64,000 nt of DNA from Psychroserpens jangbogonensis (GTDB lineage Bacteria; Bacteroidota; Bacteroidia; Flavobacteriales; Flavobacteriaceae). Below, in pieces: positions 1-64,000 of the stretch. The position numbers were made by a program, and so were the translations under genes. The notes beneath the pieces were generated by a model. It worked only from the letters and a program-made list of their open reading frames with translations. It did no database searches and was not told the origin of the DNA. The stretch is from assembly GCF_000797465.1 (NCBI RefSeq), contig NZ_JSWG01000010.1, forward strand, positions 1 to 64,000, read 5' to 3'. How positions within the stretch are numbered: position 1 is the first letter of the stretch; each line of letters opens with the position of its first letter.

Positions 1-383
1 AGATAATTGTGGCGGAACAGTTTTAGTAACGAACAATGCAAGTTTACCAATATCAGGAGAAGGAACAACAACAGTTGTGACTTGGACTTATGACGATGGA
101 AACGGAAATACAAGCACACAGACACAGAATGTAATTATTGATGATATCACTGCGCCTGTTGCAGATGTAGCAAGTTTATCCAATGTTACTGCAGAATGTG
201 AGGTGAGTAGTTTAACGGCACCAACAGCGACAGATAATTGTGGTGGAACAGTTTTAGTAACGAACAATGCAAGTTTACCAATATCAGGAGAAGGAACAAC
301 AACGGTTGTGACTTGGACTTATGATGATGGAAACGGAAATATAAGCACACAAATACAGAATGTAATTATTGATGACATATCTG
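1..383 (+). repeat. 231-bp tandem coding repeat (77-residue HYR unit)
   Basis: The sequence starting agataattgtgg at base 1 recurs at base 232, a period of 231 bp or 77 codons. The second copy runs to about 383 before it diverges. The shared parts differ at only a few positions, mostly synonymous, which points to recent repeat expansion or gene conversion. More units probably lie upstream of the window. Confidence 0.9.
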
Positions 384-3300
384 GTCCCACAGCCATTACT
401 TTACCAATTATTACAGGTCAGTGCTCTGCAACAGTTCCTGTTCCAACGACTACAGATATATGTTCGGGAACTATTACAGGAACCACTTCAGATGCTTTAG
501 TCTATACTACACAAGGCGCTTTTGCTATAACATGGAATTTTGATGATGGCAACGGAAACTCTATTAATGTCGTACAAAATGTTGTTATTAATGATACAAT
601 AGATCCAATTCCATTATGTCAAGATATTACAGTTCAATTAGATGATACTACAGGAATTGCCACAATTACAAGTGCTCAAATTGATAATGGTTCAACAGAT
701 AATTGTGGTACTGTAAATTTCTCATTGTCACAAAGTATGTTCGATTGTACTAATATTGGCTCTAATATTATTGTATTGACAGTTGATGATGGGAATGGAA
801 ATAGTGCTATTTGCACATCTACTGTTACAGTTACAAGTCCGAATATTACTGGAGGAACAATTTTGGGTTATTTAAATAATAATCAAACCATTGCAGATGA
901 GGATAATTTAGTTGAGGTTACTGCCTGTCCAGATGCACCACAGAATGCTACAATTAATTTAACAGGACATACAGGAAATGTAGCTTATTGGGAATTTTCA
1001 TTAAATGGAGGTCTTACATGGACAACTGTTGCAAATACGACGACGACTTATTATTATCCAAATATTTTAGAAACAACCTTAATAAGAGCAGTAATTCAAA
1101 TTGGCTCATGTCAAGCAAAATCTACAATAATTTATGTAGTAGTTATACCACCAGATGTTCCACCAACAATTATTGGTCCAGATACTTTTACTACTTGTTT
1201 GGGTGAAGATATTACAGTTGTGGCAGAAAGTTCATTTGGTGTCAATTCAGCTATACAAGAAGGAGGAGACTTCAATGAAGCAAATTTAAACACACTTGGT
1301 TGGTTAGTCGATGGTTCAGCATCATTCTCTGCTGGAGGAAATAATACAAGCCCAACAAAATGGAAAGGAACAAATGGACCTAAAAAGTTTCAAGGAAGAT
1401 GTTATGATGTTTCTGATAACACGAAATTTGCTATAACTCATGGTAATTTGGGTTATGCAACGACCTTAGAAACTCCGATTTTTAATACGTTAGGATTATC
1501 TACTGCTGCATTAGAGTTTGATCAAGCTTATTATTTGACCAATGGTGCTTGGTGTAGAGTGGAATTATCTTTAGATGGTGGAGCAACTTATCCTATCACT
1601 TTAGATCCAGGCGCAGCATATAATTATACAGGTCCAAGTAATACTGGCTTTATTGATTTAGGATTTAATGGACAATGTAACAATACAGAATCTACGATGG
1701 TAGATCATCCTGTATCTATCGATTTATTAAATTATATTGGACTGACAGGTTTACGAATAAAATGGACATTTAATGGGAATAATGGTAGTGCTTGGGCGAT
1801 GGATAATATTGTAATTCCTGATGCACCTATTGACGAAGTTATTGAATGGGAAGATGGAACAGGAACTGTTGTAACTTCTGGTTCTACTACAACAATAAGT
1901 CCAGTGACACCTGGCGTTCAAACTTATGGTGTGACATCTCTAATTAATGGTTGTCGATCTGATGGACCAGAAGGAACAGAGTTTATTAGCGTAAATGCTT
2001 CTTTAGCTTATGCAGGAGAAAATATAACACAGATTATAGGTGAATGTGGTGAGGAGGTGAGTTTGAATGCTTATGATAATGACTTGACTGCAGCACAGAA
2101 TATTAGTAATGGTGTTTCTGATCCAACAATATTTACAACTGGTACCTATTTAGGGACAGAAGAAGCTGGAGTTTGGTCTGCCGTGCCTATTAATGGATGT
2201 GGTAGCAGCTATGATTTTTCAGACCTTTCTAGTCCTAGATCGAAATTTACTGCAGAGCCAGGATCATACGAAGTAACATGGACAATACCAACCGTAGGTT
2301 GTTCAGATACTATTATAGTTACTATTGAAAGTTGTCCTACAATAGATTTTGATGGAACGAATGATTATATCACTTTTGAAGACAACTATGATCTTTCTAA
2401 TCAATTTAGTATTGAAGTTTGGGTGAAACCAGAATCTTTATCAGGAGCCAGCACTATCTTTTCAAAGAGAAATGCTAATGATTTGTCTACAGGTTATGAT
2501 TTAAGATTGTTTGGAAGCGTTTTACAATTTAGATGGAATTCTTCTGGAATTATTAAGTCTACCTATCCTCTTACCACTAATAGATGGTATCATATTGCAG
2601 TGACAAATTCTAATGGTACTTATAGATTGTACGTTGATGGTATAGAAGTAAGTAATGCCATATCTGGATCAGCACCATCCACAAATACAATGAAAAGTTT
2701 AATTGGTGCTATGGATCAAACAGGAAATGCAACTCATAAGCCAGTTAAATATTTTAATGGTTGGATAGATGAACTTAGAATCTGGAATACAGCATTAACA
2801 ACGACTCAAATTCATCAAATGATGAATCAAGAGATTAAGAATAACACAGCGGTTAGAGGAGAAGTTGTTCCCTTAGATATCGCAGGATTAGTTTGGACTA
2901 ACCTAGACGGTTATTACCGAATGGACGTTAATTGTGGTTACCTTTCACCTAATGCTGGAAATGTTAGAGGGCAATTGAGAAATATGAATTCTAGTCAATC
3001 TGACACAGCACCTTTACCATATACGTCTAGAATTGATGATCAAAAGTGGGCAATAGACGATACATGGACACATTTTAATGTTTGGGATGCACCAAATAGT
3101 TTAGGTATTGATGGCGGAACCTCTATAGATTGGAATATTGTAAGAATTTCACATAACATTAGTTCAGGGGATAAAGATATTACTGTATTGGGTTTAATTT
3201 CAGATACAGCATCGAAAGAATTGAAAATTACAAACCCTTTTTTAATACAAAATGAAACAAATAATGGACAAGCTTTAAGAGTGACCCACTATTTGAAATT

Positions 3301-4927
3301 AGATGGCGATATTGATTTATTTGGAGAATCACAATTACTTCAAGATGAAGGTAGTGTTTTAGATGCTACTAGTTCAGGTAAATTAGAACGTGATCAACAA
3401 GGCACAACTAACCTATTTAATTATAATTATTGGAGTTCGCCTGTTAATCCTATAAACTCATCTTCAAATAATACACCTTATAGTATAGCAACTATTTTAA
3501 AAGATGGGACCAATTCAGCAAATCCGTTAGATTTGCAATGGACTGCAAGTGCAAACGCTGACGGATCTACTACAGCGATAACACAATCAAATAGATGGTT
3601 GTATGCTTATGAAAATTATCCTGAGGATGTTTATGCAGCTTGGAGAGCCCTTATTGAATCAGATAATTTAAATACAGGATTAGGCTTTACAATGAAAGGA
3701 AGTGGTGCAGGAAATCCTATTGTAGATGTTCAAAATTATGTGTTTGTTGGCAAACCTAATAATGGAACTATTTCAACACCAGTTACGGTTGGAAATCAAG
3801 CCTTAGTTGGAAATCCTTATGCATCTGCTTTAGATGCAAATCAATTTATTAAAGACAACCTTCAAGGAGCATCCGGAAATCCTGGTTCTTCTCAAAGTAC
3901 TGATGGGACTTTATATTTCTGGGAACATTATATATCTAATTTCACACATGTTTTAGAAGACTATGAAGGTGGTTATGCCACTTATAATCTGTCAGGAGGA
4001 AATCCTGCAGTTTCTCCTCCTTTAGTGAGTGGAAATGGAACACCAACCAAGTTACCAGGTCAATACATTCCTGTAGGTCAAGGTTTCTTTGTAACCTCGA
4101 GTGCTATTGGTGGATCAATTCAATTTAAGAACAGTCAACGTGTATTTGTTAGAGAGAACATCTCAAATTCACAGTTTATTAGATCAAGTAATCCTAATAC
4201 TAGTGCGTCTCAAGAGGATCCTAATCCTGAAATTCAACGAGTACGAATAGATTTTAAAACTATAGAAGGAGCTGTAAGGCCTTTATTACTTGCGTTTGTA
4301 CCAAATAATCAAGCTAGTGATGGTTTTGATTATGGATATGATGCTGAAAATTCTGATGCTGCATTTACTAATGACATGTTCTGGAATATTGATGAAGGAG
4401 ATTTTTCTACTCAAGGTGTAGGAGATTTTGATTTGGATAAACAGTATCCTTTAAATATGTATGTTACTACTGCTGGAGCTTATGAAATTTCACTTAAAGG
4501 TCTTGAAAACTTTAACGATGATATTGATGTGTTTATTTATGATGCTTTAACAAGTAATTATTTTAATATCAATTCTGAAGCATTTCAAATTACACTTGAT
4601 GCAAATAACTATTTAGGTCGTTTTTATGTAACGTTTACTTCAGAAGATACGTTGTCTACTAATGAGGAGATTCAAAGTCAAACTATAATTAATTATTTAA
4701 ATTCTACTCAAGAGATTTATGTGAAAACATTAAATGTTTCAGAAATACAGACAATAAGCTTGATTAATTTATTAGGACAAGAGATTCAAAGTTGGAATAC
4801 ACCTAATAAATATATAACAGATTCAGCCATAAGAATTCCTGTAAAACAGGTTTCAGTAGGAGCTTATATAATTAAAGTTCACACTAATAATTCAACCTAT
4901 AACACCAAAGTTGTAATTAAAAATTGA
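1..4927 (+). CDS. Giant T9SS-secreted adhesin-like protein, 5' end outside the window
   Basis: The reading frame is open from base 2, so this is the C-terminal part (at least 1,640 residues) of a larger protein; the first ATG at 77 is internal to a repeat and is not the start. In order it has HYR/Ig-like repeats with DNCGGTVLVTNNASLP and TWTYDDGNGN signatures (to about residue 260), a beta-rich middle part, a LamG/concanavalin-type domain beginning near IDFDGTNDYITFEDNYDL (roughly residues 750-905 counted from base 77), a long beta-rich region, and a type A T9SS sorting domain at the end (LLGQEIQSW, GAYIIKVHT, final KVVIKN). Known family role: outer-membrane export by the type IX system and surface anchoring or release; cell adhesion is inferred. 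The next gene starts 86 bases on and is unrelated. Confidence 0.9.
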   Translation, partial: DNCGGTVLVTNNASLPISGEGTTTVVTWTYDDGNGNTSTQTQNVIIDDITAPVADVASLSNVTAECEVSSLTAPTATDNCGGTVLVTNNASLPISGEGTTTVVTWTYDDGNGNISTQIQNVIIDDISGPTAITLPIITGQCSATVPVPTTTDICSGTITGTTSDALVYTTQGAFAITWNFDDGNGNSINVVQNVVINDTIDPIPLCQDITVQLDDTTGIATITSAQIDNGSTDNCGTVNFSLSQSMFDCTNIGSNIIVLTVDDGNGNSAICTSTVTVTSPNITGGTILGYLNNNQTIADEDNLVEVTACPDAPQNATINLTGHTGNVAYWEFSLNGGLTWTTVANTTTTYYYPNILETTLIRAVIQIGSCQAKSTIIYVVVIPPDVPPTIIGPDTFTTCLGEDITVVAESSFGVNSAIQEGGDFNEANLNTLGWLVDGSASFSAGGNNTSPTKWKGTNGPKKFQGRCYDVSDNTKFAITHGNLGYATTLETPIFNTLGLSTAALEFDQAYYLTNGAWCRVELSLDGGATYPITLDPGAAYNYTGPSNTGFIDLGFNGQCNNTESTMVDHPVSIDLLNYIGLTGLRIKWTFNGNNGSAWAMDNIVIPDAPIDEVIEWEDGTGTVVTSGSTTTISPVTPGVQTYGVTSLINGCRSDGPEGTEFISVNASLAYAGENITQIIGECGEEVSLNAYDNDLTAAQNISNGVSDPTIFTTGTYLGTEEAGVWSAVPINGCGSSYDFSDLSSPRSKFTAEPGSYEVTWTIPTVGCSDTIIVTIESCPTIDFDGTNDYITFEDNYDLSNQFSIEVWVKPESLSGASTIFSKRNANDLSTGYDLRLFGSVLQFRWNSSGIIKSTYPLTTNRWYHIAVTNSNGTYRLYVDGIEVSNAISGSAPSTNTMKSLIGAMDQTGNATHKPVKYFNGWIDELRIWNTALTTTQIHQMMNQEIKNNTAVRGEVVPLDIAGLVWTNLDGYYRMDVNCGYLSPNAGNVRGQLRNMNSSQSDTAPLPYTSRIDDQKWAIDDTWTHFNVWDAPNSLGIDGGTSIDWNIVRISHNISSGDKDITVLGLISDTASKELKITNPFLIQNETNNGQALRVTHYLKLDGDIDLFGESQLLQDEGSVLDATSSGKLERDQQGTTNLFNYNYWSSPVNPINSSSNNTPYSIATILKDGTNSANPLDLQWTASANADGSTTAITQSNRWLYAYENYPEDVYAAWRALIESDNLNTGLGFTMKGSGAGNPIVDVQNYVFVGKPNNGTISTPVTVGNQALVGNPYASALDANQFIKDNLQGASGNPGSSQSTDGTLYFWEHYISNFTHVLEDYEGGYATYNLSGGNPAVSPPLVSGNGTPTKLPGQYIPVGQGFFVTSSAIGGSIQFKNSQRVFVRENISNSQFIRSSNPNTSASQEDPNPEIQRVRIDFKTIEGAVRPLLLAFVPNNQASDGFDYGYDAENSDAAFTNDMFWNIDEGDFSTQGVGDFDLDKQYPLNMYVTTAGAYEISLKGLENFNDDIDVFIYDALTSNYFNINSEAFQITLDANNYLGRFYVTFTSEDTLSTNEEIQSQTIINYLNSTQEIYVKTLNVSEIQTISLINLLGQEIQSWNTPNKYITDSAIRIPVKQVSVGAYIIKVHTNNSTYNTKVVIKN

Positions 4928-4934
4928 TTCTGAA

Positions 4935-4952
4935 TGAAGTGCATTGACTTCA
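4935..4952 (+). terminator. Weak hairpin after the adhesin gene
   Basis: TGAAGT-GCATTG-ACTTCA is a 6-bp stem, 7 bases after the stop of the adhesin gene. There is no clear T tract, so terminator activity is uncertain. Confidence 0.3.
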
Positions 4953-5013
4953 ATTAGTTTTAACCAAATTCATATTCTTTTTTGTAATTTTAGTATCTAT
5001 AATTTATACTATT

Positions 5014-6180
5014 ATGTCAAAGAAAAAATTAGGACTTAATACCATATGCACCCATGTAGGTGAAATTAAAGACAAGCAGTTTAAAGGAGCCATTTCTCCA
5101 ATATACTTATCGACGTCATATGAGTTCGATAATGTAGATGTTAAGCGGTATCCTCGTTATTTTAATACACCTAATCAAGAACATTTAGTTAAAAAGATTG
5201 CAGCTCTAGAAAATGCTGAAGATGCTCTTATCTTCGCGAGCGGAATGGCAGCTATAAGTCATATGTTTTTAGCTTTTCTCCAAAAAGGAGATCATTTGGT
5301 TGTTCAAAACACCTTGTATGGTGGAGCAAGTAACTTTATTAAAGAAGAACTTCCAAAATACGGAATTGAGTTTACGTTTACTAATGGTTATCACGTTTCA
5401 GATTTTGAGGCTGCTATTCAACCAAATACAAAACTAATTCATATTGAAACGCCTTCAAATCCATTACTAACCATAACTGATATTAAAGCTGTTGCTGATT
5501 TGGCGAGAGCTAAAGGAATTGTGTCTTCTATAGATAATACATTTGCTAGTCCGATAAATCAAAACCCAATAGACTTTGGAATTAACCTCGTTATGCATTC
5601 AGCAACTAAATATTTGGGAGGTCATAGTGATATTTTGGCTGGAGCAGTTGCAGGTTCAAAAGAAGATATTGAACGAATCTGGAATGTTGGTAAAAATTTA
5701 GGAGGAAGCTTAAGTGATTTTACCGTTTGGATGTTAGAACGTAGTATGAAAACTCTAGGATTGCGAGTAAAAGCTCAGACAAAAAATGCTAGAAAATTGG
5801 CTAAGTATTTAGATAAACATGACCATATTGCTAAAGTCAATTATCCTGGTTTAAAAAACCACCCTGAACATAATTTGGCGAAGTCTCAAATGCACGATTT
5901 TGGTGCAATGATGTCATTTGAACTAATAGAAGGAATTGATGCAATGGCTTTTCAAAATCAACTCAATTTGATAAAATCATCCATGAGTTTAGCTGGTGTT
6001 GAAAGTACGATGTTGCTGCCTTCTGAAACCTCACATGCACTTCTAACTCAAGACGAACGAGATACTGTAGGGATTAGTAATAAGTTAATCAGATTTTCAG
6101 TAGGAATTGAAACTTTTAAAGATTTAAAGAGCGATATTGCACAAGCAATTAATAGTACTAAAACAGCATCTTTTGCATAA
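5014..6180 (+). CDS. PLP-dependent trans-sulfuration enzyme (cystathionine gamma-synthase / methionine gamma-lyase family)
   Basis: A 388-residue, full-length member of the Cys/Met metabolism PLP fold-type I family. The Schiff-base lysine is K199 in HSATKYLGGHSD; the PLP phosphate region ALIFASGMAAI and the ETPSNP and DNTFASP motifs are present. Members act in cytosolic sulfur amino acid metabolism as gamma-synthase, gamma-lyase or O-acylhomoserine sulfhydrylase; sequence alone does not choose between them. The ATG at 5014 gives the conserved N-terminus LGLNTICTHVGE. The following rlmF overlaps its last 44 bases. Confidence 0.88.
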   Translation: MSKKKLGLNTICTHVGEIKDKQFKGAISPIYLSTSYEFDNVDVKRYPRYFNTPNQEHLVKKIAALENAEDALIFASGMAAISHMFLAFLQKGDHLVVQNTLYGGASNFIKEELPKYGIEFTFTNGYHVSDFEAAIQPNTKLIHIETPSNPLLTITDIKAVADLARAKGIVSSIDNTFASPINQNPIDFGINLVMHSATKYLGGHSDILAGAVAGSKEDIERIWNVGKNLGGSLSDFTVWMLERSMKTLGLRVKAQTKNARKLAKYLDKHDHIAKVNYPGLKNHPEHNLAKSQMHDFGAMMSFELIEGIDAMAFQNQLNLIKSSMSLAGVESTMLLPSETSHALLTQDERDTVGISNKLIRFSVGIETFKDLKSDIAQAINSTKTASFA

Positions 6181-7060
6181 AAACAACAAACATTCTAAAG
6201 GTTACGATTTTGATGTCTTAGTTAAGGTTTTTCCGAAATTGGAAGAATTCGTGTTTACTAATACCTATGGAAACGTTACCATTGATTTCGCTAAGCCTAA
6301 AGCCGTCAAAGCCTTAAATACAGCATTATTGAAGCAGCATTACAGAATTGACTATTGGGAATTTCCCGATGCGAATTTATGTCCTCCTATTCCAGGTCGT
6401 GTGGAGTATATTCATTTATTAAATGCTTTGCTAAAGCGTTCAGGAGTTAAAGAAAACATTACAGTATTAGATATTGGCACAGGAGCCACATGTATATATC
6501 CACTATTAGGACAAGCAGAATACGGTTGGAATTTTATCGCTTCTGAAATTGACACGCAAGCAATGAAGTCTGCGGAAAAAATAATAAATAAAAACAAGTT
6601 AAGTAACTCCGTAACATTACGTTATCAAGATAATGAACAAAATATCCTCACTGGAATTTTAAAATCTCAAGATAAGGTGAGTGCTGCTATGTGTAATCCA
6701 CCATTCTATAAAGATGAAGAAGAAGCCAATGAAAAGACTCTGCTCAAACAAAAAGGATTAGGAAAGCAAACGGATAAAGTTGTTCGTAATTTTAGTGGAA
6801 CAGCAAAAGAATTGTGGTATCCAGGAGGAGAGAAGGCCTTTGTACATAATTACTTATATCAAAGTTCACTTCTAAAAACAAATTGTTTTTGGTATACCTG
6901 TTTGGTCTCTAAAACGCAACACGTTTTAAGTATGGAATCATCATTAAAAAAACTTGGAGCGACTGACTTTAAAATTCTGCAGATCTCTTTAGGTAACAAA
7001 ATCAGTAGAGTCGTGGCTTGGACTTTTTTAACTGAAGAACAACAAAAGGATTGGAATTAA
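6137..7060 (+). CDS. rlmF: 23S rRNA (adenine(1618)-N(6))-methyltransferase RlmF
   Basis: A 307-residue protein that aligns along its length with E. coli RlmF: N-terminal LLHKNNKHSKGYDF (like LHPRNRHHSRYDL), FPDANLCPPIPGRVEYIH, SAM-binding LDIGTGATCIYPLLG, the catalytic N6-adenine motif CNPPF near residue 186, and the C-terminal RVVAWTFL. It methylates A1618 of 23S rRNA with SAM. The only ATG that keeps the conserved N-terminus is at 6137, inside the end of the PLP enzyme gene, so the two genes overlap by 44 bp in different frames and are probably translationally coupled. Confidence 0.95.
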   Translation: MHKQLIVLKQHLLHKNNKHSKGYDFDVLVKVFPKLEEFVFTNTYGNVTIDFAKPKAVKALNTALLKQHYRIDYWEFPDANLCPPIPGRVEYIHLLNALLKRSGVKENITVLDIGTGATCIYPLLGQAEYGWNFIASEIDTQAMKSAEKIINKNKLSNSVTLRYQDNEQNILTGILKSQDKVSAAMCNPPFYKDEEEANEKTLLKQKGLGKQTDKVVRNFSGTAKELWYPGGEKAFVHNYLYQSSLLKTNCFWYTCLVSKTQHVLSMESSLKKLGATDFKILQISLGNKISRVVAWTFLTEEQQKDWN

Positions 7061-7102
7061 AAAGAGGTTGGTTATTTCATGTTTGAAATAACCAACCTCT
7101 TT
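7061..7102. terminator. Strong bidirectional terminator between rlmF and pckA
   Basis: A perfect 19-bp inverted repeat (7061-7079 and 7084-7102) with a 4-base loop starts immediately after the rlmF stop. An A tract on one side and a T tract on the other make it usable in both directions. It ends 20 bases before the pckA stop on the opposite strand, so it separates two convergent genes. Confidence 0.92.
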
Positions 7103-7121
7103 TCCTTTAAATTATTATAAT

Positions 7122-8732
7122 CTATACGTGATCATTTAGGTGATGATGCTCATCAATTAATGGTCCGCCTTCAATGATTTGTGGTGAAGCTTGATTTACA
7201 AACTTTTCAAAGTTTAGATGGAAAGAATGCGCTAATTGAATAGCCTTACTTATGTAAGCTCCTTTTTGTAACCAAGTATTTATTGGGTCTAATAAATCTG
7301 TTGGTACACCATCACATTCTTTAGGCATAAATAAACCAAAAATAGGATGTTGTTCAAATTCTGCATTTTCAAGTTTTCCTTCTAAAATAGAAGTAATCAT
7401 TGCTCTTGTGTATTTAAGTTTTATACGTGATCCAACACCATAAGGTCCACCGCTCCATCCAGTGTTTATAAGCCAAACGTTAACACCAGCATCTTGCATC
7501 TTTTTACTTAGCATTTCAGCATATACTGTTGGATGCAAGGGCATAAATGGTTCTCCAAAACAAGCTGAGAATGAAGGAACGGGTTCAGTTATTCCAGCTT
7601 CTGTACCAGCAACTTTTGCTGTATATCCAGAAATAAAATGGTAAGCTGCTTGTCCAGGCGTTAATTTTGAAACAGGAGGTAATACTCCAAATGCATCACA
7701 AGTCAAGAAGAAAATGTTTGTTGGATTGCCAGCAAATGAAGGTTCTTGGATATTGTCAATATGATAAATTGGATAGCTTACACGTGTGTTTTGAGTAATA
7801 CTACTGTCCATATAATCAATATCTCCATCATCTTTAAAAATTACATTTTCTAAGATGGCACCAGGTTTAATTGCTCTATAAATGTCTGGTTCTTTTTCTT
7901 CAGTTAAATCGATCACTTTTGCATAACAACCGCCTTCAAAGTTGAAGATGTTATTATCTGCCGTCCAACCATGTTCATCATCTCCAATAAGTTTACGATT
8001 TGGATCTGCAGAAAGTGTTGTTTTACCAGTTCCTGATAATCCGAAGAAAATAGCAGTGTCACCATCTTCTCCTACATTAGCAGAGCAGTGCATTGGTAAT
8101 ACATTTTTTTCAACAGGTAAGATGAAATTTAAGGCTGAAAATATACCTTTTTTTATTTCACCAGTATAAGCTGAACCTCCTACAAGTGCTATTTTTTTTG
8201 TAAAGTTTAAAATTGAAAAATTGCCTTGTCTTAAACCATGTTTTGCTGGTTCTGGACATTCGTATCCTGGAGCACAAAGTACTAACCATTCTTCTTCAAA
8301 ATTTTCAAGTTCAGATGCATCAGGTCTCAAAAACATATTATAAACAAACATGTTAGACCAAGGATATTCTGTAACAGTTCTAACATTCATTTTAAATTCT
8401 GGATCTGCACAAACATAACCGTCTCTTACATAAATCTCTTTTCCACTTAAGTATTTTTCGATTTCTGTTTGTAAAATATCAAAGTTTTCAGCTGAAATTG
8501 GTTTGTTTGTTTTTCCCCACCATACCTTATCTGTAGTATAATTGTCTTTAACTAGAAAACGGTCTTGAGGAGAACGTCCCGTGAATTTTCCGGTATTAAG
8601 AGCTAGTGTTCCATTCGTTGTTTCCTTTCCCATGCCTTTTTCAACAGTTATACGTTGCAATTCTTCTGGAGAAAGATTCCAATGCGCATTTGTGTCTTTT
8701 AAGCCGTATTTTGTAAGATCTCTTGTTTTCAT
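7122..8732 (-). CDS. pckA: Phosphoenolpyruvate carboxykinase (ATP)
   Basis: A 536-residue enzyme converting oxaloacetate and ATP to PEP and CO2, the first committed step of gluconeogenesis, in the cytosol. TGRSPQDRF (51-59), the P-loop GLSGTGKTTL (231-240) and kinase-2 LIGDDEHGW (248-256) are all intact, as is the NTGWSGGPYGVG region near the C-terminus. It lies 38 bases downstream of an SLC13 transporter gene on the same strand and is likely co-transcribed with it from the CRP/FNR-type promoter at 10644-10686. Confidence 0.98.
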   Translation of the reverse strand: MKTRDLTKYGLKDTNAHWNLSPEELQRITVEKGMGKETTNGTLALNTGKFTGRSPQDRFLVKDNYTTDKVWWGKTNKPISAENFDILQTEIEKYLSGKEIYVRDGYVCADPEFKMNVRTVTEYPWSNMFVYNMFLRPDASELENFEEEWLVLCAPGYECPEPAKHGLRQGNFSILNFTKKIALVGGSAYTGEIKKGIFSALNFILPVEKNVLPMHCSANVGEDGDTAIFFGLSGTGKTTLSADPNRKLIGDDEHGWTADNNIFNFEGGCYAKVIDLTEEKEPDIYRAIKPGAILENVIFKDDGDIDYMDSSITQNTRVSYPIYHIDNIQEPSFAGNPTNIFFLTCDAFGVLPPVSKLTPGQAAYHFISGYTAKVAGTEAGITEPVPSFSACFGEPFMPLHPTVYAEMLSKKMQDAGVNVWLINTGWSGGPYGVGSRIKLKYTRAMITSILEGKLENAEFEQHPIFGLFMPKECDGVPTDLLDPINTWLQKGAYISKAIQLAHSFHLNFEKFVNQASPQIIEGGPLIDEHHHLNDHV

Positions 8733-8770
8733 AATATTTGGTTTTAAAAGTGTTTTCTATGATAAATAAT

Positions 8771-10618
8771 TTAAATTTTATAAAATGGCCAAATTAATGG
8801 CACTAGTATTAATGTTGTTGTTAGAAAAAGTATAAGTAACGGGAATCCAACTTTAAAATAATCTGAAAATTTATAGCCTCCTGCTGTCATTACCATAGCA
8901 TTTGTTGTTGTTCCAACTGGTGTTAGAAATGCGGTAGATGCGCTAATTGCAACTGCTATCATAAAAGGAGCTGCAGACATATTAAGTGTGCTAGCAGAAA
9001 TTATAACTATTGGTGCCATAAGTACAGCAGTAGCGGAATTATTAATGACTTGACTAAAGGTTGTTGTTAGTAGAAAAACTCCAGCAAGTAATACGATTGG
9101 ATGTAAACTACCCAACGAATCAACCAAACCATTTGCAATTAAATCTGCAGTACCTGTTTTTTGTAATGCTAATCCCATTGGAATCATTGCTGCGATCATT
9201 ATAACACTAATCCAACTTATACCTTTGTAAGCTTTTGAAATAGGAACACAGCCAAAAAGGAGAACGATACCAGCAGAAATAAGTGCTGCAATTGCTCCAG
9301 GTACGAGTTTAAATACTAATAACACAATCATTAATAACAATGCAAATAGAGCTATGTATGATTTTGTAGTGATGTTTGTAACTGTTTTTGCCATTCCTTC
9401 AGGACTTCCACAAATAACTAAGTTTTCATGATGCTCTTTTAATTGTTCAATATCACTCCAAATCCCTCTAATTAGAAATGCGTCACCAGCTTTTACTTTA
9501 ATTTCACGTTCAGTAAATGGTACATTATTACGTGAGGCTGCCATTAATTGAACTCCGAACCGTTTAAAGAAATTCCCTAAACGTATTTTTCTTCCGACCA
9601 ACACAGATTTTGGAGTTACAATTACTTCAGACATACCAACCTCTTGATTAATAAGATTGTTTCGAAGTTCATCTGCTATAGGTTCCAATGGTAATAATCC
9701 TAATCTGAATTTAATCATTATTGTATTTATAGCTTCGGTGTCACCTTTTACAGTAATGATATCGTGATACATGAATTCTGTACCGTTCGTAGGGAATTCA
9801 ATAAATGGATCATTTCCTTTTATTCGATTTGGGTGTCTACGCTTGATTCTTAGAATGGATACATTATGTTCTGTTTCAAAATTCCAGTCACCAAGTGTCG
9901 TGTTTAAAAGCGGAGAAACAGATCTCACTCTAAGTCGATAATAATCATCATCAACTTTATAAGCTTCAATCCATTTGTGTAGGGTCGTACTGATGTCAAC
10001 TGGTTTGTTATTTGTTTTATTGTTTGGTAGCAGTCTATAACCAATGAATCTAAAGTAGAGTAGTGTGATTATTAATAAAGGGATACCAATAAGTGCAAAT
10101 TCAAAAAAGGAGAACCCTTCTAATCCACTTTCTATCATTGTATTATTTACAATAATATTTGGAGGAGTCCCAGTTAAAGTTAAAAGTCCGCCAGTATTAG
10201 AACCAAATGCAACTGGCATTAATAATTTAGATGGCATTGTACCAATTTTCCAAGCTGATGCGATAGTTACAGGCATCATAGTTGCCACTGTACCAGTATT
10301 ACTTACAACTCCAGATAAAACTCCTGAACCAAGGGTTGTGATTAACAGTAATCGTGTTGTGCTTTTTCCAGCGAGCTTCATGAATTTTTCACCAGCTACA
10401 GCTGTCCAGCCTGTTTGAGATAGACCTTCACCTATAATAAATAGTGCAGCAATCATTATGACCGTTGGATTACTAAATCCACTTAGTGTTTCATTAAGAT
10501 CTAATATTCCAAAAAGGAATAAACTTATCATAGATAATAATGCTATTATGTCTGGAGTGAATTTGCCCCAAACAAAAAGAGTAATTGTGACTATTAATAT
10601 GATAAGCATGAGATACAT
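8771..10618 (-). CDS. SLC13-family permease with two RCK-C (TrkA-C) domains
   Basis: A 615-residue inner-membrane transporter of the DASS/CitMHS superfamily. An N-terminal membrane half (about residues 1-195) and a C-terminal half (about 420-615) flank two cytosolic RCK-C domains (about 205-300 and 320-400). Both hairpin signatures are present: SNTGTVATMMPV and TGTPPNIIVNNT in the first half, NNSATAVLMAPI and TPVGTTTNAMV in the second. Members carry dicarboxylates, sulfate or similar anions with Na+; the substrate cannot be read here. The gene precedes pckA in the same direction, which would suit C4-dicarboxylate uptake feeding gluconeogenesis (inference). Confidence 0.85.
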   Translation of the reverse strand: MYLMLIILIVTITLFVWGKFTPDIIALLSMISLFLFGILDLNETLSGFSNPTVIMIAALFIIGEGLSQTGWTAVAGEKFMKLAGKSTTRLLLITTLGSGVLSGVVSNTGTVATMMPVTIASAWKIGTMPSKLLMPVAFGSNTGGLLTLTGTPPNIIVNNTMIESGLEGFSFFEFALIGIPLLIITLLYFRFIGYRLLPNNKTNNKPVDISTTLHKWIEAYKVDDDYYRLRVRSVSPLLNTTLGDWNFETEHNVSILRIKRRHPNRIKGNDPFIEFPTNGTEFMYHDIITVKGDTEAINTIMIKFRLGLLPLEPIADELRNNLINQEVGMSEVIVTPKSVLVGRKIRLGNFFKRFGVQLMAASRNNVPFTEREIKVKAGDAFLIRGIWSDIEQLKEHHENLVICGSPEGMAKTVTNITTKSYIALFALLLMIVLLVFKLVPGAIAALISAGIVLLFGCVPISKAYKGISWISVIMIAAMIPMGLALQKTGTADLIANGLVDSLGSLHPIVLLAGVFLLTTTFSQVINNSATAVLMAPIVIISASTLNMSAAPFMIAVAISASTAFLTPVGTTTNAMVMTAGGYKFSDYFKVGFPLLILFLTTTLILVPLIWPFYKI

Positions 10619-10643
10619 AATGAGTTACCTTATTTTTATAGTA

Positions 10644-10686
10644 TAAAGTTATTGGTAATATCGACTATTTTATATGACTTATGTCA
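10644..10686 (-). promoter_or_regulatory. CRP/FNR-type box and -7 element for SLC13-pckA
   Basis: The dyad TGAC-TTAT-GTCA occupies 10675-10686. On the minus strand a -7-like element TAACTTTA starts at 10651, exactly 29.5 bp from the dyad centre, the same spacing found at five other promoters in this window. If the start of transcription is about 12 bases into that element, the box is centred near -41.5, the position of class II CRP/FNR activators. A leader of about 20 bases would precede the ATG at 10618. A separate plus-strand -7 match TACTTTTG at 10705-10712 may serve bshB1. Confidence 0.6.
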
Positions 10687-10904
10687 TGGAATAACCATGG
10701 ACTATACTTTTGCGAAATTGCTTATGTTTTCATGAGAATATTGCAGAAAACATTTACGAAAACGAGTGAGTAGTATTGACTTATAAATAGTAGCTTTGTT
10801 TTTTAAGTTATTTTTGATTTATTTATAATTTGGAATTTGATGTTTTATTGGAGAGATCCTAAATAGTCGTCAGTTGAGGTTATTAGTTTTTAAATATTTT
10901 TTAG

Positions 10905-11621
10905 ATGAAATTAGATATACTCGCTTTTGGAGCGCATCCAGATGATGTAGAATTAGGTTGTGGTGCGACCATTGCTAAAGAAGTAGCCAACGGGAAAAAA
11001 GTTGGAATTGTTGATTTAACACGAGGTGAATTAGGTACTCGAGGCACTGCAGAAACAAGAGATCAAGAAGCGAGTGATGCTGCCAAAATTTTAGGTGTTG
11101 CAGTAAGGGAGAACTTAGCATTTGCAGATGGTTTCTTTATAAATGATAAAAAGCATCAATTAGAGGTTATTAAAATGATACGTAAGTATCAGCCAGAGAT
11201 TGTATTATGTAATGCTATTGATGATAGACATATTGATCATGGGAAAGGCAGTAAATTGGTAAGTGATGCTTGCTTTTTAAGTGGACTATTAAAAATAGAA
11301 ACCGAATTTGATGGAAACCAACAAAAACAATGGAGACCTAAACAAGTATATCATTATATACAATGGAAAAATTTAGAACCAGAATTAACCGTTGATGTTT
11401 CAGGTTTTATAGATACCAAAATGAAATCTGTATTAGCCTATAAAACTCAGTTTTATGATCCCAATAGTAAAGAAGCCCAAACACCTATTTCAAGTAAAAA
11501 TTTTACAGATAGTATAAAATACAGAGCAAGAGACTTAGGACGCTTAGTAGGAGCAGAGTATGCTGAAGGCTTTACTGTAGAGCGTTATGTTTCTGTAGAA
11601 AGTTTGTTTGATTTGAAGTAA
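10905..11621 (+). CDS. bshB1: Bacillithiol biosynthesis deacetylase BshB1
   Basis: A 238-residue zinc deacetylase of the LmbE/PIG-L family. The AHPDD motif (residues 10-14) supplies zinc ligands and the catalytic Asp; RGELGTRGTAETR and the DDRHIDHGKGS histidines are typical of BshB1. The enzyme removes the acetyl group from GlcNAc-malate in the synthesis of bacillithiol, the low-molecular-weight thiol of many Bacteroidetes and Firmicutes. The leader is long (about 190 bases from the -7 match at 10705). It is a single gene followed by the tRNA-His unit. Confidence 0.95.
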   Translation: MKLDILAFGAHPDDVELGCGATIAKEVANGKKVGIVDLTRGELGTRGTAETRDQEASDAAKILGVAVRENLAFADGFFINDKKHQLEVIKMIRKYQPEIVLCNAIDDRHIDHGKGSKLVSDACFLSGLLKIETEFDGNQQKQWRPKQVYHYIQWKNLEPELTVDVSGFIDTKMKSVLAYKTQFYDPNSKEAQTPISSKNFTDSIKYRARDLGRLVGAEYAEGFTVERYVSVESLFDLK

Positions 11622-11640
11622 TAATTTTAAAAAAAACTCT

Positions 11641-11670
11641 TTGTTGTAACTGTGAAATAATTTACATTTG
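11641..11670 (+). promoter_or_regulatory. Consensus Bacteroidetes promoter of the tRNA-His unit
   Basis: TTG at 11641-11643, 19 bases, then TACATTTG at 11663-11670: an exact match to the Bacteroidetes TTG-N19-TAnnTTTG promoter. Transcription should begin near 11675, before the decayed tRNA half at 11684, so that sequence is part of the primary transcript. Confidence 0.85.
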
Positions 11671-11683
11671 CAGTCCAATTTAA

Positions 11684-11722
11684 ATGGTGGCTCTATTTCA
11701 GCTGATTAGAGCATCCCTTTTG
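11684..11722 (+). pseudogene. Decayed 5'-half copy of tRNA-His
   Basis: atggtgg, then tcagctgattagagc, aligns with the flank and 5' half of the real tRNA-His gene (atggtgg, tcagctggttagagc) 70 bases downstream. The D-stem no longer pairs (TTTC opposite GAGC) and no anticodon or T arm follows, so it cannot fold as a tRNA. It sits between the promoter and the functional gene. Confidence 0.65.
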
Positions 11723-11756
11723 GAAAACTTTTCGGAGTTTAAATAAAATAAATATG

Positions 11757-11830
11757 GTGGTTGTAGCTCAGCTGGTTAGAGCGTCGGTTTGTGGTACCGA
11801 AAGTCGCCGGTTCGAACCCGGTCTTCCACC
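11757..11830 (+). tRNA. tRNA-His (anticodon GTG)
   Basis: The D arm (GCTC/GAGC), anticodon stem TCGGT/ACCGA with loop TTGTGGT (anticodon GTG) and T arm GCCGG-TTCGAAC-CCGGT are complete. G at 11756 faces C73 at 11830, giving the G-1:C73 identity pair of tRNA-His. The acceptor stem GTGGTTG/CTTCCAC contains two U-U oppositions (5:68 and 6:67). CCA is not fully encoded (CCCAG follows). Confidence 0.95.
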
Positions 11831-11840
11831 CAGAATTACA

Positions 11841-11869
11841 AAGCTTCTCAGAAATGAGAAGCTTTTTTT
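11841..11869 (+). terminator. Rho-independent terminator of tRNA-His
   Basis: AAGCTTCTCA-GAAA-TGAGAAGCTT forms a perfect 10-bp stem with a GAAA loop and runs into a T tract. It starts 10 bases after the tRNA. Confidence 0.95.
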
Positions 11870-11890
11870 GTGGTCTTCAATGAAATAAAA

Positions 11891-11918
11891 AAAACGCTAC
11901 TTATTAAAGTAGCGTTTT
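11891..11918. terminator. Bidirectional terminator facing the M28 peptidase gene
   Basis: A perfect 12-bp inverted repeat, AAAACGCTACTT and AAGTAGCGTTTT around ATTA, with A and T tracts on its flanks. It lies 52 bases beyond the stop of the minus-strand M28 gene and would end that transcript as well as read-through from the tRNA unit. Confidence 0.88.
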
Positions 11919-11970
11919 GCGTTAGTGAATAATGTGCAGGAAATTCATGAAAATTCCTCTTAAAAAGAAT

Positions 11971-13512
11971 TTAGATGTTCTTTTCAGCCCCATCAACAAT
12001 AATTCTATGTTCTCGATTAACCAATTCCCAAGCTGTATAAAAAACAAGACGGGCTCTTTTCTCTAGTAAATCGTATTCAATTTTGTCTGGTGTATCTGTT
12101 ACCTTATGATAATCATCGTGTTTGCCATTAAAATAAAAGGCCACAGGAATATTATTTTTCGCAAAATTATAGTGATCAGATCTGTAATAGTATTGATTAG
12201 GATCTGTTTTGTTACTATACCTATAATCTAAATTGATGTTGGTGTATGTTTTGTTTGCGGTTTCACTAATATCGAAAAGTTCCGTACTCAACATATCTGA
12301 ACCAATAACATAGATATAGTTCCTGTCGTTTTCATGTAGGGCATCTACACGTCCAATCATGTCAATATTAAGATTGGCTACCGTGTTTTCTAATGGGAAA
12401 ATAGGGTTGGAATCTGTATAATATTTTGAACCTTGAAGTCCTTTTTCTTCAGCAGTTAAATGCAAGAATAAAATGGATCTTTTTGGACTATAACCATCTT
12501 TAATAGCATCTTTAAATGCTTGAGCTATTTCTAGCATAGCAACGGTTCCTGAGCCGTCATCATCAGCACCATTACTTATCTCTCCATCTTCAATTCCTAG
12601 ATGATCAAGGTGTGCTGAAATCACCACGATTTCATCAGGTTTTTCTTCTCCTTTAATAAATGCGACTACATTATGAGAATTGAATGTTTCAAAATTCTTT
12701 TTAATAGACAACTCAATGTTAACGTCCACAATTTTAGGCGTATCATTTGTGTCTATATCATGTACTAATTGCTTAGCGAATGCTAGACTAATAATAAAGT
12801 TGAACGTGTCATCATCATTAGCAGCTGATCTTATTGAACCTTCATATTCTGATTCAATCATTTTCGAATAACGTTTTGCGAAGTAATTATGAGTGGAGTT
12901 ATTCATTACAAATACAGCTTTAGCACCTCGCTTACTTGCACACTCAATTTTTAAGTTTCTCGCTCTTCTGCCAGATGTCCATTGGGATTCTTCCTTTGTG
13001 CCAGAAGTAATATATGTGCTATCTGCATTTATTGGCTCTCCAGATTTGATAACTACAATTTTATCTTTAACATCTAGATTTTTATAATCTGAATAGTTGT
13101 CAGCATCTATTCCATAGCCGGCATATACAATTTGATTTACGCTTAATGAATTGATGTTTACATTTTTAGAAGGAATGAAATCATCATAAATAGTTGCTTT
13201 CTTTCCGTTTATTGTCATGTTAACTTCTGGAAGTTTTTGACGTTCTAAAGGAACTTCTTGTAAATAAGCGTTGTTTTCATATGGAGAAGAAATCTCCATA
13301 CTTATATATTTTTCTTTTAAGTATTGAGTCGCCATATCGTGACCAGGTTCGCCAGTTTCACGACCTTCAAATTCATCTGAAGCAAACTTGTATAGTAATT
13401 CTTTGAGATCGTTTGATGTAATTGAATCACCATAAACTTTTGGATCAGCTACTTCTTTAGCGCAAGACATAACCAATAAGCCTAGAACGAAGTGGAGTAC
13501 ATTCTTTTTCAT
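11971..13512 (-). CDS. M28-family zinc aminopeptidase lipoprotein, long form
   Basis: A 513-residue lipoprotein: signal peptide with lipobox ending at C17 (LLVMSC). The M28 catalytic part lies at about 290-500 with metal ligands and catalytic residues visible: HLDH (301-304), GADDDGSG (315-322), the acid base in LTAEEKG (E355/E356), NIDMIGR with D384, and DDYHK with H469. A middle segment (about 95-280) resembles the PA-type insert of secreted M28 peptidases. It probably cleaves peptides in the periplasm or at the outer membrane. A shorter paralogue follows at 13601; they look like a tandem duplication, 88 bases apart. Confidence 0.88.
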   Translation of the reverse strand: MKKNVLHFVLGLLVMSCAKEVADPKVYGDSITSNDLKELLYKFASDEFEGRETGEPGHDMATQYLKEKYISMEISSPYENNAYLQEVPLERQKLPEVNMTINGKKATIYDDFIPSKNVNINSLSVNQIVYAGYGIDADNYSDYKNLDVKDKIVVIKSGEPINADSTYITSGTKEESQWTSGRRARNLKIECASKRGAKAVFVMNNSTHNYFAKRYSKMIESEYEGSIRSAANDDDTFNFIISLAFAKQLVHDIDTNDTPKIVDVNIELSIKKNFETFNSHNVVAFIKGEEKPDEIVVISAHLDHLGIEDGEISNGADDDGSGTVAMLEIAQAFKDAIKDGYSPKRSILFLHLTAEEKGLQGSKYYTDSNPIFPLENTVANLNIDMIGRVDALHENDRNYIYVIGSDMLSTELFDISETANKTYTNINLDYRYSNKTDPNQYYYRSDHYNFAKNNIPVAFYFNGKHDDYHKVTDTPDKIEYDLLEKRARLVFYTAWELVNREHRIIVDGAEKNI

Positions 13513-13600
13513 AATTGTTTTAGTGTTTATTATGCGATATTACGAAAATCTGAGAGGTTAGAATTTCATATGATTGATCTTTAACAAACTTTAACTAGGA

Positions 13601-14638
13601 CTATGAATCTTGATCGACTTCAATACGTTTTTCGTTGTTAGCAATATACCAAGCAGTAGTAAAAATAAGTTTGGTACGTTTTTGCAATAATGGGTAGTTG
13701 ATTTTTTCTGCAGTATCTGTAGGTTCATGATAATCATCGTGTGTACCACTAAAATAAAAAATCACTGGTATGCCATTTTGAGCAAAGTTATAATGATCAG
13801 ATCTACTGTAGTATTGGTTGGGATCACTATCACTATTTAGACGATAATCTAATTCAAGTTTCGTGAAATTTTCATTTGCAGATTCAGAAATATAATGCAA
13901 TTCTGTACTTAATCTGTCTGAACCAATTACGTAAATGTAATTTGGATTATCTTCATGTGAATCATCTATTCGGCCAATCATATCTATATTAAGATTTGCA
14001 ATGGTATTATGCAATGGAAACACAGGATGTTCTGTATAATATCTAGAACCAGTTAAATCAACTTCTTCTCCAGTTAGGTGTAAAAAAACAATACTTCGTT
14101 TGGGACCAAAACCTTCAAGTTCTGCTTTTTTAAAAGCTTGAGCCATTTCGAGTAGAGCAGCAGTGCCTGATCCGTTATCGTCTGCGCCATTGTATATAGC
14201 ATCTTCAGTATAACCTTCATGATCTGAATGTGCAGAAATGATTAATACTTCATCAGGATATTCTGAACCTTTAATGTATGCAATCACATTTGAAGAGCTT
14301 TTTATACCATCTGTAAAATATGATTCAGGAACATTTTGATAGTAATTATCAGTGCCTAAAGGCGATGCAACCTCTTCTTTTATATAGTATTCTTTTAAAT
14401 AATTTGAAGCTTTGTGATGACCAAGTTCACCAGTCTTGCGACCTTGAAAATCATCAGAAGAAAATTTATATACATGAGTATTCAGCTCTGCCGATGTAAT
14501 GGTATTTGCATATTTGTTAATGATGTTAGCATCTGTAAAAACGATACTATCTTTAATGTTCTGCAGTTTATCAGTATGACTTGGTGTAGCGCAAGATCCA
14601 ACGAGGGTTAATGCAGATGCAACTATGAGGACTTTCAT
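13601..14638 (-). CDS. M28-family zinc aminopeptidase lipoprotein, short form
   Basis: A 345-residue paralogue of the neighbouring peptidase with lipobox LVGSC (C16). The catalytic motifs are kept (SAHSDHEG, GADDNGSG, LTGEEVDL, NIDMIGR, SRSDHYNF, DDYHEPTDT), but about 165 residues matching the PA-type insert of the long form are missing between the N-terminal helix region and the catalytic domain. The protein is therefore near a bare catalytic core. It precedes the long form on the same strand with a short gap and may share its transcript. Confidence 0.87.
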   Translation of the reverse strand: MKVLIVASALTLVGSCATPSHTDKLQNIKDSIVFTDANIINKYANTITSAELNTHVYKFSSDDFQGRKTGELGHHKASNYLKEYYIKEEVASPLGTDNYYQNVPESYFTDGIKSSSNVIAYIKGSEYPDEVLIISAHSDHEGYTEDAIYNGADDNGSGTAALLEMAQAFKKAELEGFGPKRSIVFLHLTGEEVDLTGSRYYTEHPVFPLHNTIANLNIDMIGRIDDSHEDNPNYIYVIGSDRLSTELHYISESANENFTKLELDYRLNSDSDPNQYYSRSDHYNFAQNGIPVIFYFSGTHDDYHEPTDTAEKINYPLLQKRTKLIFTTAWYIANNEKRIEVDQDS

Positions 14639-14754
14639 GTATTGAATTTCTATTTAAAAATTGAGATTTATAGATATGGCTCTAATTTTCAATCAAATAA
14701 AATGAAAAAAAAGAGAATATAGAAGTTTTGATCTTGTTTAATTTTAAAATAAAA

Positions 14755-15096
14755 CTATTCGAAGTCTGACTCGTCTATTTCTAGTCCTTCAAGCTCTTCA
14801 ATAGCGTCTTCTTGAGACTCATTTTCTTTTTCAATTAATTCTTCAGTGTTACCAACTTCAACCGTATCAAAAACGGATTTGTATGTGGTTAGTGCTAATG
14901 CAATAATGGTTAACAAAAAAATGAGTTGAATTGTTTTTTTTGAACCTTGTTTTTCTTTAGAAAAATATATCGCTACAACTCCTAAAATCAAGGCTGCAAC
15001 GCCCGGAATAAAAGCAATTTTAAATAAAGGTGTAACTGCAAGAACTACAGCTAAAACTGCAGAAATGAATCCTAATATAATAACTAACTTTTTCAT
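14755..15096 (-). CDS. Small three-helix membrane protein with acidic tail
   Basis: 113 residues, family not recognised. Hydrophobic segments at about 3-22, 27-45 and 57-72 are followed by a very acidic C-terminal tail (EELIEKENESQEDAIEELE to the end). It lies 6 bases downstream of the DUF3108 gene, so the two form an operon. Function unknown. Confidence 0.7.
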   Translation of the reverse strand: MKKLVIILGFISAVLAVVLAVTPLFKIAFIPGVAALILGVVAIYFSKEKQGSKKTIQLIFLLTIIALALTTYKSVFDTVEVGNTEELIEKENESQEDAIEELEGLEIDESDFE

Positions 15097-15102
15097 AAGT
15101 AT

Positions 15103-15882
15103 TTAGTTTTTTAAACCAGTTGCTGATTTAATTTTAAGTTCGCCACTGCCAACTGGGATTTTAAATTTCGCGTATACAGGAATTTTATTAGCATCGGCAG
15201 TTAACCAAAGTAGGTTGTCGTTATTACCTTTAAGTACAGTACTATTGTTAATTGAAATAGCCAGTTTATAACATTCTTTTCGCCCTAGATTTGTGTTAAT
15301 TGTTTCTTTGTTAAGATACTTGACGTTTAGTGAAAACTCTTCATTGTCAAAAACAACTTTAAATACTTCACTGTCACCAGGTGTTGCCTTATGAATATCA
15401 AGATTTCTAATATTATAAATTGTAGATACTAAGTCTTTTGTCGTTGAACTAATCTTAATTTTCTTTTTCTCTTCCCAAGTACTACCATCACTTCTTTTTT
15501 TTCGCTTTATACTTTCAACGGTGTTTGTTTTACGCTTGAATTTATACTGCATAAATTTTTCATAACCACCTTCATTAATATCTCTTTTATAAAGATATGG
15601 TCTTAAACTTTTCGGACTCACATAGCTTTCATATAAATCTCTTATCTTAAAAAAACTATCCCATTTACTATAGGTAGCAGCTGTACATTTTAATCTTAAT
15701 AATGTAGATGTAGAAGTCTTCACTTCGCTGGTTTCCATAGTAACTTCCGCTAGTTCTGTTAGCAAACCAGACATATTGTAAGAAGCACTGAATGTAAGCT
15801 TTTCGTTTGCTCCAATAGATGTATTTTGAGCACTACTAATTGTTGAAACAAAAAGCGAAATTATTAGTATAAGGTATCTCAT
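15103..15882 (-). CDS. DUF3108-type periplasmic protein
   Basis: 259 residues with an N-terminal signal peptide (LILIISLFVSTISSAQ). The body fits the DUF3108 beta-barrel-like domain: NEKLTFSASYNMSGLL near the start, the repeated basic YKFKRKTN/KRKKRSDGS stretch, and a C-terminal lipocalin-like end (AKFKIPVGSGELKIKSA). Function of the family is unknown; it is periplasmic by its signal. It precedes a small membrane protein gene by 6 bases. Confidence 0.75.
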   Translation of the reverse strand: MRYLILIISLFVSTISSAQNTSIGANEKLTFSASYNMSGLLTELAEVTMETSEVKTSTSTLLRLKCTAATYSKWDSFFKIRDLYESYVSPKSLRPYLYKRDINEGGYEKFMQYKFKRKTNTVESIKRKKRSDGSTWEEKKKIKISSTTKDLVSTIYNIRNLDIHKATPGDSEVFKVVFDNEEFSLNVKYLNKETINTNLGRKECYKLAISINNSTVLKGNNDNLLWLTADANKIPVYAKFKIPVGSGELKIKSATGLKN

Positions 15883-16067
15883 GAGTTAGGTTTTGTTTAA
15901 TAACGTTTCATTAAACATTTATTGTGCCAAATGTAAGACTGAAATTTCAGATATGGAAATTTGTATTATGAAGTGGTTATGATTGAAATTATTTCAGGAA
16001 AATTCACCTGTAAGTAAAATCTGTTAATTTTTTGGTAACTTAGTCTTTTAAAACTAACCCTCATTTA

Positions 16068-16253
16068 ATGAATTTCTTTAAAAAAATAGGACCATCAAAC
16101 ACATTCATGTTGTTGTTATGTGCATTGATTATTATAGTTGCTGAATATCTATTTCTTACTGGTGATCACCTTCATGCCATTTTCATAGGTCTTTGGGCAC
16201 CAACACTTTTAGGTGTTATAATCTTTATAAAACTAATCACAAATGGACGCTAA
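16068..16253 (+). CDS. Small two-helix membrane protein
   Basis: 61 residues with two hydrophobic helices (about 13-30 and 38-56). Family not recognised. Its last 11 bases overlap the start of a second small membrane gene at 16243, an arrangement typical of translational coupling. A 13-bp dyad, TGAAATTATTTCA (15984-15996), lies 71 bases upstream and may be an operator. Confidence 0.6.
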   Translation: MNFFKKIGPSNTFMLLLCALIIIVAEYLFLTGDHLHAIFIGLWAPTLLGVIIFIKLITNGR

Positions 16254-16353
16254 CGATATAGTTTTATGGTTTTCTGGAATTGTTTCAATTTGTGTGGTGA
16301 TTTGGGCAATTGTAGTTATACGGACTTACAACAAAATTGATCAAGACAGGTAA
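16243..16353 (+). CDS. 36-residue single-helix membrane protein
   Basis: ATG at 16243 to TAA at 16351-16353 encodes MDANDIVLWFSG... with one membrane helix (about 5-25) and a polar tail TYNKIDQDR. It overlaps the preceding gene by 11 bases in another frame. Size and topology recall small subunits that ride on larger membrane complexes, but no family is recognised. Confidence 0.55.
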   Translation: MDANDIVLWFSGIVSICVVIWAIVVIRTYNKIDQDR

Positions 16354-16367
16354 TTATTAATTGTTTA

Positions 16368-16790
16368 CTAATGTGTTCTGTAAACAAACTCAAGAATACT
16401 TAAGATTAATAAAACAGTCCATAGACCTGTTCGGTCCCAGTTTTTACGCACTAGCTTTGTTAAGGTTTTGCTTGTGTGTGTATTGTTCAAAATTTCAGTA
16501 TGAATAGGAACAAATTTCAATAATGTGATAACCCATATCAATAACACAATTCCAATTCCGAGAATATGATATGTCGTTTGAAATTTCAATACTTGATATC
16601 CATAAATAAATAACTGTACAAGCATTAGAGGAATAACCATACAAGCTATTCTGAAGGTGTATTTTTTATGCCACTTTAGAAGTTCATCATTTGAAAAGTG
16701 TTTAAAACTAGGGTAGACCATGAGCTGAATCATCCAAATCAGGATGACTAAACCAAAATCTATAAGCAGTCTTGCAATTGTTGAGGTCAT
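16368..16790 (-). CDS. Four-helix membrane protein of unknown function
   Basis: 140 residues with hydrophobic segments near 8-25, 48-67, 76-95 and 118-137. It begins 3 bases after the stop of the DUF2452 gene, so they are co-transcribed. A region with FPSFKHFS/WHKKYTFRIA resembles DUF1772-like four-helix proteins, but the match is weak. Confidence 0.65.
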   Translation of the reverse strand: MTSTIARLLIDFGLVILIWMIQLMVYPSFKHFSNDELLKWHKKYTFRIACMVIPLMLVQLFIYGYQVLKFQTTYHILGIGIVLLIWVITLLKFVPIHTEILNNTHTSKTLTKLVRKNWDRTGLWTVLLILSILEFVYRTH

Positions 16791-16793
16791 AAA

Positions 16794-17201
16794 TTACTCT
16801 TCTATTTTTTTCCAGAGTTGTTCGCTATTCAAATAAAAACTACCTACATGATCAAAATTACATTCGTTAGGCGATATAATTGATAAAAAAGGGTCACTGT
16901 TTTTGTCTCTGTATAAATGATAAGTATCTCCTATAATAGGTTCAAAACTATAACGTGCGCTATACACCAAATTATTATACTCTAGCTCTTGCATCATTTT
17001 GTCATATTCTGCTTTAAGCTCTAAGTATTTCGCCTGAATTTGTTTATTGGCTTTATAAATGTTTTTGTTTTTCCAAGTCGTATTATCTGTGATTTTTATA
17101 GCTGGTGCACCTACATTTGTGCCATAAGGTTTGAGTGCAGCATCATAATTTTGCGACACTTCATTAAATACAACTTGATCAGGTTTTTTATCTTGAGACA
17201 T
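16794..17201 (-). CDS. DUF2452 protein
   Basis: 135 residues, soluble, no signal peptide. The N-terminal NYDAALKPYGTNVGAPAI and C-terminal YHLYRDKNSDPFLSIISP are the conserved blocks of DUF2452, a family common in Bacteroidetes; function unknown. A short coiled region lies between (NKQIQAKYLELKAEYDKMM). Confidence 0.8.
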   Translation of the reverse strand: MSQDKKPDQVVFNEVSQNYDAALKPYGTNVGAPAIKITDNTTWKNKNIYKANKQIQAKYLELKAEYDKMMQELEYNNLVYSARYSFEPIIGDTYHLYRDKNSDPFLSIISPNECNFDHVGSFYLNSEQLWKKIEE

Positions 17202-17379
17202 GGTTCGTCTTTTTTAGTAAAGATAAACCACCTAAGTAAGAGATTGAATATAAAATATAGAATTTATTATATTTTATAGTCTTATAAAACGGCTATTAAG
17301 TTAAGTAAAAAACTTAGTCTTAATCATAGTTGAGTGTTTAAACTTTTGTTAAGTAAAAACGCTTAAAACTAAAATTTCA

Positions 17380-17387
17380 TACCTTTG
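17380..17387 (+). promoter_or_regulatory. -7 element of the copper efflux operon
   Basis: TACCTTTG matches the Bacteroidetes -7 consensus TAnnTTTG. No good TTG stands 19-21 bases upstream, suggesting an activated promoter. Transcription would begin only a few bases before the ATG at 17397, leaving a nearly leaderless mRNA. A TTG start at 17385 would lie inside this element and is rejected. An A/T-only 11-bp inverted repeat (17249-17259 and 17268-17278) lies about 100 bases upstream. Confidence 0.6.
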
Positions 17388-17396
17388 TATATAAGT

Positions 17397-17810
17397 ATGA
17401 AACAGATTATCCATAAAATAATGTCAATTGTAATGACTTTTGTAGTGTTATTCTCTACAATGTCGTTTACAGTAAATATGCATTATTGTGGAGAAATTTT
17501 GGTAGAGACTGCTGTTTTTCATAAAGCAAAAGGTTGTGGAATGGAAATGCAAAAACCTTCTACCGAAGGTTGTGCAATTACAAAAAAGAATTGCTGTAGC
17601 GACGAGCAATTAGTAGTTGATGGTCAAGACGAATTAAAACTACAAGTTGACAAAACTTCTTACGAGCAACAAGTATTTATAGCTTCATTTGTTTACGCTT
17701 ATATTAACCTTTTTGAAGGTTTAGAAAATAATATATCTTCTTACGAAGAATACGAACCACCACTCGTCATAAGGCAAATCTTCAAGATTGACGAGACCTA
17801 TTTAATTTGA
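17397..17810 (+). CDS. HYC_CC_PP family protein
   Basis: 137 residues from the ATG at 17397. A signal or membrane helix (about 8-27) is followed by the family's three marks: NMHYCGE, KNCCSDE and YEPPLV. This small family is found in Bacteroidetes, usually beside metal efflux genes; the Cys and His residues suggest metal binding in the periplasm (inference). It is the first gene of the CusA-TolC-CusB operon, 109 bases ahead of the pump gene. Confidence 0.85.
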   Translation: MKQIIHKIMSIVMTFVVLFSTMSFTVNMHYCGEILVETAVFHKAKGCGMEMQKPSTEGCAITKKNCCSDEQLVVDGQDELKLQVDKTSYEQQVFIASFVYAYINLFEGLENNISSYEEYEPPLVIRQIFKIDETYLI

Positions 17811-17919
17811 TTTTTAAACAATAGACTGTGTTATCCATTGACTTTAATGTCATAAGGATAATTTGCTGTGTTCGGTGTTTTTCAAACGCCAATGTCTAAC
17901 TGTATAATATTCAAAGCAA

Positions 17920-20900
17920 ATGCTAAATAAAAGCATCAAATTTTTAATAGAAAATAAACTCGTAGCTGTCCTATTACTTGCTCTTTTTATAGGATGGGGA
18001 ACTGTTAATGCTCCATTCAATTGGGAAACAGGTTTTTTACCAAGCAATCCTGTTCCAGTGGATGCTATTCCTGACATAGGCGAAAATCAACAAATCGTAT
18101 TTACTAAATGGGATGGTCGTTCGCCACAAGATATTGAAGATCAAATTACATATCCTCTAACAACATCATTACTTGGAATTTCAGGAGTTAAAACTATTCG
18201 AAGTTCTTCAATGTTTGGCTTTTCAAGTATCTATATCATTTTTGATGAAGATGTAGATTTCTATTGGAGCAGAAGCAGAATACTCGAAAAGCTAAATTCT
18301 TTACCTAACAATTTACTACCTGATGAGGTCAATCCATCCTTAGGTTCAGATGCCACAGGATTAGGGCAAATATTTTGGTATACTATTGAAGGTCGTGATG
18401 AGAATAATAATGTAACAGGTGGTTGGGATTTGCATGAAATTCGAAGTGTTCAAGATTACTACGTGAAATACGCGCTTTCATCTGCAAGTGGAGTTTCAGA
18501 AGTTGCTTCTATAGGAGGTTATGTTCAAGAATATCAAGTGGATGTAAACCCTGAATTAATGCGGCAATACAATATTGGTTTGCACCAAATTGTAAAAGCA
18601 GTAAAAGAAAGTAATAAAGATATTGGAGCTCAAACTATCGAGATAAACCAAGCAGAATATTTAGTAAGAGGATTAGGTTATATAAAATCTATTTCAGACA
18701 TCGAAAATGCTGTTGTTACTTCTGAAGATTTCACATCGATTAAAATAAAAGATATTGCTAAAGTGACACTTGCTCCAAAAGTAAGACGTGGAATTTTAGA
18801 CAAAGAAGGCGCAGAAGTTGTTGGTGGTGTGGTCGTTTCGAGATATGGAGCGAATCCATTGGAAGTCATTAATAATGTAAAATCAAAAATTAATGAGTTA
18901 AGTGCAGGATTGCCTTCGAAAGTGTTGAAAGATGGTCGTACATCACAACTAACAATAGTACCTTTTTACGATAGATCAGAACTGATTAAAGAAACATTAG
19001 GAACACTCAACGAAGCGTTGACATTAGAAATATTAATCACCATTTTAGTCATCATTATTATGATGTTTAATCTTCGTGCTTCTATTCTCATTTCTGGCTT
19101 GCTTCCTGTTGCTGTTTTAATGGTATTCATAGCGATGAAACTCTTTGGTGTAGATGCTAATATTGTGGCACTATCTGGAATTGCTATTGCTATCGGAACG
19201 ATGGTTGATGTTGGCGTTATTCTATCCGAAAACATTATTAGGCATTTAGAAGAGAACAAAGAAAAACTATCTGTAAATGAAGTTGTTTACAATGCTACAA
19301 CCGAAGTTTCTGGAGCAATCATTACGGCCGTTTTAACAACCATAATTAGCTTTATTCCTGTATTCACAATGATTGGGGCAGAAGGGAAATTGTTTAGACC
19401 TTTAGCTTTCACAAAGACCTTTGCTTTAACAGCTTCCATTATTGTTGCTTTGTTTTTAATTCCGCCTTTTGCTTCGTTTTTATTCCAAAAAAGAAGTATC
19501 AAAAAGGTGTCAAAATTTCTAATCAATAGTCTTCTAATCTTATTAGGAATAGTAGCAATTTTTTATGGGTATTGGCTTGGAGTTATTCTAATTGCATTTG
19601 GAGTTTCATCCATTTTAAAATTGCAACAAAAAATTACTGAAAAGCAAGCAAATTATATTAATATCATAATTTCTGTTTTAGCGATTATATTCCTTTTAGC
19701 AGAGTATTGGCGGCCATTAGGTGTAGATAAAAGCATTTTTTGGAATCTCATTTTTGTAAGTGTTATTTGTTTCGGATTATTAGGTGTTTTTACTTTGTTC
19801 AGAAAGTACTATACACGCATTTTAAGATGGTGTTTAGATAATAAACTCTTGTTTTTATCAATACCGACAGCGATAGTTATTGCAGGCTTTTTCATTATGA
19901 AAAATACAGGCAAAGAGTTTATGCCTTCACTCAATGAAGGTTCTTTTCTACTTATGCCTACATCAATGCCACATTCAGGAGTTAAAGAGAACAAGCGTGT
20001 TCTACAACAGTTGGATATGGCAGTAGCAAGTATTCCTGAAATTAAAACTGTAGTTGGTAAAGCAGGTCGAGTAGAATCTTCATTAGATCCAGCGCCTTTA
20101 TCAATGTATGAAAACTTAATTCAGTATAAGTCTGAATATATGCTAAATGAAGAAGGAGAGCGACAACGCTACAAAACGAATAACAATGGTCTATTTGAAT
20201 TAAAAAGTGGAGCATACATAGGAAACCCTAATAATTCTAAAGAGGCAGTTATAAAGTCCGAAATAACAGCAATAGAACTTATAGAAGATAGTGATGGGGA
20301 ATTTTACAGAAATTGGCGACCACAGATAAAATCTGCAAACGATATATGGAATGAAATTGTACGTGTAACAAAATTGCCAGGCGTTACCTCAGCACCAAAA
20401 TTACAACCTATTGAAACACGATTAGTAATGCTTCAAACTGGTATGCGTGCGCCAATGGGAATAAAGGTAAAGGGTCAAGATTTAAAACAAATTGAAGCCT
20501 TTGGTTTGCAACTAGAAACTATTTTAAAACAAGTTGAAGGGGTTAAAACCGAAGCAGTATTTGCCGATAGAATTGTAGGCAAACCCTATTTGCTAATCGA
20601 TATCGACAGAGAAAAGATTGGACGTTATGGTATTTCTATACAAGATGTTCAAGATGTTTTAAAAGTTGCTGTTGGTGGCATGGAAATAACACAAACGGTT
20701 GAAGGTCGAGAGCGTTATGGTGTTCGTGTTCGTTACCCAAGAGAATTAAGAGCCAATCCAACAGATTTAAAAAATATTTATGTTCCTGTTGAGAAAGGAA
20801 GTCCGATTCCTTTGGGAGAGTTAGTCACTATTAAATACGAACAAGGTGCGCAAGTCATTAAAAGTGAAGATACTTTTTTGATTGGCTACGTGTTGTTTGA

Positions 20901-21624
20901 TAAGTTGAATGATTATGCGGAGGTCGGTGTTGTTGAAAATGCGCAAGCGTTAATTCAATCAAAAATAGATTCAGGAGAATTAATTGTTCCAAAAGGAATT
21001 AATTACCAATTTACAGGAACTTATGAGAATCAAATTAGAGCAGAAAAAACATTATCGATTGTTGTGCCATTAGCACTACTAATCATCTTTTTTATCCTAT
21101 ACTTTCAATTTCGTTCCGTAGCAACTTCATTAATGGTCTTTACTGGTATTGCAGTAGCATTTGCAGGAGGTTTTATAATGATTTGGTTATATGGTCAAGA
21201 TTGGTTTTTAAACATCAACTTCTTTGGCGAAAACCTGCGAGAGTTATTTCAGATGCACACTATTAATTTAAGCGTTGCTGTCTGGGTTGGTTTTATTGCC
21301 TTGTTTGGCATTGCTACAGATGATGGCGTTGTTATGGCTACTTACCTAAAACAAACATTTGATAGAAATAAACCCACAAATAAAAAAGGGATTAGAGCAT
21401 CGATTGTTGAAGCGGGAGAAAAACGTATTCGACCTTGCCTAATGACAACAGCTACAACCATTTTAGCATTACTGCCTGTATTAACCTCAACTGGTCGTGG
21501 GAGTGATATAATGATTCCTATGGCTATACCCAGTTTTGGTGGGATGTTGATCGCTTTAATAACCTTATTTGTTGTTCCTGTTTTATACAGTTGGAAACAA
21601 GAAATACAACTTAAAAAGAATTAA
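17920..21624 (+). CDS. CusA/CzcA-family heavy-metal RND efflux pump
   Basis: 1,234 residues, longer than the usual ~1,040 because of extra segments after the first membrane half (about residues 525-640 are hydrophobic) and in the second porter domain (about 740-800). N-terminal helix, PVDAIPDIGENQQI, TM4 motif GIAIAIGTMVDVGVILSEN with the proton-relay Asp and Glu, and the C-terminal GIATDDGVVMATYL are typical of the HME-RND group. It exports Cu(I)/Ag(I) or divalent metals from periplasm and cytosol using the proton gradient, with the adaptor at 23917 and the channel at 21626. Cu specificity is favoured by the HMBD proteins beside it. Confidence 0.93.
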   Translation: MLNKSIKFLIENKLVAVLLLALFIGWGTVNAPFNWETGFLPSNPVPVDAIPDIGENQQIVFTKWDGRSPQDIEDQITYPLTTSLLGISGVKTIRSSSMFGFSSIYIIFDEDVDFYWSRSRILEKLNSLPNNLLPDEVNPSLGSDATGLGQIFWYTIEGRDENNNVTGGWDLHEIRSVQDYYVKYALSSASGVSEVASIGGYVQEYQVDVNPELMRQYNIGLHQIVKAVKESNKDIGAQTIEINQAEYLVRGLGYIKSISDIENAVVTSEDFTSIKIKDIAKVTLAPKVRRGILDKEGAEVVGGVVVSRYGANPLEVINNVKSKINELSAGLPSKVLKDGRTSQLTIVPFYDRSELIKETLGTLNEALTLEILITILVIIIMMFNLRASILISGLLPVAVLMVFIAMKLFGVDANIVALSGIAIAIGTMVDVGVILSENIIRHLEENKEKLSVNEVVYNATTEVSGAIITAVLTTIISFIPVFTMIGAEGKLFRPLAFTKTFALTASIIVALFLIPPFASFLFQKRSIKKVSKFLINSLLILLGIVAIFYGYWLGVILIAFGVSSILKLQQKITEKQANYINIIISVLAIIFLLAEYWRPLGVDKSIFWNLIFVSVICFGLLGVFTLFRKYYTRILRWCLDNKLLFLSIPTAIVIAGFFIMKNTGKEFMPSLNEGSFLLMPTSMPHSGVKENKRVLQQLDMAVASIPEIKTVVGKAGRVESSLDPAPLSMYENLIQYKSEYMLNEEGERQRYKTNNNGLFELKSGAYIGNPNNSKEAVIKSEITAIELIEDSDGEFYRNWRPQIKSANDIWNEIVRVTKLPGVTSAPKLQPIETRLVMLQTGMRAPMGIKVKGQDLKQIEAFGLQLETILKQVEGVKTEAVFADRIVGKPYLLIDIDREKIGRYGISIQDVQDVLKVAVGGMEITQTVEGRERYGVRVRYPRELRANPTDLKNIYVPVEKGSPIPLGELVTIKYEQGAQVIKSEDTFLIGYVLFDKLNDYAEVGVVENAQALIQSKIDSGELIVPKGINYQFTGTYENQIRAEKTLSIVVPLALLIIFFILYFQFRSVATSLMVFTGIAVAFAGGFIMIWLYGQDWFLNINFFGENLRELFQMHTINLSVAVWVGFIALFGIATDDGVVMATYLKQTFDRNKPTNKKGIRASIVEAGEKRIRPCLMTTATTILALLPVLTSTGRGSDIMIPMAIPSFGGMLIALITLFVVPVLYSWKQEIQLKKN

Positions 21625-21625
21625 A

Positions 21626-22843
21626 ATGAAGAAACTATTTTTTATACTATTTGGTGTTTTGAGTTTCAATATTTCTAATGCACAGCAATTAGAGATATTA
21701 ATTGAAGAAGGATTAGTAAGCAATCCTGAAATTCAAATCTTTGAATTGAAGTATCAAGTTGCGCAAGAAAAAGTAAACGAAGCAAATACACTTCCTAATA
21801 CTCAAATAGGTATTGGTTATTTTGTGAGTGAGCCTGAAACACGAACAGGAGCGCAACGTTTTAAAATTTCCACTCAACAAATGCTGCCCTCATTTGGCTC
21901 AATAACAGCAAGAGAAAACTATAGAAATTCTTTGGCAGATGCTGTTTATGAAGATGTGGCTATTTCAAAAAGAAAATTAGTTGCATCCATATCGCAGTCC
22001 TATTATAATTTATATGCATTAAAAGATAAACAAACTGTATTAGATGAAAACATAGCGTTACTTAAAACCTATGAAGAATTAGCCTTAACCTCTGTTGAGA
22101 CTGGTAAAGCATCAGCAGTAGATGTGTTGCGATTACAGATGAGACAAAATGAAATAGAGCAATTAAAACAAGTTTTAGAACAAGATTATTTAGGGGAACA
22201 AACCGTACTGAATAAATTATTAAATAGAGAAAAAGACATTGAAGTTTCTATTGATGATGAATTAACAATGCCTTCTGAAAGTGCACTAATTAATTCAGAA
22301 AATTTAGTCTTACATCCTGAATTATTGAAGTATGACAAGCTATACAAGTCAGTTGAGAAATCTGAATTACTGAACCAAAAGGAAAGGAATCCAATGTTAG
22401 GATTTGGATTGGATTACATCGCTGTTTCTGAAAGACCAAATATGAATTTTAGTGATAACGGAAAAGATATTGTTATGCCAATGGTTAGTGTTTCAATTCC
22501 GATTTTCAATAATGCATACAAATCGAAAACAAAACAAAACAAATTACAGCAAAATGAAATAAATGCTCAAAAGCAAGACAAACTAAATCGATTAGAAACG
22601 CTACTTGATAAAGCTGTAAAAAACAGTAATTCAGCAAGGATAAGCTATAACACACAAGTAAAGAATTTAAAACAGGCAAAAGACGCAGAAACTATTTTAG
22701 TAAAAAGCTACGAAACAGGAACGATTGATTTTAATGACGTGCTCGATATTCAAGAATTAAAATTAAAATTTCAAATCAATCAAATAGAATCTATAAGAAC
22801 TTATTATTTACAATCAACAATTATTAACTATTTAACAAATTAA
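21626..22843 (+). CDS. TolC-family outer-membrane channel of the metal efflux system
   Basis: 405 residues from the ATG at 21626, one base after the pump stop. The signal peptide (FFILFGVLSFNISNAQ) excludes the upstream in-frame start at 21569. Two OEP repeats of long coiled-coil helices (e.g. QKQDKLNRLETLLDKAVKNS) and beta-strand parts (IGIGYFVSEPET) fit CusC-like channels. It completes the tripartite pump across the outer membrane. Confidence 0.9.
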   Translation: MKKLFFILFGVLSFNISNAQQLEILIEEGLVSNPEIQIFELKYQVAQEKVNEANTLPNTQIGIGYFVSEPETRTGAQRFKISTQQMLPSFGSITARENYRNSLADAVYEDVAISKRKLVASISQSYYNLYALKDKQTVLDENIALLKTYEELALTSVETGKASAVDVLRLQMRQNEIEQLKQVLEQDYLGEQTVLNKLLNREKDIEVSIDDELTMPSESALINSENLVLHPELLKYDKLYKSVEKSELLNQKERNPMLGFGLDYIAVSERPNMNFSDNGKDIVMPMVSVSIPIFNNAYKSKTKQNKLQQNEINAQKQDKLNRLETLLDKAVKNSNSARISYNTQVKNLKQAKDAETILVKSYETGTIDFNDVLDIQELKLKFQINQIESIRTYYLQSTIINYLTN

Positions 22844-22855
22844 AATTCAATTAAA

Positions 22856-23107
22856 ATGAAAACAGTAAAAACAATTTTAGGAGTATTAGTATTAGGATTA
22901 ATGCTTTCGGTAGTATCATGTAAAGATGCTAAAAAAGAGGAAGTAACTACTAAAACTGAAAAGGTAGAAAAGAAAGAACACGATTCTGCGTATCTATGTC
23001 CTATGCATTGTGAAGACAGTGGAAGCGATGCCGAGGGTGAATGTCCAAATTGCGGAATGGATTATGTGAAAAATGAAGATCATAACGCAAACGGTCATGA
23101 ACATTAA
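22856..23107 (+). CDS. Heavy-metal-binding-domain (HMBD) lipoprotein
   Basis: 83 residues: lipobox SVVSC (C22), a Lys/Glu/Thr-rich linker, then one HMBD unit (YLCPMHCEDS ... GECPNCGMDYV, about 46-73) with the CPMH and CPNCGM ligand sets, and a His-rich tail (DHNANGHEH). It probably buffers or hands over Cu(I) in the periplasm to the adaptor, which carries its own HMBD. It starts 12 bases after the TolC gene. Confidence 0.88.
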   Translation: MKTVKTILGVLVLGLMLSVVSCKDAKKEEVTTKTEKVEKKEHDSAYLCPMHCEDSGSDAEGECPNCGMDYVKNEDHNANGHEH

Positions 23108-23112
23108 TTAAT

Positions 23113-23157
23113 AATGTAGCAACATTTATACTGCTTTAAATATAATGTTGCTACATT
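23113..23157 (+). terminator. Long hairpin inside the copper operon
   Basis: AATGTAGCAACATT and AATGTTGCTACATT form a perfect 14-bp stem with a 17-base loop, starting 5 bases after the HMBD lipoprotein stop. There is no T tract, so it may act as a partial terminator or protect the 3' end of the upstream message rather than stop the operon. Confidence 0.6.
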
Positions 23158-23202
23158 CTATAAGTCATTAATAATCGTTCTGAATTTTAAAATATATAAA
23201 TT

Positions 23203-23913
23203 ATGGTAAATAGACACACCGCATTAAAAATTAGAAAAACACACCGTTATTTAGGTTTGTTTATAGGAATTCAATTTCTGTTTTGGACTATTAGTGGTTT
23301 ATATTTTAGTTGGACAGATATTGATGATATTCACGGAGACCATTTTAAAAATTTGGAATATCAACCTAAAGCATTTAACGACCTCATTAGTCCTTCAGAG
23401 CTTAATGTTTCAAAAGGTGTCAATATTATTGAATTGAGAGACATTAATAATTTGCCATACTATTGGATTAATAATGAACAATTATACAGTGCCATCGATG
23501 GGGATTTAAAAATTAATATTACAAAAGACGAAGCTTTGTATATAGCAAAACTCAATATAAAAAATGACTTAGAGGTAGAATCTATAGAGCTGATTAATGA
23601 AACAGGAAAACATCATGAGTATAGAGAAAAACTGTTGCCTGCATTTGTGATTTCTTATGAATCTGATGAAGCTCTTAAAGCCTATATATCAATTAAAGAT
23701 GGAAAGTTTCAAACAGTAAGACATCGCGATTGGCGTTGGTTTGATTTTTTATGGATGACACATACAATGGATTATGAAGGAAGGGATGACTTTAATACAA
23801 TAGTACTAAGAGTCTTTTCCCTATTAGGTTTAATTACTGTATTAAGTGGGTTTTTACTATGGTTTACATCATCACCTTCTGTTAGAAAATTATTAAAACG
23901 AAATAAAAAATAA
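23203..23913 (+). CDS. PepSY-domain membrane protein
   Basis: 236 residues with membrane helices at about 14-35 (LGLFIGIQFLFWTISGLYF) and 205-226, and a periplasmic PepSY-like region between (KDEALYIAKLNIKNDLEVESI). The arrangement matches PepSY-associated TM proteins found with copper and iron genes; HRDWRWFDFLWMTHTMDY is the conserved block before the last helix. The exact role is unknown. Its stop is 3 bases before the CusB-type gene. Confidence 0.82.
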   Translation: MVNRHTALKIRKTHRYLGLFIGIQFLFWTISGLYFSWTDIDDIHGDHFKNLEYQPKAFNDLISPSELNVSKGVNIIELRDINNLPYYWINNEQLYSAIDGDLKINITKDEALYIAKLNIKNDLEVESIELINETGKHHEYREKLLPAFVISYESDEALKAYISIKDGKFQTVRHRDWRWFDFLWMTHTMDYEGRDDFNTIVLRVFSLLGLITVLSGFLLWFTSSPSVRKLLKRNKK

Positions 23914-23916
23914 GAG

Positions 23917-25668
23917 ATGAAAAAGATTTTAATTTATATCGGAATATTATCTGTTGGGCTACTTTTAGGTTGGTTGCTTTTTGGCGGATCATCTAATGAA
24001 GCAGTAGAACACAATCATTCTGAAACAGCGGAGACTAATCAAATGTGGACGTGTTCTATGCATCCTCAAATCATGCAACCTGAAGCTGGTGATTGTCCTA
24101 TTTGCGGAATGGATTTAATACCTGCCAAAACTAGCGCAGAGGGATTAAATGCAAATGAATTTAAGCTAACGAAAAACGCTATGGCTTTAGCCAATATACA
24201 AACGTCTCTTGTTGGTAATAATACTAGTGAAGAAGCTACAATTAAACTATCAGGAAAAATCGCAGAAAATGAAGAAGCCAATGTAGTTCAGGCGAGTTAT
24301 TTTTCAGGAAGGATAGAACGCTTAAATGTAAATTCAACAGGAGAAGAGGTTAAGCAAGGTCAGTTATTAGCAACGATCTATTCACCTGAATTATTTGCAG
24401 CACAGCAAGAGTTAATTACAGCCTCTTCAATGAAAGAAACACAACCTGCATTGTATAATGCTGTAAGGAATAAATTAAAGCTTTGGAAAATTTCTGAGAG
24501 CCAAATTAATCAAATTGAAGCATCAGGAAAAGTGAAACAAAACTTTCCAATATATGCAACAGTTTCAGGAACTGTGTCAGAAAAATTGGTTGAACAAGGC
24601 GATTATGTAAAACAAGGAGAAGCCTTATTGAAAATCACAAACCTTAATAAGGTTTGGGCGCTGTTTGATGTGTATGAAAATCAGATTAAGTTATTTGAAA
24701 AAGGGCAAGATATTACGGTTACTACAAGCGCTTATCCAAATAAAAAATTCAAAAAGAAAGTGGATTTTATAGACCCTACATTTAATTCAGCGACAAGAAC
24801 AGTTAAACTTCGAGTAGTCTTAAACAATAAAAACCGTGAGTTCAAAACTGGAATGTTTGTTGAAGGTAATATTGAAAACACACTATCTAACCAAGAACAG
24901 AGATTAATGATTCCTTCATCTGCAATTTTGTGGACAGGAGAGCGCTCTGTGGTTTACATAAAGACAAATCCTGATGAACCAGTTTTTGAAATGAAAGAAA
25001 TTACAATTGGTAATCAATTAGGAGATCAATATGAAGTAATTGATGGACTTCAAAGTGGAGATGAAATTGTAACCAATGGAACATTTACAGTTGATGCATC
25101 TGCTCAATTACAAGGTAAAAAATCTATGATGAATAAAGGCGGTGGAAAAACCATGACAGGTCATGAAGGTCACCTTGGAATAGAAATGTCGAGTACCACA
25201 AAATATGAGCGCCTTAAAGTGCCAGTCATATTTCAAGAACAGTTAAAAATGGTTTTCAATAATTACATTAAATTAAAAGATGAATTAGTTAATGATGATA
25301 CAAACAATGTAATTGAAGAAGCAAAAAACACATTAAGTAGTTTAACCAAAATAGATATGAAACTGCTGAAAGATGAAAAAGCACACACGAATTGGATGGC
25401 TTTAGAAAAGGAAATCAAATCTTCCGTTGGTTCTATTTCACATGCAACTGATATAAAAGCTCAAAGAAGTCATTTTAAGCGTTTGTCATCATATTTAATA
25501 AGTGCTGTTGAAACCTTTGGAATAAACGAAACAGTGTATAGTCAATTTTGTCCTATGGCAGATAATGACAATGGCGCATATTGGTTAAGTAGAGACGAAA
25601 AAGTAGTCAACCCATACTTTGGAGACGCGATGCTGAAATGTGGTAGTGTGAAACAAGTAATAGAATAG
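23917..25668 (+). CDS. CusB-type periplasmic adaptor with HMBD and DUF3347 domains
   Basis: 583 residues. Order: anchoring helix (4-22), His-rich linker, HMBD (about 43-68: MWTCSMHPQI with C46 and H49, GDCPICGMDL with C60, C63, M65), membrane-fusion core with lipoyl/barrel-sandwich, hairpin and beta-barrel parts (about 80-390), then a DUF3347 domain (about 430-583) ending in CPMADNDNGAYWL and MLKCGSVKQVIE. It joins pump to channel and delivers metal. The 3' end (25419-25670) is duplicated at 40054-40305. Confidence 0.93.
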   Translation: MKKILIYIGILSVGLLLGWLLFGGSSNEAVEHNHSETAETNQMWTCSMHPQIMQPEAGDCPICGMDLIPAKTSAEGLNANEFKLTKNAMALANIQTSLVGNNTSEEATIKLSGKIAENEEANVVQASYFSGRIERLNVNSTGEEVKQGQLLATIYSPELFAAQQELITASSMKETQPALYNAVRNKLKLWKISESQINQIEASGKVKQNFPIYATVSGTVSEKLVEQGDYVKQGEALLKITNLNKVWALFDVYENQIKLFEKGQDITVTTSAYPNKKFKKKVDFIDPTFNSATRTVKLRVVLNNKNREFKTGMFVEGNIENTLSNQEQRLMIPSSAILWTGERSVVYIKTNPDEPVFEMKEITIGNQLGDQYEVIDGLQSGDEIVTNGTFTVDASAQLQGKKSMMNKGGGKTMTGHEGHLGIEMSSTTKYERLKVPVIFQEQLKMVFNNYIKLKDELVNDDTNNVIEEAKNTLSSLTKIDMKLLKDEKAHTNWMALEKEIKSSVGSISHATDIKAQRSHFKRLSSYLISAVETFGINETVYSQFCPMADNDNGAYWLSRDEKVVNPYFGDAMLKCGSVKQVIE

Positions 25669-25670
25669 AA
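25419..25670 (+). repeat. 252-bp direct repeat, original copy (3' end of the cusB-type gene)
   Basis: Identical to 40054-40305 except for three substitutions (98.8%). This copy lies inside the intact gene (residues about 502 to stop). Both copies have the same orientation, 14.6 kb apart, bracketing the stress gene block. Confidence 0.95.
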
Positions 25671-25717
25671 AAACCTGCAATTGCCTATGCACGTTGTAGA
25701 TTGTATTTATTTTTCCT

Positions 25718-26152
25718 TTATCCTAAGGGAACGATAAGTACTGGTATTTTTGATTTTTTTAAGATCTTTCCAGAAACACTTCCGACAAATGCTTTGTAAA
25801 GAAAACTATGTTCATGATGACCAGCAAAAATTAGATCAACATTTAACTTCTTAGATTCCTCCATTATCATTTCGATTGTTGCTCCTTGTATTAGTAAACC
25901 TTCAGCTTTAACTCCTTTTTTATTAAGTTCATTGGATTGTTCTTGTAGTAGTTTATGTTCTTTTCTAAGTTCCGATGCACGGTTATCTCTTATGCATTGG
26001 GGACCAACTTCATAACCGACAAAATCGGGATTGGGAGCAGCAATATGTATTAACCATATTTTTGAATCGAATCGCTCAGCCAATTGAAATGCTTTATCAA
26101 CTAGCAATTGTTCGTTTCTATTAAAATCGACTGTAACTAGTATATTTTTCAT
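25718..26152 (-). CDS. Universal stress protein, single UspA domain
   Basis: 144 residues. MKNILVTVDFNRNEQLLVDKAF is the usual UspA beginning and LNVDLIFAGHHEHSF...GSVSGKILKKSKIPVLIVP the usual end; the nucleotide-binding G-x2-G-x9-G(S/T) pattern is only partly kept. Cytosolic, stress-related in the family. It is convergent with the copper operon and divergent from the cbpA operon. Confidence 0.88.
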   Translation of the reverse strand: MKNILVTVDFNRNEQLLVDKAFQLAERFDSKIWLIHIAAPNPDFVGYEVGPQCIRDNRASELRKEHKLLQEQSNELNKKGVKAEGLLIQGATIEMIMEESKKLNVDLIFAGHHEHSFLYKAFVGSVSGKILKKSKIPVLIVPLG

Positions 26153-26201
26153 ATTTTTTATTTTAATGGTACAACAAATGTGTATGTGTAATGGTGTTGC
26201 T

Positions 26202-26407
26202 TCAAACTATGCTAATACACCATGTTCTCAGTGGTTTCCTCTTTTTTATAAGTATTGGTTTTATCAGTTGTTCTTCTTCTAAAACAACAATAGCTAATCT
26301 TACATAATCATTTACAGTTTTTCTATTGACTGTGATTGAGGGCCTGTAATATTGATGTAGCCTTTCCATATAAGCTCTCTATCTTTAGTTGGACAAATAC
26401 AATACAT
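26202..26407 (-). pseudogene. Possible frameshifted small gene
   Basis: An ATG at 26407 opens a 31-codon frame (MYCICPTKDRELIWKGYINI...) that stops at 26312; another frame continues with VNDYVRLAIVVLEEEQLI and KPILIKKRKPLRTW to 26202. One extra A in the AAAAA run before the first stop would join both into a 70-residue protein. Family not recognised. The rest of the gap 26153-26533 holds only the regulatory site at 26472. Confidence 0.35.
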
Positions 26408-26471
26408 TGAGTTTTCTGTTTTTATGTAAAGATTAAAAGAATTACAACAAAATGTAATAATTGAATAAGTC

Positions 26472-26514
26472 TGATTAATATCATATTATACTTCTGAAAT
26501 TCAAGGTATATTGC
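26472..26514 (+). promoter_or_regulatory. CRP/FNR-type box and -7 element of the cbpA operon
   Basis: TGAT-TAAT-ATCA (26472-26483) is a CRP/FNR-type dyad. A -7-like element TATATTGC starts at 26507, 29.5 bp from the dyad centre, the spacing shared by all boxes of this kind here. A leader of about 15 bases would precede the cbpA ATG at 26534. Confidence 0.6.
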
Positions 26515-26533
26515 TGATTAAATCATTGTAATA

Positions 26534-27418
26534 ATGGCATTTATAGACTATTATAAGACACTTGGAATTTCGAAAGGTGCTAGTGAAAGCGCTATAAAGA
26601 AAGCCTATCGGAAATTAGCACGTAAATACCATCCGGATTTAAATCCTAACGATAAGGTCGCTGAACAGAAGTTCAAGGAAATAAATGAAGCCAATGCGGT
26701 ATTGAGTCATCCTGAAAATCGAAAAAAATATGATGAATACGGAGAACATTGGGAACATTCGGAAGAATACGAAAAAGCGAAACAACAAAAACAGTACCAA
26801 AGAAGTACAAGTAATCAACAAGGAGGTTATTCAGAGGAGGATTTTTCAGATATCTTTGGGTCTATGTTTGGTGGTGGTTCGTCGAGAACACAGGGAAAAC
26901 AAGTAAAATTTAGAGGTCAAGATTTTAATGCCGAATTGCAGCTTAAACTTAAAGATGTATATACTAGTCATAAGCAAACCTTAACCGTAAACAATAAAAA
27001 TATTCGTATCACAATTCCGGCAGGAGTAGAAAACGGTCAAGTTATAAAAATAAAAGGCCATGGTGGAAAAGGTATTAATGGTGGACCCAATGGTGATTTG
27101 TTTATTTCATTTTCAATAATTAATCAATCTCAATTTAAAAGAGATGGTCATAACTTATATGTTTCAGTTGATTTAGATTTATATACTGCATTGTTAGGTG
27201 GAGAACTAACAGTCAATACTTTTGAAGGGAAAGTAAAACTGACCGTAAAACCAGAAACACAAAACGGAACAAAAGTAAAACTTAAAGGGAAAGGTTTTCC
27301 CAAGTATAAAAAAGAAGGACAGTTTGGTGATTTGTATATAATCTACACTATTAAAACACCAACAAAACTATCGACAAAAGAAAAAGAATTGTTTACCGAA
27401 CTCTCAAAATTGCGATAA
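26534..27418 (+). CDS. cbpA: DnaJ-type co-chaperone CbpA
   Basis: 294 residues: J domain (1-70) with HPD at 33-35, a short Gly/Ser-rich linker (FGSMFGGGSSRTQG), and two C-terminal substrate-binding beta domains (about 125-290: ITIPAGVENGQVIKIKG, VDLDLYTALLGGELTV). No zinc-finger domain, which separates CbpA from DnaJ. It delivers unfolded proteins to DnaK. The modulator gene cbpM starts 1 base after its stop. Confidence 0.93.
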   Translation: MAFIDYYKTLGISKGASESAIKKAYRKLARKYHPDLNPNDKVAEQKFKEINEANAVLSHPENRKKYDEYGEHWEHSEEYEKAKQQKQYQRSTSNQQGGYSEEDFSDIFGSMFGGGSSRTQGKQVKFRGQDFNAELQLKLKDVYTSHKQTLTVNNKNIRITIPAGVENGQVIKIKGHGGKGINGGPNGDLFISFSIINQSQFKRDGHNLYVSVDLDLYTALLGGELTVNTFEGKVKLTVKPETQNGTKVKLKGKGFPKYKKEGQFGDLYIIYTIKTPTKLSTKEKELFTELSKLR

Positions 27419-27419
27419 T

Positions 27420-27716
27420 ATGGATACTACACATCTCATTTCAATTCAACAGTTTTGCACGCATTATAATGTTTCAAAAAGCTTTATCACTGCTCTACAT
27501 GAATACGAGTTGATTGAAATTACAATAACCGATAATGAGGACTATTTGAAAATCAATCAGCTTAATGACGTTGAAAAAATGATACGTTTGCATTACGAAT
27601 TGGATATTAACCTAGAAGGGATTGATGTGATTTATAATTTATTGAAGCAATTGGAACATCTTCAATTTGAAATCAGAACACTAAAAAATAAGTTAAATGC
27701 TTTCGAGGAGTTTTAA
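27420..27716 (+). CDS. cbpM: Chaperone modulator CbpM
   Basis: 98 residues, MerR-like winged-helix front (ISIQQFCTHYNVSKSFITALHEYELIEI) and a C-terminal helix LLKQLEHLQFEIRTLKNKLNAF. In the known system CbpM binds the J domain of CbpA and blocks its stimulation of DnaK. Its location directly after cbpA supports the call. The P-type ATPase gene follows 21 bases on, so all three appear to form one operon. Confidence 0.85.
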   Translation: MDTTHLISIQQFCTHYNVSKSFITALHEYELIEITITDNEDYLKINQLNDVEKMIRLHYELDINLEGIDVIYNLLKQLEHLQFEIRTLKNKLNAFEEF

Positions 27717-27737
27717 ATCCTTAGGAAAACGTTTTTA

Positions 27738-29705
27738 ATGGAACACAATAGCATAGAACACCACCACAATAATCAAATTTTCGGAAAGAAAGCAGAACTC
27801 TATTTTGCGATTCTATGTGGCATTTTTTTACTCATAGGTTTTTTTATTGAAAAATGGGTTGAATTGTCAGTATGGTTTCCTAAAGCGAGCTACATGATAG
27901 CTTATTTTTTTGGAGGCTATTTCATTACTGTTGAAGCAGCTAAAAAAATCATTAAAAATGGTTTTGATATCGATTTTTTAATGATTGCTGCAGCTGCAGG
28001 CGCTGCTTATATTGATAGCTGGGCTGAAGGAGCACTATTGTTATTTCTTTTTAGCTTAGGACATGCTTTAGAGCATTACGCTATGAACAAGGCTAGAAAA
28101 TCTATTGAAGCTCTTAGCAAACTATCTCCTAAAACTGCACTTATAAAAAAGGATGGAAAACTTAATGAGATTGCCATAGACGACTTAAAAATTAATGATG
28201 TTATTGTTGTAAAACCTCACACAAAAATTGCTGCAGATGGTGTCATAATTAGTGGTAGCAGCAGTATAAACCAAGCGCCAATAACAGGAGAGAGTATGCC
28301 TGTTGACAAAACATGTATTGATAATGCGACTAATTTGCCAGAGTTTAATACTCTTAAAAAAAAACATATTGTCTTTACAGGAACTATTAATGGAGATAAC
28401 GTTCTTGAGGTTCTAGTTCTAAAATTAAGTAAAGATTCTACTGTTTCTCGATTAATTAAAATGGTTAAAGATGTTGAAACCCAAAAATCACCTACACAAC
28501 GACTAACTAAAAAATTCGAGAAGCGGTATGTTCCAATAGTAATCCTTGTCGTTTTCTTATTATGTTTTGCATATTTGTTTATTGATGAAAGTTTTAATGA
28601 TAGCCTTTATAGAGCAATAACGGTTTTGGTCGCTGCAAGCCCATGTGCATTAGCAATTTCAACACCGAGTGCAGTTTTAAGTGGTATCGCTAGAGCTGCC
28701 CAAAAAGGTGTCCTCATAAAGGGAGGAAAGGCACTAGAAGATTTAGGAGAAATTACAACCATAGCATTTGATAAGACAGGCACATTAACAGAAGGAAAAC
28801 CAAAACTCACACATGTAATTCCACTTAATGATTTTGATGAATTAGAGTTTATTCAATTGGTTCTTGAGGTAGAAAGTTTGAGTAATCATCCTCTTGCGAA
28901 AGCTATTTCAAAAGATATAAAAAGCCAATATAATTTAGAGTCTCTAAATAAGGCTTCTAATGTTAATGCGATTCAAGGAAAAGGAATTCACGCTACTTAT
29001 TATGGTAATGATGTCTTAATAGGAAATGTAAAGTTGATGGAAGAGTCAGGTATTAAAGTCGATATACTTGTAGCCTCTAAAATGATGAGTCTGTCAGAAA
29101 ATGGACATACCGTAATGATTGTAGCCTTTAAAAATGAGATTATAGGGTTAATTAGTGTTATGGATATACCTCGAAAAACTGCAGTAGCTACTTTAATTCG
29201 ACTAAAAGAGATTGGTATCAAACACATGATAATGCTTACTGGTGATCATCAAAATGTTGGTCAAGCCATTGCTAAACAAATCGGACTTACAGATGCTAGA
29301 GGAGATTTATTACCTGAAGACAAAGTTTCTGCTATAAAAGAGTTGATAAAAAGAGATAAAAAAATAGCGATGGTAGGTGATGGAGTAAATGATGCACCAG
29401 CAATGGCATTAAGCACTGTGAGTATTGCAATGGGAGCAGCAGGTAGTGATGTCGCTCTAGAAACAGCTGATGTTGCCTTAATGTCTGATAAAATTGAAAT
29501 CTTACCATTTGTTATAGGCTTGAGTCGAGAGTCTAAGCGTATCATAAAACAAAATATATTGATAAGTTTAGGAGTGGTGTTTCTGTTAGTTCCAGTAACT
29601 ATTTTAGGGCTAACAAATATTGGATTAGCAGTTGCTTTTCATGAAGGGTCCACAATAGTCGTTGTTTTAAATGCATTACGACTACTTCGTTTTAAAATGG
29701 GTTAA
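27738..29705 (+). CDS. P1B-type heavy-metal ATPase of the SPC class (P1B-4-like)
   Basis: 655 residues. TGES (183-186), membrane metal motif SPC (301-303), phosphorylation DKTGT with D345, GDGVND, and a last-helix HEGST (from H635). SPC in place of CPC, HEG in the last helix and absence of an N-terminal HMA domain fit the P1B-4 group, which exports Co, Fe(II), Zn or similar ions from the cytosol at ATP cost. The N-terminus is His-rich (EHHHNN). It is co-transcribed with cbpA-cbpM, which suggests metal or redox protein stress as the common trigger (inference). Confidence 0.92.
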   Translation: MEHNSIEHHHNNQIFGKKAELYFAILCGIFLLIGFFIEKWVELSVWFPKASYMIAYFFGGYFITVEAAKKIIKNGFDIDFLMIAAAAGAAYIDSWAEGALLLFLFSLGHALEHYAMNKARKSIEALSKLSPKTALIKKDGKLNEIAIDDLKINDVIVVKPHTKIAADGVIISGSSSINQAPITGESMPVDKTCIDNATNLPEFNTLKKKHIVFTGTINGDNVLEVLVLKLSKDSTVSRLIKMVKDVETQKSPTQRLTKKFEKRYVPIVILVVFLLCFAYLFIDESFNDSLYRAITVLVAASPCALAISTPSAVLSGIARAAQKGVLIKGGKALEDLGEITTIAFDKTGTLTEGKPKLTHVIPLNDFDELEFIQLVLEVESLSNHPLAKAISKDIKSQYNLESLNKASNVNAIQGKGIHATYYGNDVLIGNVKLMEESGIKVDILVASKMMSLSENGHTVMIVAFKNEIIGLISVMDIPRKTAVATLIRLKEIGIKHMIMLTGDHQNVGQAIAKQIGLTDARGDLLPEDKVSAIKELIKRDKKIAMVGDGVNDAPAMALSTVSIAMGAAGSDVALETADVALMSDKIEILPFVIGLSRESKRIIKQNILISLGVVFLLVPVTILGLTNIGLAVAFHEGSTIVVVLNALRLLRFKMG

Positions 29706-29736
29706 TAAAGTAATCAAGAAACTTTTAAAGTCAAAC

Positions 29737-29779
29737 TGATTTATATCATTTCAAGAGCTCACTACATGAATTAAATTTA
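29737..29779 (+). promoter_or_regulatory. CRP/FNR-type box and -7 element of the symporter gene
   Basis: TGAT-TTAT-ATCA (29737-29748); -7-like TAAATTTA starts at 29772, again 29.5 bp from the dyad centre. The predicted leader to the ATG at 29890 is about 105 bases. Confidence 0.6.
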
Positions 29780-29889
29780 CTGTATCTAGAAATAGAGAAT
29801 TTTAGCTTCATGAGTACTTGTAAAGTTAAGTGCTAGCTTGTGTAGCTACTTTTGGTTCAATACTGTTTGCAAATATTTAGAACAACAAA

Positions 29890-31209
29890 ATGATAGAATT
29901 TAGATCTCTTAATAATCTATCGATTCATTTAGATCATCTTATCAAAGGTCGTTTATGGCTTAAAGTAATTATTGGACTCCTTTTAGGGGCTGCAGTGGGA
30001 GTTCTACTTAATCCATCTACAGGATTACTTTCAGAAGTTATTAGTTTGCAAATTGCGGATTGGCTTGACTTACCAGGTCAAATTTTTATGAGGCTAGTTC
30101 AAATGATTATGATTCCATTGATATTTACATCGATCATTACAGGAATTGTAGGTAACACATCCAAAAACCTTAAAACCTTTGGCTTTCGGTTATTGTTATA
30201 TTTCATTTTTACAACCACTATAGCTATCATAATAGGGCTAGTGGTAACACTTATTTTGAAACCCGGTCAATATATTTTTGAGTTAGGTGGATTTCCAAAT
30301 AGTGGCGAAAGCCAAATAAATCCAGTTAAACAAACTGATCTTATTGGGAACATTCCAACTGCGATATCAAACCTTATTCCTAATAATCCGATGGAGTCCA
30401 TTTTGACAGGAGAAATGTTGGGCGTAGTAATTTTCACCATTATTATTGGTGTAGCAATTACCCAACTCAATCGGCAAACAGCTGAGCCTATTATTCGTTT
30501 TTCAGAGGCCATTCAGAAAATATGTATGATTGTGGTGTCGTGGGCTATGATGCTCGTGCCTTATGCTGTATTTGGCTTAATGGCAGCATTGCTATCTAGA
30601 ACAAGTGTTGAAATATTCCTTGGTTTGGGTTATTATATGGCTGTAGTAATGCTAGGTCTGATTATATTATTGACTTTCTATTTAGTGTTGGTTTCAGTAA
30701 TCACTAAGAAAAATCCACTCAAATTCTTAAAAGCGATAAGAGAACCGCAACTATTGGCGTTTTCTACTGCTAGTTCAGCAGCCGTTATGCCACTTTCTAT
30801 GAAAACAGCAGATGAAAAATTAGGGGTATCCTCTAACATTAGTGATTTTGTTATTCCAGTTGGAGCCACAATTAATATGGATGGGACCGCATTGTTTCAA
30901 TGTGTAACAACTCTATTTATGGCACAAGCCTATGGCATTGAATTGTCTATTCTGAGCCTTCTGTTAATTACCTTTACTGTTGTGGCAGCTTCTATAGGAA
31001 CACCGTCAATTCCTGGAGGTGGAGTTATTATTCTAGCATCAGTATTACAGAGCGCAGGAATTCCAATTGATGGTCTAATTATTATTATTGGCATCGATCG
31101 CATTTTGGGAATGTTTAGAACTGCGGTTAATGTGACAGGAGATTTAACAGCCTGCATAATATTTGATAAATTTTATGGAGCCAAATCAAAATTAGAATAC
31201 AAGAACTGA
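29890..31209 (+). CDS. Dicarboxylate/amino acid:cation symporter (DAACS, SLC1 type)
   Basis: 439 residues with about eight membrane helices and the two re-entrant hairpin marks of the family: FSTASSAAVMPLSM (serine-rich) and IGTPSIPGGGVI, plus TINMDGTALFQ in the seventh helix region. These proteins import glutamate, aspartate, fumarate or succinate with Na+ or H+. The gene stands alone behind its own CRP/FNR-type promoter. Confidence 0.92.
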   Translation: MIEFRSLNNLSIHLDHLIKGRLWLKVIIGLLLGAAVGVLLNPSTGLLSEVISLQIADWLDLPGQIFMRLVQMIMIPLIFTSIITGIVGNTSKNLKTFGFRLLLYFIFTTTIAIIIGLVVTLILKPGQYIFELGGFPNSGESQINPVKQTDLIGNIPTAISNLIPNNPMESILTGEMLGVVIFTIIIGVAITQLNRQTAEPIIRFSEAIQKICMIVVSWAMMLVPYAVFGLMAALLSRTSVEIFLGLGYYMAVVMLGLIILLTFYLVLVSVITKKNPLKFLKAIREPQLLAFSTASSAAVMPLSMKTADEKLGVSSNISDFVIPVGATINMDGTALFQCVTTLFMAQAYGIELSILSLLLITFTVVAASIGTPSIPGGGVIILASVLQSAGIPIDGLIIIIGIDRILGMFRTAVNVTGDLTACIIFDKFYGAKSKLEYKN

Positions 31210-31265
31210 CATTTCTCATTTTACGTATGATGAGTATCTCCTATTTTTATGCTAAATAAAATTGT

Positions 31266-31859
31266 ATGCTCACATTTAAGAACTTTAACATTGCTGACTG
31301 GTTCTCATTTTATCGAATAGTAGCAGCGCCTTTTTTGTTAGCACTTATTTGGTATGATCAGCGTTTAATTTTTACATGGCTACTACTAGTTAGTTATTTA
31401 ACAGATGCTATTGATGGATTTTTAGCACGTAAACTCAAAATAACTAGTCCGAGAGGCTCTCAGTTAGATTCTTTTGGAGATCAAATAACGTTAATTGTTG
31501 GTCTCATTGGTTTGTATTTTTTTGAAATTGAATTTATTAAAACCAATTTCACTTTAATTCTTATTGTTTTTGTTCCATACATTTTACAAATGATTATCGC
31601 CTATTCGAAATATGGAAAGGCTACAGCATTTCATACGTATTTGGCAAAATTATCAGCTATTATGCAAAGCGTTTTTATTTTAGGGTCACTTTTCTTTTCT
31701 CCAGAATATTCATTATTCTACATTATGATAGGTATTGGATTGTTAGAAACTTTTGAAGAAATCACACTCATTTTTATATATGATAATTGGGCTTCAGATG
31801 TAAAAGGTATCTATTGGGCTTATAGAGATAAGAGGCGTTTAAAAAAGCAAATAAAATGA
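31266..31859 (+). CDS. CDP-alcohol phosphatidyltransferase family protein
   Basis: 197 residues, about six membrane helices. The catalytic signature D-x2-DG-x2-AR-x8-G-x3-D-x3-D is complete (DAIDGFLARKL ... RGSQLDSFGD). The family makes phospholipids by displacing CMP from CDP-diacylglycerol with an alcohol in the inner membrane; which head group is used cannot be told. Confidence 0.9.
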   Translation: MLTFKNFNIADWFSFYRIVAAPFLLALIWYDQRLIFTWLLLVSYLTDAIDGFLARKLKITSPRGSQLDSFGDQITLIVGLIGLYFFEIEFIKTNFTLILIVFVPYILQMIIAYSKYGKATAFHTYLAKLSAIMQSVFILGSLFFSPEYSLFYIMIGIGLLETFEEITLIFIYDNWASDVKGIYWAYRDKRRLKKQIK

Positions 31860-31886
31860 GACGGAATTAATTCTAAAATATAACAC

Positions 31887-32765
31887 ATGAAATATATATA
31901 CATTGTAATCCTGGTCTTTTTGTTTTCAAATTGTAAAAACGACAATCGTCAAGACAGTAGTAATAAAATTGAAGAAATTATTAAGGTTAAACCAATGGTT
32001 GAAGATACCGTGCAGCTTATAGATCCAGATATTAAGTCTTTAGATAAATCTATTACAATTCAGTTGAAACAAAAGCAGCTTATTGAAAAAGAGGATGAAA
32101 GGGAGGATTTGCAGAAATTGATTATTGAGAAAAGGTATCTTATAGATAAGAAAGACTACACTATTAATTTTAAGTATCCATTACTTAATGAGTCGTTTAG
32201 ACCTACCAACATAAATTTCAATGATTTTATTAATCACTATTATGTTAATGTAACAAAAACCGAATCAGATATTTTAGAAAATAAATTATTATGCGATAGT
32301 ATAGCACTTTCAACATTTAGAGAAGAACGATTTATAGATTACAAAATTTATAATGTAAACGATCAACTTGTGAGTGTGCTTTTTTATAAAGAGAATTTTT
32401 ATTCGGGTGCTATGCATCCCAGTTATTCCTTCGACTGCTTTAATTTTGAATTGAATAAAGGTGTTTTTATGACTTATGAGGACTTTTTTAATCAAGGATC
32501 TGAAGATGAATTATTGATTATAATAAATGAAAAGATAATTGAGAAAACAGGAAAAGGAGATACATATTATGACTGTTGGGAATTATCTTCAGATGATTTT
32601 TTTGAAAGTAAAAACAACTTCGTGCTAAATGATACTTATGTAGAGTTTTATTTTGATGATTGTGTCATGTGTCCATCTTATACAGGAACTTATTCTATTG
32701 AACTTTCACTAGTTGATTTATTGTCGGTTTTAAAAAAACACGATTTAAACTTCTTAATTTTTTAA
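31887..32765 (+). CDS. DUF3298/RsiV-like lipoprotein
   Basis: 292 residues with a lipobox (LFSNC, C17), a coiled polar region (about 55-95) and a C-terminal DUF3298-like domain (YKENFYSGAMHPSYSFDCFNFELNKGVFMTYEDFF and CPSYTGTYSIELSL). The domain pair DUF4163-DUF3298 occurs in Bacillus RsiV-type lysozyme-binding proteins; function here is unknown. It lies 27 bases after the CDP-alcohol transferase gene. Confidence 0.72.
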   Translation: MKYIYIVILVFLFSNCKNDNRQDSSNKIEEIIKVKPMVEDTVQLIDPDIKSLDKSITIQLKQKQLIEKEDEREDLQKLIIEKRYLIDKKDYTINFKYPLLNESFRPTNINFNDFINHYYVNVTKTESDILENKLLCDSIALSTFREERFIDYKIYNVNDQLVSVLFYKENFYSGAMHPSYSFDCFNFELNKGVFMTYEDFFNQGSEDELLIIINEKIIEKTGKGDTYYDCWELSSDDFFESKNNFVLNDTYVEFYFDDCVMCPSYTGTYSIELSLVDLLSVLKKHDLNFLIF

Positions 32766-32790
32766 TAAAATTGAAACTTAAATATTAATT

Positions 32791-33249
32791 ATGAAAACTA
32801 AAACAGGGCTATTACTTGAACTATGGCAGGAAGCCAGAACACGATTTTCAAATCAGTTAGCTAATCTTTTAGAAGAAGATTTGAAAAAGAAACTATTACC
32901 ATCGCCTAATAGCATCGGTTTCCTTATACGTCATATTGGTGATGTTGAATTACTTTTTGCAAAAAATGTTTTTGGAGCAAGCCAAACGAGAGTCACAGCA
33001 AAAACAGTTATTGCTAAAAAAGACACTGGAGAATGGACTAGTCATAATGAATTGATAGATTATGTTAACCATTCATTCGAAGTACTGCAATCTATTGTCG
33101 AAAAACAAGAAGATTCAGATTGGGAAACTAATATAGAAACCAAAGAATTTGGCATTAAAACCAAAGCTGAAGCTTTTGGGAGGATTATTTCGCATACGAC
33201 CTATCATGCTGGTCAGTTAGCAATTATCAATAAGTACGGTGTAATTTAA
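32791..33249 (+). CDS. DinB-family protein
   Basis: 152 residues, all helical, with the three metal-ligand histidines typical of DinB/YfiT four-helix proteins visible as LIRHIGDVE near 50, HNEL near 87 and ISHTTYHAGQL near 137. The family includes thiol-dependent (bacillithiol) transferases, which is of interest because bshB1 is in this window, but the substrate is unknown. Confidence 0.82.
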   Translation: MKTKTGLLLELWQEARTRFSNQLANLLEEDLKKKLLPSPNSIGFLIRHIGDVELLFAKNVFGASQTRVTAKTVIAKKDTGEWTSHNELIDYVNHSFEVLQSIVEKQEDSDWETNIETKEFGIKTKAEAFGRIISHTTYHAGQLAIINKYGVI

Positions 33250-33258
33250 TTTGAGATA

Positions 33259-33621
33259 ATGAGATATGTATTTGCCATAGTATTAGGTCTTCATGGTTTA
33301 ATTCATTTAATGGGTTTTGTTGGTGCTTTTTTTTCAACAGAAATTAATAAGCAAATATTAGGTATTTCAAAACCTATTGGATCACTTTGGTTAATCACTT
33401 TTATATTGTTTATCGTTACTGCATCACAGTTTTTAGGCAATAAAAAATGGTTTTATATGGCTTTTGTAGCTGTATTCATCTCTCAAATTTTAATTATTTT
33501 GACATGGGAAGAGGCCAAGTACGGCACTCTTGTCAATATCATTATTCTTTTAGTTAGCATTTCTGCCTTTAAAAACCATCAATTTAAAAAAATGGTTAAA
33601 AGCGAAACAAAAGTAAAGTGA
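33259..33621 (+). CDS. Four-helix membrane protein of unknown function
   Basis: 120 residues with hydrophobic segments at about 5-25, 42-60, 66-83 and 90-105; starts LGLHGLIHLMGF, a motif seen in many uncharacterised Bacteroidetes membrane proteins. Co-transcribed with the DinB gene (9-base gap). Confidence 0.65.
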   Translation: MRYVFAIVLGLHGLIHLMGFVGAFFSTEINKQILGISKPIGSLWLITFILFIVTASQFLGNKKWFYMAFVAVFISQILIILTWEEAKYGTLVNIIILLVSISAFKNHQFKKMVKSETKVK

Positions 33622-33693
33622 CTTGGATATAAAAGGAGGAGATTTCCATTGGCTAACTGTTGAAAATATAGAATATAATGTATTAAATTTTTA

Positions 33694-34182
33694 TTAATAC
33701 CCTAATTTGTTTTTGGTTGATGGTACTTCCCATTTTATCATTTCCTTTAAAAACTCATCAACCTTTTCAATAATTAGCTTTTCTGTAATATGTTCAGGAT
33801 TATATAACTCTAACTCTATACTACTATTCTCAATCGGTATTTGTTCTACATAAGGAAATAGTATAAACGTATGCACATCTCCACTATACGATTGAGAAAA
33901 CACCAAAGCACCACCTTGTATAAATTGATATGCTGGTATTTGATTAGTACAATCTATAAGTTCTTTTGGGAAAGAGTCAAACGTGATATTTATAGCTTCA
34001 TTGGTGCCAATCCAACTGAGTTCTTGCACTTTCCAGCCGATATCGTACTGTTTACAAATGCTTTTTAAGGTATTACTTATAAGTGTTTTGGTCTTCGTTT
34101 GCCAAATCGTTTTTTTGTCTACTACAATTTTAATTGAGGCTTTATAATCATTTACGTGCTCTACTAAGTGTTGAATTTTCAT
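33694..34182 (-). CDS. Unknown soluble protein at the end of the Mla-type operon
   Basis: 162 residues, no signal or membrane helix, family not recognised. It starts 19 bases after the MCE-domain gene on the same strand and is probably the last gene of the lipid transport operon. Contains AINITFDSFPKELIDC and SYSGDVHTFILFPYVE. Confidence 0.6.
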   Translation of the reverse strand: MKIQHLVEHVNDYKASIKIVVDKKTIWQTKTKTLISNTLKSICKQYDIGWKVQELSWIGTNEAINITFDSFPKELIDCTNQIPAYQFIQGGALVFSQSYSGDVHTFILFPYVEQIPIENSSIELELYNPEHITEKLIIEKVDEFLKEMIKWEVPSTKNKLGY

Positions 34183-34201
34183 TTCTAAATTGTTTTATAG
34201 T

Positions 34202-35194
34202 CTAATCATTTTGGTTTTTTGCTTCTTTTTTCTCATCTCGCTCTAATTTTCTAAAATAGCCACGTGTTAGAAAATTATGTTTTAAAGCTTCCATGTTTTG
34301 ATTGAATTTATCAGTGCCTTCATTTATGTTTTTTAGGGTAGATTTTAAGCTATTCACTAAAGAGGTGTCCTTTACAATATAATTATAAGCACCTTCACTA
34401 GAGTTGAAGTCATCCACTACGTTGTTAATATTGTTCAAAACATTTTCAATTTCACTACTTGATGTTTCGAGATTGTTAACGACTGTTTTAAGTTTTTGAC
34501 CAGAGATGGAATCATTTAGTATCATGCCTAAAACCGTATCATCATTTGTTTTTAAACTGGAGATGATTTCATTTAATTCGTTAATAGTATTAGTAGCACC
34601 TCTACTTGCCATTTTTAGATTGTTTATCGATTGCTTGAGATCTTGAGCCATAATAGTATCGTTGAGAAGTAAACCCACAGTTCCTTTTCCTTCTAGCATG
34701 GCTGTTGTAATTTTTAGTAGATCAGAGGTGAGGATTGCAGCATTTTCTGAACTTACACTTAATGTGCTTAAAATATCATCTGCCCCAATTTTGCTGTAAG
34801 ATTCAATAATATCTCCATTGCCTATAACTTCGGAAAGACCCTTGCCAGGAACAATGTTTATAATCATATTACCAACTAATCCATCTGAACCAATTGTTGC
34901 GATGCCATTTTTTTTAATATGTGAAATGATTTTTTCTTCAATAGCCATGTCGACCTTAATAGTTGAATCATTAATCATTGTGATGTCTTTTACAGTTCCT
35001 ATACCAATACCTGAATACCTTACATTATTACCTTTTTGTAAGCCATTTACATTTTGAAAAAAAGCACTTATCGTAAATGTTTTTTTAAACATGTTTTGAC
35101 GCTGTCCTATGAGAAAAACGCCAGCTATAAAAAGAATTGTGCCAATGAGAACAAATGAACCTAATCGTAGTTTCTGTGAGTTTGAATGTTTCAT
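34202..35194 (-). CDS. MlaD-family (MCE-domain) lipid transport protein
   Basis: 330 residues: one N-terminal membrane helix (about 12-28), one MCE domain (about 40-125) containing NVRYSGIGIGTVKDI, then long amphipathic helical repeats (NLKMASRGATNTINELNEI and similar). MlaD-type proteins form rings in the periplasm that move phospholipids between membranes with the MlaE/MlaF ABC core, whose genes precede it. Confidence 0.9.
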   Translation of the reverse strand: MKHSNSQKLRLGSFVLIGTILFIAGVFLIGQRQNMFKKTFTISAFFQNVNGLQKGNNVRYSGIGIGTVKDITMINDSTIKVDMAIEEKIISHIKKNGIATIGSDGLVGNMIINIVPGKGLSEVIGNGDIIESYSKIGADDILSTLSVSSENAAILTSDLLKITTAMLEGKGTVGLLLNDTIMAQDLKQSINNLKMASRGATNTINELNEIISSLKTNDDTVLGMILNDSISGQKLKTVVNNLETSSSEIENVLNNINNVVDDFNSSEGAYNYIVKDTSLVNSLKSTLKNINEGTDKFNQNMEALKHNFLTRGYFRKLERDEKKEAKNQND

Positions 35195-35200
35195 AATTAT

Positions 35201-35962
35201 TTAGTGTTTAAAAAAGGCTTTTATTTTTGGGTCTTCATGATTTGATAGTTCGTTATATGTTCCAACGGCATAATCGATACCATCAATAAGTAAAATCATT
35301 CTGTCTGAAATCACTCGTGCACAATCCACATCATGCGTAATTATTATTGATGAGGTTTTATATTTTTTCTGAACATCATGCATAAGGAAAATGATTTCTT
35401 TTGCAGTAATAGGATCCAATCCACTTGTAGGCTCATCATATAGAATTATTTTTGGTTGTAAGATGAGTGTTCTTGCTAAAGCAACACGTCGCTTCATGCC
35501 ACCAGACAATTCCGAAGGCATTAAATCTATAGCATCTAATAATCCTACATTCTCTAAGGCTTTAACTACGAGAGCTTCTGTGTTGGAAGTCTTATCAAAC
35601 CTTTTGTAATGACGTCGTAATGGAAATTCTAAATTCTCTCTTACTGTCATAGAATCATATAATGCACTTCCTTGAAATAGAAAGCCTATGTCAGCTCTTA
35701 GTGTATCTAAGGCATCTTGAGTCAACTTAGTGATATCTTTTTTCATCAATGAAATAGAACCATTATCTGCTTCCATTAATCCTACTAAGCATTTAATCAT
35801 AACTGATTTCCCAGAGCCTGACTTACCCATAATTACTAAATTCTCTCCTTGATGAAGCTGCATGTTAAATCCGTTAAGGACATGATTGTTACCAAAACTC
35901 TTATGTAGGTTTTTAATTTCAAGAACAATATCTTGATTAGATATGTTTTTTCTATCTATCAT
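35201..35962 (-). CDS. MlaF-type ABC transporter ATPase
   Basis: 253 residues with Walker A GKSGSGKS, signature LSGGMKRRVALAR, Walker B ILYDEPTSGLDP and the H-loop IITHD. The sequence is of the MlaF/TTG2A group that powers phospholipid transport. Its start overlaps the permease stop by 4 bases and the MCE-domain gene follows after 6. Confidence 0.93.
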   Translation of the reverse strand: MIDRKNISNQDIVLEIKNLHKSFGNNHVLNGFNMQLHQGENLVIMGKSGSGKSVMIKCLVGLMEADNGSISLMKKDITKLTQDALDTLRADIGFLFQGSALYDSMTVRENLEFPLRRHYKRFDKTSNTEALVVKALENVGLLDAIDLMPSELSGGMKRRVALARTLILQPKIILYDEPTSGLDPITAKEIIFLMHDVQKKYKTSSIIITHDVDCARVISDRMILLIDGIDYAVGTYNELSNHEDPKIKAFFKH

Positions 35963-36741
35963 AAATCGTAAAAAATATCAGTTACAAAGACCGCTATGAA
36001 ATCAATAATAAATAACAACAAGGATGTAAATACAACAGCTGAATTTGCTGCTTTCCCAACGCCAGCTGTTCCTTTTTTACAGTAATACCCTTTAAAGCAA
36101 CCAACAAGTCCAATGGCTAAGCCAAAAAAGAAAGATTTAATTGTTGCTGGCATAATATCTCCAAATTTTAATGCGTCGAATACTTGATTAAAATAGAGAA
36201 CGAAGGATACATTTCCTTTTACATTTTCTACTAAAAAGGAGCCAAATAATGCAATAGCATCTCCAATTATCACTAATAATGGCAACATTAATGTCACTGC
36301 TAATACTCGTGTAACCACCAGATATTTGAAGGGATTAGTACCTGAGACTTCCATGGCATCAATTTGCTCTGTAACACGCATCGAGCCGATTTCTGCACCT
36401 AAGCCAGAGCCAATTCGACCAGCACAAACTAATGCAGTTAATATAGGTCCTATTTCTCTAACAATAGAAATACTTACCATAGATGGCATCCAAGATACAG
36501 CACCAAACTCCATAAGAGTTGGTCGTGTTTGTAGAGTTAAAACTAAACCTATAATGAAACCAGTAATACCTACAAGTAATAGAGATTTATTCCCCATGTT
36601 GTAGCATTGGTTTAGTAATTCTTTAAGCTCAAAAGGACGTTTAAATGTTTCTTTAAAAAAACGAGCAGTAAAATATGATAGCTCTCCTATTTCAATTAAG
36701 AAAACATCCAATTGCGCTTTCATTTTAGTTATATCTGGCAT
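35959..36741 (-). CDS. MlaE-type ABC transporter permease
   Basis: 260 residues from the ATG at 36741 (MPDITKMKAQLDVF). The family marks are visible: FIIGLVLTLQTRP, REIGPILTALVCAGRIGSGLGAEIGSM and MRVTEQIDAMEVSGTNPFKYLV. It forms the membrane core of the lipid transporter. A longer frame beginning with TTG at 36765 would place the start inside the -7 element TACATTTG (36763-36770), so the ATG at 36741 is preferred, giving a leader of about 17 bases. Confidence 0.92.
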   Translation of the reverse strand: MPDITKMKAQLDVFLIEIGELSYFTARFFKETFKRPFELKELLNQCYNMGNKSLLLVGITGFIIGLVLTLQTRPTLMEFGAVSWMPSMVSISIVREIGPILTALVCAGRIGSGLGAEIGSMRVTEQIDAMEVSGTNPFKYLVVTRVLAVTLMLPLLVIIGDAIALFGSFLVENVKGNVSFVLYFNQVFDALKFGDIMPATIKSFFFGLAIGLVGCFKGYYCKKGTAGVGKAANSAVVFTSLLLFIIDFIAVFVTDIFYDL

Positions 36742-36762
36742 AATAGCTAATAAGAGTCTGAT

Positions 36763-36836
36763 CAAATGTATTTGAATTGAGGCATTTGTAAAATGATATA
36801 TATCATTTCAGTATTCTGGGATTAGAGATACTTTTA
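36763..36836. promoter_or_regulatory. Bidirectional CRP/FNR-type box with two promoters
   Basis: AAATGATATATATCATTT is a perfect 18-bp palindrome containing TGAT-ATAT-ATCA (36794-36805). To the right a -7-like TACTTTTA starts at 36829; to the left, on the minus strand, TACATTTG (a perfect TAnnTTTG) starts at 36770. Both begin exactly 29.5 bp from the dyad centre, so one box can serve the HMA-peroxiredoxin operon and the Mla-type operon. Confidence 0.72.
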
Positions 36837-36856
36837 GATATTAATAAAATCAAACT

Positions 36857-37126
36857 ATGAGAACTACAGTTCATATACAAAACCTAAAATGTTGTGGTTG
36901 TAAAAGAACTATAATCAATAGGCTTTTAGAAGTCAAGCATATTAGTGATGTAGAAGTAAATAATGAAAAGAATACAGTCTCTTTTGATTATTATACCAAT
37001 CGAGATTTTGAAGCTGCTAAACATTTACTATCTAGAATAGGTTACCCTATAGTAGGAAAAGAAAATAAACTAAAGACGAAAGCACAATCTTATTTGAGTT
37101 GTGCTATTGGTAGAATTAAAAAATGA
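36857..37126 (+). CDS. HMA-type metal-binding protein
   Basis: 89 residues: a ferredoxin-like HMA fold with KCCGCKR, i.e. a C-x2-C pair (C12, C15) in the usual loop, and SRIGYP near the end of the fold. Like Atx1/CopZ it may carry Cu(I) in the cytosol, although the sequence around the cysteines (LKCCGC rather than MxCxxC) is atypical. First gene of an operon with a peroxiredoxin and an L,D-transpeptidase. Confidence 0.82.
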   Translation: MRTTVHIQNLKCCGCKRTIINRLLEVKHISDVEVNNEKNTVSFDYYTNRDFEAAKHLLSRIGYPIVGKENKLKTKAQSYLSCAIGRIKK

Positions 37127-37130
37127 AACA

Positions 37131-37868
37131 ATGGAAACAATGCAAGAACAAGAGCAAATTACAGCAATGCCAAGAATTGGCGACAAGGCACCTGAGTTTA
37201 AAGCCATAACAACACAAGGAGAGATTAACTTCCCTATTGATTATAAAGGAGAGTGGGTTATTCTATTTAGTCATCCAGCCGATTTCACTCCAGTATGTAC
37301 AAGTGAATTTATGACCTTTGCACATCTTGAAGACAAGTTCAATAAAGCTAATTGTAAATTGGTTGGACTTTCAATTGATGGTTTATATAGTCATATTGCT
37401 TGGTTAAGAACTATTAAAGAAAAAATTAAGTTCAATGGCATGAAAAACGTTGAAGTCAAGTTTCCTTTGATTGAAGATATTACAATGGAAGTTGCTAAAA
37501 AGTACGGCATGATTCAACCAGGAGAAAGTAAAACACAAGCTGTTAGAGCTGTGTTTTTTATAGATTCAAAAGGAACGATTAGAGCTATTATTTACTATCC
37601 TTTAAGTTTAGGAAGAAATTTTGATGAAATATATCGTGCATTAATTGCCATGCAAACTTCCGATGAATTTTCTGTAGCTACTCCTGCAGATTGGAATCCA
37701 GGAGATGATGTGATTGTCTCTCCAGCAGGATCTTGTGGAGTTGCTGAAGAGCGAATGAACTCTAAAGACGAATTAAAATGCGAAGACTGGTTCTTCTGCA
37801 CTAAACCTTTGGATAAAGACGAGGTTTTAGACAAAATTTTGAAAAAGACAAAACTACTTGCTGAGTGA
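37131..37868 (+). CDS. Peroxiredoxin of the Prx6/archaeal-type AhpC group
   Basis: 245 residues from the ATG at 37131, 5 bases after the HMA stop; the upstream in-frame GTG at 37101 is inside the HMA gene. Peroxidatic C56 in SHPADFTPVCTSEF. The long C-terminal arm holds C202, C217 and C223; KCEDWFFC resembles the resolving-cysteine pair of Aeropyrum thiol peroxidase. It reduces peroxides in the cytosol. The spare cysteines suggest a two-cysteine cycle (inference). Confidence 0.93.
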   Translation: METMQEQEQITAMPRIGDKAPEFKAITTQGEINFPIDYKGEWVILFSHPADFTPVCTSEFMTFAHLEDKFNKANCKLVGLSIDGLYSHIAWLRTIKEKIKFNGMKNVEVKFPLIEDITMEVAKKYGMIQPGESKTQAVRAVFFIDSKGTIRAIIYYPLSLGRNFDEIYRALIAMQTSDEFSVATPADWNPGDDVIVSPAGSCGVAEERMNSKDELKCEDWFFCTKPLDKDEVLDKILKKTKLLAE

Positions 37869-38803
37869 AACGATGGGTCTTAATTATACATGCTATTGCA
37901 CTATTCCTATATATCGTGTCTGTAAATGTTACTAATACAGAAACCTTGATATCTAAGGAAACAATTGATTTAAACCAAGTTTACATTCAACAAGATACTG
38001 TAAGCTTGGTTTCAATTGATACATCTATTACTATTGAGAATTATTTTCATTTTATAGATTCTATTGTCAAAACATATGATTCTATTACATCCTATAAGTT
38101 AACTGAACATATTTTAGTTCGCGCTAATTCATGGATTATAGATACACTTCAGAATACAGATTATTATCGAATGAAAGCTAGAGATTCATTTGTATACGAT
38201 CAAAAAAAGATGATTATTTTGCCAAAAGGAAATTTTATAGTAATTCCTGATTCAATTCAAACTAAAAAATTATTGAGTTCATTTCATAAGACAAGAATAG
38301 ACATAAATATCCCTGAATTTAAACTTCGTATTTATGAAGATACCATTCGGCTTTATGAATTTCCTGTTAGAGTAGGTAGGGATGAGAAAAAATATTTGGA
38401 GATGTCTGGTAGAGTACAGGATTTAAAAACGAAAAAAGGAGAAGGTTACATAGTTAGTCATGTGCGGAATCCGAGATACGTAAACCCTGTAAATAATCAT
38501 GAGTATTTTGTAACAAGAAGAGACGATAAAAAAGTGACTAAGTTGCCACAAGTCCCTTTTATTGAAACCGAAATCAATGGTATTAGAAACGGACAATTAA
38601 TTCATCCTACTACAAATCCAGTAACTTTAGGAAAAGCTTATTCTAATGGTTGTATTGGAACTAGAGAAGCCGATGCTTGGATGATTTATTATTATGCTCC
38701 AATTGGTACTAAAGTGAAAATTCGATATGATTTAAATATAGTTGATGAAGAAGGTAAAGCTTTAGTTCTAAAAGATATTTATGGATACAATAATAAAAAT
38801 TAA
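37865..38803 (+). CDS. L,D-transpeptidase (YkuD domain)
   Basis: 312 residues from a GTG that overlaps the peroxiredoxin stop by 4 bases. An N-terminal hydrophobic anchor (about 5-20) and a C-terminal YkuD domain (about 140-290): IPEFKLRIYEDTIRLYEFPVRVG, IHPTTNP with the conserved His, and NGCIGTRE with the catalytic Cys. The usual SHGCIRM is altered here (N for H, GTRE for RM). Makes or edits 3-3 peptidoglycan cross-links or anchors proteins in the periplasm. Confidence 0.88.
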   Translation: MKRWVLIIHAIALFLYIVSVNVTNTETLISKETIDLNQVYIQQDTVSLVSIDTSITIENYFHFIDSIVKTYDSITSYKLTEHILVRANSWIIDTLQNTDYYRMKARDSFVYDQKKMIILPKGNFIVIPDSIQTKKLLSSFHKTRIDINIPEFKLRIYEDTIRLYEFPVRVGRDEKKYLEMSGRVQDLKTKKGEGYIVSHVRNPRYVNPVNNHEYFVTRRDDKKVTKLPQVPFIETEINGIRNGQLIHPTTNPVTLGKAYSNGCIGTREADAWMIYYYAPIGTKVKIRYDLNIVDEEGKALVLKDIYGYNNKN

Positions 38804-38843
38804 CTCTGTGAAACACTTACCTTGTGGCAGACTAAATAAACAT

Positions 38844-39617
38844 TTACCTGTTCTCAGTATATCTATTAAACAAGCTTAATTGTAAAGACTTTCTAGCATC
38901 TTTTAACAGTTGTTCAACTTCTTCAAGTGTATTATTTCTTATGAGCGCAATTTCTCCTAATTCTAAGTGTTGGTTTGTAAACAAATCAAAGACATTATTC
39001 ATATCTAAAGGCAAATTTTGTAATACCATTGCTATATGGTTTTGGATTTTTTCTTCATCTAATTTCTTGTCTAATTTTTCAGCCAAAGCTTTCTCATTAT
39101 CTTCTACAAATACATGGTTTAATGTATAATTATTATGGTTGTAAGAGATATCATCTAAATCTTCAATCATAACTAAATCTCCGTCTCCATCTGTGCTAAA
39201 TTTCTCTTGCATTTCATCCCATTCCCGTTTAGAGTAGTCGTCAATATTCTTAAAGAAAAAATCATTAAATTCTTCTTCCACAATGATATCCTCCAACAAT
39301 TGATTAGTTCTTTTGAACAACCAGAGGTAAAAATTCTTTTCATTTTCAACATCTTCAATGTTATCGTAAATCTCAATAAATAGCTGATCAATGAAATCAT
39401 CGGCTTTATACTTTCCTTTAGAAAAGTGACCTTTTATTATTGCTGTATTCAATCTTCCATTGACATACGTTCTTATTTCTGGCATTATTTTTAATACCAA
39501 TTCATTAAAGGAAGCTTGATTGCCTTCCTTCTTTAATTGAATGAGATTTGAAAATGTTTTGGTCACGAAAAGACGGAACTCCTTTTTGTTTTGGTAATAA
39601 GAAATATTTGTTTGCAT
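38844..39617 (-). CDS. Divergent sigma-70-family-like protein
   Basis: 257 residues. A region-2-like block (KADDFIDQLFIEIYDNIEDVENEKNFYLWLFKRT, about 70-105) and a C-terminal region-4-like helix-turn-helix (LPLDMNNVFDLFTNQHLELGEIALIRNNTLEEVEQLLKDAR, about 200-245) are joined by an acidic linker (about 110-195), unusual for an ECF factor. It may be a sigma factor or a relative that has lost the function. A CRP/FNR-type box lies 66 bases upstream. Confidence 0.68.
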   Translation of the reverse strand: MQTNISYYQNKKEFRLFVTKTFSNLIQLKKEGNQASFNELVLKIMPEIRTYVNGRLNTAIIKGHFSKGKYKADDFIDQLFIEIYDNIEDVENEKNFYLWLFKRTNQLLEDIIVEEEFNDFFFKNIDDYSKREWDEMQEKFSTDGDGDLVMIEDLDDISYNHNNYTLNHVFVEDNEKALAEKLDKKLDEEKIQNHIAMVLQNLPLDMNNVFDLFTNQHLELGEIALIRNNTLEEVEQLLKDARKSLQLSLFNRYTENR

Positions 39618-39651
39618 AATAGAAGTGCTTAAATAGTTTAATTGTAAAGTA

Positions 39652-39694
39652 TAAAGATGCGAACTTGAGACCTGGATTGAAATGATATATATCA
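39652..39694 (-). promoter_or_regulatory. CRP/FNR-type box upstream of the sigma-like gene
   Basis: TGAT-ATAT-ATCA at 39683-39694 (AAATGATATATATCAGTT, nearly the same as the box at 36794). On the minus strand CATCTTTA starts at 39659, 29.5 bp from the dyad centre; it is one more step from the -7 consensus than the other elements. Confidence 0.5.
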
Positions 39695-39770
39695 GTTAAT
39701 AAAACTCCACCAAGCGTACCAATATCATTATGAATCCAATCAAGAAGAATTACATTTGGATAAATAGTAA

Positions 39771-40053
39771 TTATACTATTTCAACTAATTCTGTCAGTTC
39801 ATTTTCGGTTTCCATACCTGAATCCCAACAATTTAAATTATAAACAGTTGTATCTGCAATGTTTGTCAACGCTTCTTTAGTTAGAAAGGCGTGATGAGCT
39901 GTTATAAGTGCGTTTGTCATTGCATTCAATCTTAATAGAAGATCATCTTCTGGTAGGTCTTGTGAATGATCTTTAAAGAAGACTCCTTTTTTCATTTTTA
40001 TAGACATCATTACCCAAAGCTCCAATCTTACCTCTTTTAAGGCCTTCGATAAC
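39771..40053 (-). pseudogene. C-terminal fragment of D-lactate dehydrogenase (2-hydroxyacid dehydrogenase), truncated and frameshifted
   Basis: From the right end, one frame reads DVIEGLKRGKIGALGNDVY-KNEK and stops; the other continues GVFFKDHSQDLPEDDLL, ITAHHAFLTKEALTNIADTT and VYNLNCWD to the stop at 39771. Together they match the last ~95 residues of LdhA-type enzymes, including the catalytic-His region (GHQAF in the family; here AHHAF). Removing one A from the six-A run near 39988 would restore the frame. The N-terminal ~235 residues, with the Rossmann motif, are gone. The cut lies at the junction with the cusB fragment. Confidence 0.85.
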
Positions 40054-40305
40054 ATCTTCCGTTGGTTCTATTTCACATGCAACTGATATAAAAGCTCAAA
40101 GAAATCATTTTAAGCGTTTGTCATCATATTTAATAGGTGCTGTTGAAACCTTTGGAATAAACGAAACAGTGTATAGCCAATTTTGTCCTATGGCAGATAA
40201 TGACAATGGCGCATATTGGTTAAGTAGAGACGAAAAAGTAGTCAACCCATACTTTGGAGACGCGATGCTGAAATGTGGTAGTGTGAAACAAGTAATAGAA
40301 TAGAA
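40054..40305 (+). pseudogene. Duplicated 3' fragment of the CusB-type gene
   Basis: 252 bp identical to 25419-25670 apart from three substitutions (two change residues: S to N, S to G). The frame is open from the junction to the stop and gives the last ~82 residues of the adaptor (part of the DUF3347 domain), without promoter or start. The 5' break abuts the ldh remnant; the 3' break is 2 bases past the stop codon. Confidence 0.95.
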
Positions 40306-40337
40306 GTTAAAGCGATAGAATTGTCAACTAAAAAACA

Positions 40338-40372
40338 AAAGCCTTGCAAATCAAAAGATTACAAGGCTTTTT
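40338..40372 (+). terminator. Rho-independent terminator after the cusB fragment
   Basis: AAAGCCTTG and CAAGGCTTT form a 9-bp stem (with inner AATC/GATT pairs) followed by TT. It stands 33 bases past the fragment's stop, and is immediately followed by GCGGAGAGT, which reads like the reverse complement of a tRNA-Ser 3' end. Confidence 0.75.
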
Positions 40373-40443
40373 GCGGAGAGTAAGGCTCCGTGACCCATTG
40401 CTTTATCCCAGTGTTTACGCGGTGTTCTATTTGTCAAAACCCA

Positions 40444-40469
40444 ATAGGGTAACTCATAGGGTAACTCAT
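40444..40469 (+). repeat. 12-bp tandem direct repeat
   Basis: ATAGGGTAACTC occurs twice without a gap, followed by AT. Tandem direct repeats of this size often are arm-type sites of tyrosine recombinases; no recombinase gene is present here. Confidence 0.7.
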
Positions 40470-41057
40470 TATGTTTTTAACTTTTTCTAAGGTAAAGATA
40501 AGAAATAGTTTTTTACTCCTAAAAAAACTAAGTTGTTTTTAATGGATTAATCACGGATAAAAATCTTCTCTGATATGCAAATTATTTAAAGTAATACTTT
40601 AACATGCTAACTGTTTACGATGGACAACAATTAGAATTCTATACTTTGATTCTTAGGATTATAGTAAAATACTACATGTTGAATGTGCTTTAATATGAGT
40701 TTAACTCCCATCAAATGCAGTATAATTTTTGTTAATTTGTAGTGCATCTAATTTAATTCCGAGGATTTTTTCAATTTTTCAATGCTTGTTAGTCTATTAG
40801 CTTAATTAATTGATACTTATTAAGTAACCATGAGATTCCCTTTTTCAGAGGGTTTTGAAAGTTTCTCTTTGGTTAAATCTAAAAGATGTTTTGATTTTAA
40901 AGCGAGTGCAAAATAATTTTAGTTATACTCAATTAGGTTTTTAGTTCGATGCTTGAACACTGTGATTTGAAATTATATTTTTTTAATGTAATTAAAGGCG
41001 ATGTTATTAGTTCTGTCTACCAATTAACCTCCAGTTGTTAGTCGAAATTCACCTTTC

Positions 41058-41082
41058 GATATTTTTTGTGCTGTATTTGTAC
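41058..41082 (+). repeat. 25-bp direct repeat, left copy, flanking the pigment cluster
   Basis: GATATTTTTTGTGCTGTATT followed by TGTAC; matches 60581-60605 in 22 of 25 positions and in the same orientation. Copies stand just outside the first and last gene of the cluster. Confidence 0.7.
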
Positions 41083-41203
41083 TATTTCTTTTGAGATACG
41101 TAAGAATAGGAGGTAGGAACTTTATGTATCCTTTATCATCATCAATGATAGAATACGTAGTAAAAGAGTAGGAGTAATTGTTGTCTGTAGAATAAATCGT
41201 AAT

Positions 41204-42502
41204 CTAAGTGACTAAATAGCGTTTATCGATAACCAGAATAGGTTTTCTACTGAGTTTAGGGAACCTTAATTTTTTAAGATCATCTTTATCACAGAATTCA
41301 ACACGTGGTGTTACTCTTAGCTTCGCTCTAAAATGATCTTTTATCTGTTGTAGCAAATCTGGACTTGAAGCGTTACTCGCGAGCTTAATTAAAATTTCAT
41401 CGGTACCAACTTGATTATGTGAAATTTCAATGATGAAACTCTCTACATCTTTAAAATGATTCATTACATTTTCTATTGCTGGAGGATATAGTGTGGTCCC
41501 TTTATATTTTACCATCTGCTTTTTTCGTCCGTTTACTGGACCTAAACGCAAGGTAGTTCTGCCACATTTACAAGGTTGGTAATGCGCTCTTAGCATATCG
41601 CCAGTTTTAAATCTTACTAGAGGCATGGCTTCGATCCCTAGCGTAGTAATTGTAAGTTCACCAATAGTTCCATTACTGACAGGATGATTGTCTTCATCTA
41701 AAATTTCAACAACAATTAATTCTGGGTGATGATGCCCTCCATTTTGATATTCACATTCTGTAAAGGCGGTATGCATTTCGGTTGAAGCATAAGTAGAGTA
41801 GAGTGCAATATCCCAAGATTCAGTTATTTTTTGTCCTAGAACGTTTAAAGAAAAGTCATCGTTTCTAACAGATTCTCCTATACATATTGCCCCTTTTATT
41901 CCTGAAGAATTAATGTCAATTTTATTTGATTTAGCATACTCTATTAACTTCAATAAAAATGAAGGCACAACAATAAGATACGTTGGTTTAAACTTTAATA
42001 TGGAATCCCATTGAAGCTCCATAACCCCAGCACCTACACGAATAATTCCTGCACCAAGTTGTCTGGCTCCTAAAAAATAAGCCAAACCAGCCATAAACCG
42101 TCTATCTATAGTGGTCATTAACTGTATGACATCTTGTTTTTTAACTCCTGCACACCCAAAAGAAATAGCTTCATTATAAGCTAATCTGTCTAAATCTTTA
42201 TCGGTTAAGGCAATAGTTACAGGATCTCCTAAAATACCAGATGTTGTTACATAATCTATAATTTCTGTTTTAGGAACACACAGAAAATCATCATTATAAG
42301 ATTGTAAATCATCCTTTGTTGTAGGTGGTATTTGTGCTAAATCTTCAAGTGTATTTATGTTAGAAATAGAAAGGTTATGAGCTTTGAATAAGCGTTGATA
42401 AAATGGAGAATTCTGATTCACATATTGTAAAACATCTCCAAGTCTTTCTTCTTGAAATGCTTTCACTTTTGCATTCGATTGTTTTTCAATATCTGGAATC
42501 AT
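41204..42502 (-). CDS. Adenylate-forming ligase (phenylacetate-CoA ligase/PaaK type) of the pigment cluster
   Basis: 432 residues, size and fold typical of PaaK-like AMP-forming ligases: YVTTSGILGDPV as the phosphate-binding loop, IALYSTYASTEMHTAFTEC for the adenine site, and GDMLRAHYQPCKCGRTTLRLGPVNGRKKQMVKYKGTTLYP before the C-terminal subdomain. In this cluster the likely substrate is the 4-coumarate made by the tyrosine ammonia-lyase at 57621, activated for loading on CoA or ACP (inference). Overlaps the C45 gene by 4 bases. Confidence 0.82.
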   Translation of the reverse strand: MIPDIEKQSNAKVKAFQEERLGDVLQYVNQNSPFYQRLFKAHNLSISNINTLEDLAQIPPTTKDDLQSYNDDFLCVPKTEIIDYVTTSGILGDPVTIALTDKDLDRLAYNEAISFGCAGVKKQDVIQLMTTIDRRFMAGLAYFLGARQLGAGIIRVGAGVMELQWDSILKFKPTYLIVVPSFLLKLIEYAKSNKIDINSSGIKGAICIGESVRNDDFSLNVLGQKITESWDIALYSTYASTEMHTAFTECEYQNGGHHHPELIVVEILDEDNHPVSNGTIGELTITTLGIEAMPLVRFKTGDMLRAHYQPCKCGRTTLRLGPVNGRKKQMVKYKGTTLYPPAIENVMNHFKDVESFIIEISHNQVGTDEILIKLASNASSPDLLQQIKDHFRAKLRVTPRVEFCDKDDLKKLRFPKLSRKPILVIDKRYLVT

Positions 42503-44181
42503 CGTTTTAGTTTTCGTTCTGATTTCTTTATATATTTTGAAATAAATTCAGCATCAGGACGTGTTGTAATTTCTTTTGTAGATGCTAAATTGAAAGCTTT
42601 TAGAGCTTGAATGTAATTTCTGTTTATATAGTAATATTCGCCTGCAAGCTTGTTTGCTTTCCAATACTGAGGGTTTAAACTTACAAGAAGTTTTAAGTCT
42701 TCATCATTTAGTTGAATGTCATTTTCAATTGCATGCTCTATTTTACGTTCTAATACTCTATAGGTTTCATAATTAAGATAGTCATCAGTTTCTAAAAAAG
42801 GATCTTTAGCGATACTAAGACTTTGATTAGAAATTGAGAACTTTGAAGGGTTTCCATCTCTGTTATTAAATACGTCATTCAAATCATACCCTACAAATTT
42901 TCCTAATTGATATGGATTAGAAGAGACCCAAAATTTTAAATCTTCAGGTTGAAAAACAATACCATGATGCGCTAATAATTGGTTAAGTGCTTTCTCATTT
43001 CCATAGCCTATGACCTTGTCACCACTACCGTTTTTGTCTCTTAAGATTGCAACAGCTTCAGTCGGATTTATCTTGTCCTCCCCTGTTAAAAGTTCTTGCA
43101 TTCTATCAAATCTATATTGTGTGTGGCTTTCTATAATCGTCTTTTCATTTCTTCGATCACTTTCATAAGGATCACTTTGAAAATGATTAGAACAAATCAG
43201 CTGATTAGAGTTTTCAACTTCATATACCCCAAAGTTTTTAGGAGATACTTCAATAAGTACTGCTTTTTTATCTTTTGCACTTCCAACAAGAATAGATTCA
43301 GAAACAAAAACTTCACGTTTTGATGCAATGGCAATGGCTTCCTCAATATTAGATGCGTATTGTAGAATTTCTCTTGTTAAGATAGAGATGGGTGTTTTCG
43401 CGATTAATGGAATTTTAGATTTTCCAGCATTTATAGTAACGGTTAATCCTTGGTCATTCATACCAGAAACGACACCAATCATTCCTCCCCAAGTTACGGA
43501 CATAAAATTATGACCTGTGGTTGGCTTAACGAAGGCTATAATTTTGTTTTCAGCAAAGGCATCACCAGCATAAAAGTCAAAATTGCGACCAATAAGTAGT
43601 TTGCCATCTTCGGTTTTGTTCCCCCAAGCAGCGAAAGACGTACAACCAACCAAAGCTAAATCTTGTAGGGCATGACCAATATCGTGCGCACCATGTAAAT
43701 ACAGCGAACGTAAATAGGGTGGAGCAATGCTATTAAAATCTGTGGATGCATATTGTGTTAGACCATAAATTTCACTTTTATATTCGTTGGTGACATGTTT
43801 GTACATCTTACGATTGAACCAAGATAGAAACTTTCTTAAGAATTTTTGTTTTCCTTCGGAAGGCACCAAATCGTTGATTTTATCAAAAAACACCCTTTCT
43901 TGTTTATACATTAAATCTTTGGTAAGAACTCCAATAGCATGTCCGCGTTCTAAAGGATCTCCTTCTACATATAATTCCCAAAGCCCTTGTTTATTTTTGG
44001 TCAAAAAATTATTCCCAGCATAAGATGTTGAATCGTTTATAACAACTTTCTCTGGAATATTAGAATTATACTTTGAAATATCTGGATGATCGTTTATAGA
44101 TTTGTTTATGCCACAAGACGTCAAAAGTAATATGCTAAATAACCCAAGAATAATATGTTTTGCTGAACCTGTTTTAAGCAT
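42499..44181 (-). CDS. C45-family autoproteolytic acyltransferase/hydrolase lipoprotein with C-terminal TPR-like region
   Basis: 560 residues: lipobox LLTSC (C23), then an N-terminal-nucleophile domain (about 65-400) where C180 in LALVGCTSFAAWG would become the nucleophile after self-cleavage, with GRNFDFYAGD following, as in acyl-CoA:6-aminopenicillanic acid acyltransferase. The C-terminal part (about 450-560) has a TPR-like repeat (YWKANKLAGEYYYINRNYIQALKAFNLA). Possible job: transferring or hydrolysing the polyene acyl ester at the envelope (inference). Confidence 0.82.
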   Translation of the reverse strand: MLKTGSAKHIILGLFSILLLTSCGINKSINDHPDISKYNSNIPEKVVINDSTSYAGNNFLTKNKQGLWELYVEGDPLERGHAIGVLTKDLMYKQERVFFDKINDLVPSEGKQKFLRKFLSWFNRKMYKHVTNEYKSEIYGLTQYASTDFNSIAPPYLRSLYLHGAHDIGHALQDLALVGCTSFAAWGNKTEDGKLLIGRNFDFYAGDAFAENKIIAFVKPTTGHNFMSVTWGGMIGVVSGMNDQGLTVTINAGKSKIPLIAKTPISILTREILQYASNIEEAIAIASKREVFVSESILVGSAKDKKAVLIEVSPKNFGVYEVENSNQLICSNHFQSDPYESDRRNEKTIIESHTQYRFDRMQELLTGEDKINPTEAVAILRDKNGSGDKVIGYGNEKALNQLLAHHGIVFQPEDLKFWVSSNPYQLGKFVGYDLNDVFNNRDGNPSKFSISNQSLSIAKDPFLETDDYLNYETYRVLERKIEHAIENDIQLNDEDLKLLVSLNPQYWKANKLAGEYYYINRNYIQALKAFNLASTKEITTRPDAEFISKYIKKSERKLKR

Positions 44182-44232
44182 TTGAATACTGCTTTTTATA
44201 GCATTTATTTAAACATGTTATCATACGACTTT

Positions 44233-46686
44233 CTATAGTTTAGGATTTGAAATAAAGAATTTATATAAAAACGGCTGAATTGTAAAAGAGATAAGCATTG
44301 CCGATGTGATACCTATTATAGATACTAAAGCCAAAGAATGAAGTGCAGGGTGCTTTGCGAATAGCAAGACACCAACACCTAATAATGTTGTAATAACAGA
44401 TAAAATAACTGAAGCCCTATACGTAGCAATAGTTTTAATTTTAAGTTGCGATTGTCTTTGTAAACCGTTAGTTATAAAAATACTGTAATCAATACCCAGT
44501 CCAAAAATGAATGTTGAAATTATGATACTAAAAATATTAAATTCCAGTTTAAAAAATCCCATTAAACCAAGTGTTAATAGCCATGTTGCTAATATCGGTA
44601 TTATTGTAACCAGCGTAAGCCTTATATTTCTATAAAAGCTTAATAAAAGTAATACAATAAGGACTAAACTATATATAATAAGACTGTTAAAATCATTCTT
44701 TAGATTGCCAAGTAGCTCTTCATTCATATTCTGCCTATCAATAACCACTATGTTTTCAGAAGCATTAAAAGTGTCTTTTATTGAAGAAATTTGCTCTTCA
44801 TTTATCTTAACAATTGAAGTAACTGTTACTAGATCATTAGTTGTGGATATAAAATCATCAATCGGTATAGCTGTTAGTTTTGAATACTCCTTTATACTAA
44901 GTGTATTGAATTTTTTATCTAAAAGCTCATAAAACGCATTAAAACTAGTAGGCTTAAAACCTAAAGTGCTTCCGCTCTCTATAAGATGTTTCTTAAGTCT
45001 TACCTTTTTATCATTGGTCCAGAAATTTTCCCAATCTCGGATTTGTTTGTTTTGTGTTTTTGATGAACTGACCAAAGCACCAATAGAATTAAAATCTAGA
45101 ATAGAAGCTTCTGATTTAAATATTGAAAGTGTATTCTGAATATCGTCGTTGGTTTGTAATACAGATTCCGTAGTATTACCATAAGCCACGACATAAAGTG
45201 ATTTGGATGAAATATTTATTAAGCTGTCTAATTCTAATTCGGCATTATTTAAGGCTGTCGTGGTATAATTAAGTTGTGATAAATCTTTATTAAATACAAC
45301 CTTATTAAAAGTAAATAAACTTGAAATTAAAAGGACACAAAGTACAGCGGTTAAAATTTTATTCTTGTTGAAGTTATAGCCAGCAATAGTATCAATAAAG
45401 GTCGTTTTAACACTCTTTGTACTTAGTTTGGATTTATACACCTGAGGTATAAAAAGTAGCGCGAAAACAGAAGATCCTATAACGCTGATCGCAGCAAAAA
45501 TACCTAAATCTTGTAATGCTTGGGATTCTATAAATAACAAGCATAAAAAGGCTAAAGCAGTAGTTAAACTGCTCATTATAACAGGTTTGCTGATAGTTAC
45601 GTATAATGATTTTGTGGTTTCTTGACTTCGTATGTGTGTAAGTATATGAAGTGAATAATCTAGAGTAACCCCTAAAAGGACAGCACCAATTCCTAACGAG
45701 ATTGCTGAAATTTCTGTTCTAATAAGACTTAGAATAGCGATTGCTAACAAAGCACCAAATAGGGTAGGAACAAATAAAATTAACGGAATACTTATCTTTT
45801 TATAAAAGAAAATAAATAGTAGTAGTAAAATAGTCAAGGCAATGCTCAAAGTATATTTAATATCTGTTTTTATTTGCTCAGCATTAGCAACAGCAATTAA
45901 AGGACCACCAAAATAGGTACTTCTTACTTTAGTTTTATAATCACTATTTAAATCGTTTTGTAATTGGTATATTTTTTTCGAAAAAGAGTCATTTTTTTTT
46001 GTGTTTCCAGTATCAAATTTAGGAGTAATGAATAGCAGAATATGTTTTTCATCTTTATGTACGAGGAACCCATCTTTTAGTTTAAAATCATCTACCAAGC
46101 CTAATTGATTGAGTTGTTTTAATCCCAGAAATGACAAGCCTAAAGGATCTTTAACTATACTGTTTTTGGCAATAAATCCAGAAGGCGAGACAAGCGTTTT
46201 ATAATTATTTTTTGTAATGGTTTCAATCGAGTCTTTATTGATTTTAGATTCGATTATTTCATAATCACTTTCAGATAAAAAGAGAGGTAAATTGTTATAA
46301 ACAAAGTCAATTGTTTCTAAAGCATCTTCGTCTTCAATTTTACCTTTAATAGACGTAATGTAATCAGAATAGTTGTTAGAAATACTATCTGTAAATGCAG
46401 TGGCATAATCAATTAAATCTTCAAATTCTCCGTCTTCCTCTAAGCTGAAATTTACAATGATTTTATCAGAGAAGTTAATGTTCTTCAGTACCCTGTGTAA
46501 TTTCTCATTTTCTTCATTGGCAGGAATCAATTTCGAGATATCTTCATCGAATTTTAGACCTGAAGCAATCCATAATAAGGTTCCTGTTATTGCTAGACTA
46601 ATTATAAAAAAATAGATTCTTTTATCGGCTATAGATTTATATATGTTCCAAAAAAAATCACCCATTTGCAGTTTTTTTGTTTGCAA
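44233..46686 (-). CDS. MMPL-family RND exporter of the pigment cluster
   Basis: 817 residues in two similar halves of six membrane helices, each after a large periplasmic domain. GAVLLGVTLDYSLHILTHI in the first half and IFGLGIDYSIFITNGLQRQ in the second carry the Asp-Tyr motif of proton relay in MMPL/HAE3 transporters. Such exporters accompany aryl-polyene clusters and probably move the lipid-linked pigment towards the outer membrane with the LolA-like protein. Its start overlaps the GT2 gene by 29 bases. Confidence 0.9.
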   Translation of the reverse strand: MQTKKLQMGDFFWNIYKSIADKRIYFFIISLAITGTLLWIASGLKFDEDISKLIPANEENEKLHRVLKNINFSDKIIVNFSLEEDGEFEDLIDYATAFTDSISNNYSDYITSIKGKIEDEDALETIDFVYNNLPLFLSESDYEIIESKINKDSIETITKNNYKTLVSPSGFIAKNSIVKDPLGLSFLGLKQLNQLGLVDDFKLKDGFLVHKDEKHILLFITPKFDTGNTKKNDSFSKKIYQLQNDLNSDYKTKVRSTYFGGPLIAVANAEQIKTDIKYTLSIALTILLLLFIFFYKKISIPLILFVPTLFGALLAIAILSLIRTEISAISLGIGAVLLGVTLDYSLHILTHIRSQETTKSLYVTISKPVIMSSLTTALAFLCLLFIESQALQDLGIFAAISVIGSSVFALLFIPQVYKSKLSTKSVKTTFIDTIAGYNFNKNKILTAVLCVLLISSLFTFNKVVFNKDLSQLNYTTTALNNAELELDSLINISSKSLYVVAYGNTTESVLQTNDDIQNTLSIFKSEASILDFNSIGALVSSSKTQNKQIRDWENFWTNDKKVRLKKHLIESGSTLGFKPTSFNAFYELLDKKFNTLSIKEYSKLTAIPIDDFISTTNDLVTVTSIVKINEEQISSIKDTFNASENIVVIDRQNMNEELLGNLKNDFNSLIIYSLVLIVLLLLSFYRNIRLTLVTIIPILATWLLTLGLMGFFKLEFNIFSIIISTFIFGLGIDYSIFITNGLQRQSQLKIKTIATYRASVILSVITTLLGVGVLLFAKHPALHSLALVSIIGITSAMLISFTIQPFLYKFFISNPKL

Positions 46687-47851
46687 TTGAAAACACTAAA
46701 TAACCTAATAAACCAAATACTAAGGCACCTAGAGTTGAAAGTGTTATACTGCCTATGAGATACGTTTTTAAATGCTGTGTAATTTCAAAGTTTTCACTAA
46801 TTGTTTCTATAGAATAATTGGCCTCAGTTCCTAACATAAGATTACCAACTTGAATACTAAAAAAAAGTATAAAAGGTATAAAAGGAGGAAAGCTTATATT
46901 AGAAAAAGCAAAAGCGATGACTATATTGAGTCGAAATAAAACAGCCAAAAAAAGTACAATTACAGTTTGAAAACCCCAAAGTGGCGACAAGCCAATAAAA
47001 ATTCCTAAAGCAATGGATAAGGCCTTCTTTTTTGGAGAATCCTGATTTCTCAATACATCTTCAACTAAAAATCGTTTAATTCTTTTTTTTTTAAACCTAC
47101 GATATAAATTTCGAGGTGTTATGTAAAATAGACGAACCAAAAGAAACCAAGTATATAGAACAACCATTCGAGAAATATCCATAAACGGCCTAAAGTGCGA
47201 TACGCGTTCTTCAGGATCATATAAAACATTAATTGGTACATGTTTCATTTCAGTTCCATTCCAAAAGGATTTGACAATAGCCTCAATTTCGAATTCAAAT
47301 TTTTTGGTCGATTTCATAAACCTTATCCCATCCATTTCCTTAATAGGATATAGCCTAAAACCAGATTGCGAGTCATTTAATCGTAAGCCGGTAGCTGCAT
47401 ACATCCAAAACGTAGAAACTCGATTTCCTTTTGCACTTTTTGCAAAAACATCGGCTTCATTCATATTACGATCGCCTATAATAAGAATGTTTTTGTTTTC
47501 TGAAACTAGTAGCGCATCAATAAAATTTGGAATATCCTTTGGGAAGTGTTGCCCATCTGTATCTAAAGTAATGGCATACTCATACCCAAGTGAAATAGCA
47601 TGTTTAAATCCTATTTTTAAGGCTGTTCCTTTTCCTGTATTCCCAGGTTTATGTATTTGTTCAATGTTCGGATATTCATTAAGAATAGCTGAGGTGCTAT
47701 CTGTAGAACCATCACTTACAACAATAAGATCTGCGGTAAGTTCTAAGATACCATCAATAACACGCCTCAGAGTTTTATGGTTGTTATATGTCGGAATGAT
47801 GACACAGCACTTTAGCTGTTTCATTTTAGATTGAATTGTTCCTTCTGACAT
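46658..47851 (-). CDS. Glycosyltransferase family 2 fused to DUF2062
   Basis: 397 residues. GT2 domain (about 12-235): CVIIPTYNNHKTLRRVID, VVSDGSTDST, DXD-type TLDTDGQHFPKD. C-terminal DUF2062 membrane domain (about 265-390) with IALGIFIGLSPLWGFQT and FSNISFPPFIPF. The transferase probably glycosylates the pigment or a lipid carrier at the inner membrane. Alternative start at the tenth codon (MKQLKCC) is possible. Confidence 0.88.
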   Translation of the reverse strand: MSEGTIQSKMKQLKCCVIIPTYNNHKTLRRVIDGILELTADLIVVSDGSTDSTSAILNEYPNIEQIHKPGNTGKGTALKIGFKHAISLGYEYAITLDTDGQHFPKDIPNFIDALLVSENKNILIIGDRNMNEADVFAKSAKGNRVSTFWMYAATGLRLNDSQSGFRLYPIKEMDGIRFMKSTKKFEFEIEAIVKSFWNGTEMKHVPINVLYDPEERVSHFRPFMDISRMVVLYTWFLLVRLFYITPRNLYRRFKKKRIKRFLVEDVLRNQDSPKKKALSIALGIFIGLSPLWGFQTVIVLFLAVLFRLNIVIAFAFSNISFPPFIPFILFFSIQVGNLMLGTEANYSIETISENFEITQHLKTYLIGSITLSTLGALVFGLLGYLVFSIANKKTANG

Positions 47852-47871
47852 ATTATAAATTTACTCTTGCG

Positions 47872-48252
47872 CTATTGATTAGGATGTTTTACAAAAGTAA
47901 CATTACATTTTAAAATAGAACGACCGTCTCTAAAAGAAGTATGGTTTTTTATTTTGAATCCTTCGGCTTGAGGACTTATCTCGATAGTAAAGGTTAAAAT
48001 ATTTTCAATAGTTGGATCCACTACGGTTAAAAATTTCACATGAGATAAGCGCTGCATAAGAAGTGTTTCTCCTAAATGGATTTCAAGACAGTTTTTTAAT
48101 ATTTGAAGCATTGCAACACCTGGGGTTACTGGGTTTTTAGGAAAATGACCCTCAAATATTCGGTGTTCCTCATTGATTTTTACTAAGGCTATAACGGTTT
48201 GGTCGTCTTCACTTTTTAAATCTAAAACTTCATAAAAATCATCTAATAACAT
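47872..48252 (-). CDS. Hotdog-fold 3-hydroxyacyl-ACP dehydratase (FabZ/FabA-like)
   Basis: 126 residues. HRIFEGHFPKNPVTPGVAML is the active-site block of FabZ-type dehydratases (His and the PGV turn). Removes water from 3-hydroxyacyl-ACP to give the trans double bonds of the polyene. Partner of a second hotdog protein at 55380. Confidence 0.88.
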   Translation of the reverse strand: MLLDDFYEVLDLKSEDDQTVIALVKINEEHRIFEGHFPKNPVTPGVAMLQILKNCLEIHLGETLLMQRLSHVKFLTVVDPTIENILTFTIEISPQAEGFKIKNHTSFRDGRSILKCNVTFVKHPNQ

Positions 48253-48257
48253 GGCAA

Positions 48258-48890
48258 TTAATGTTTAAAAGTATCGTCTGAAATTTTAGTGTTTAATTGT
48301 TTGTTTTTAAAGATAATGAGCGTAAAATCATCATTTGGCTCAATCAATTTAATTTCTTCAACTTCAGTTGATATTTTGGAAAACTTTAATTCAAATTTTG
48401 CAATGAATCGTCTTAGCTTTTTTTCCTTCGGAATAAATTCTACTTGATAACCAGTTTCAGTTTTAAAATATGAGATATCAAATTGTTCGTCATCAAACAT
48501 ATCGCCTTTGATACTGTTAACGATAAGAGAGTTTAAGCTTTTAAAAAGTTTATTAGATTTTAAATTGAGTGTTTCTTTTTTACCCTCATTAGTTACATAG
48601 AGCTTATCACTTTTAAATAACGCAGTATTTTTATAAGGTTCTGTATATTCCCATTTCACCAAATTGGGCGATTTAAATGCCAATTTTCCTTCAGAAACAA
48701 TAGCGTTATCCATAATGCTAAGGTGTTTCTCTTGCGTAAAGTCACTCAATATACTTTGTGTGCTATTCGCTTTATTAATCACTTTTGTTTTTAAGTTTTT
48801 CTGCTCATTAATGCTTAATTCAACTTGAGCATTCATTGATGAAAGGCTAAAAATATACAAAAGTAATATGTGGTAATATTTAAATCTCAT
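48258..48890 (-). CDS. LolA-family outer-membrane carrier protein of the pigment cluster
   Basis: 210 residues with signal peptide (LLLYIFSLSSMNAQ) and the LolA-like half-barrel (STQSILSDFTQEKHLSIMDNAIVSEGKLAFKSPNLVKWEY). LolA normally shuttles lipoproteins; copies inside aryl-polyene clusters are thought to carry the lipidated pigment across the periplasm. Its start overlaps the deacetylase gene by 11 bases. Confidence 0.87.
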   Translation of the reverse strand: MRFKYYHILLLYIFSLSSMNAQVELSINEQKNLKTKVINKANSTQSILSDFTQEKHLSIMDNAIVSEGKLAFKSPNLVKWEYTEPYKNTALFKSDKLYVTNEGKKETLNLKSNKLFKSLNSLIVNSIKGDMFDDEQFDISYFKTETGYQVEFIPKEKKLRRFIAKFELKFSKISTEVEEIKLIEPNDDFTLIIFKNKQLNTKISDDTFKH

Positions 48891-49647
48891 TTAGTAATTC
48901 ATTTACTGTAACAGCTTCAAATTGATGCTGTTTTAGGTGAAGCAATAAACGTTCCAATATATACAAGGTATTTGGTTGTGTATCGTGAAGCAAGATAATA
49001 CCACCTGGTGAAAGATGCTTTATAATTCGTTTTAAAACTAAATCTTTATTTTTTAATGCTGTATCAAAAGATCGATTGCTCCATCCTATAACTCTGTGTT
49101 CTGTCTCTTTTATCGCTTTAGCAATATTAGGTGTAGTGACACCAAAAGGTGGTCTAAATAGACTTGGAGTGTCATTTGTAAGTTCTTTTATAATCGCATC
49201 TGTTTTTTGGATTTCTTCTAGCCATTTTGAAACAGATGAAAAATCGATAAAATTACCATGGGAATACGAATGATTTCCAATAGAATGTCCTCTTGCTGAG
49301 ATTTCTTTTAAAACTTCTGGATTGGATTTAATATGTTTTCCAATACAGAAAAAAGTGGCTTTAGTATGAAAACGATCTAAAAGATCTAAAATAGAATAGG
49401 TGAACTCTGGATGTGGACCATCATCGAATGTAATAGCTATTTTATTTGAGGTCAATGATTTGTTAGACGTAAATGAAGTTAGAAAGAAATTACAAGGCAT
49501 AGAAAAAGAACCTATAATTGTTGCTAATAGCCAAAGTGTAATAGGTGCAGAAATCCAAAACCAAGAAATACTAAACAACATACAACAAGCTACAATAACA
49601 AGTGTTGCTGAGCTAGTAGTAATAGTTATGGTCTTGAAATTTAGCAT
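48880..49647 (-). CDS. Polysaccharide deacetylase (NodB-type)
   Basis: 255 residues: an N-terminal hydrophobic pair of helices (about 8-50), then the NodB domain with AITFDDGPHPEFT (metal Asp), GNHSYSHG (metal His pair), RPPFG and ILLHDTQP. It would hydrolyse acyl or acetyl groups from a saccharide outside the cytoplasm. Its presence in the cluster beside a GT2 suggests a sugar-bearing product (inference). Confidence 0.9.
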   Translation of the reverse strand: MLNFKTITITTSSATLVIVACCMLFSISWFWISAPITLWLLATIIGSFSMPCNFFLTSFTSNKSLTSNKIAITFDDGPHPEFTYSILDLLDRFHTKATFFCIGKHIKSNPEVLKEISARGHSIGNHSYSHGNFIDFSSVSKWLEEIQKTDAIIKELTNDTPSLFRPPFGVTTPNIAKAIKETEHRVIGWSNRSFDTALKNKDLVLKRIIKHLSPGGIILLHDTQPNTLYILERLLLHLKQHQFEAVTVNELLNEI

Positions 49648-50666
49648 GTTTTAAGTAAAATAAAACTATGATCTTTACCTTTAAATTGATTGTAAAGTAA
49701 AACAGTTTTAATGGATTTGTTTTGTCTTGAATTTTTCAGAACGTCTTTTGGGATGTGTTGTTTTTGAAGCACCTTAGTTCCTAGCCAAAATGCAAACGCA
49801 GAAGCTGTGTGAAACTCACCTATCAAGTGTTTGTATTCAATTTGAACGGCATGAGGAAATAGGGAAGTAGCAGTAAGTTCATAATACGCATCATAAGCAT
49901 CACCATTATTACCAAGTATAATAGCATCAATGGAATTGGCATCCATATCATTGACTGCTAAAAAAGCTTCTAATTTTAGAATTATTTCTTCTTTTGATGC
50001 TTCAAGTATTGTGGTTATAGCTTGTAATTTGATAGCATTTACTTTCTTTTCAGAAGATAACACAGCAAATGTAGCTCCTTCACTAAAAGGGACTTTGATG
50101 CCTTTACTTTCCTTGGCTTCCATCATTTGGACATATTCCACAAATTCAGTACCCAATTCATCAACACCACCTACTAAAATATGCTTTGCTTCCTGTTGTT
50201 GTATTAGTAATTGGGCATCTATTAAAGTAGATTCAAAAGATAAATTCCCATGTGTATATGTGTTGTTAAAAGCATTGCATTTTAATCCTAATGCTATTTG
50301 TGCACAAACAGTATTATGGGTAGATTGAATAAAGGAAGTCGGAGTAAGATAGGCTTCATTATTTGTGATGATACTGTTTAAAAACTTTTCTGTATCTGTA
50401 ATACAACCCATTCCAGTACCCGTAATAATCGCATCTGGTTGATTTAATTCAGCAATTTGTAAAGCCTTATTTGCTGTGACAACCCCCATTTTTACTGCTG
50501 TCTGCATTCGTCTCGCTGCAATAGGAGCTATAAAATCTTTAAAATTTGGATAGATGGCTTGTGTTTTCTTTGTATTGTGTGCAATGACATCTAATAAGAA
50601 ATCTTCAGAAGCAAATGTATTTTGAGCTGAAATTGAAACTGCGCTATGTATATAACAGTTTCTCAT
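49641..50666 (-). CDS. Ketosynthase-like chain-length-factor protein lacking the catalytic Cys
   Basis: 341 residues of thiolase fold, with TPTSFIQSTHNTVCAQIALGL and GVDELGTEF blocks. At the place of the active Cys the sequence reads AFNNTYTHGNLSFES, with no cysteine, so it is probably the chain-length-factor partner of a true KS. It overlaps the FabF-like gene by 4 bases and the deacetylase gene by 7, tight operon packing. Confidence 0.82.
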   Translation of the reverse strand: MRNCYIHSAVSISAQNTFASEDFLLDVIAHNTKKTQAIYPNFKDFIAPIAARRMQTAVKMGVVTANKALQIAELNQPDAIITGTGMGCITDTEKFLNSIITNNEAYLTPTSFIQSTHNTVCAQIALGLKCNAFNNTYTHGNLSFESTLIDAQLLIQQQEAKHILVGGVDELGTEFVEYVQMMEAKESKGIKVPFSEGATFAVLSSEKKVNAIKLQAITTILEASKEEIILKLEAFLAVNDMDANSIDAIILGNNGDAYDAYYELTATSLFPHAVQIEYKHLIGEFHTASAFAFWLGTKVLQKQHIPKDVLKNSRQNKSIKTVLLYNQFKGKDHSFILLKTC

Positions 50667-51886
50667 TCTTTTGATAAGATTAAAGTTGAACAGTTGCCGC
50701 CAAAACCAAAAGAGTTTGATAGCACATAGTTAATAGGTTTCTTTTTAATTTCCGTAGTAGGTGTTAAACCCGTTTCATTGATTTTTGATTTAAAATTCAA
50801 ATTAGGGAATACGGTTTGTGCTTGTAAAGCCAAAATAGAAAATACAGCTTCCACAGCACCAGATGCTGCTAAAGTATGCCCTGTATAAGCTTTCGTAGAA
50901 CTAAAGTCAGGTATATCATCTCCAAAAACCCGTTTTATGGCTATACTTTCGGTAAGGTCATTATTTGGTGTAGCCGTTCCATGTGCATTTATATAATCAA
51001 TTTGAGCTGGCTTTAGATGCGCAAAATCTAATGCTTTTTGCATTGCTAAGTATGCTCCTTGACCATTTTCTGATGTTGCTGTTTGATGAAATGCATCATT
51101 GGTATTGGCATAGCCTGAAATGTAAGCGATAATGGATTTGTTTTCTTTCTTAGCAATAGTCTCAGATTCTAAAACAAGATACGCTGCTCCTTCTCCTAAA
51201 TTGAGTCCTTTTCTATGCTCATCAAAAGGTGTACAAACTTCGTCGGATAAAATCATTAAGGTTTTGAAACCATTAATTGTGAATTTTGTAAGGGCATCTG
51301 TTCCTCCTACAATCACTCGATCTAATTTGCCTGCTTTGATAAGTCGCGCTCCTAACATTATAGCATTTGTAGACGAAGAACAAGCTGTGCTAATTGTAGT
51401 TGAAAATTCAGTAATACCAAGTTGCTTAGCAATTTTTTTGGTGCTATCACCAGCATGATGGCTAGAAATATATTTCTGACTTTCAGAAGATGTTTTAAAT
51501 GTTTTTAAATGTTGTTCTGTTTTGTCCATTCCACCAACAGTTGTTGAAGAAATAAGACCAGTTTTATAGCTGTTAATACCTGTGATTTTAGCATTTTTAA
51601 GTGCTTCTTTAGCAGCAAATAAACCTAATAAAGATGTCCTGGTAAAATTATTGTCATCCGATAACTGTTGTTGAGAGATCAATTCATCATTGGAAAAGGC
51701 AACCTCGCCAACTCTTATTTGATCTGCATGTACAGTATTAATTTTTGAAATAGAGCCAATACCACTTTTAGAAGCTAAGAGTGCTTCCATATTTTCTTGG
51801 ACAGAATTGCCAATCGCAGAAATAATTCCCATTCCTGTAACAGCAACGCGTGGTGCAGTATCTTTATTTGTTGGTTCGTTCGGCAA
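50663..51886 (-). CDS. FabF-like beta-ketoacyl-ACP synthase
   Basis: 407 residues with the complete KS triad: C169 in ISTACSSSTNAIML, His in NAHGTATPNND, His in GHTLAASG. Extends the growing polyene by malonyl-ACP condensation, probably as a heterodimer with the Cys-less protein of the next gene. Starts within the ACP gene (23-base overlap). Confidence 0.92.
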   Translation of the reverse strand: MPNEPTNKDTAPRVAVTGMGIISAIGNSVQENMEALLASKSGIGSISKINTVHADQIRVGEVAFSNDELISQQQLSDDNNFTRTSLLGLFAAKEALKNAKITGINSYKTGLISSTTVGGMDKTEQHLKTFKTSSESQKYISSHHAGDSTKKIAKQLGITEFSTTISTACSSSTNAIMLGARLIKAGKLDRVIVGGTDALTKFTINGFKTLMILSDEVCTPFDEHRKGLNLGEGAAYLVLESETIAKKENKSIIAYISGYANTNDAFHQTATSENGQGAYLAMQKALDFAHLKPAQIDYINAHGTATPNNDLTESIAIKRVFGDDIPDFSSTKAYTGHTLAASGAVEAVFSILALQAQTVFPNLNFKSKINETGLTPTTEIKKKPINYVLSNSFGFGGNCSTLILSKE

Positions 51887-52127
51887 TATAGTCAGCTAAA
51901 ACTGTGATTGACTTAAAGACTTCTTGACCTTCCTTAGGATCTGTAAGTTGAATACCATAATCCTTATCTAACATCACAATAAGTTCTAATGCATCAATAG
52001 AATCTAAACATAATCCATCACCAAAAAGTGCATCATCATCCTTAATGTCACTTACAGAGAGTTCTTCAAGATTTAATTGTTCTATGATTTTCTCTTTCAA
52101 TTCTTCTCTCAGTTCTTTTACTTGCAT
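51864..52127 (-). CDS. Acyl carrier protein
   Basis: 87 residues; phosphopantetheine attachment at S43 in GDGLCLDSIDALELIVML. Carries the growing chain for the cluster's KS, FabG and dehydratase. Overlaps KS and KS-like neighbours. Confidence 0.93.
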   Translation of the reverse strand: MQVKELREELKEKIIEQLNLEELSVSDIKDDDALFGDGLCLDSIDALELIVMLDKDYGIQLTDPKEGQEVFKSITVLADYIAERTNK

Positions 52128-52729
52128 AGATATAGTTCTTTTATATTTTTTATAGAATGATTAAATGTACCATGATCTTCTACTAAATAGAGAAAAGCAT
52201 CGTAATTAGAGTCGTCAAAATCAACCCAACCACAAAGTGCTTTATTAGCTTTCTTTGTTTTTAAAAGGTGTTCAGTTTGTACCCATAAACAGTCTGGGTT
52301 AAAGTTGTCAAATATAAAAAAACTATTTTCAGAAAATAGCTGATGCCTAATACAAATTTCACCGATACAAATGTTTGGTAAGGTATAGACAAATATTGAA
52401 GGACTTGGATAATAATTATCCGTATCCGAAATGGATTCTTGGTGCTTTCTATCTGTATCTAAACTAGACGCTTTATTAGACAATATAATAGCAATATTTT
52501 CTTCGGAATTACTAGTATTTCGTAGAATGATATCTGCGGCAATAAATGCCAGTTTACTTAAATTATCCATCTTAAAGAACTTCGGATACTCTATATGTTG
52601 CGACTTATAAGCCTCTTTTATAAAGGTTGAAAAATCTTCAGTTTCACTTTCAAAAAGAGTGTTTCCATTTAAAGAAATTGTACCATTTCTAATATGTGTA
52701 TAAGATTGTATGTTGAATTTTGAATCCAA
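52118..52729 (-). CDS. KS N-terminal-domain-like protein of the pigment cluster
   Basis: 203 residues resembling the first half of a ketosynthase: KLAFIAADIILRN, ENIAIILSNKASSLDTDRKHQ, PSIFVYTLPNICIGEICIRH. No catalytic Cys or His pair and no second half, so not a working KS. Proteins of this kind recur in aryl-polyene and flexirubin clusters; role unknown, perhaps structural in the KS complex. Confidence 0.7.
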   Translation of the reverse strand: MDSKFNIQSYTHIRNGTISLNGNTLFESETEDFSTFIKEAYKSQHIEYPKFFKMDNLSKLAFIAADIILRNTSNSEENIAIILSNKASSLDTDRKHQESISDTDNYYPSPSIFVYTLPNICIGEICIRHQLFSENSFFIFDNFNPDCLWVQTEHLLKTKKANKALCGWVDFDDSNYDAFLYLVEDHGTFNHSIKNIKELYLCK

Positions 52730-52732
52730 ATG

Positions 52733-53797
52733 TTACATAGTTTTTGAGCAAACCATCATGGTATGATACTCTCCAAGTTGATGATCTTCGTTTAGTGTAA
52801 GGCCAGCTTTTTTAATTAATGTTTCAAAGACATCTGCAGGATACATTTTACTAGTTCCGTTGGCAAGTGCCGTGAAATATAAAGACGTGGCTTCTAATGA
52901 AAAGCGAGCATTATCAAATTTTTGTCGATCTGTAAATGTTTCTATGATGATGAGCTCTGTGTTTTTATTCATGGAAGCAACACAGGTTTTTAGTATAGTA
53001 AGAATTTCATCTTCTGAAAAACAATCTAAAAACTGACTCATCCAAATAAGATCAGCACCTTTTGGTATTTGGGGATTAGGTTTTAACCAATTAATTTCAT
53101 GGCCAGAAACTCTGTTTTCAAAATCGTTATTTTTAATGTTTTCCAAGGCTTTTTTGAGTTGTCCTGGTAAATCGAAAATATTAATAGTAACATCTTTATT
53201 ATAATTAAAACATTGCAAAGCAAACTTCCCAGTATTGCCACCAATATCATAAATAGTCTTTGGGTCGTTTTTAAAGACACGCTTTAAAGCTTCCTCGAAA
53301 ATACCGTCGGAATAATGATGATCGAATTCAAACCACGATTTTTGAACTTCTGGACTTAATTGAGATAAACCATCATAAATAGTATCCCATTCTCCAAAAA
53401 CTTTTAAACCAGAAGGTTTCTGTTCTTTTATGGCATCATTTAAATAAAAAAGGCCTTCATAGCAGACATCATTTGTGAAATTAAGATTGACTTCTACCGT
53501 TTTATTATAGTTTAAGAAATAGCCAGTTTTAGTAAGTTGATATTTTTTTTCAGCATCTTTAATAACGATGTCTGAGCTTTCGGCAATTTCTAATAAAACA
53601 CCAATGCCATAAACGCTAACAGATAGAGCTTTTGATATCTCATTAATTGAAACTCCTCCCTTATCACGATTATCAAAAATGTAATTTAAAACGCCTAATT
53701 TTCTTAAACTTACGGTCGTTTGAAATACAAATGGCGCAAAGGCAATTTTTTGTGCTTGTTCTAGAGCCTCGATAGCTCTAAGTTCTTTTTTTGACAT
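52733..53797 (-). CDS. SAM-dependent methyltransferase with winged-helix dimerisation domain
   Basis: 354 residues: N-terminal winged-helix/dimerisation part (about 1-100, KGGVSINEISKALSVSVYGIGVLLEIA), then the class I fold with the SAM loop TIYDIGGNTGKFALQCF and WMSQFLDCFSEDE. The layout is that of plant-type O-methyltransferases; in an aryl-polyene cluster it would modify the aromatic head (O- or C-methyl), which one is not evident. Confidence 0.85.
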   Translation of the reverse strand: MSKKELRAIEALEQAQKIAFAPFVFQTTVSLRKLGVLNYIFDNRDKGGVSINEISKALSVSVYGIGVLLEIAESSDIVIKDAEKKYQLTKTGYFLNYNKTVEVNLNFTNDVCYEGLFYLNDAIKEQKPSGLKVFGEWDTIYDGLSQLSPEVQKSWFEFDHHYSDGIFEEALKRVFKNDPKTIYDIGGNTGKFALQCFNYNKDVTINIFDLPGQLKKALENIKNNDFENRVSGHEINWLKPNPQIPKGADLIWMSQFLDCFSEDEILTILKTCVASMNKNTELIIIETFTDRQKFDNARFSLEATSLYFTALANGTSKMYPADVFETLIKKAGLTLNEDHQLGEYHTMMVCSKTM

Positions 53798-54950
53798 TTT
53801 TATATGTTATACTTTTTAATAATAGTGCTGTATTAGCTCCTCCAAATCCTGAAGCTGTTTTTAAAAAAATTGCTAATGGTTGTTGTTTTGTTTTTTCAAT
53901 TATATGTAATGGCTTTGAGACTCCTAGGCTGGTAAAACCTTTAGAATAAAATAATGTATTTAGTTTTAAACTGTGCATTCCTACAATGGTTTCGACTAAT
54001 CCAGAGGAACCTAGCGTATGACCAAAATAACCTTTTAAACTATTCAGCGGCACATTTTGTAACCCTAATCTGTTAAAGGCTATTGCTTCCATATCATCAT
54101 TAAATATAGTGGCGGTACCATGTGCAGAAAGATAATCTATGTCTTGTGGTTTTATAGCTGCTTCTTTCATTGCGGAATTAACACAACGGAATAAACCTTC
54201 ACCAGAGCGTGATGGACCAGAAATATGATTGGCATCATTGCAGGTTGCATCTCCTATTAGTTCAACACTTTCTTCAGTGAGATAGTTTGTATCTGATGTA
54301 ACTAAAACACTTGCTATAGCTTCACCTAAATTAATACCTGTCCTATCTTTTGAATAAGGTTTACATTCAGAATCACTTAAAGCTTGAAACGAATTAAAAC
54401 CTGATAACACAAACTTAGAGACTAAATCACCACTAACTATAAAAACATGCTTATGTACACTTTCTTTAATCAGTCTTTTCGCAATCGAAATTGCCAAGAC
54501 ACCAGATACACAAGCATTTGAAACAACTATTGGTTCTGTTTTGAATGAAAAATGCTTTTTTAATACAGTTCCTAAGCGAGACAGATAAGTGTATGATTTC
54601 GGAAAATCACTATTTTTTTCAAGTACATCGATGTTTCCTTTTGTGGTTGAAATAATCAAACCAACTGAAGTATTGATAGTAATGTTTGAAGCTTTTATTA
54701 CCTTATTTAATGACAATATCATCAGCTGTTCTAAAACAGTATGATCTTCTTTTGTTTTTAATGCGTTGAATTTGTGTTTTAAAATAGTTTTATTAATTAT
54801 AGATCCATAGAATGGTTTTTGAAATAAATCTTCATCTTCAATACGAGAAATGCCAGAAATTTCATTTTTAATATTTTCGACAACAGTCTCACTATCAAAA
54901 CCTAATGATGATATAATGGCGTTATGTGATAAATATATTTTATGCATCAA
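53778..54950 (-). CDS. Beta-ketoacyl synthase, third KS of the cluster
   Basis: 390 residues with C147 in VVSNACVSGVLAI, His in LSAHGTATIFNDD and His in FGHTLGSSG, i.e. a full triad. It is diverged from the FabF-like KS (TACSSS replaced by NACVSG) and may start the chain from the coumaroyl unit or extend at a different length (inference). Overlaps the thioesterase gene by 11 bases and the methyltransferase gene by 20. Confidence 0.88.
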   Translation of the reverse strand: MMHKIYLSHNAIISSLGFDSETVVENIKNEISGISRIEDEDLFQKPFYGSIINKTILKHKFNALKTKEDHTVLEQLMILSLNKVIKASNITINTSVGLIISTTKGNIDVLEKNSDFPKSYTYLSRLGTVLKKHFSFKTEPIVVSNACVSGVLAISIAKRLIKESVHKHVFIVSGDLVSKFVLSGFNSFQALSDSECKPYSKDRTGINLGEAIASVLVTSDTNYLTEESVELIGDATCNDANHISGPSRSGEGLFRCVNSAMKEAAIKPQDIDYLSAHGTATIFNDDMEAIAFNRLGLQNVPLNSLKGYFGHTLGSSGLVETIVGMHSLKLNTLFYSKGFTSLGVSKPLHIIEKTKQQPLAIFLKTASGFGGANTALLLKSITYKNVKKRT

Positions 54951-55374
54951 GCAATCCTTGTTTTATTTTCCAATTTTTAAAAAAATCTGGAAGAATGAGA
55001 GACATGGTATTATCTTTTAAATTGGTAAAAACCTGAACGGTTTCACCGGTACATACAATAGCATCTGCTTCATTTTTTATAAGGTATCTAAAAACTAGTT
55101 TTGCCGAAGCAGTATTTACATACTGTGTTTCTACTGTGGCAGTCTCGCCATAGGTAAGCGTTAACTTGTGATCTGTAGTCGTTTTTACTATAGGTGTTGC
55201 ATAACCATTTTGTTTGGCATCGAGATAAGAAATATGAAACTGTCTTCCGAAGGCTTCTCGGCCATCTTCAAAATATTTTAAATAGTTGCCATGCCATACG
55301 ATACCTAAAGCATCAGTTTCATTAAACCTAATTCTTACTTTGTGTGTTACCACAAGTTCTCCGTGTTCATTCAT
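54940..55374 (-). CDS. Acyl-CoA thioesterase, 4-HBT hotdog family
   Basis: 144 residues. FNETDALGIVWHGNYLKYFEDGREAFGR carries the catalytic Asp and the family block. Releases the acyl chain from ACP or CoA, or proofreads it. It lies 5 bases after the second dehydratase gene. Confidence 0.88.
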   Translation of the reverse strand: MNEHGELVVTHKVRIRFNETDALGIVWHGNYLKYFEDGREAFGRQFHISYLDAKQNGYATPIVKTTTDHKLTLTYGETATVETQYVNTASAKLVFRYLIKNEADAIVCTGETVQVFTNLKDNTMSLILPDFFKNWKIKQGLLDA

Positions 55375-55379
55375 TCGAT

Positions 55380-55826
55380 TTAATCTTTCAATACTGTACT
55401 CATTTCTGAGATAGCTATAGCATTTCCATTTACTGAAGTTTTTATTTTCACCATCATCATTTGGGCTACTTCATAAATAACTTCTATTTCAGTGGTTAAG
55501 ATATCATTTAGTTTTGGAAGACTTATAATTTGGCTCGATTTAATAGCACCAATAAATCCTTCTTTGGTTCCAATATTATTTAGCGACTGTTTATAGCCAA
55601 TATGCAAAGCTGCTGTTTGTGCCATGTGTTCTAAGATGCCTGTTTCAGAAAAAAAACCATTACTAACGAATATATTATCTTCAGAAATTGAAAGTTTAGA
55701 AATTCCTTTTTTGTCTGAAAAATATTCCAAAGTATCAACCATAATCATTGGTTTGCGATGTGGCAATAACTTTTCTATATCTTTTGGATCTGATATTGAT
55801 GATTTTAATTGATTAGGCTCTTCCAT
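55380..55826 (-). CDS. Hotdog dehydratase-like protein (ApeP/FabZ-related)
   Basis: 148 residues from the ATG at 55826; an in-frame start at 55886 lies inside the acyltransferase gene and is rejected. DIEKLLPHRKPMIMVDTLEYF and GILEHMAQTAALHIGY are the FabZ-like blocks. Second dehydratase of the pathway. It overlaps the acyltransferase gene by 14 bases. Confidence 0.83.
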   Translation of the reverse strand: MEEPNQLKSSISDPKDIEKLLPHRKPMIMVDTLEYFSDKKGISKLSISEDNIFVSNGFFSETGILEHMAQTAALHIGYKQSLNNIGTKEGFIGAIKSSQIISLPKLNDILTTEIEVIYEVAQMMMVKIKTSVNGNAIAISEMSTVLKD

Positions 55827-56706
55827 TGTTTTTGTCTTCCCAAAAATCGTAAAAATTAAACCATTGTAAAGGATATTTCTCAACAATACGTTCTAGATTT
55901 TGAGTATATTTTTTTAATAAATCTTGCGCATCTCTAGCTTTAACATCAATGTGTCTAGCATATAAATGATAGTGTTTTTTTGGTTCGCGCATTACGTAAA
56001 CAAACAAAACAGGTACGTTAAGACGACTTCCTAAATAAAAAGGTCCTACTGGAAACTTTGCTGTTTTACCCAGCAATTGTTCTTCCATACATTTTGTGTC
56101 TTTTAAATACCGATCACCTGCAATACAAATTATTTTATTCTGAGCGAGTGCTGCATTAATTTCAAAAATATGAGAAAAATCGTCTTTTACAATAATAAAG
56201 TTCATTTCATCTCTTTGCCTATACTGATCTAAATACTCTTTAATGTCTTGATGATCTTGATCTGTTACGACAATACTTATAGATGCATTTGTCAATCGTT
56301 CTTTAAAAAAGTATTGAGCTAATTCAAAATTACCAACATGAGCACTTATTAGAATGCCTCCTTTTTTTTGAGCAAGCGCTTCTTCTAATAAGTTTTCACC
56401 ATCAAAATGAAAGGTGTAATCTTTTCTTAAACCTGCAGGAATTGCAATTTTATCTATAAGTGTTTGTCCGAAAATGTAATAGGTTTTATAAACACTTATT
56501 GAACTTTTTAACCAAGAATAGCCAAGTTGTTTTCTAAAGTAATAACTAAGACCTCGCACATTTTTTCTAGAGAATAAACAGAAGTAGGGAACAGGTAAAT
56601 GCATTAAAGCATAGGCTGCATTAATTCCAAAATTCTTTATAAAGAATATGAATACCTTAAATCCAAAAACGGTACCTCTAGATTTTCCACTCCATTCTTC
56701 AGCCAT
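55813..56706 (-). CDS. LpxL/HtrB-like lysophospholipid acyltransferase
   Basis: 297 residues with an N-terminal membrane-associating region, the catalytic H-x4-E box in ISAHVGNFELAQYF, and ICIAGDRYLKDTKCMEEQLLGKTAKFPVGPFYLGSRL as second block. It probably joins the polyene chain to a lipid or saccharide on the inner membrane, as proposed for aryl-polyene clusters. Confidence 0.87.
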   Translation of the reverse strand: MAEEWSGKSRGTVFGFKVFIFFIKNFGINAAYALMHLPVPYFCLFSRKNVRGLSYYFRKQLGYSWLKSSISVYKTYYIFGQTLIDKIAIPAGLRKDYTFHFDGENLLEEALAQKKGGILISAHVGNFELAQYFFKERLTNASISIVVTDQDHQDIKEYLDQYRQRDEMNFIIVKDDFSHIFEINAALAQNKIICIAGDRYLKDTKCMEEQLLGKTAKFPVGPFYLGSRLNVPVLFVYVMREPKKHYHLYARHIDVKARDAQDLLKKYTQNLERIVEKYPLQWFNFYDFWEDKNNGRA

Positions 56707-56725
56707 CGTTTTTCTTCAGTCTTGT

Positions 56726-57469
56726 TTATGAGTAAATTCCGCCATTGATGTTAATGATTTCACCTGTAATATAAGATGATTTCTTAGACGCAAGAAATGA
56801 CACTAAATGCGCAACTTCTTCTGGATTTCCAAAACGATTTACAGGAACGAGTTTCTTTAACTCTTTTTCATCCAAATCCTTTGTCATATCCGTTTTTATA
56901 AAGCCAGGGGCAACAGCATTAACGGTTACATTTTTTTTCGCAATCTCTTGAGCCAACGATTTGGTTGCTGCTATAATAGCCCCTTTTGCTGCAGCATAGT
57001 TAGTTTGACCGGCAGTTCCTTTGAGTCCAGAAACAGATACCATATTTATGATTCTACCATATTTGTTGAGCAACATAGCTTTTATAAGGTGTTGGGTAAC
57101 GTTATAGAAGCCATTGAGATTTGTTTGTATTACAGAATTCCAATCGTTGGGTTGCATCCATAAAAACAGACCATCTTTGGTAATACCAGCATTATTAACA
57201 AGCACTTCAATTAGTGTGTTTTCATTGGTATTGCTCCAGTGGTCTAACTGTTGCTTAACATTATTAAAATCTGAAACATCAAATTTTATAATCTCACCAG
57301 AACCACCAACTTCTTTAACCGCATTTAGTGTTTCGTTAGCAGCATCTTTATTGCTATTGTAATTAATTAAAATAGAATAGTCGCTATCTTTTGCGAGTTG
57401 TATACAAATGGCTCTTCCAATACCTCGAGAGCCTCCTGTTACTAAAGCATATTTTTTTTGGTCTCTCAT
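56726..57469 (-). CDS. FabG-type 3-oxoacyl-ACP reductase
   Basis: 247 residues of short-chain dehydrogenase: TGGSRGIGRAI for NADPH, NNAGITKDG, and the Ser-Tyr-Lys set in MVSVSGLKG...NYAAAKGA. Reduces the 3-keto group during polyene formation; located in the operon with KS and dehydratases. Confidence 0.92.
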   Translation of the reverse strand: MRDQKKYALVTGGSRGIGRAICIQLAKDSDYSILINYNSNKDAANETLNAVKEVGGSGEIIKFDVSDFNNVKQQLDHWSNTNENTLIEVLVNNAGITKDGLFLWMQPNDWNSVIQTNLNGFYNVTQHLIKAMLLNKYGRIINMVSVSGLKGTAGQTNYAAAKGAIIAATKSLAQEIAKKNVTVNAVAPGFIKTDMTKDLDEKELKKLVPVNRFGNPEEVAHLVSFLASKKSSYITGEIININGGIYS

Positions 57470-57528
57470 TGAATTAAAAACTACTTTCTAAAAAGTTCGA
57501 CATTTTTATACCATGTATTTCCGAGAAG

Positions 57529-57620
57529 TTAACCTTTTTCGTTTATCATTCCCCAGGTATCGTTATTATTCACTTTAGCATGACCTTCTACAAATTTTTT
57601 GATCACATCGAAAGTTGGTT
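57529..57620 (-). pseudogene. Remnant of a WG-repeat protein between TAL and fabG
   Basis: Right after the TAL stop another frame reads KPTFDVIKK then FVEGHAKVNNNDTWGMINEKG and stops at 57529. That is one WG (KWG-type) repeat: F-x-E-G-A-V then W-G-x-I-N-x-x-G. No start codon or further repeats are present. It looks like the last repeat of a deleted gene. The rest of the gap holds the fabG leader. Confidence 0.5.
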
Positions 57621-59147
57621 TTAAACTTCGTTATTAATTATATAATCTTTCACTTTATTAACATAAGGATACATAATTATGTCTTCTTTAAATTTAGGGA
57701 CAATTTGTCGAATATCATCATACATTTTTCTAGTTTTTGAAGAAACTTCGTTCTGAGCCTCTAAGTATTCAATAGCTTGCACAATAGCGATGAGTTCTAT
57801 GGCAACAACTTCAAATGCATTTTCAATAACTTTCTTGGTAATAAGCGCTGCATTGGTTCCCATGCTTACAATATCTTGATTATCGTTATTGTTAGGGATA
57901 CTATGCACATACATCGAGTTTGATAACATCTGATTTTCTGCCGTTGTAGAAGTCGCAGTAAATTGTGCACCTTGCATACCAAAATTAAGACCTAATGTGC
58001 CCAAATTTACAAAAGCAGGAAGGATATCATTCAACTTAGGATTTACCAAATAATTGAGTTGTCGCTCAGCAAGCATACTCATTTTTGTGACTACTAATTT
58101 TAGCTTGTCCATTTCTAATGATACATAATCTCCATGAAAATTACCTCCATGATAGACATGCTTGTTTTCTACATCTACAATAGGATTGTCATTAGCAGAA
58201 TTTATTTCTTCGAATAGAATTCTTTCAGTTGTATTTAATGTATCTAAAACTGGACCCAAAATTTGAGGAACACAACGAAGCGAATAATACTCTTGTACTT
58301 TATCTTCAAAAACATCAACATCTTTTGTGTCTGTATAGAGATGATGCTCTCGTTTTCTAACTAGCGAACTATCTTCCAAATGTTCACGCATCATTTTAGC
58401 AATTTTACGCTGACCTATATGCTTCTTCGACTGATTAAGTTCTAAGGATAAATGATCGTCATAAGCCTTTACAATTTCATTTATAGATGCTGAAATGGCA
58501 ATCATCCAGATGAGCAGTCGTCTTGTGTAAATGGTGTTAACGACACCAATCCCTGTCATAACTGATGTACCATTCATCAAGGCCAAACCTTCTCTAATTT
58601 CTATCGAAATAGGTTCTAAATTTTCTTTTTCAAATACAGCTTTAGTTGGTTGACGCTCTCCTTTATAAACAACCTCTCCTTCGCCTATAAGCGTCAAAGC
58701 CAAATGAGCCAATTGTACCAAATCTCCACTTGCACCAACTCCACCATGTTCATATATAATTGGTGTAATATTTTTGTTGATTAGTGTTGTCATTAAATCA
58801 ATTACAGAACTATGAACACCAGATCTTCCCAACGAAAGTGTGTTAAGACGCGCTAACATTGCTGCTCTCACGTATTTTGGCGGAATAACATTACCAGTTC
58901 CTGAAGCATGACTTCTAATAAGATTGTATTGTAAGTTTATACGCTGTTCGTCCTTTATTTTATATTGTGCCATTGGTCCAAAACCAGTATTGACACCATA
59001 TATTATTTTTTTTGCTGAAAATGTTTTTAAGAATTCAAAACTATCTTTAACCTTAGTTTTTATTTGGTCATCTATTTCCATAGATTCATCTTCAAAAATT
59101 ATATTATAGAATGTATCGAGGTCTAAGGCTCCCTTAATTGTGATCAT
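57621..59147 (-). CDS. Tyrosine ammonia-lyase (TAL), HAL/PAL family
   Basis: 508 residues. MIO-forming ASG at 139-141 (GGVGASGDLVQLAHLAL); IIYGVNTGFGPMAQY; NLQYNLIRSHASGTG, the substrate-selectivity segment as in Flavobacterium johnsoniae TAL; NDNPIVDVENKHVYHGGNFHGDY. Nearly the whole chain resembles that enzyme, a characterised TAL, so the product is taken as 4-coumarate plus ammonia. Cytosolic homotetramer in the family. It heads the pigment operon and faces the flavoenzyme gene across a 120-base divergent region with a possible -7 element, TATTTTTG, on the minus strand. Confidence 0.95.
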   Translation of the reverse strand: MITIKGALDLDTFYNIIFEDESMEIDDQIKTKVKDSFEFLKTFSAKKIIYGVNTGFGPMAQYKIKDEQRINLQYNLIRSHASGTGNVIPPKYVRAAMLARLNTLSLGRSGVHSSVIDLMTTLINKNITPIIYEHGGVGASGDLVQLAHLALTLIGEGEVVYKGERQPTKAVFEKENLEPISIEIREGLALMNGTSVMTGIGVVNTIYTRRLLIWMIAISASINEIVKAYDDHLSLELNQSKKHIGQRKIAKMMREHLEDSSLVRKREHHLYTDTKDVDVFEDKVQEYYSLRCVPQILGPVLDTLNTTERILFEEINSANDNPIVDVENKHVYHGGNFHGDYVSLEMDKLKLVVTKMSMLAERQLNYLVNPKLNDILPAFVNLGTLGLNFGMQGAQFTATSTTAENQMLSNSMYVHSIPNNNDNQDIVSMGTNAALITKKVIENAFEVVAIELIAIVQAIEYLEAQNEVSSKTRKMYDDIRQIVPKFKEDIIMYPYVNKVKDYIINNEV

Positions 59148-59267
59148 ATAAAATTAAATCTCAGTAGTTTTTATTATAATAGTATTATGTTTACTTTCTA
59201 AAAAAGAGTATTGTACATATTATAATTAACAAAAATATAATAATTAATTGGTTATTTACTTTAGCAT

Positions 59268-60503
59268 ATGCAAGATATAGAAACTGATGTTTTAGTTATA
59301 GGTGCTGGACCTTCGGGATGTGTTGCTGCTGCTCATTTACAGAATAAAGGTATCAATGTGAAGGTTATAGAAAAGAATGAGTTTCCACGCTTTGTAATTG
59401 GAGAAAGTCTATTACCTAGATGTATGGATCATTTTGAAGAAGTTGGCTTGTTAGATGTGATTAAAGATTTTGGATTTGAAATAAAAAAAGGTGCTCGGTT
59501 TATAAGAGAAGATACTATTTGTGAGTTTGATTTCAGTAAAAAACATACCGAAGGTTATAATTGGACTTGGCAAGTAACTAGAGCAGATTTTGATTTGTTA
59601 TTAACCAATACACTTAAAGGAAGAGGTGTAGATATTACATTTGGTCATGAAGTGGTTGATGTCGCGTTTGAAAAGGATGGAACATCTAAAACGACCATAA
59701 AAACTATAACAGACGAGCAGTACTCGATTAAAGCGAAATATATTATTGATTCTAGTGGTTTTGGCCGTGTGTTACCAAGATTATTAGACTTAGATAAGCC
59801 TTCGGAAATACCGGAACACTCTTCAATATTTTCCCATGTCAAGGATATCAATAGACCAGAGGGAAGGGAAGGTACACTCATTACGTTCGATGTCATTGCT
59901 AAGGATTGTTGGTTATGGGTGATTCCATTTTCAAATGAAAATACGAGTATTGGCTATGTCTGCAAAAATGAATTTTTAGATAGTTTTGAAGGTAATACTA
60001 CAGAAAAGCTACAAAGCATGTTGAAGCTTTCTAAGTATTATTATGAAAGATTTAAAGACATCAATTTTTTGTTTGAACCCGTTACGATTAAAAATTATTC
60101 TAAATCTGTAAAGCAGCTGTTTGGTAAAGGTTATGCGCTTACGGGAAATAGCGCAGAGTTTTTAGATCCTGTGTTTTCCTCTGGAGTCACATTTGCAACA
60201 GAATCTGGATTACTTGCTGCAAAGCTAATAGCAAAACAACTGAATGATGAAGCTGTGGATTGGCAGAAAGAGTATGCTGATTATATATTAGAAGGTACCA
60301 CTGTTTTTGGTAGTTATGTAAAGGAATGGTATTCAGGAAACTTGCAAACCGTCTTTTTTGAAGGCAATGATAATCCTGAAATTAAAAAACAGATTTGTTC
60401 TGTACTTGCGGGTTATGTTTGGGATAAAACCAATCCTTTCGTAAAGAATCATAATAGACTTATTAGAACTGTAGCCCATGTTATTAGGCTTGAGAACAGT
60501 TGA
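59268..60503 (+). CDS. FAD-dependent oxidoreductase, flavin-dependent-halogenase-like
   Basis: 411 residues: N-terminal FAD motif VLVIGAGPSGCVAAAHL (GxGxxG), GESLLP, DSSGFGR, and WLWVIP in CWLWVIPFSNENTSIG, which satisfies WxWxIP of flavin-dependent halogenases. It could halogenate or hydroxylate the aromatic ring of the pigment; monooxygenases of this family sometimes have the motif without halogenating. Transcribed away from TAL. Confidence 0.85.
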   Translation: MQDIETDVLVIGAGPSGCVAAAHLQNKGINVKVIEKNEFPRFVIGESLLPRCMDHFEEVGLLDVIKDFGFEIKKGARFIREDTICEFDFSKKHTEGYNWTWQVTRADFDLLLTNTLKGRGVDITFGHEVVDVAFEKDGTSKTTIKTITDEQYSIKAKYIIDSSGFGRVLPRLLDLDKPSEIPEHSSIFSHVKDINRPEGREGTLITFDVIAKDCWLWVIPFSNENTSIGYVCKNEFLDSFEGNTTEKLQSMLKLSKYYYERFKDINFLFEPVTIKNYSKSVKQLFGKGYALTGNSAEFLDPVFSSGVTFATESGLLAAKLIAKQLNDEAVDWQKEYADYILEGTTVFGSYVKEWYSGNLQTVFFEGNDNPEIKKQICSVLAGYVWDKTNPFVKNHNRLIRTVAHVIRLENS

Positions 60504-60580
60504 GAACTCTAAATTTCAAGTTATCATTTAACAAATGATCAACTTTTTTGAATAAGGACAAAATTAATTGAGTTTTATTT

Positions 60581-60605
60581 GATCTTTTTTGTGCCGTATT
60601 TGTGC
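60581..60605 (+). repeat. 25-bp direct repeat, right copy, flanking the pigment cluster
   Basis: GATCTTTTTTGTGCCGTATT followed by TGTGC, 78 bases after the flavoenzyme stop. Three mismatches to 41058-41082. Within it TTTGTGCCG recurs (GTGCCGTATTTGTGCCG), i.e. an internal tandem direct repeat like a recombinase arm site. Confidence 0.7.
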
Positions 60606-60742
60606 CGACTCCGATAGAGCCACTATTAATAGTAAACAATCACTTTCTGTATCCGTATTAAACTAAACTAAAACATTTTTAAAGCATATTAATTTAAATT
60701 AATGTTCATTAAAACAGATTGTATTGAAAGTAATTTAATAGA

Positions 60743-61420
60743 CTATTTAATGCAAACATATTTATCAATCATGTATTGAGTAATTGGTTTAAGTGTCTTG
60801 CCCGTTTCTGGATGTAATCCAAGCGCTGTAAAGTATTCTAATTTTTTATATTTATTCTTTCCATACCATACGTTAACACTTTTATCCTCATTAAAGAATT
60901 CAGTAGCACATTTAGGTGATACTTTCTTAAACAATTCAATGCGTTCTTCTTTAAATAGCTTAAGCTGATTTACTCTATACTTTTCTGTATCAAAATTCAC
61001 TTTTATATAATGATCCTCTTGCCAGACCATCCATCTTTGTTTGGTGACTGAATTGTATACAAATACTCCAGAAATAACAACCAAAAAAAGGATAACTACC
61101 AATTTATTCTTTTTACTAAAGTTTTGAGATTTAGGAGGATTAGTAGTTTCCTCATCCGAATTGTTTTTAATAAAGTCTGCATAATTAGAAAACCCTAAAT
61201 AGTGACTCAGTGCCTCAGCAGCATGTTCTTTTAAGTAGATTTTATCATCAGAATTTTCTAAGAGTTTGTTGTAATTAACTCGTAATGATTTTTCACCGTA
61301 AGGTTCTTTACTATGGTTGACAATATAGTCTGATAAGTACTTTGATATGTGTGTTATTTTATCAGATCCAATTTCTTTTTTTGCTTTTTGAAATGCGTTT
61401 TTTATTAAGGTACTATGCAT
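60743..61420 (-). CDS. One-TM protein of unknown function
   Basis: 225 residues from the ATG at 61420; the in-frame upstream start at 61519 would add a stretch without coding character. N-terminal cytosolic helical part (1-100, with LSHYLGFSNYADFIKN), one membrane helix (about 105-122, LVVILFLVVISGVFVYNSV), then an extracytoplasmic part. Family not recognised, although proteins of this layout occur in many Bacteroidetes. The upstream region holds the dyad TGGAA-N6-TTCCA (61472-61487). Confidence 0.65.
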   Translation of the reverse strand: MHSTLIKNAFQKAKKEIGSDKITHISKYLSDYIVNHSKEPYGEKSLRVNYNKLLENSDDKIYLKEHAAEALSHYLGFSNYADFIKNNSDEETTNPPKSQNFSKKNKLVVILFLVVISGVFVYNSVTKQRWMVWQEDHYIKVNFDTEKYRVNQLKLFKEERIELFKKVSPKCATEFFNEDKSVNVWYGKNKYKKLEYFTALGLHPETGKTLKPITQYMIDKYVCIK

Positions 61421-61772
61421 ACTTCTAAATTTAAATCTGCATAAAATTAGGCATTCAGGATGGAATATTAATGGAATTTCTTTTCCAAAACATTTCCATA
61501 TCATTTCCACTACTTCCAAACAGATCTCTGTTCATTTGCTTTAGAATTGAATACCGTCTTACTCGTAATAAGGCTTACGAAATTCAATTCAACAATGGAG
61601 TTACGTTGTAATATGGTGTTATTATTTGGGAAGGTAATACACTTATTACTTCTGCACTCCATACTTCCTAATGAAGAGTTTTTCTTCAAAATTTAGTCGT
61701 GTTGCTATGCAATAAAGCATCTGAGAATATTTCGGACAGCAATACTATTGTCAAATTTTTAAATCTAGTAAA
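61421..61772. other. Gene-free divergent region
   Basis: Separates the minus-strand one-TM protein gene from the plus-strand proline-rich lipoprotein gene. It holds the dyad TGGAA-N6-TTCCA at 61472-61487 and, toward the one-TM gene, a -7-like TAATTTTA starting at 61449 on the minus strand. I see no other structure. Confidence 0.5.
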
Positions 61773-61940
61773 ATGAAAAATGTAAAACTTATATTAATAA
61801 CCTTATTGTTAAATTCAGTTTTTTTATCGTGTACTCCAGATAACATCGTTGATGAAATTCAAGAACAAGCGTGTTGTGATGGAGAAGGAACTATTCCTCC
61901 ACCACCTCCGCCACCTGGAGGTGGGGTTGTAGGGGGATAA
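61773..61940 (+). CDS. Small proline-rich lipoprotein
   Basis: 55 residues: signal peptide with lipobox FLSC (C20), CCDGEG, then seven consecutive prolines and GGGVVGG. A Gly- and Pro-rich tail after a lipid anchor recalls small envelope spacer or adhesin tails. Not in a known family. It lies 34 bases before the histidine kinase gene and may belong to its operon. Confidence 0.7.
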   Translation: MKNVKLILITLLLNSVFLSCTPDNIVDEIQEQACCDGEGTIPPPPPPPGGGVVGG

Positions 61941-61974
61941 TGACTAACTAATAATTTGTTAGTACTTTAGAGGA

Positions 61975-63621
61975 ATGAAATCAACCAAAATTTTATTCCT
62001 CTTTTTTATATTCCTGACTTTTTTAACTACCAAAAGTTATTGTCAAATTTATGATAGTATTAGTCATTACTCTCAACTAATTCAAAATCCGAAAAGCAGT
62101 AATGATTTAGCAACTTCTTATAGGTTCTTTCTAAAAAAAAAGGATGAATATTCAAAAAAGGGATTAATTAAAAATGAAATTTTCGCAACACAAAATATTG
62201 CTGATATTCAAAAGCATTTAGGATATATAGGTGAAAGCGAAAGACTCAATATAGAATGTTTAGAATTGCTTGATTTACTAGAAGTTGACGAATGGTCTAT
62301 AAATTCTAAAGTAAAAACTATAAATGATCTAGGTAAAATATATAGATTTAAAAAGGATTACAAAGAAGCTTTAAAAATCTATAATATTGGATTAAAGTTG
62401 GCTAAGAAGAAAAGTGAAATAAATATTATACTTAATAATATTGGATTTGTTTTTCTTCAACAAAATGAATTACAACAGGCGCTGGAATACTTTGATTTAG
62501 CATACAAAAAAGCTCTTGAGAATAATGACACTTTAAATATTGCAAGATCGTTAGATAATTTAGGTTTCACTAAGTCTAAAATAAAAATAGATGACGCAGA
62601 AGAAGATTTAATTGAAGCTTTGAATATTAGAAAAAAAGAAAATTATATTAACGGCATTGCTCACAGTTATGAGAATTTATCAAGGCATTTTCATTCTGTA
62701 AATGATTCTGAGAGAGCATTATTCTATTCAGATAAAGCAATCTACTTGGCGAATCAAACGAAAAGTTTAGAACAAATAAAAAGCGCGTTACGTTTGAAAA
62801 TTGATTTAGGTAATGATTTTGTAATAAGTGAATATATTAATATCAGAGATAGTATTGATGATATAAAAGAAACAGATAGGAGTAATTTTAATTATTATGT
62901 TTACCAATATGATAAGAAAGAAAAGCAACTTCATGCTAGTAAGTTAGAAAATGTCGAACAGAGAAATAAAAATCTTGTTTATCTTTTATTTGGAATAATT
63001 GTTGTCTTGGGTTCAATATTTCTATACTTCATTCTAAAGTCCCAATACAAAAAAGAAAAGCTTCAAGAAGTCTATAATACAGAATCTAGAATTTCAAAGA
63101 AGATTCATGATGAAGTGGCTAATGATGTATTTCAATTAATGACCAAATTAGAACATGAAGATCAAATTGATACGGAAGTTATTAATGAATTGAATAGCTT
63201 ATATGCTAGAACCAGAGATATTTCGAAAGAACATGGCACACTAAATAGTGATTATCCTTTTATTGACCATTTAACCGGGTTAATAGAAAGCTTCCATGAC
63301 ACACAATCGAACATAATTATTAAAGGGCTATCTGATATTACTTGGAATACAATTCCTGAGATTCAAAGAACAACAATTTATAAAGTATTACAAGAATTGT
63401 TGATCAATATGAAAAAACATAGCCAAGCTTCAATTGTAGTTCTTGTTTTTCAAAAGGAAAAGAGAAAACTAGATATTAGTTACAGTGATAACGGAATTGG
63501 TAGTGACTTAAAGCGAGGTAGCGGACTTCAAAATACGGAAAACCGTATTCAAACGATTAATGGAACCATTACTTTTGAAACAAATCCAAAGAAAGGGTTT
63601 AAAGCAAAAATCAGTATTTAG
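61975..63621 (+). CDS. TPR sensor histidine kinase (HisKA_3/DesK type)
   Basis: 548 residues: signal peptide (LFLFFIFLTFLTTKSYCQ), TPR-like repeats (about 45-285), coiled linker, one membrane helix (about 333-352), and a cytoplasmic kinase core: H-box KKIHDEVANDVFQLM (His about residue 376), N-box region LQELLINMKKHSQA, G-box DNGIGSDLKRGSGLQNTENRI. Periplasmic TPRs sense an unknown signal and the kinase phosphorylates the response regulator that follows 2 bases on. Confidence 0.93.
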   Translation: MKSTKILFLFFIFLTFLTTKSYCQIYDSISHYSQLIQNPKSSNDLATSYRFFLKKKDEYSKKGLIKNEIFATQNIADIQKHLGYIGESERLNIECLELLDLLEVDEWSINSKVKTINDLGKIYRFKKDYKEALKIYNIGLKLAKKKSEINIILNNIGFVFLQQNELQQALEYFDLAYKKALENNDTLNIARSLDNLGFTKSKIKIDDAEEDLIEALNIRKKENYINGIAHSYENLSRHFHSVNDSERALFYSDKAIYLANQTKSLEQIKSALRLKIDLGNDFVISEYINIRDSIDDIKETDRSNFNYYVYQYDKKEKQLHASKLENVEQRNKNLVYLLFGIIVVLGSIFLYFILKSQYKKEKLQEVYNTESRISKKIHDEVANDVFQLMTKLEHEDQIDTEVINELNSLYARTRDISKEHGTLNSDYPFIDHLTGLIESFHDTQSNIIIKGLSDITWNTIPEIQRTTIYKVLQELLINMKKHSQASIVVLVFQKEKRKLDISYSDNGIGSDLKRGSGLQNTENRIQTINGTITFETNPKKGFKAKISI

Positions 63622-63623
63622 AA

Positions 63624-64000
63624 ATGTTCCAGAAAGTTTTAATTAATGACGATCACGATGCTATTTTAAGTAGTATTACTCAGATTTTATCAAAGTTAAA
63701 TGTAGGATATATTGAACGGTCTCAGTATTGTGATGAGGCCTATTTAAAAATTAAAAGAGCTGAATTAGATGAGATGACATTTGATTTACTTATCACCGAT
63801 TTATCTTTTAAAAGAGACCATCGTAATATAGATTTGGATTCAGGTGAAGACCTAATCGAAAAATTAAGACTTAAAGCACCTGACATGCCGATTATCGTCT
63901 ATTCCATGAAAGATCAACTTCAAAAAGTGCGGCAGCTCGTCAAAAGCCATAACATCAATGGCTATGTCTGTAAAGACCGTAAAGGTTCAAGAGAATTGGA
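63624..64000 (+). CDS. Response regulator, 3' end outside the window
   Basis: 125 residues seen of a receiver domain: NDDHD with the acidic pair at about 9-10, the phosphoacceptor Asp in DLLITDLSF (about 59), and VYSMKD with the conserved Thr/Ser position. The likely C-terminal LuxR-type DNA-binding domain is cut by the window edge. Cognate of the kinase just upstream. Confidence 0.9.
   Translation, partial: MFQKVLINDDHDAILSSITQILSKLNVGYIERSQYCDEAYLKIKRAELDEMTFDLLITDLSFKRDHRNIDLDSGEDLIEKLRLKAPDMPIIVYSMKDQLQKVRQLVKSHNINGYVCKDRKGSREL

Follow-up and report, generated by a model that had tools for sequence, protein, structure and literature searches.

A symmetric Crp/FNR-type box predicted to serve two divergent promoters in Psychroserpens jangbogonensis

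The stretch of DNA analysed here, termed the window, comprises 64,000 nucleotides of the Psychroserpens jangbogonensis genome and contains two operons that are transcribed away from a short shared intergenic region (outlined in table 1). The left operon encodes components of an Mla-type lipid-transport system and ends with a 162-aa protein of unassigned function, a homologue of which adjoins mlaD in loci L227 and L236. The right operon encodes a small HMA-domain protein, a peroxiredoxin and a YkuD-domain protein. Boxes of the same type as the one between these operons lie elsewhere in the window, and further boxes in this genome precede genes for cytochrome c, a universal stress protein, formate-THF ligase and OmpW. 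A D-lactate dehydrogenase-like open reading frame (39771–40055) was considered as the target of the box at 39683 and rejected, being a C-terminal fragment that the box fits in neither direction. The region from 39771 to 40300 carries apparent gene remnants, including this C-terminal part and, on the opposite strand, what by eye is the end of a DUF3347/CusB-like gene.

Table 1. Operator, promoter elements, genes, related boxes and candidate regulators. Coordinates refer to the window unless a contig is named.
Feature	Position	Strand	Remarks
Shared operator AAATGATATATATCATTT, perfect palindrome, Crp/FNR-type	36791..36808		core TGAT-N4-ATCA; centre 36799.5
Predicted mla promoter, -7 element TACATTTG	36763..36770	-	6/6 to TAnnTTTG; faces mlaE
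Predicted HMA-Prx promoter, -7 element TACTTTTA	36829..36836	+	5/6 to TAnnTTTG; faces HMA-peroxiredoxin-YkuD
mlaE, MlaE-family lipid ABC permease, left operon gene 1	35959..36741	-	PF02405 4.9e-74; TIGR00056 above cut-off
mlaF-like ABC ATPase	35201..35962	-	PF00005
mlaD/MCE-domain protein	34202..35194	-	PF02470
162-aa protein, last in left operon	33694..34182	-	no family match
HMA-domain small protein, 89 aa, right operon	36857..37126	+	PF00403
1-Cys-type peroxiredoxin, right operon	37134..37868	+	NF009668 328 bits, cut-off 211
YkuD-domain L,D-transpeptidase-like protein, right operon	37865..38803	+	PF03734
One-sided box of the same type	26472..26483	+	upstream of dnaJ-merR-metal P-type ATPase
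One-sided box of the same type	29737..29748	+	upstream of SDF symporter; TAAATTTA at 29.5 bp
Box of the same type	39683..39694	-	upstream of 38844-39617; in-register -7 only weak (CATCTTTA)
Receiver-Crp fusion regulator	G000:C61:119948-121000 (L042:14949-16004)		PAS histidine kinase just upstream
FNR-like protein (L016)	G000:C7:84918-85592		candidate activator 2

Activators of the Crp/FNR family occupy position -41.5 at class II promoters. The box in the window has the TGA-N6-TCA palindrome of such promoters, and the inner edges of the two -7 elements each lie exactly 29.5 bp from its centre; the right-hand element ends in A rather than the G of TAnnTTTG. The coordinates and equal spacing given for the 18-bp palindrome and its flanking elements in the first-pass annotation are correct. 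The sigma-A -7 box of Flavobacterium psychrophilum, TAnnTTTG, spans -12 to -5 (PMC9723704), so a distance of 29.5 bp to the T at -12 places the box centre at -41.5 of both predicted sigma-A promoters, which is Crp/FNR class II geometry. Transcription is predicted to start at 36758 towards mlaE, with a leader of 17 nt, and at 36841 towards the HMA gene, with a leader of 16 nt; the two predicted starts are 83 bp apart. Both promoters are thereby predicted to stand in activating register with one box, the arrangement of single-site divergent activation.

The spacing between box and -7 element exceeds chance. In this genome, TGATNNNNATCA followed by TAnnTTTG at 22–24 bp has eight matches, against none for the reversed pattern, and across 149 Flavobacteriaceae genomes the box with an in-register TAnnTTTG occurs 521 times, against 35 for the reversed control. 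Counts of TAnnTTT at 29.5 bp reach 22 in the stretches from this genome (background 0.66) and 257 in all sampled loci of Flavobacteriaceae DNA (about 4.9 per other offset). Among boxes with an in-register promoter on one side, 18 oriented cases, which represent nine distinct boxes, have another on the far side, against 1.9 expected. It had been claimed that the remaining boxes are less symmetric and have a single promoter in register; this holds in the P. jangbogonensis genome except at C44:34640-34651 (L043:9641), where another two-sided box has TAAATTTG at 29.5 bp and TAAGTTTG at 28.5 bp. This box has no clear flanking protein gene, and an Rfam search there returned only two nearby tRNAs, which leaves no known RNA family as its target; it is possible that it serves divergent small RNAs.

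Symmetry of the box is likely to be linked to the number of promoters it serves. Half-sites were counted in 168 one-promoter boxes, each oriented to its promoter; related loci are included, so the percentages are not independent. In the promoter-proximal half TCA is followed by T in 92%, and in the promoter-distal half TGA is preceded by A in 54% and by C in 38%. The predicted operator rule is that the proximal half (ATCAT) is strict and the distal half looser. The perfect symmetry of the box in the window would then arise because it faces two promoters and joins two proximal halves.

Relatives were compared using the orthologous mlaE loci of 49 genomes and seven HMA-bearing loci. A box at the matching place relative to mlaE is kept in most of the approximately 55 relatives, and nearly all of those that retain it also keep TAnnTTTG/A at 29.5 bp on the mla side. 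HMA-bearing relatives keep TAnnTTTA at 29.5 bp from the box on the HMA side, the sole exception among close HMA-adjacent relatives being Psychroserpens burtonensis (L096), where the HMA gene is relocated. Approximately half of the compared loci carry two boxes; the additional one usually lies 23 bp beyond the first and 29.5 bp from the -7 element of the divergent promoter. The earlier proposal that one site serves both operons is well supported by the statistics of spacing and by the conserved placement of the two promoters around the box, but does not extend to the roughly half of relatives that have one box per promoter.

One box with both promoters in register is found in the window, in Arcticiflavibacter (L095), in a Winogradskyella MAG (L097), in L140 (genome G038) and in L106 (genome G106). 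In an alignment with relatives that have two boxes, the window, L095 and L097 each show a gap of one box period. P. burtonensis retains an apparent decayed second box. In the MlaE tree, which is the tree of one gene, one-box loci are scattered inside clades of two-box loci, and the starred branches force five label changes; from this tree we claim at least three origins of the one-box state, in the clade of the window, in G038 and in G106. As judged from these comparisons, the shared box is a derived and recurrent state, and the single site most likely arose by fusion of two adjacent boxes, each of which formerly served one gene. Loss of the roughly 23 bp that make up one box-to-box period would merge the two boxes, and both promoters would automatically stay in register. 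In another genome of the set, the mla locus is present twice (G125:C1:3350700 and 3885072), with the same upstream boxes at both copies.

The P. jangbogonensis genome has 17 cNMP-binding matches, and two of these proteins share the recognition-helix pattern TE(S/T)xIR: a receiver-Crp fusion and an FNR-like protein. The receiver-Crp fusion combines a receiver domain that has the phospho-acceptor Asp (PF00072), a cNMP-type domain (PF00027) and HTH_Crp (PF13545) in one chain, the composition of a response regulator with a Crp output, and its residues D52, K104 and E317/I320/R321 are invariant across 30 orthologues. Among the NCBIfam matches shown for this protein none passes its cut-off, and among the chains of solved structures shown none spans both parts. 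In the FNR-like protein C4, C7, C29 and C106 are invariant across 15 orthologues, and one of them, by eye, we take to match the place of E. coli C122. The mean number of boxes per genome among the 149 Flavobacteriaceae is 5.75 with both regulators, 3.87 with receiver-Crp only, 3.26 with the FNR-like protein only and 0.83 with neither.

The co-occurrence and linkage of each regulator with Mla decide which is preferred. Receiver-Crp is present in 42 of 49 genomes with Mla and 24 of 100 without it (OR 19, p 5e-13, kinship between genomes ignored), and in 21 of 42 genomes Mla lies within 20 kb of its gene. In Flavobacteriaceae the kinase, receiver-Crp, a universal stress protein and Mla form a shared neighbourhood, a conserved stress-type island centred on the receiver-Crp gene, often with DnaJ-MerR, a CDP-alcohol transferase and a WG-repeat protein, and sometimes with a P-type ATPase. 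Of 20 sampled islands, 18 hold at least three in-register boxes, and 15 of 20 genomes reach at least five per 20 kb. In P. jangbogonensis this island is split over contigs C2 and C61, and the regulator is on a different contig from the window. The mla box is kept without a detected receiver-Crp gene in G008, G062, G138 and G147 (with incomplete assemblies in two cases), and receiver-Crp is present with a boxless mlaE in G119, G146, G069, G098 and G134. Receiver-Crp, together with its PAS histidine kinase, appears the likeliest activator at the mla locus because of this co-occurrence and linkage.

The FNR-like protein could instead be the main activator, in which case both operons would belong to the low-oxygen response proper. 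Its invariant cysteines, the recognition-helix pattern it shares with receiver-Crp and the excess of boxes in genomes with the FNR-like protein only (3.26, against 0.32 for the control pattern) point in this direction, yet the reading is doubtful: across the 149 genomes the FNR-like gene shows no association with Mla (OR 1.2, p 0.6, kinship ignored), in none of 31 genomes does it lie within 20 kb of Mla (the smallest distance on a shared contig is 41.9 kb), and the mla box with its -7 element is kept in many genomes that lack it, such as G090, G108, G130 and G143. Plain FNR was rejected as the lead assignment on these grounds of co-occurrence and linkage. The FNR-like protein nevertheless probably reads the same box as receiver-Crp, and may act on it under low oxygen.

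Taken as a whole, the box is probably the operator of a Crp/FNR-family activator, with receiver-Crp the likeliest candidate; it would stem from box fusion and lie at -41.5 of two class II promoters arranged back to back. One bound dimer would recruit RNA polymerase to either promoter, and the mla lipid-transport and HMA-peroxiredoxin-YkuD operons would be induced by the same signal. It is improbable that the site activates only the mla promoter and that the right-hand match is a remnant or a coincidence; the imperfect right-hand -7 element and the several relatives that retain just the mla-side box would suit this, but the conserved HMA-side register and the recurrence of two-sided boxes speak against it. 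Crp/FNR proteins are also able to repress. Bidirectional promoters can show interference (PMC12825309), so the main ligand of the box might be a repressor, or a regulator of dual function, that shuts off either promoter or both; this is highly improbable, however, as the site lies at -41.5, away from the -7 elements and the starts, and its spacing is fixed in hundreds of cases, as activation predicts.

Activation from the shared box need not mean that both promoters fire together. With starts 83 bp apart, class II polymerases would overlap: each would make its upstream contacts within the spacer of the opposite promoter. On this geometry we expect initiation to alternate between the two sides rather than to occur on both at once, and the polymerases probably compete. 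Such competition is documented for activated bidirectional promoters in E. coli (PMC12825309). Co-activation of the two operons from a single site, as first suggested, is therefore doubtful in the sense of simultaneous firing on one DNA molecule, and may be better understood as co-induction that is coupled.

One activator site for divergent promoters is a known arrangement. Divergent promoters served from one CRP site are established in a model system (El-Robh and Busby 2002, as cited in PMC3105977), and 11 natural E. coli cases are listed (PMC3105977). These cases and the window have in common one activator dimer and two divergent promoters, whereas here both promoters are in exact class II register and relatives still show the ancestral pair of boxes. 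E. coli CRP/FNR class II promoters likewise have a dyad-symmetric box with a TGA-N6-TCA core at -41.5, but here the -7 element is the Bacteroidota TAnnTTTG/A, the flanking base is A/C rather than the T of TTGAT, and the likely activator is a receiver-Crp fusion. Warman/Grainger bidirectional promoters (PMC12825309) resemble the locus in divergent transcription from a symmetric region and in possible RNA polymerase competition; there the promoter DNA itself is pseudo-symmetric, while here the -7 elements lie 59 bp apart on either side of the box and belong to two separate promoters that have nothing but the activator box in common. The FNR-like candidate has four invariant cysteines, which may be cluster ligands as in the FNR oxygen sensor, but scores 91 bits against the NCBIfam Fnr (NF008365) cut-off of 228 and is unlinked to this Mla operon. 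A search of openly licensed PMC text returned neither a flavobacterial FNR/Crp regulon described with this box nor a paper on the receiver-Crp regulator. Within the reach of that search, the regulator assignment, the half-site rule and the recurrence of box fusion are new.

In a broader reading, which we hold with as much doubt as belief, tandem class II boxes between divergent genes would repeatedly merge into a single symmetric operator, given that any recombination between the boxes keeps the two promoters in register. Two promoters that could be tuned separately would become a coupled, polymerase-competing pair, read by the receiver-Crp regulator of a conserved flavobacterial stress island that shares its operator with an FNR-type sensor. 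Recurrent two-to-one fusion would offer a simple route to the coupling of divergent operons, and this promoter pair occurs naturally with two boxes and with one, which allows the two forms to be compared. For a large, little-studied marine family, these results predict a regulon and an operator rule, and put forward the receiver-Crp protein as candidate regulator.

Two-sided boxes are also found at other loci. At L200:1537 a single box with promoters on both sides lies between what by eye are a putative lipoprotein gene and an Rrf2-like regulator gene, and overlapping pairs that resemble it occur in G034, G082, G125 and G145. In two genomes, two-sided boxes (L230:1058 and L107:2420) have an apparent CBS-domain protein, assigned by eye, on one side and a conserved small protein (M(K/R)TKTIIELLTLSSS...) on the other.
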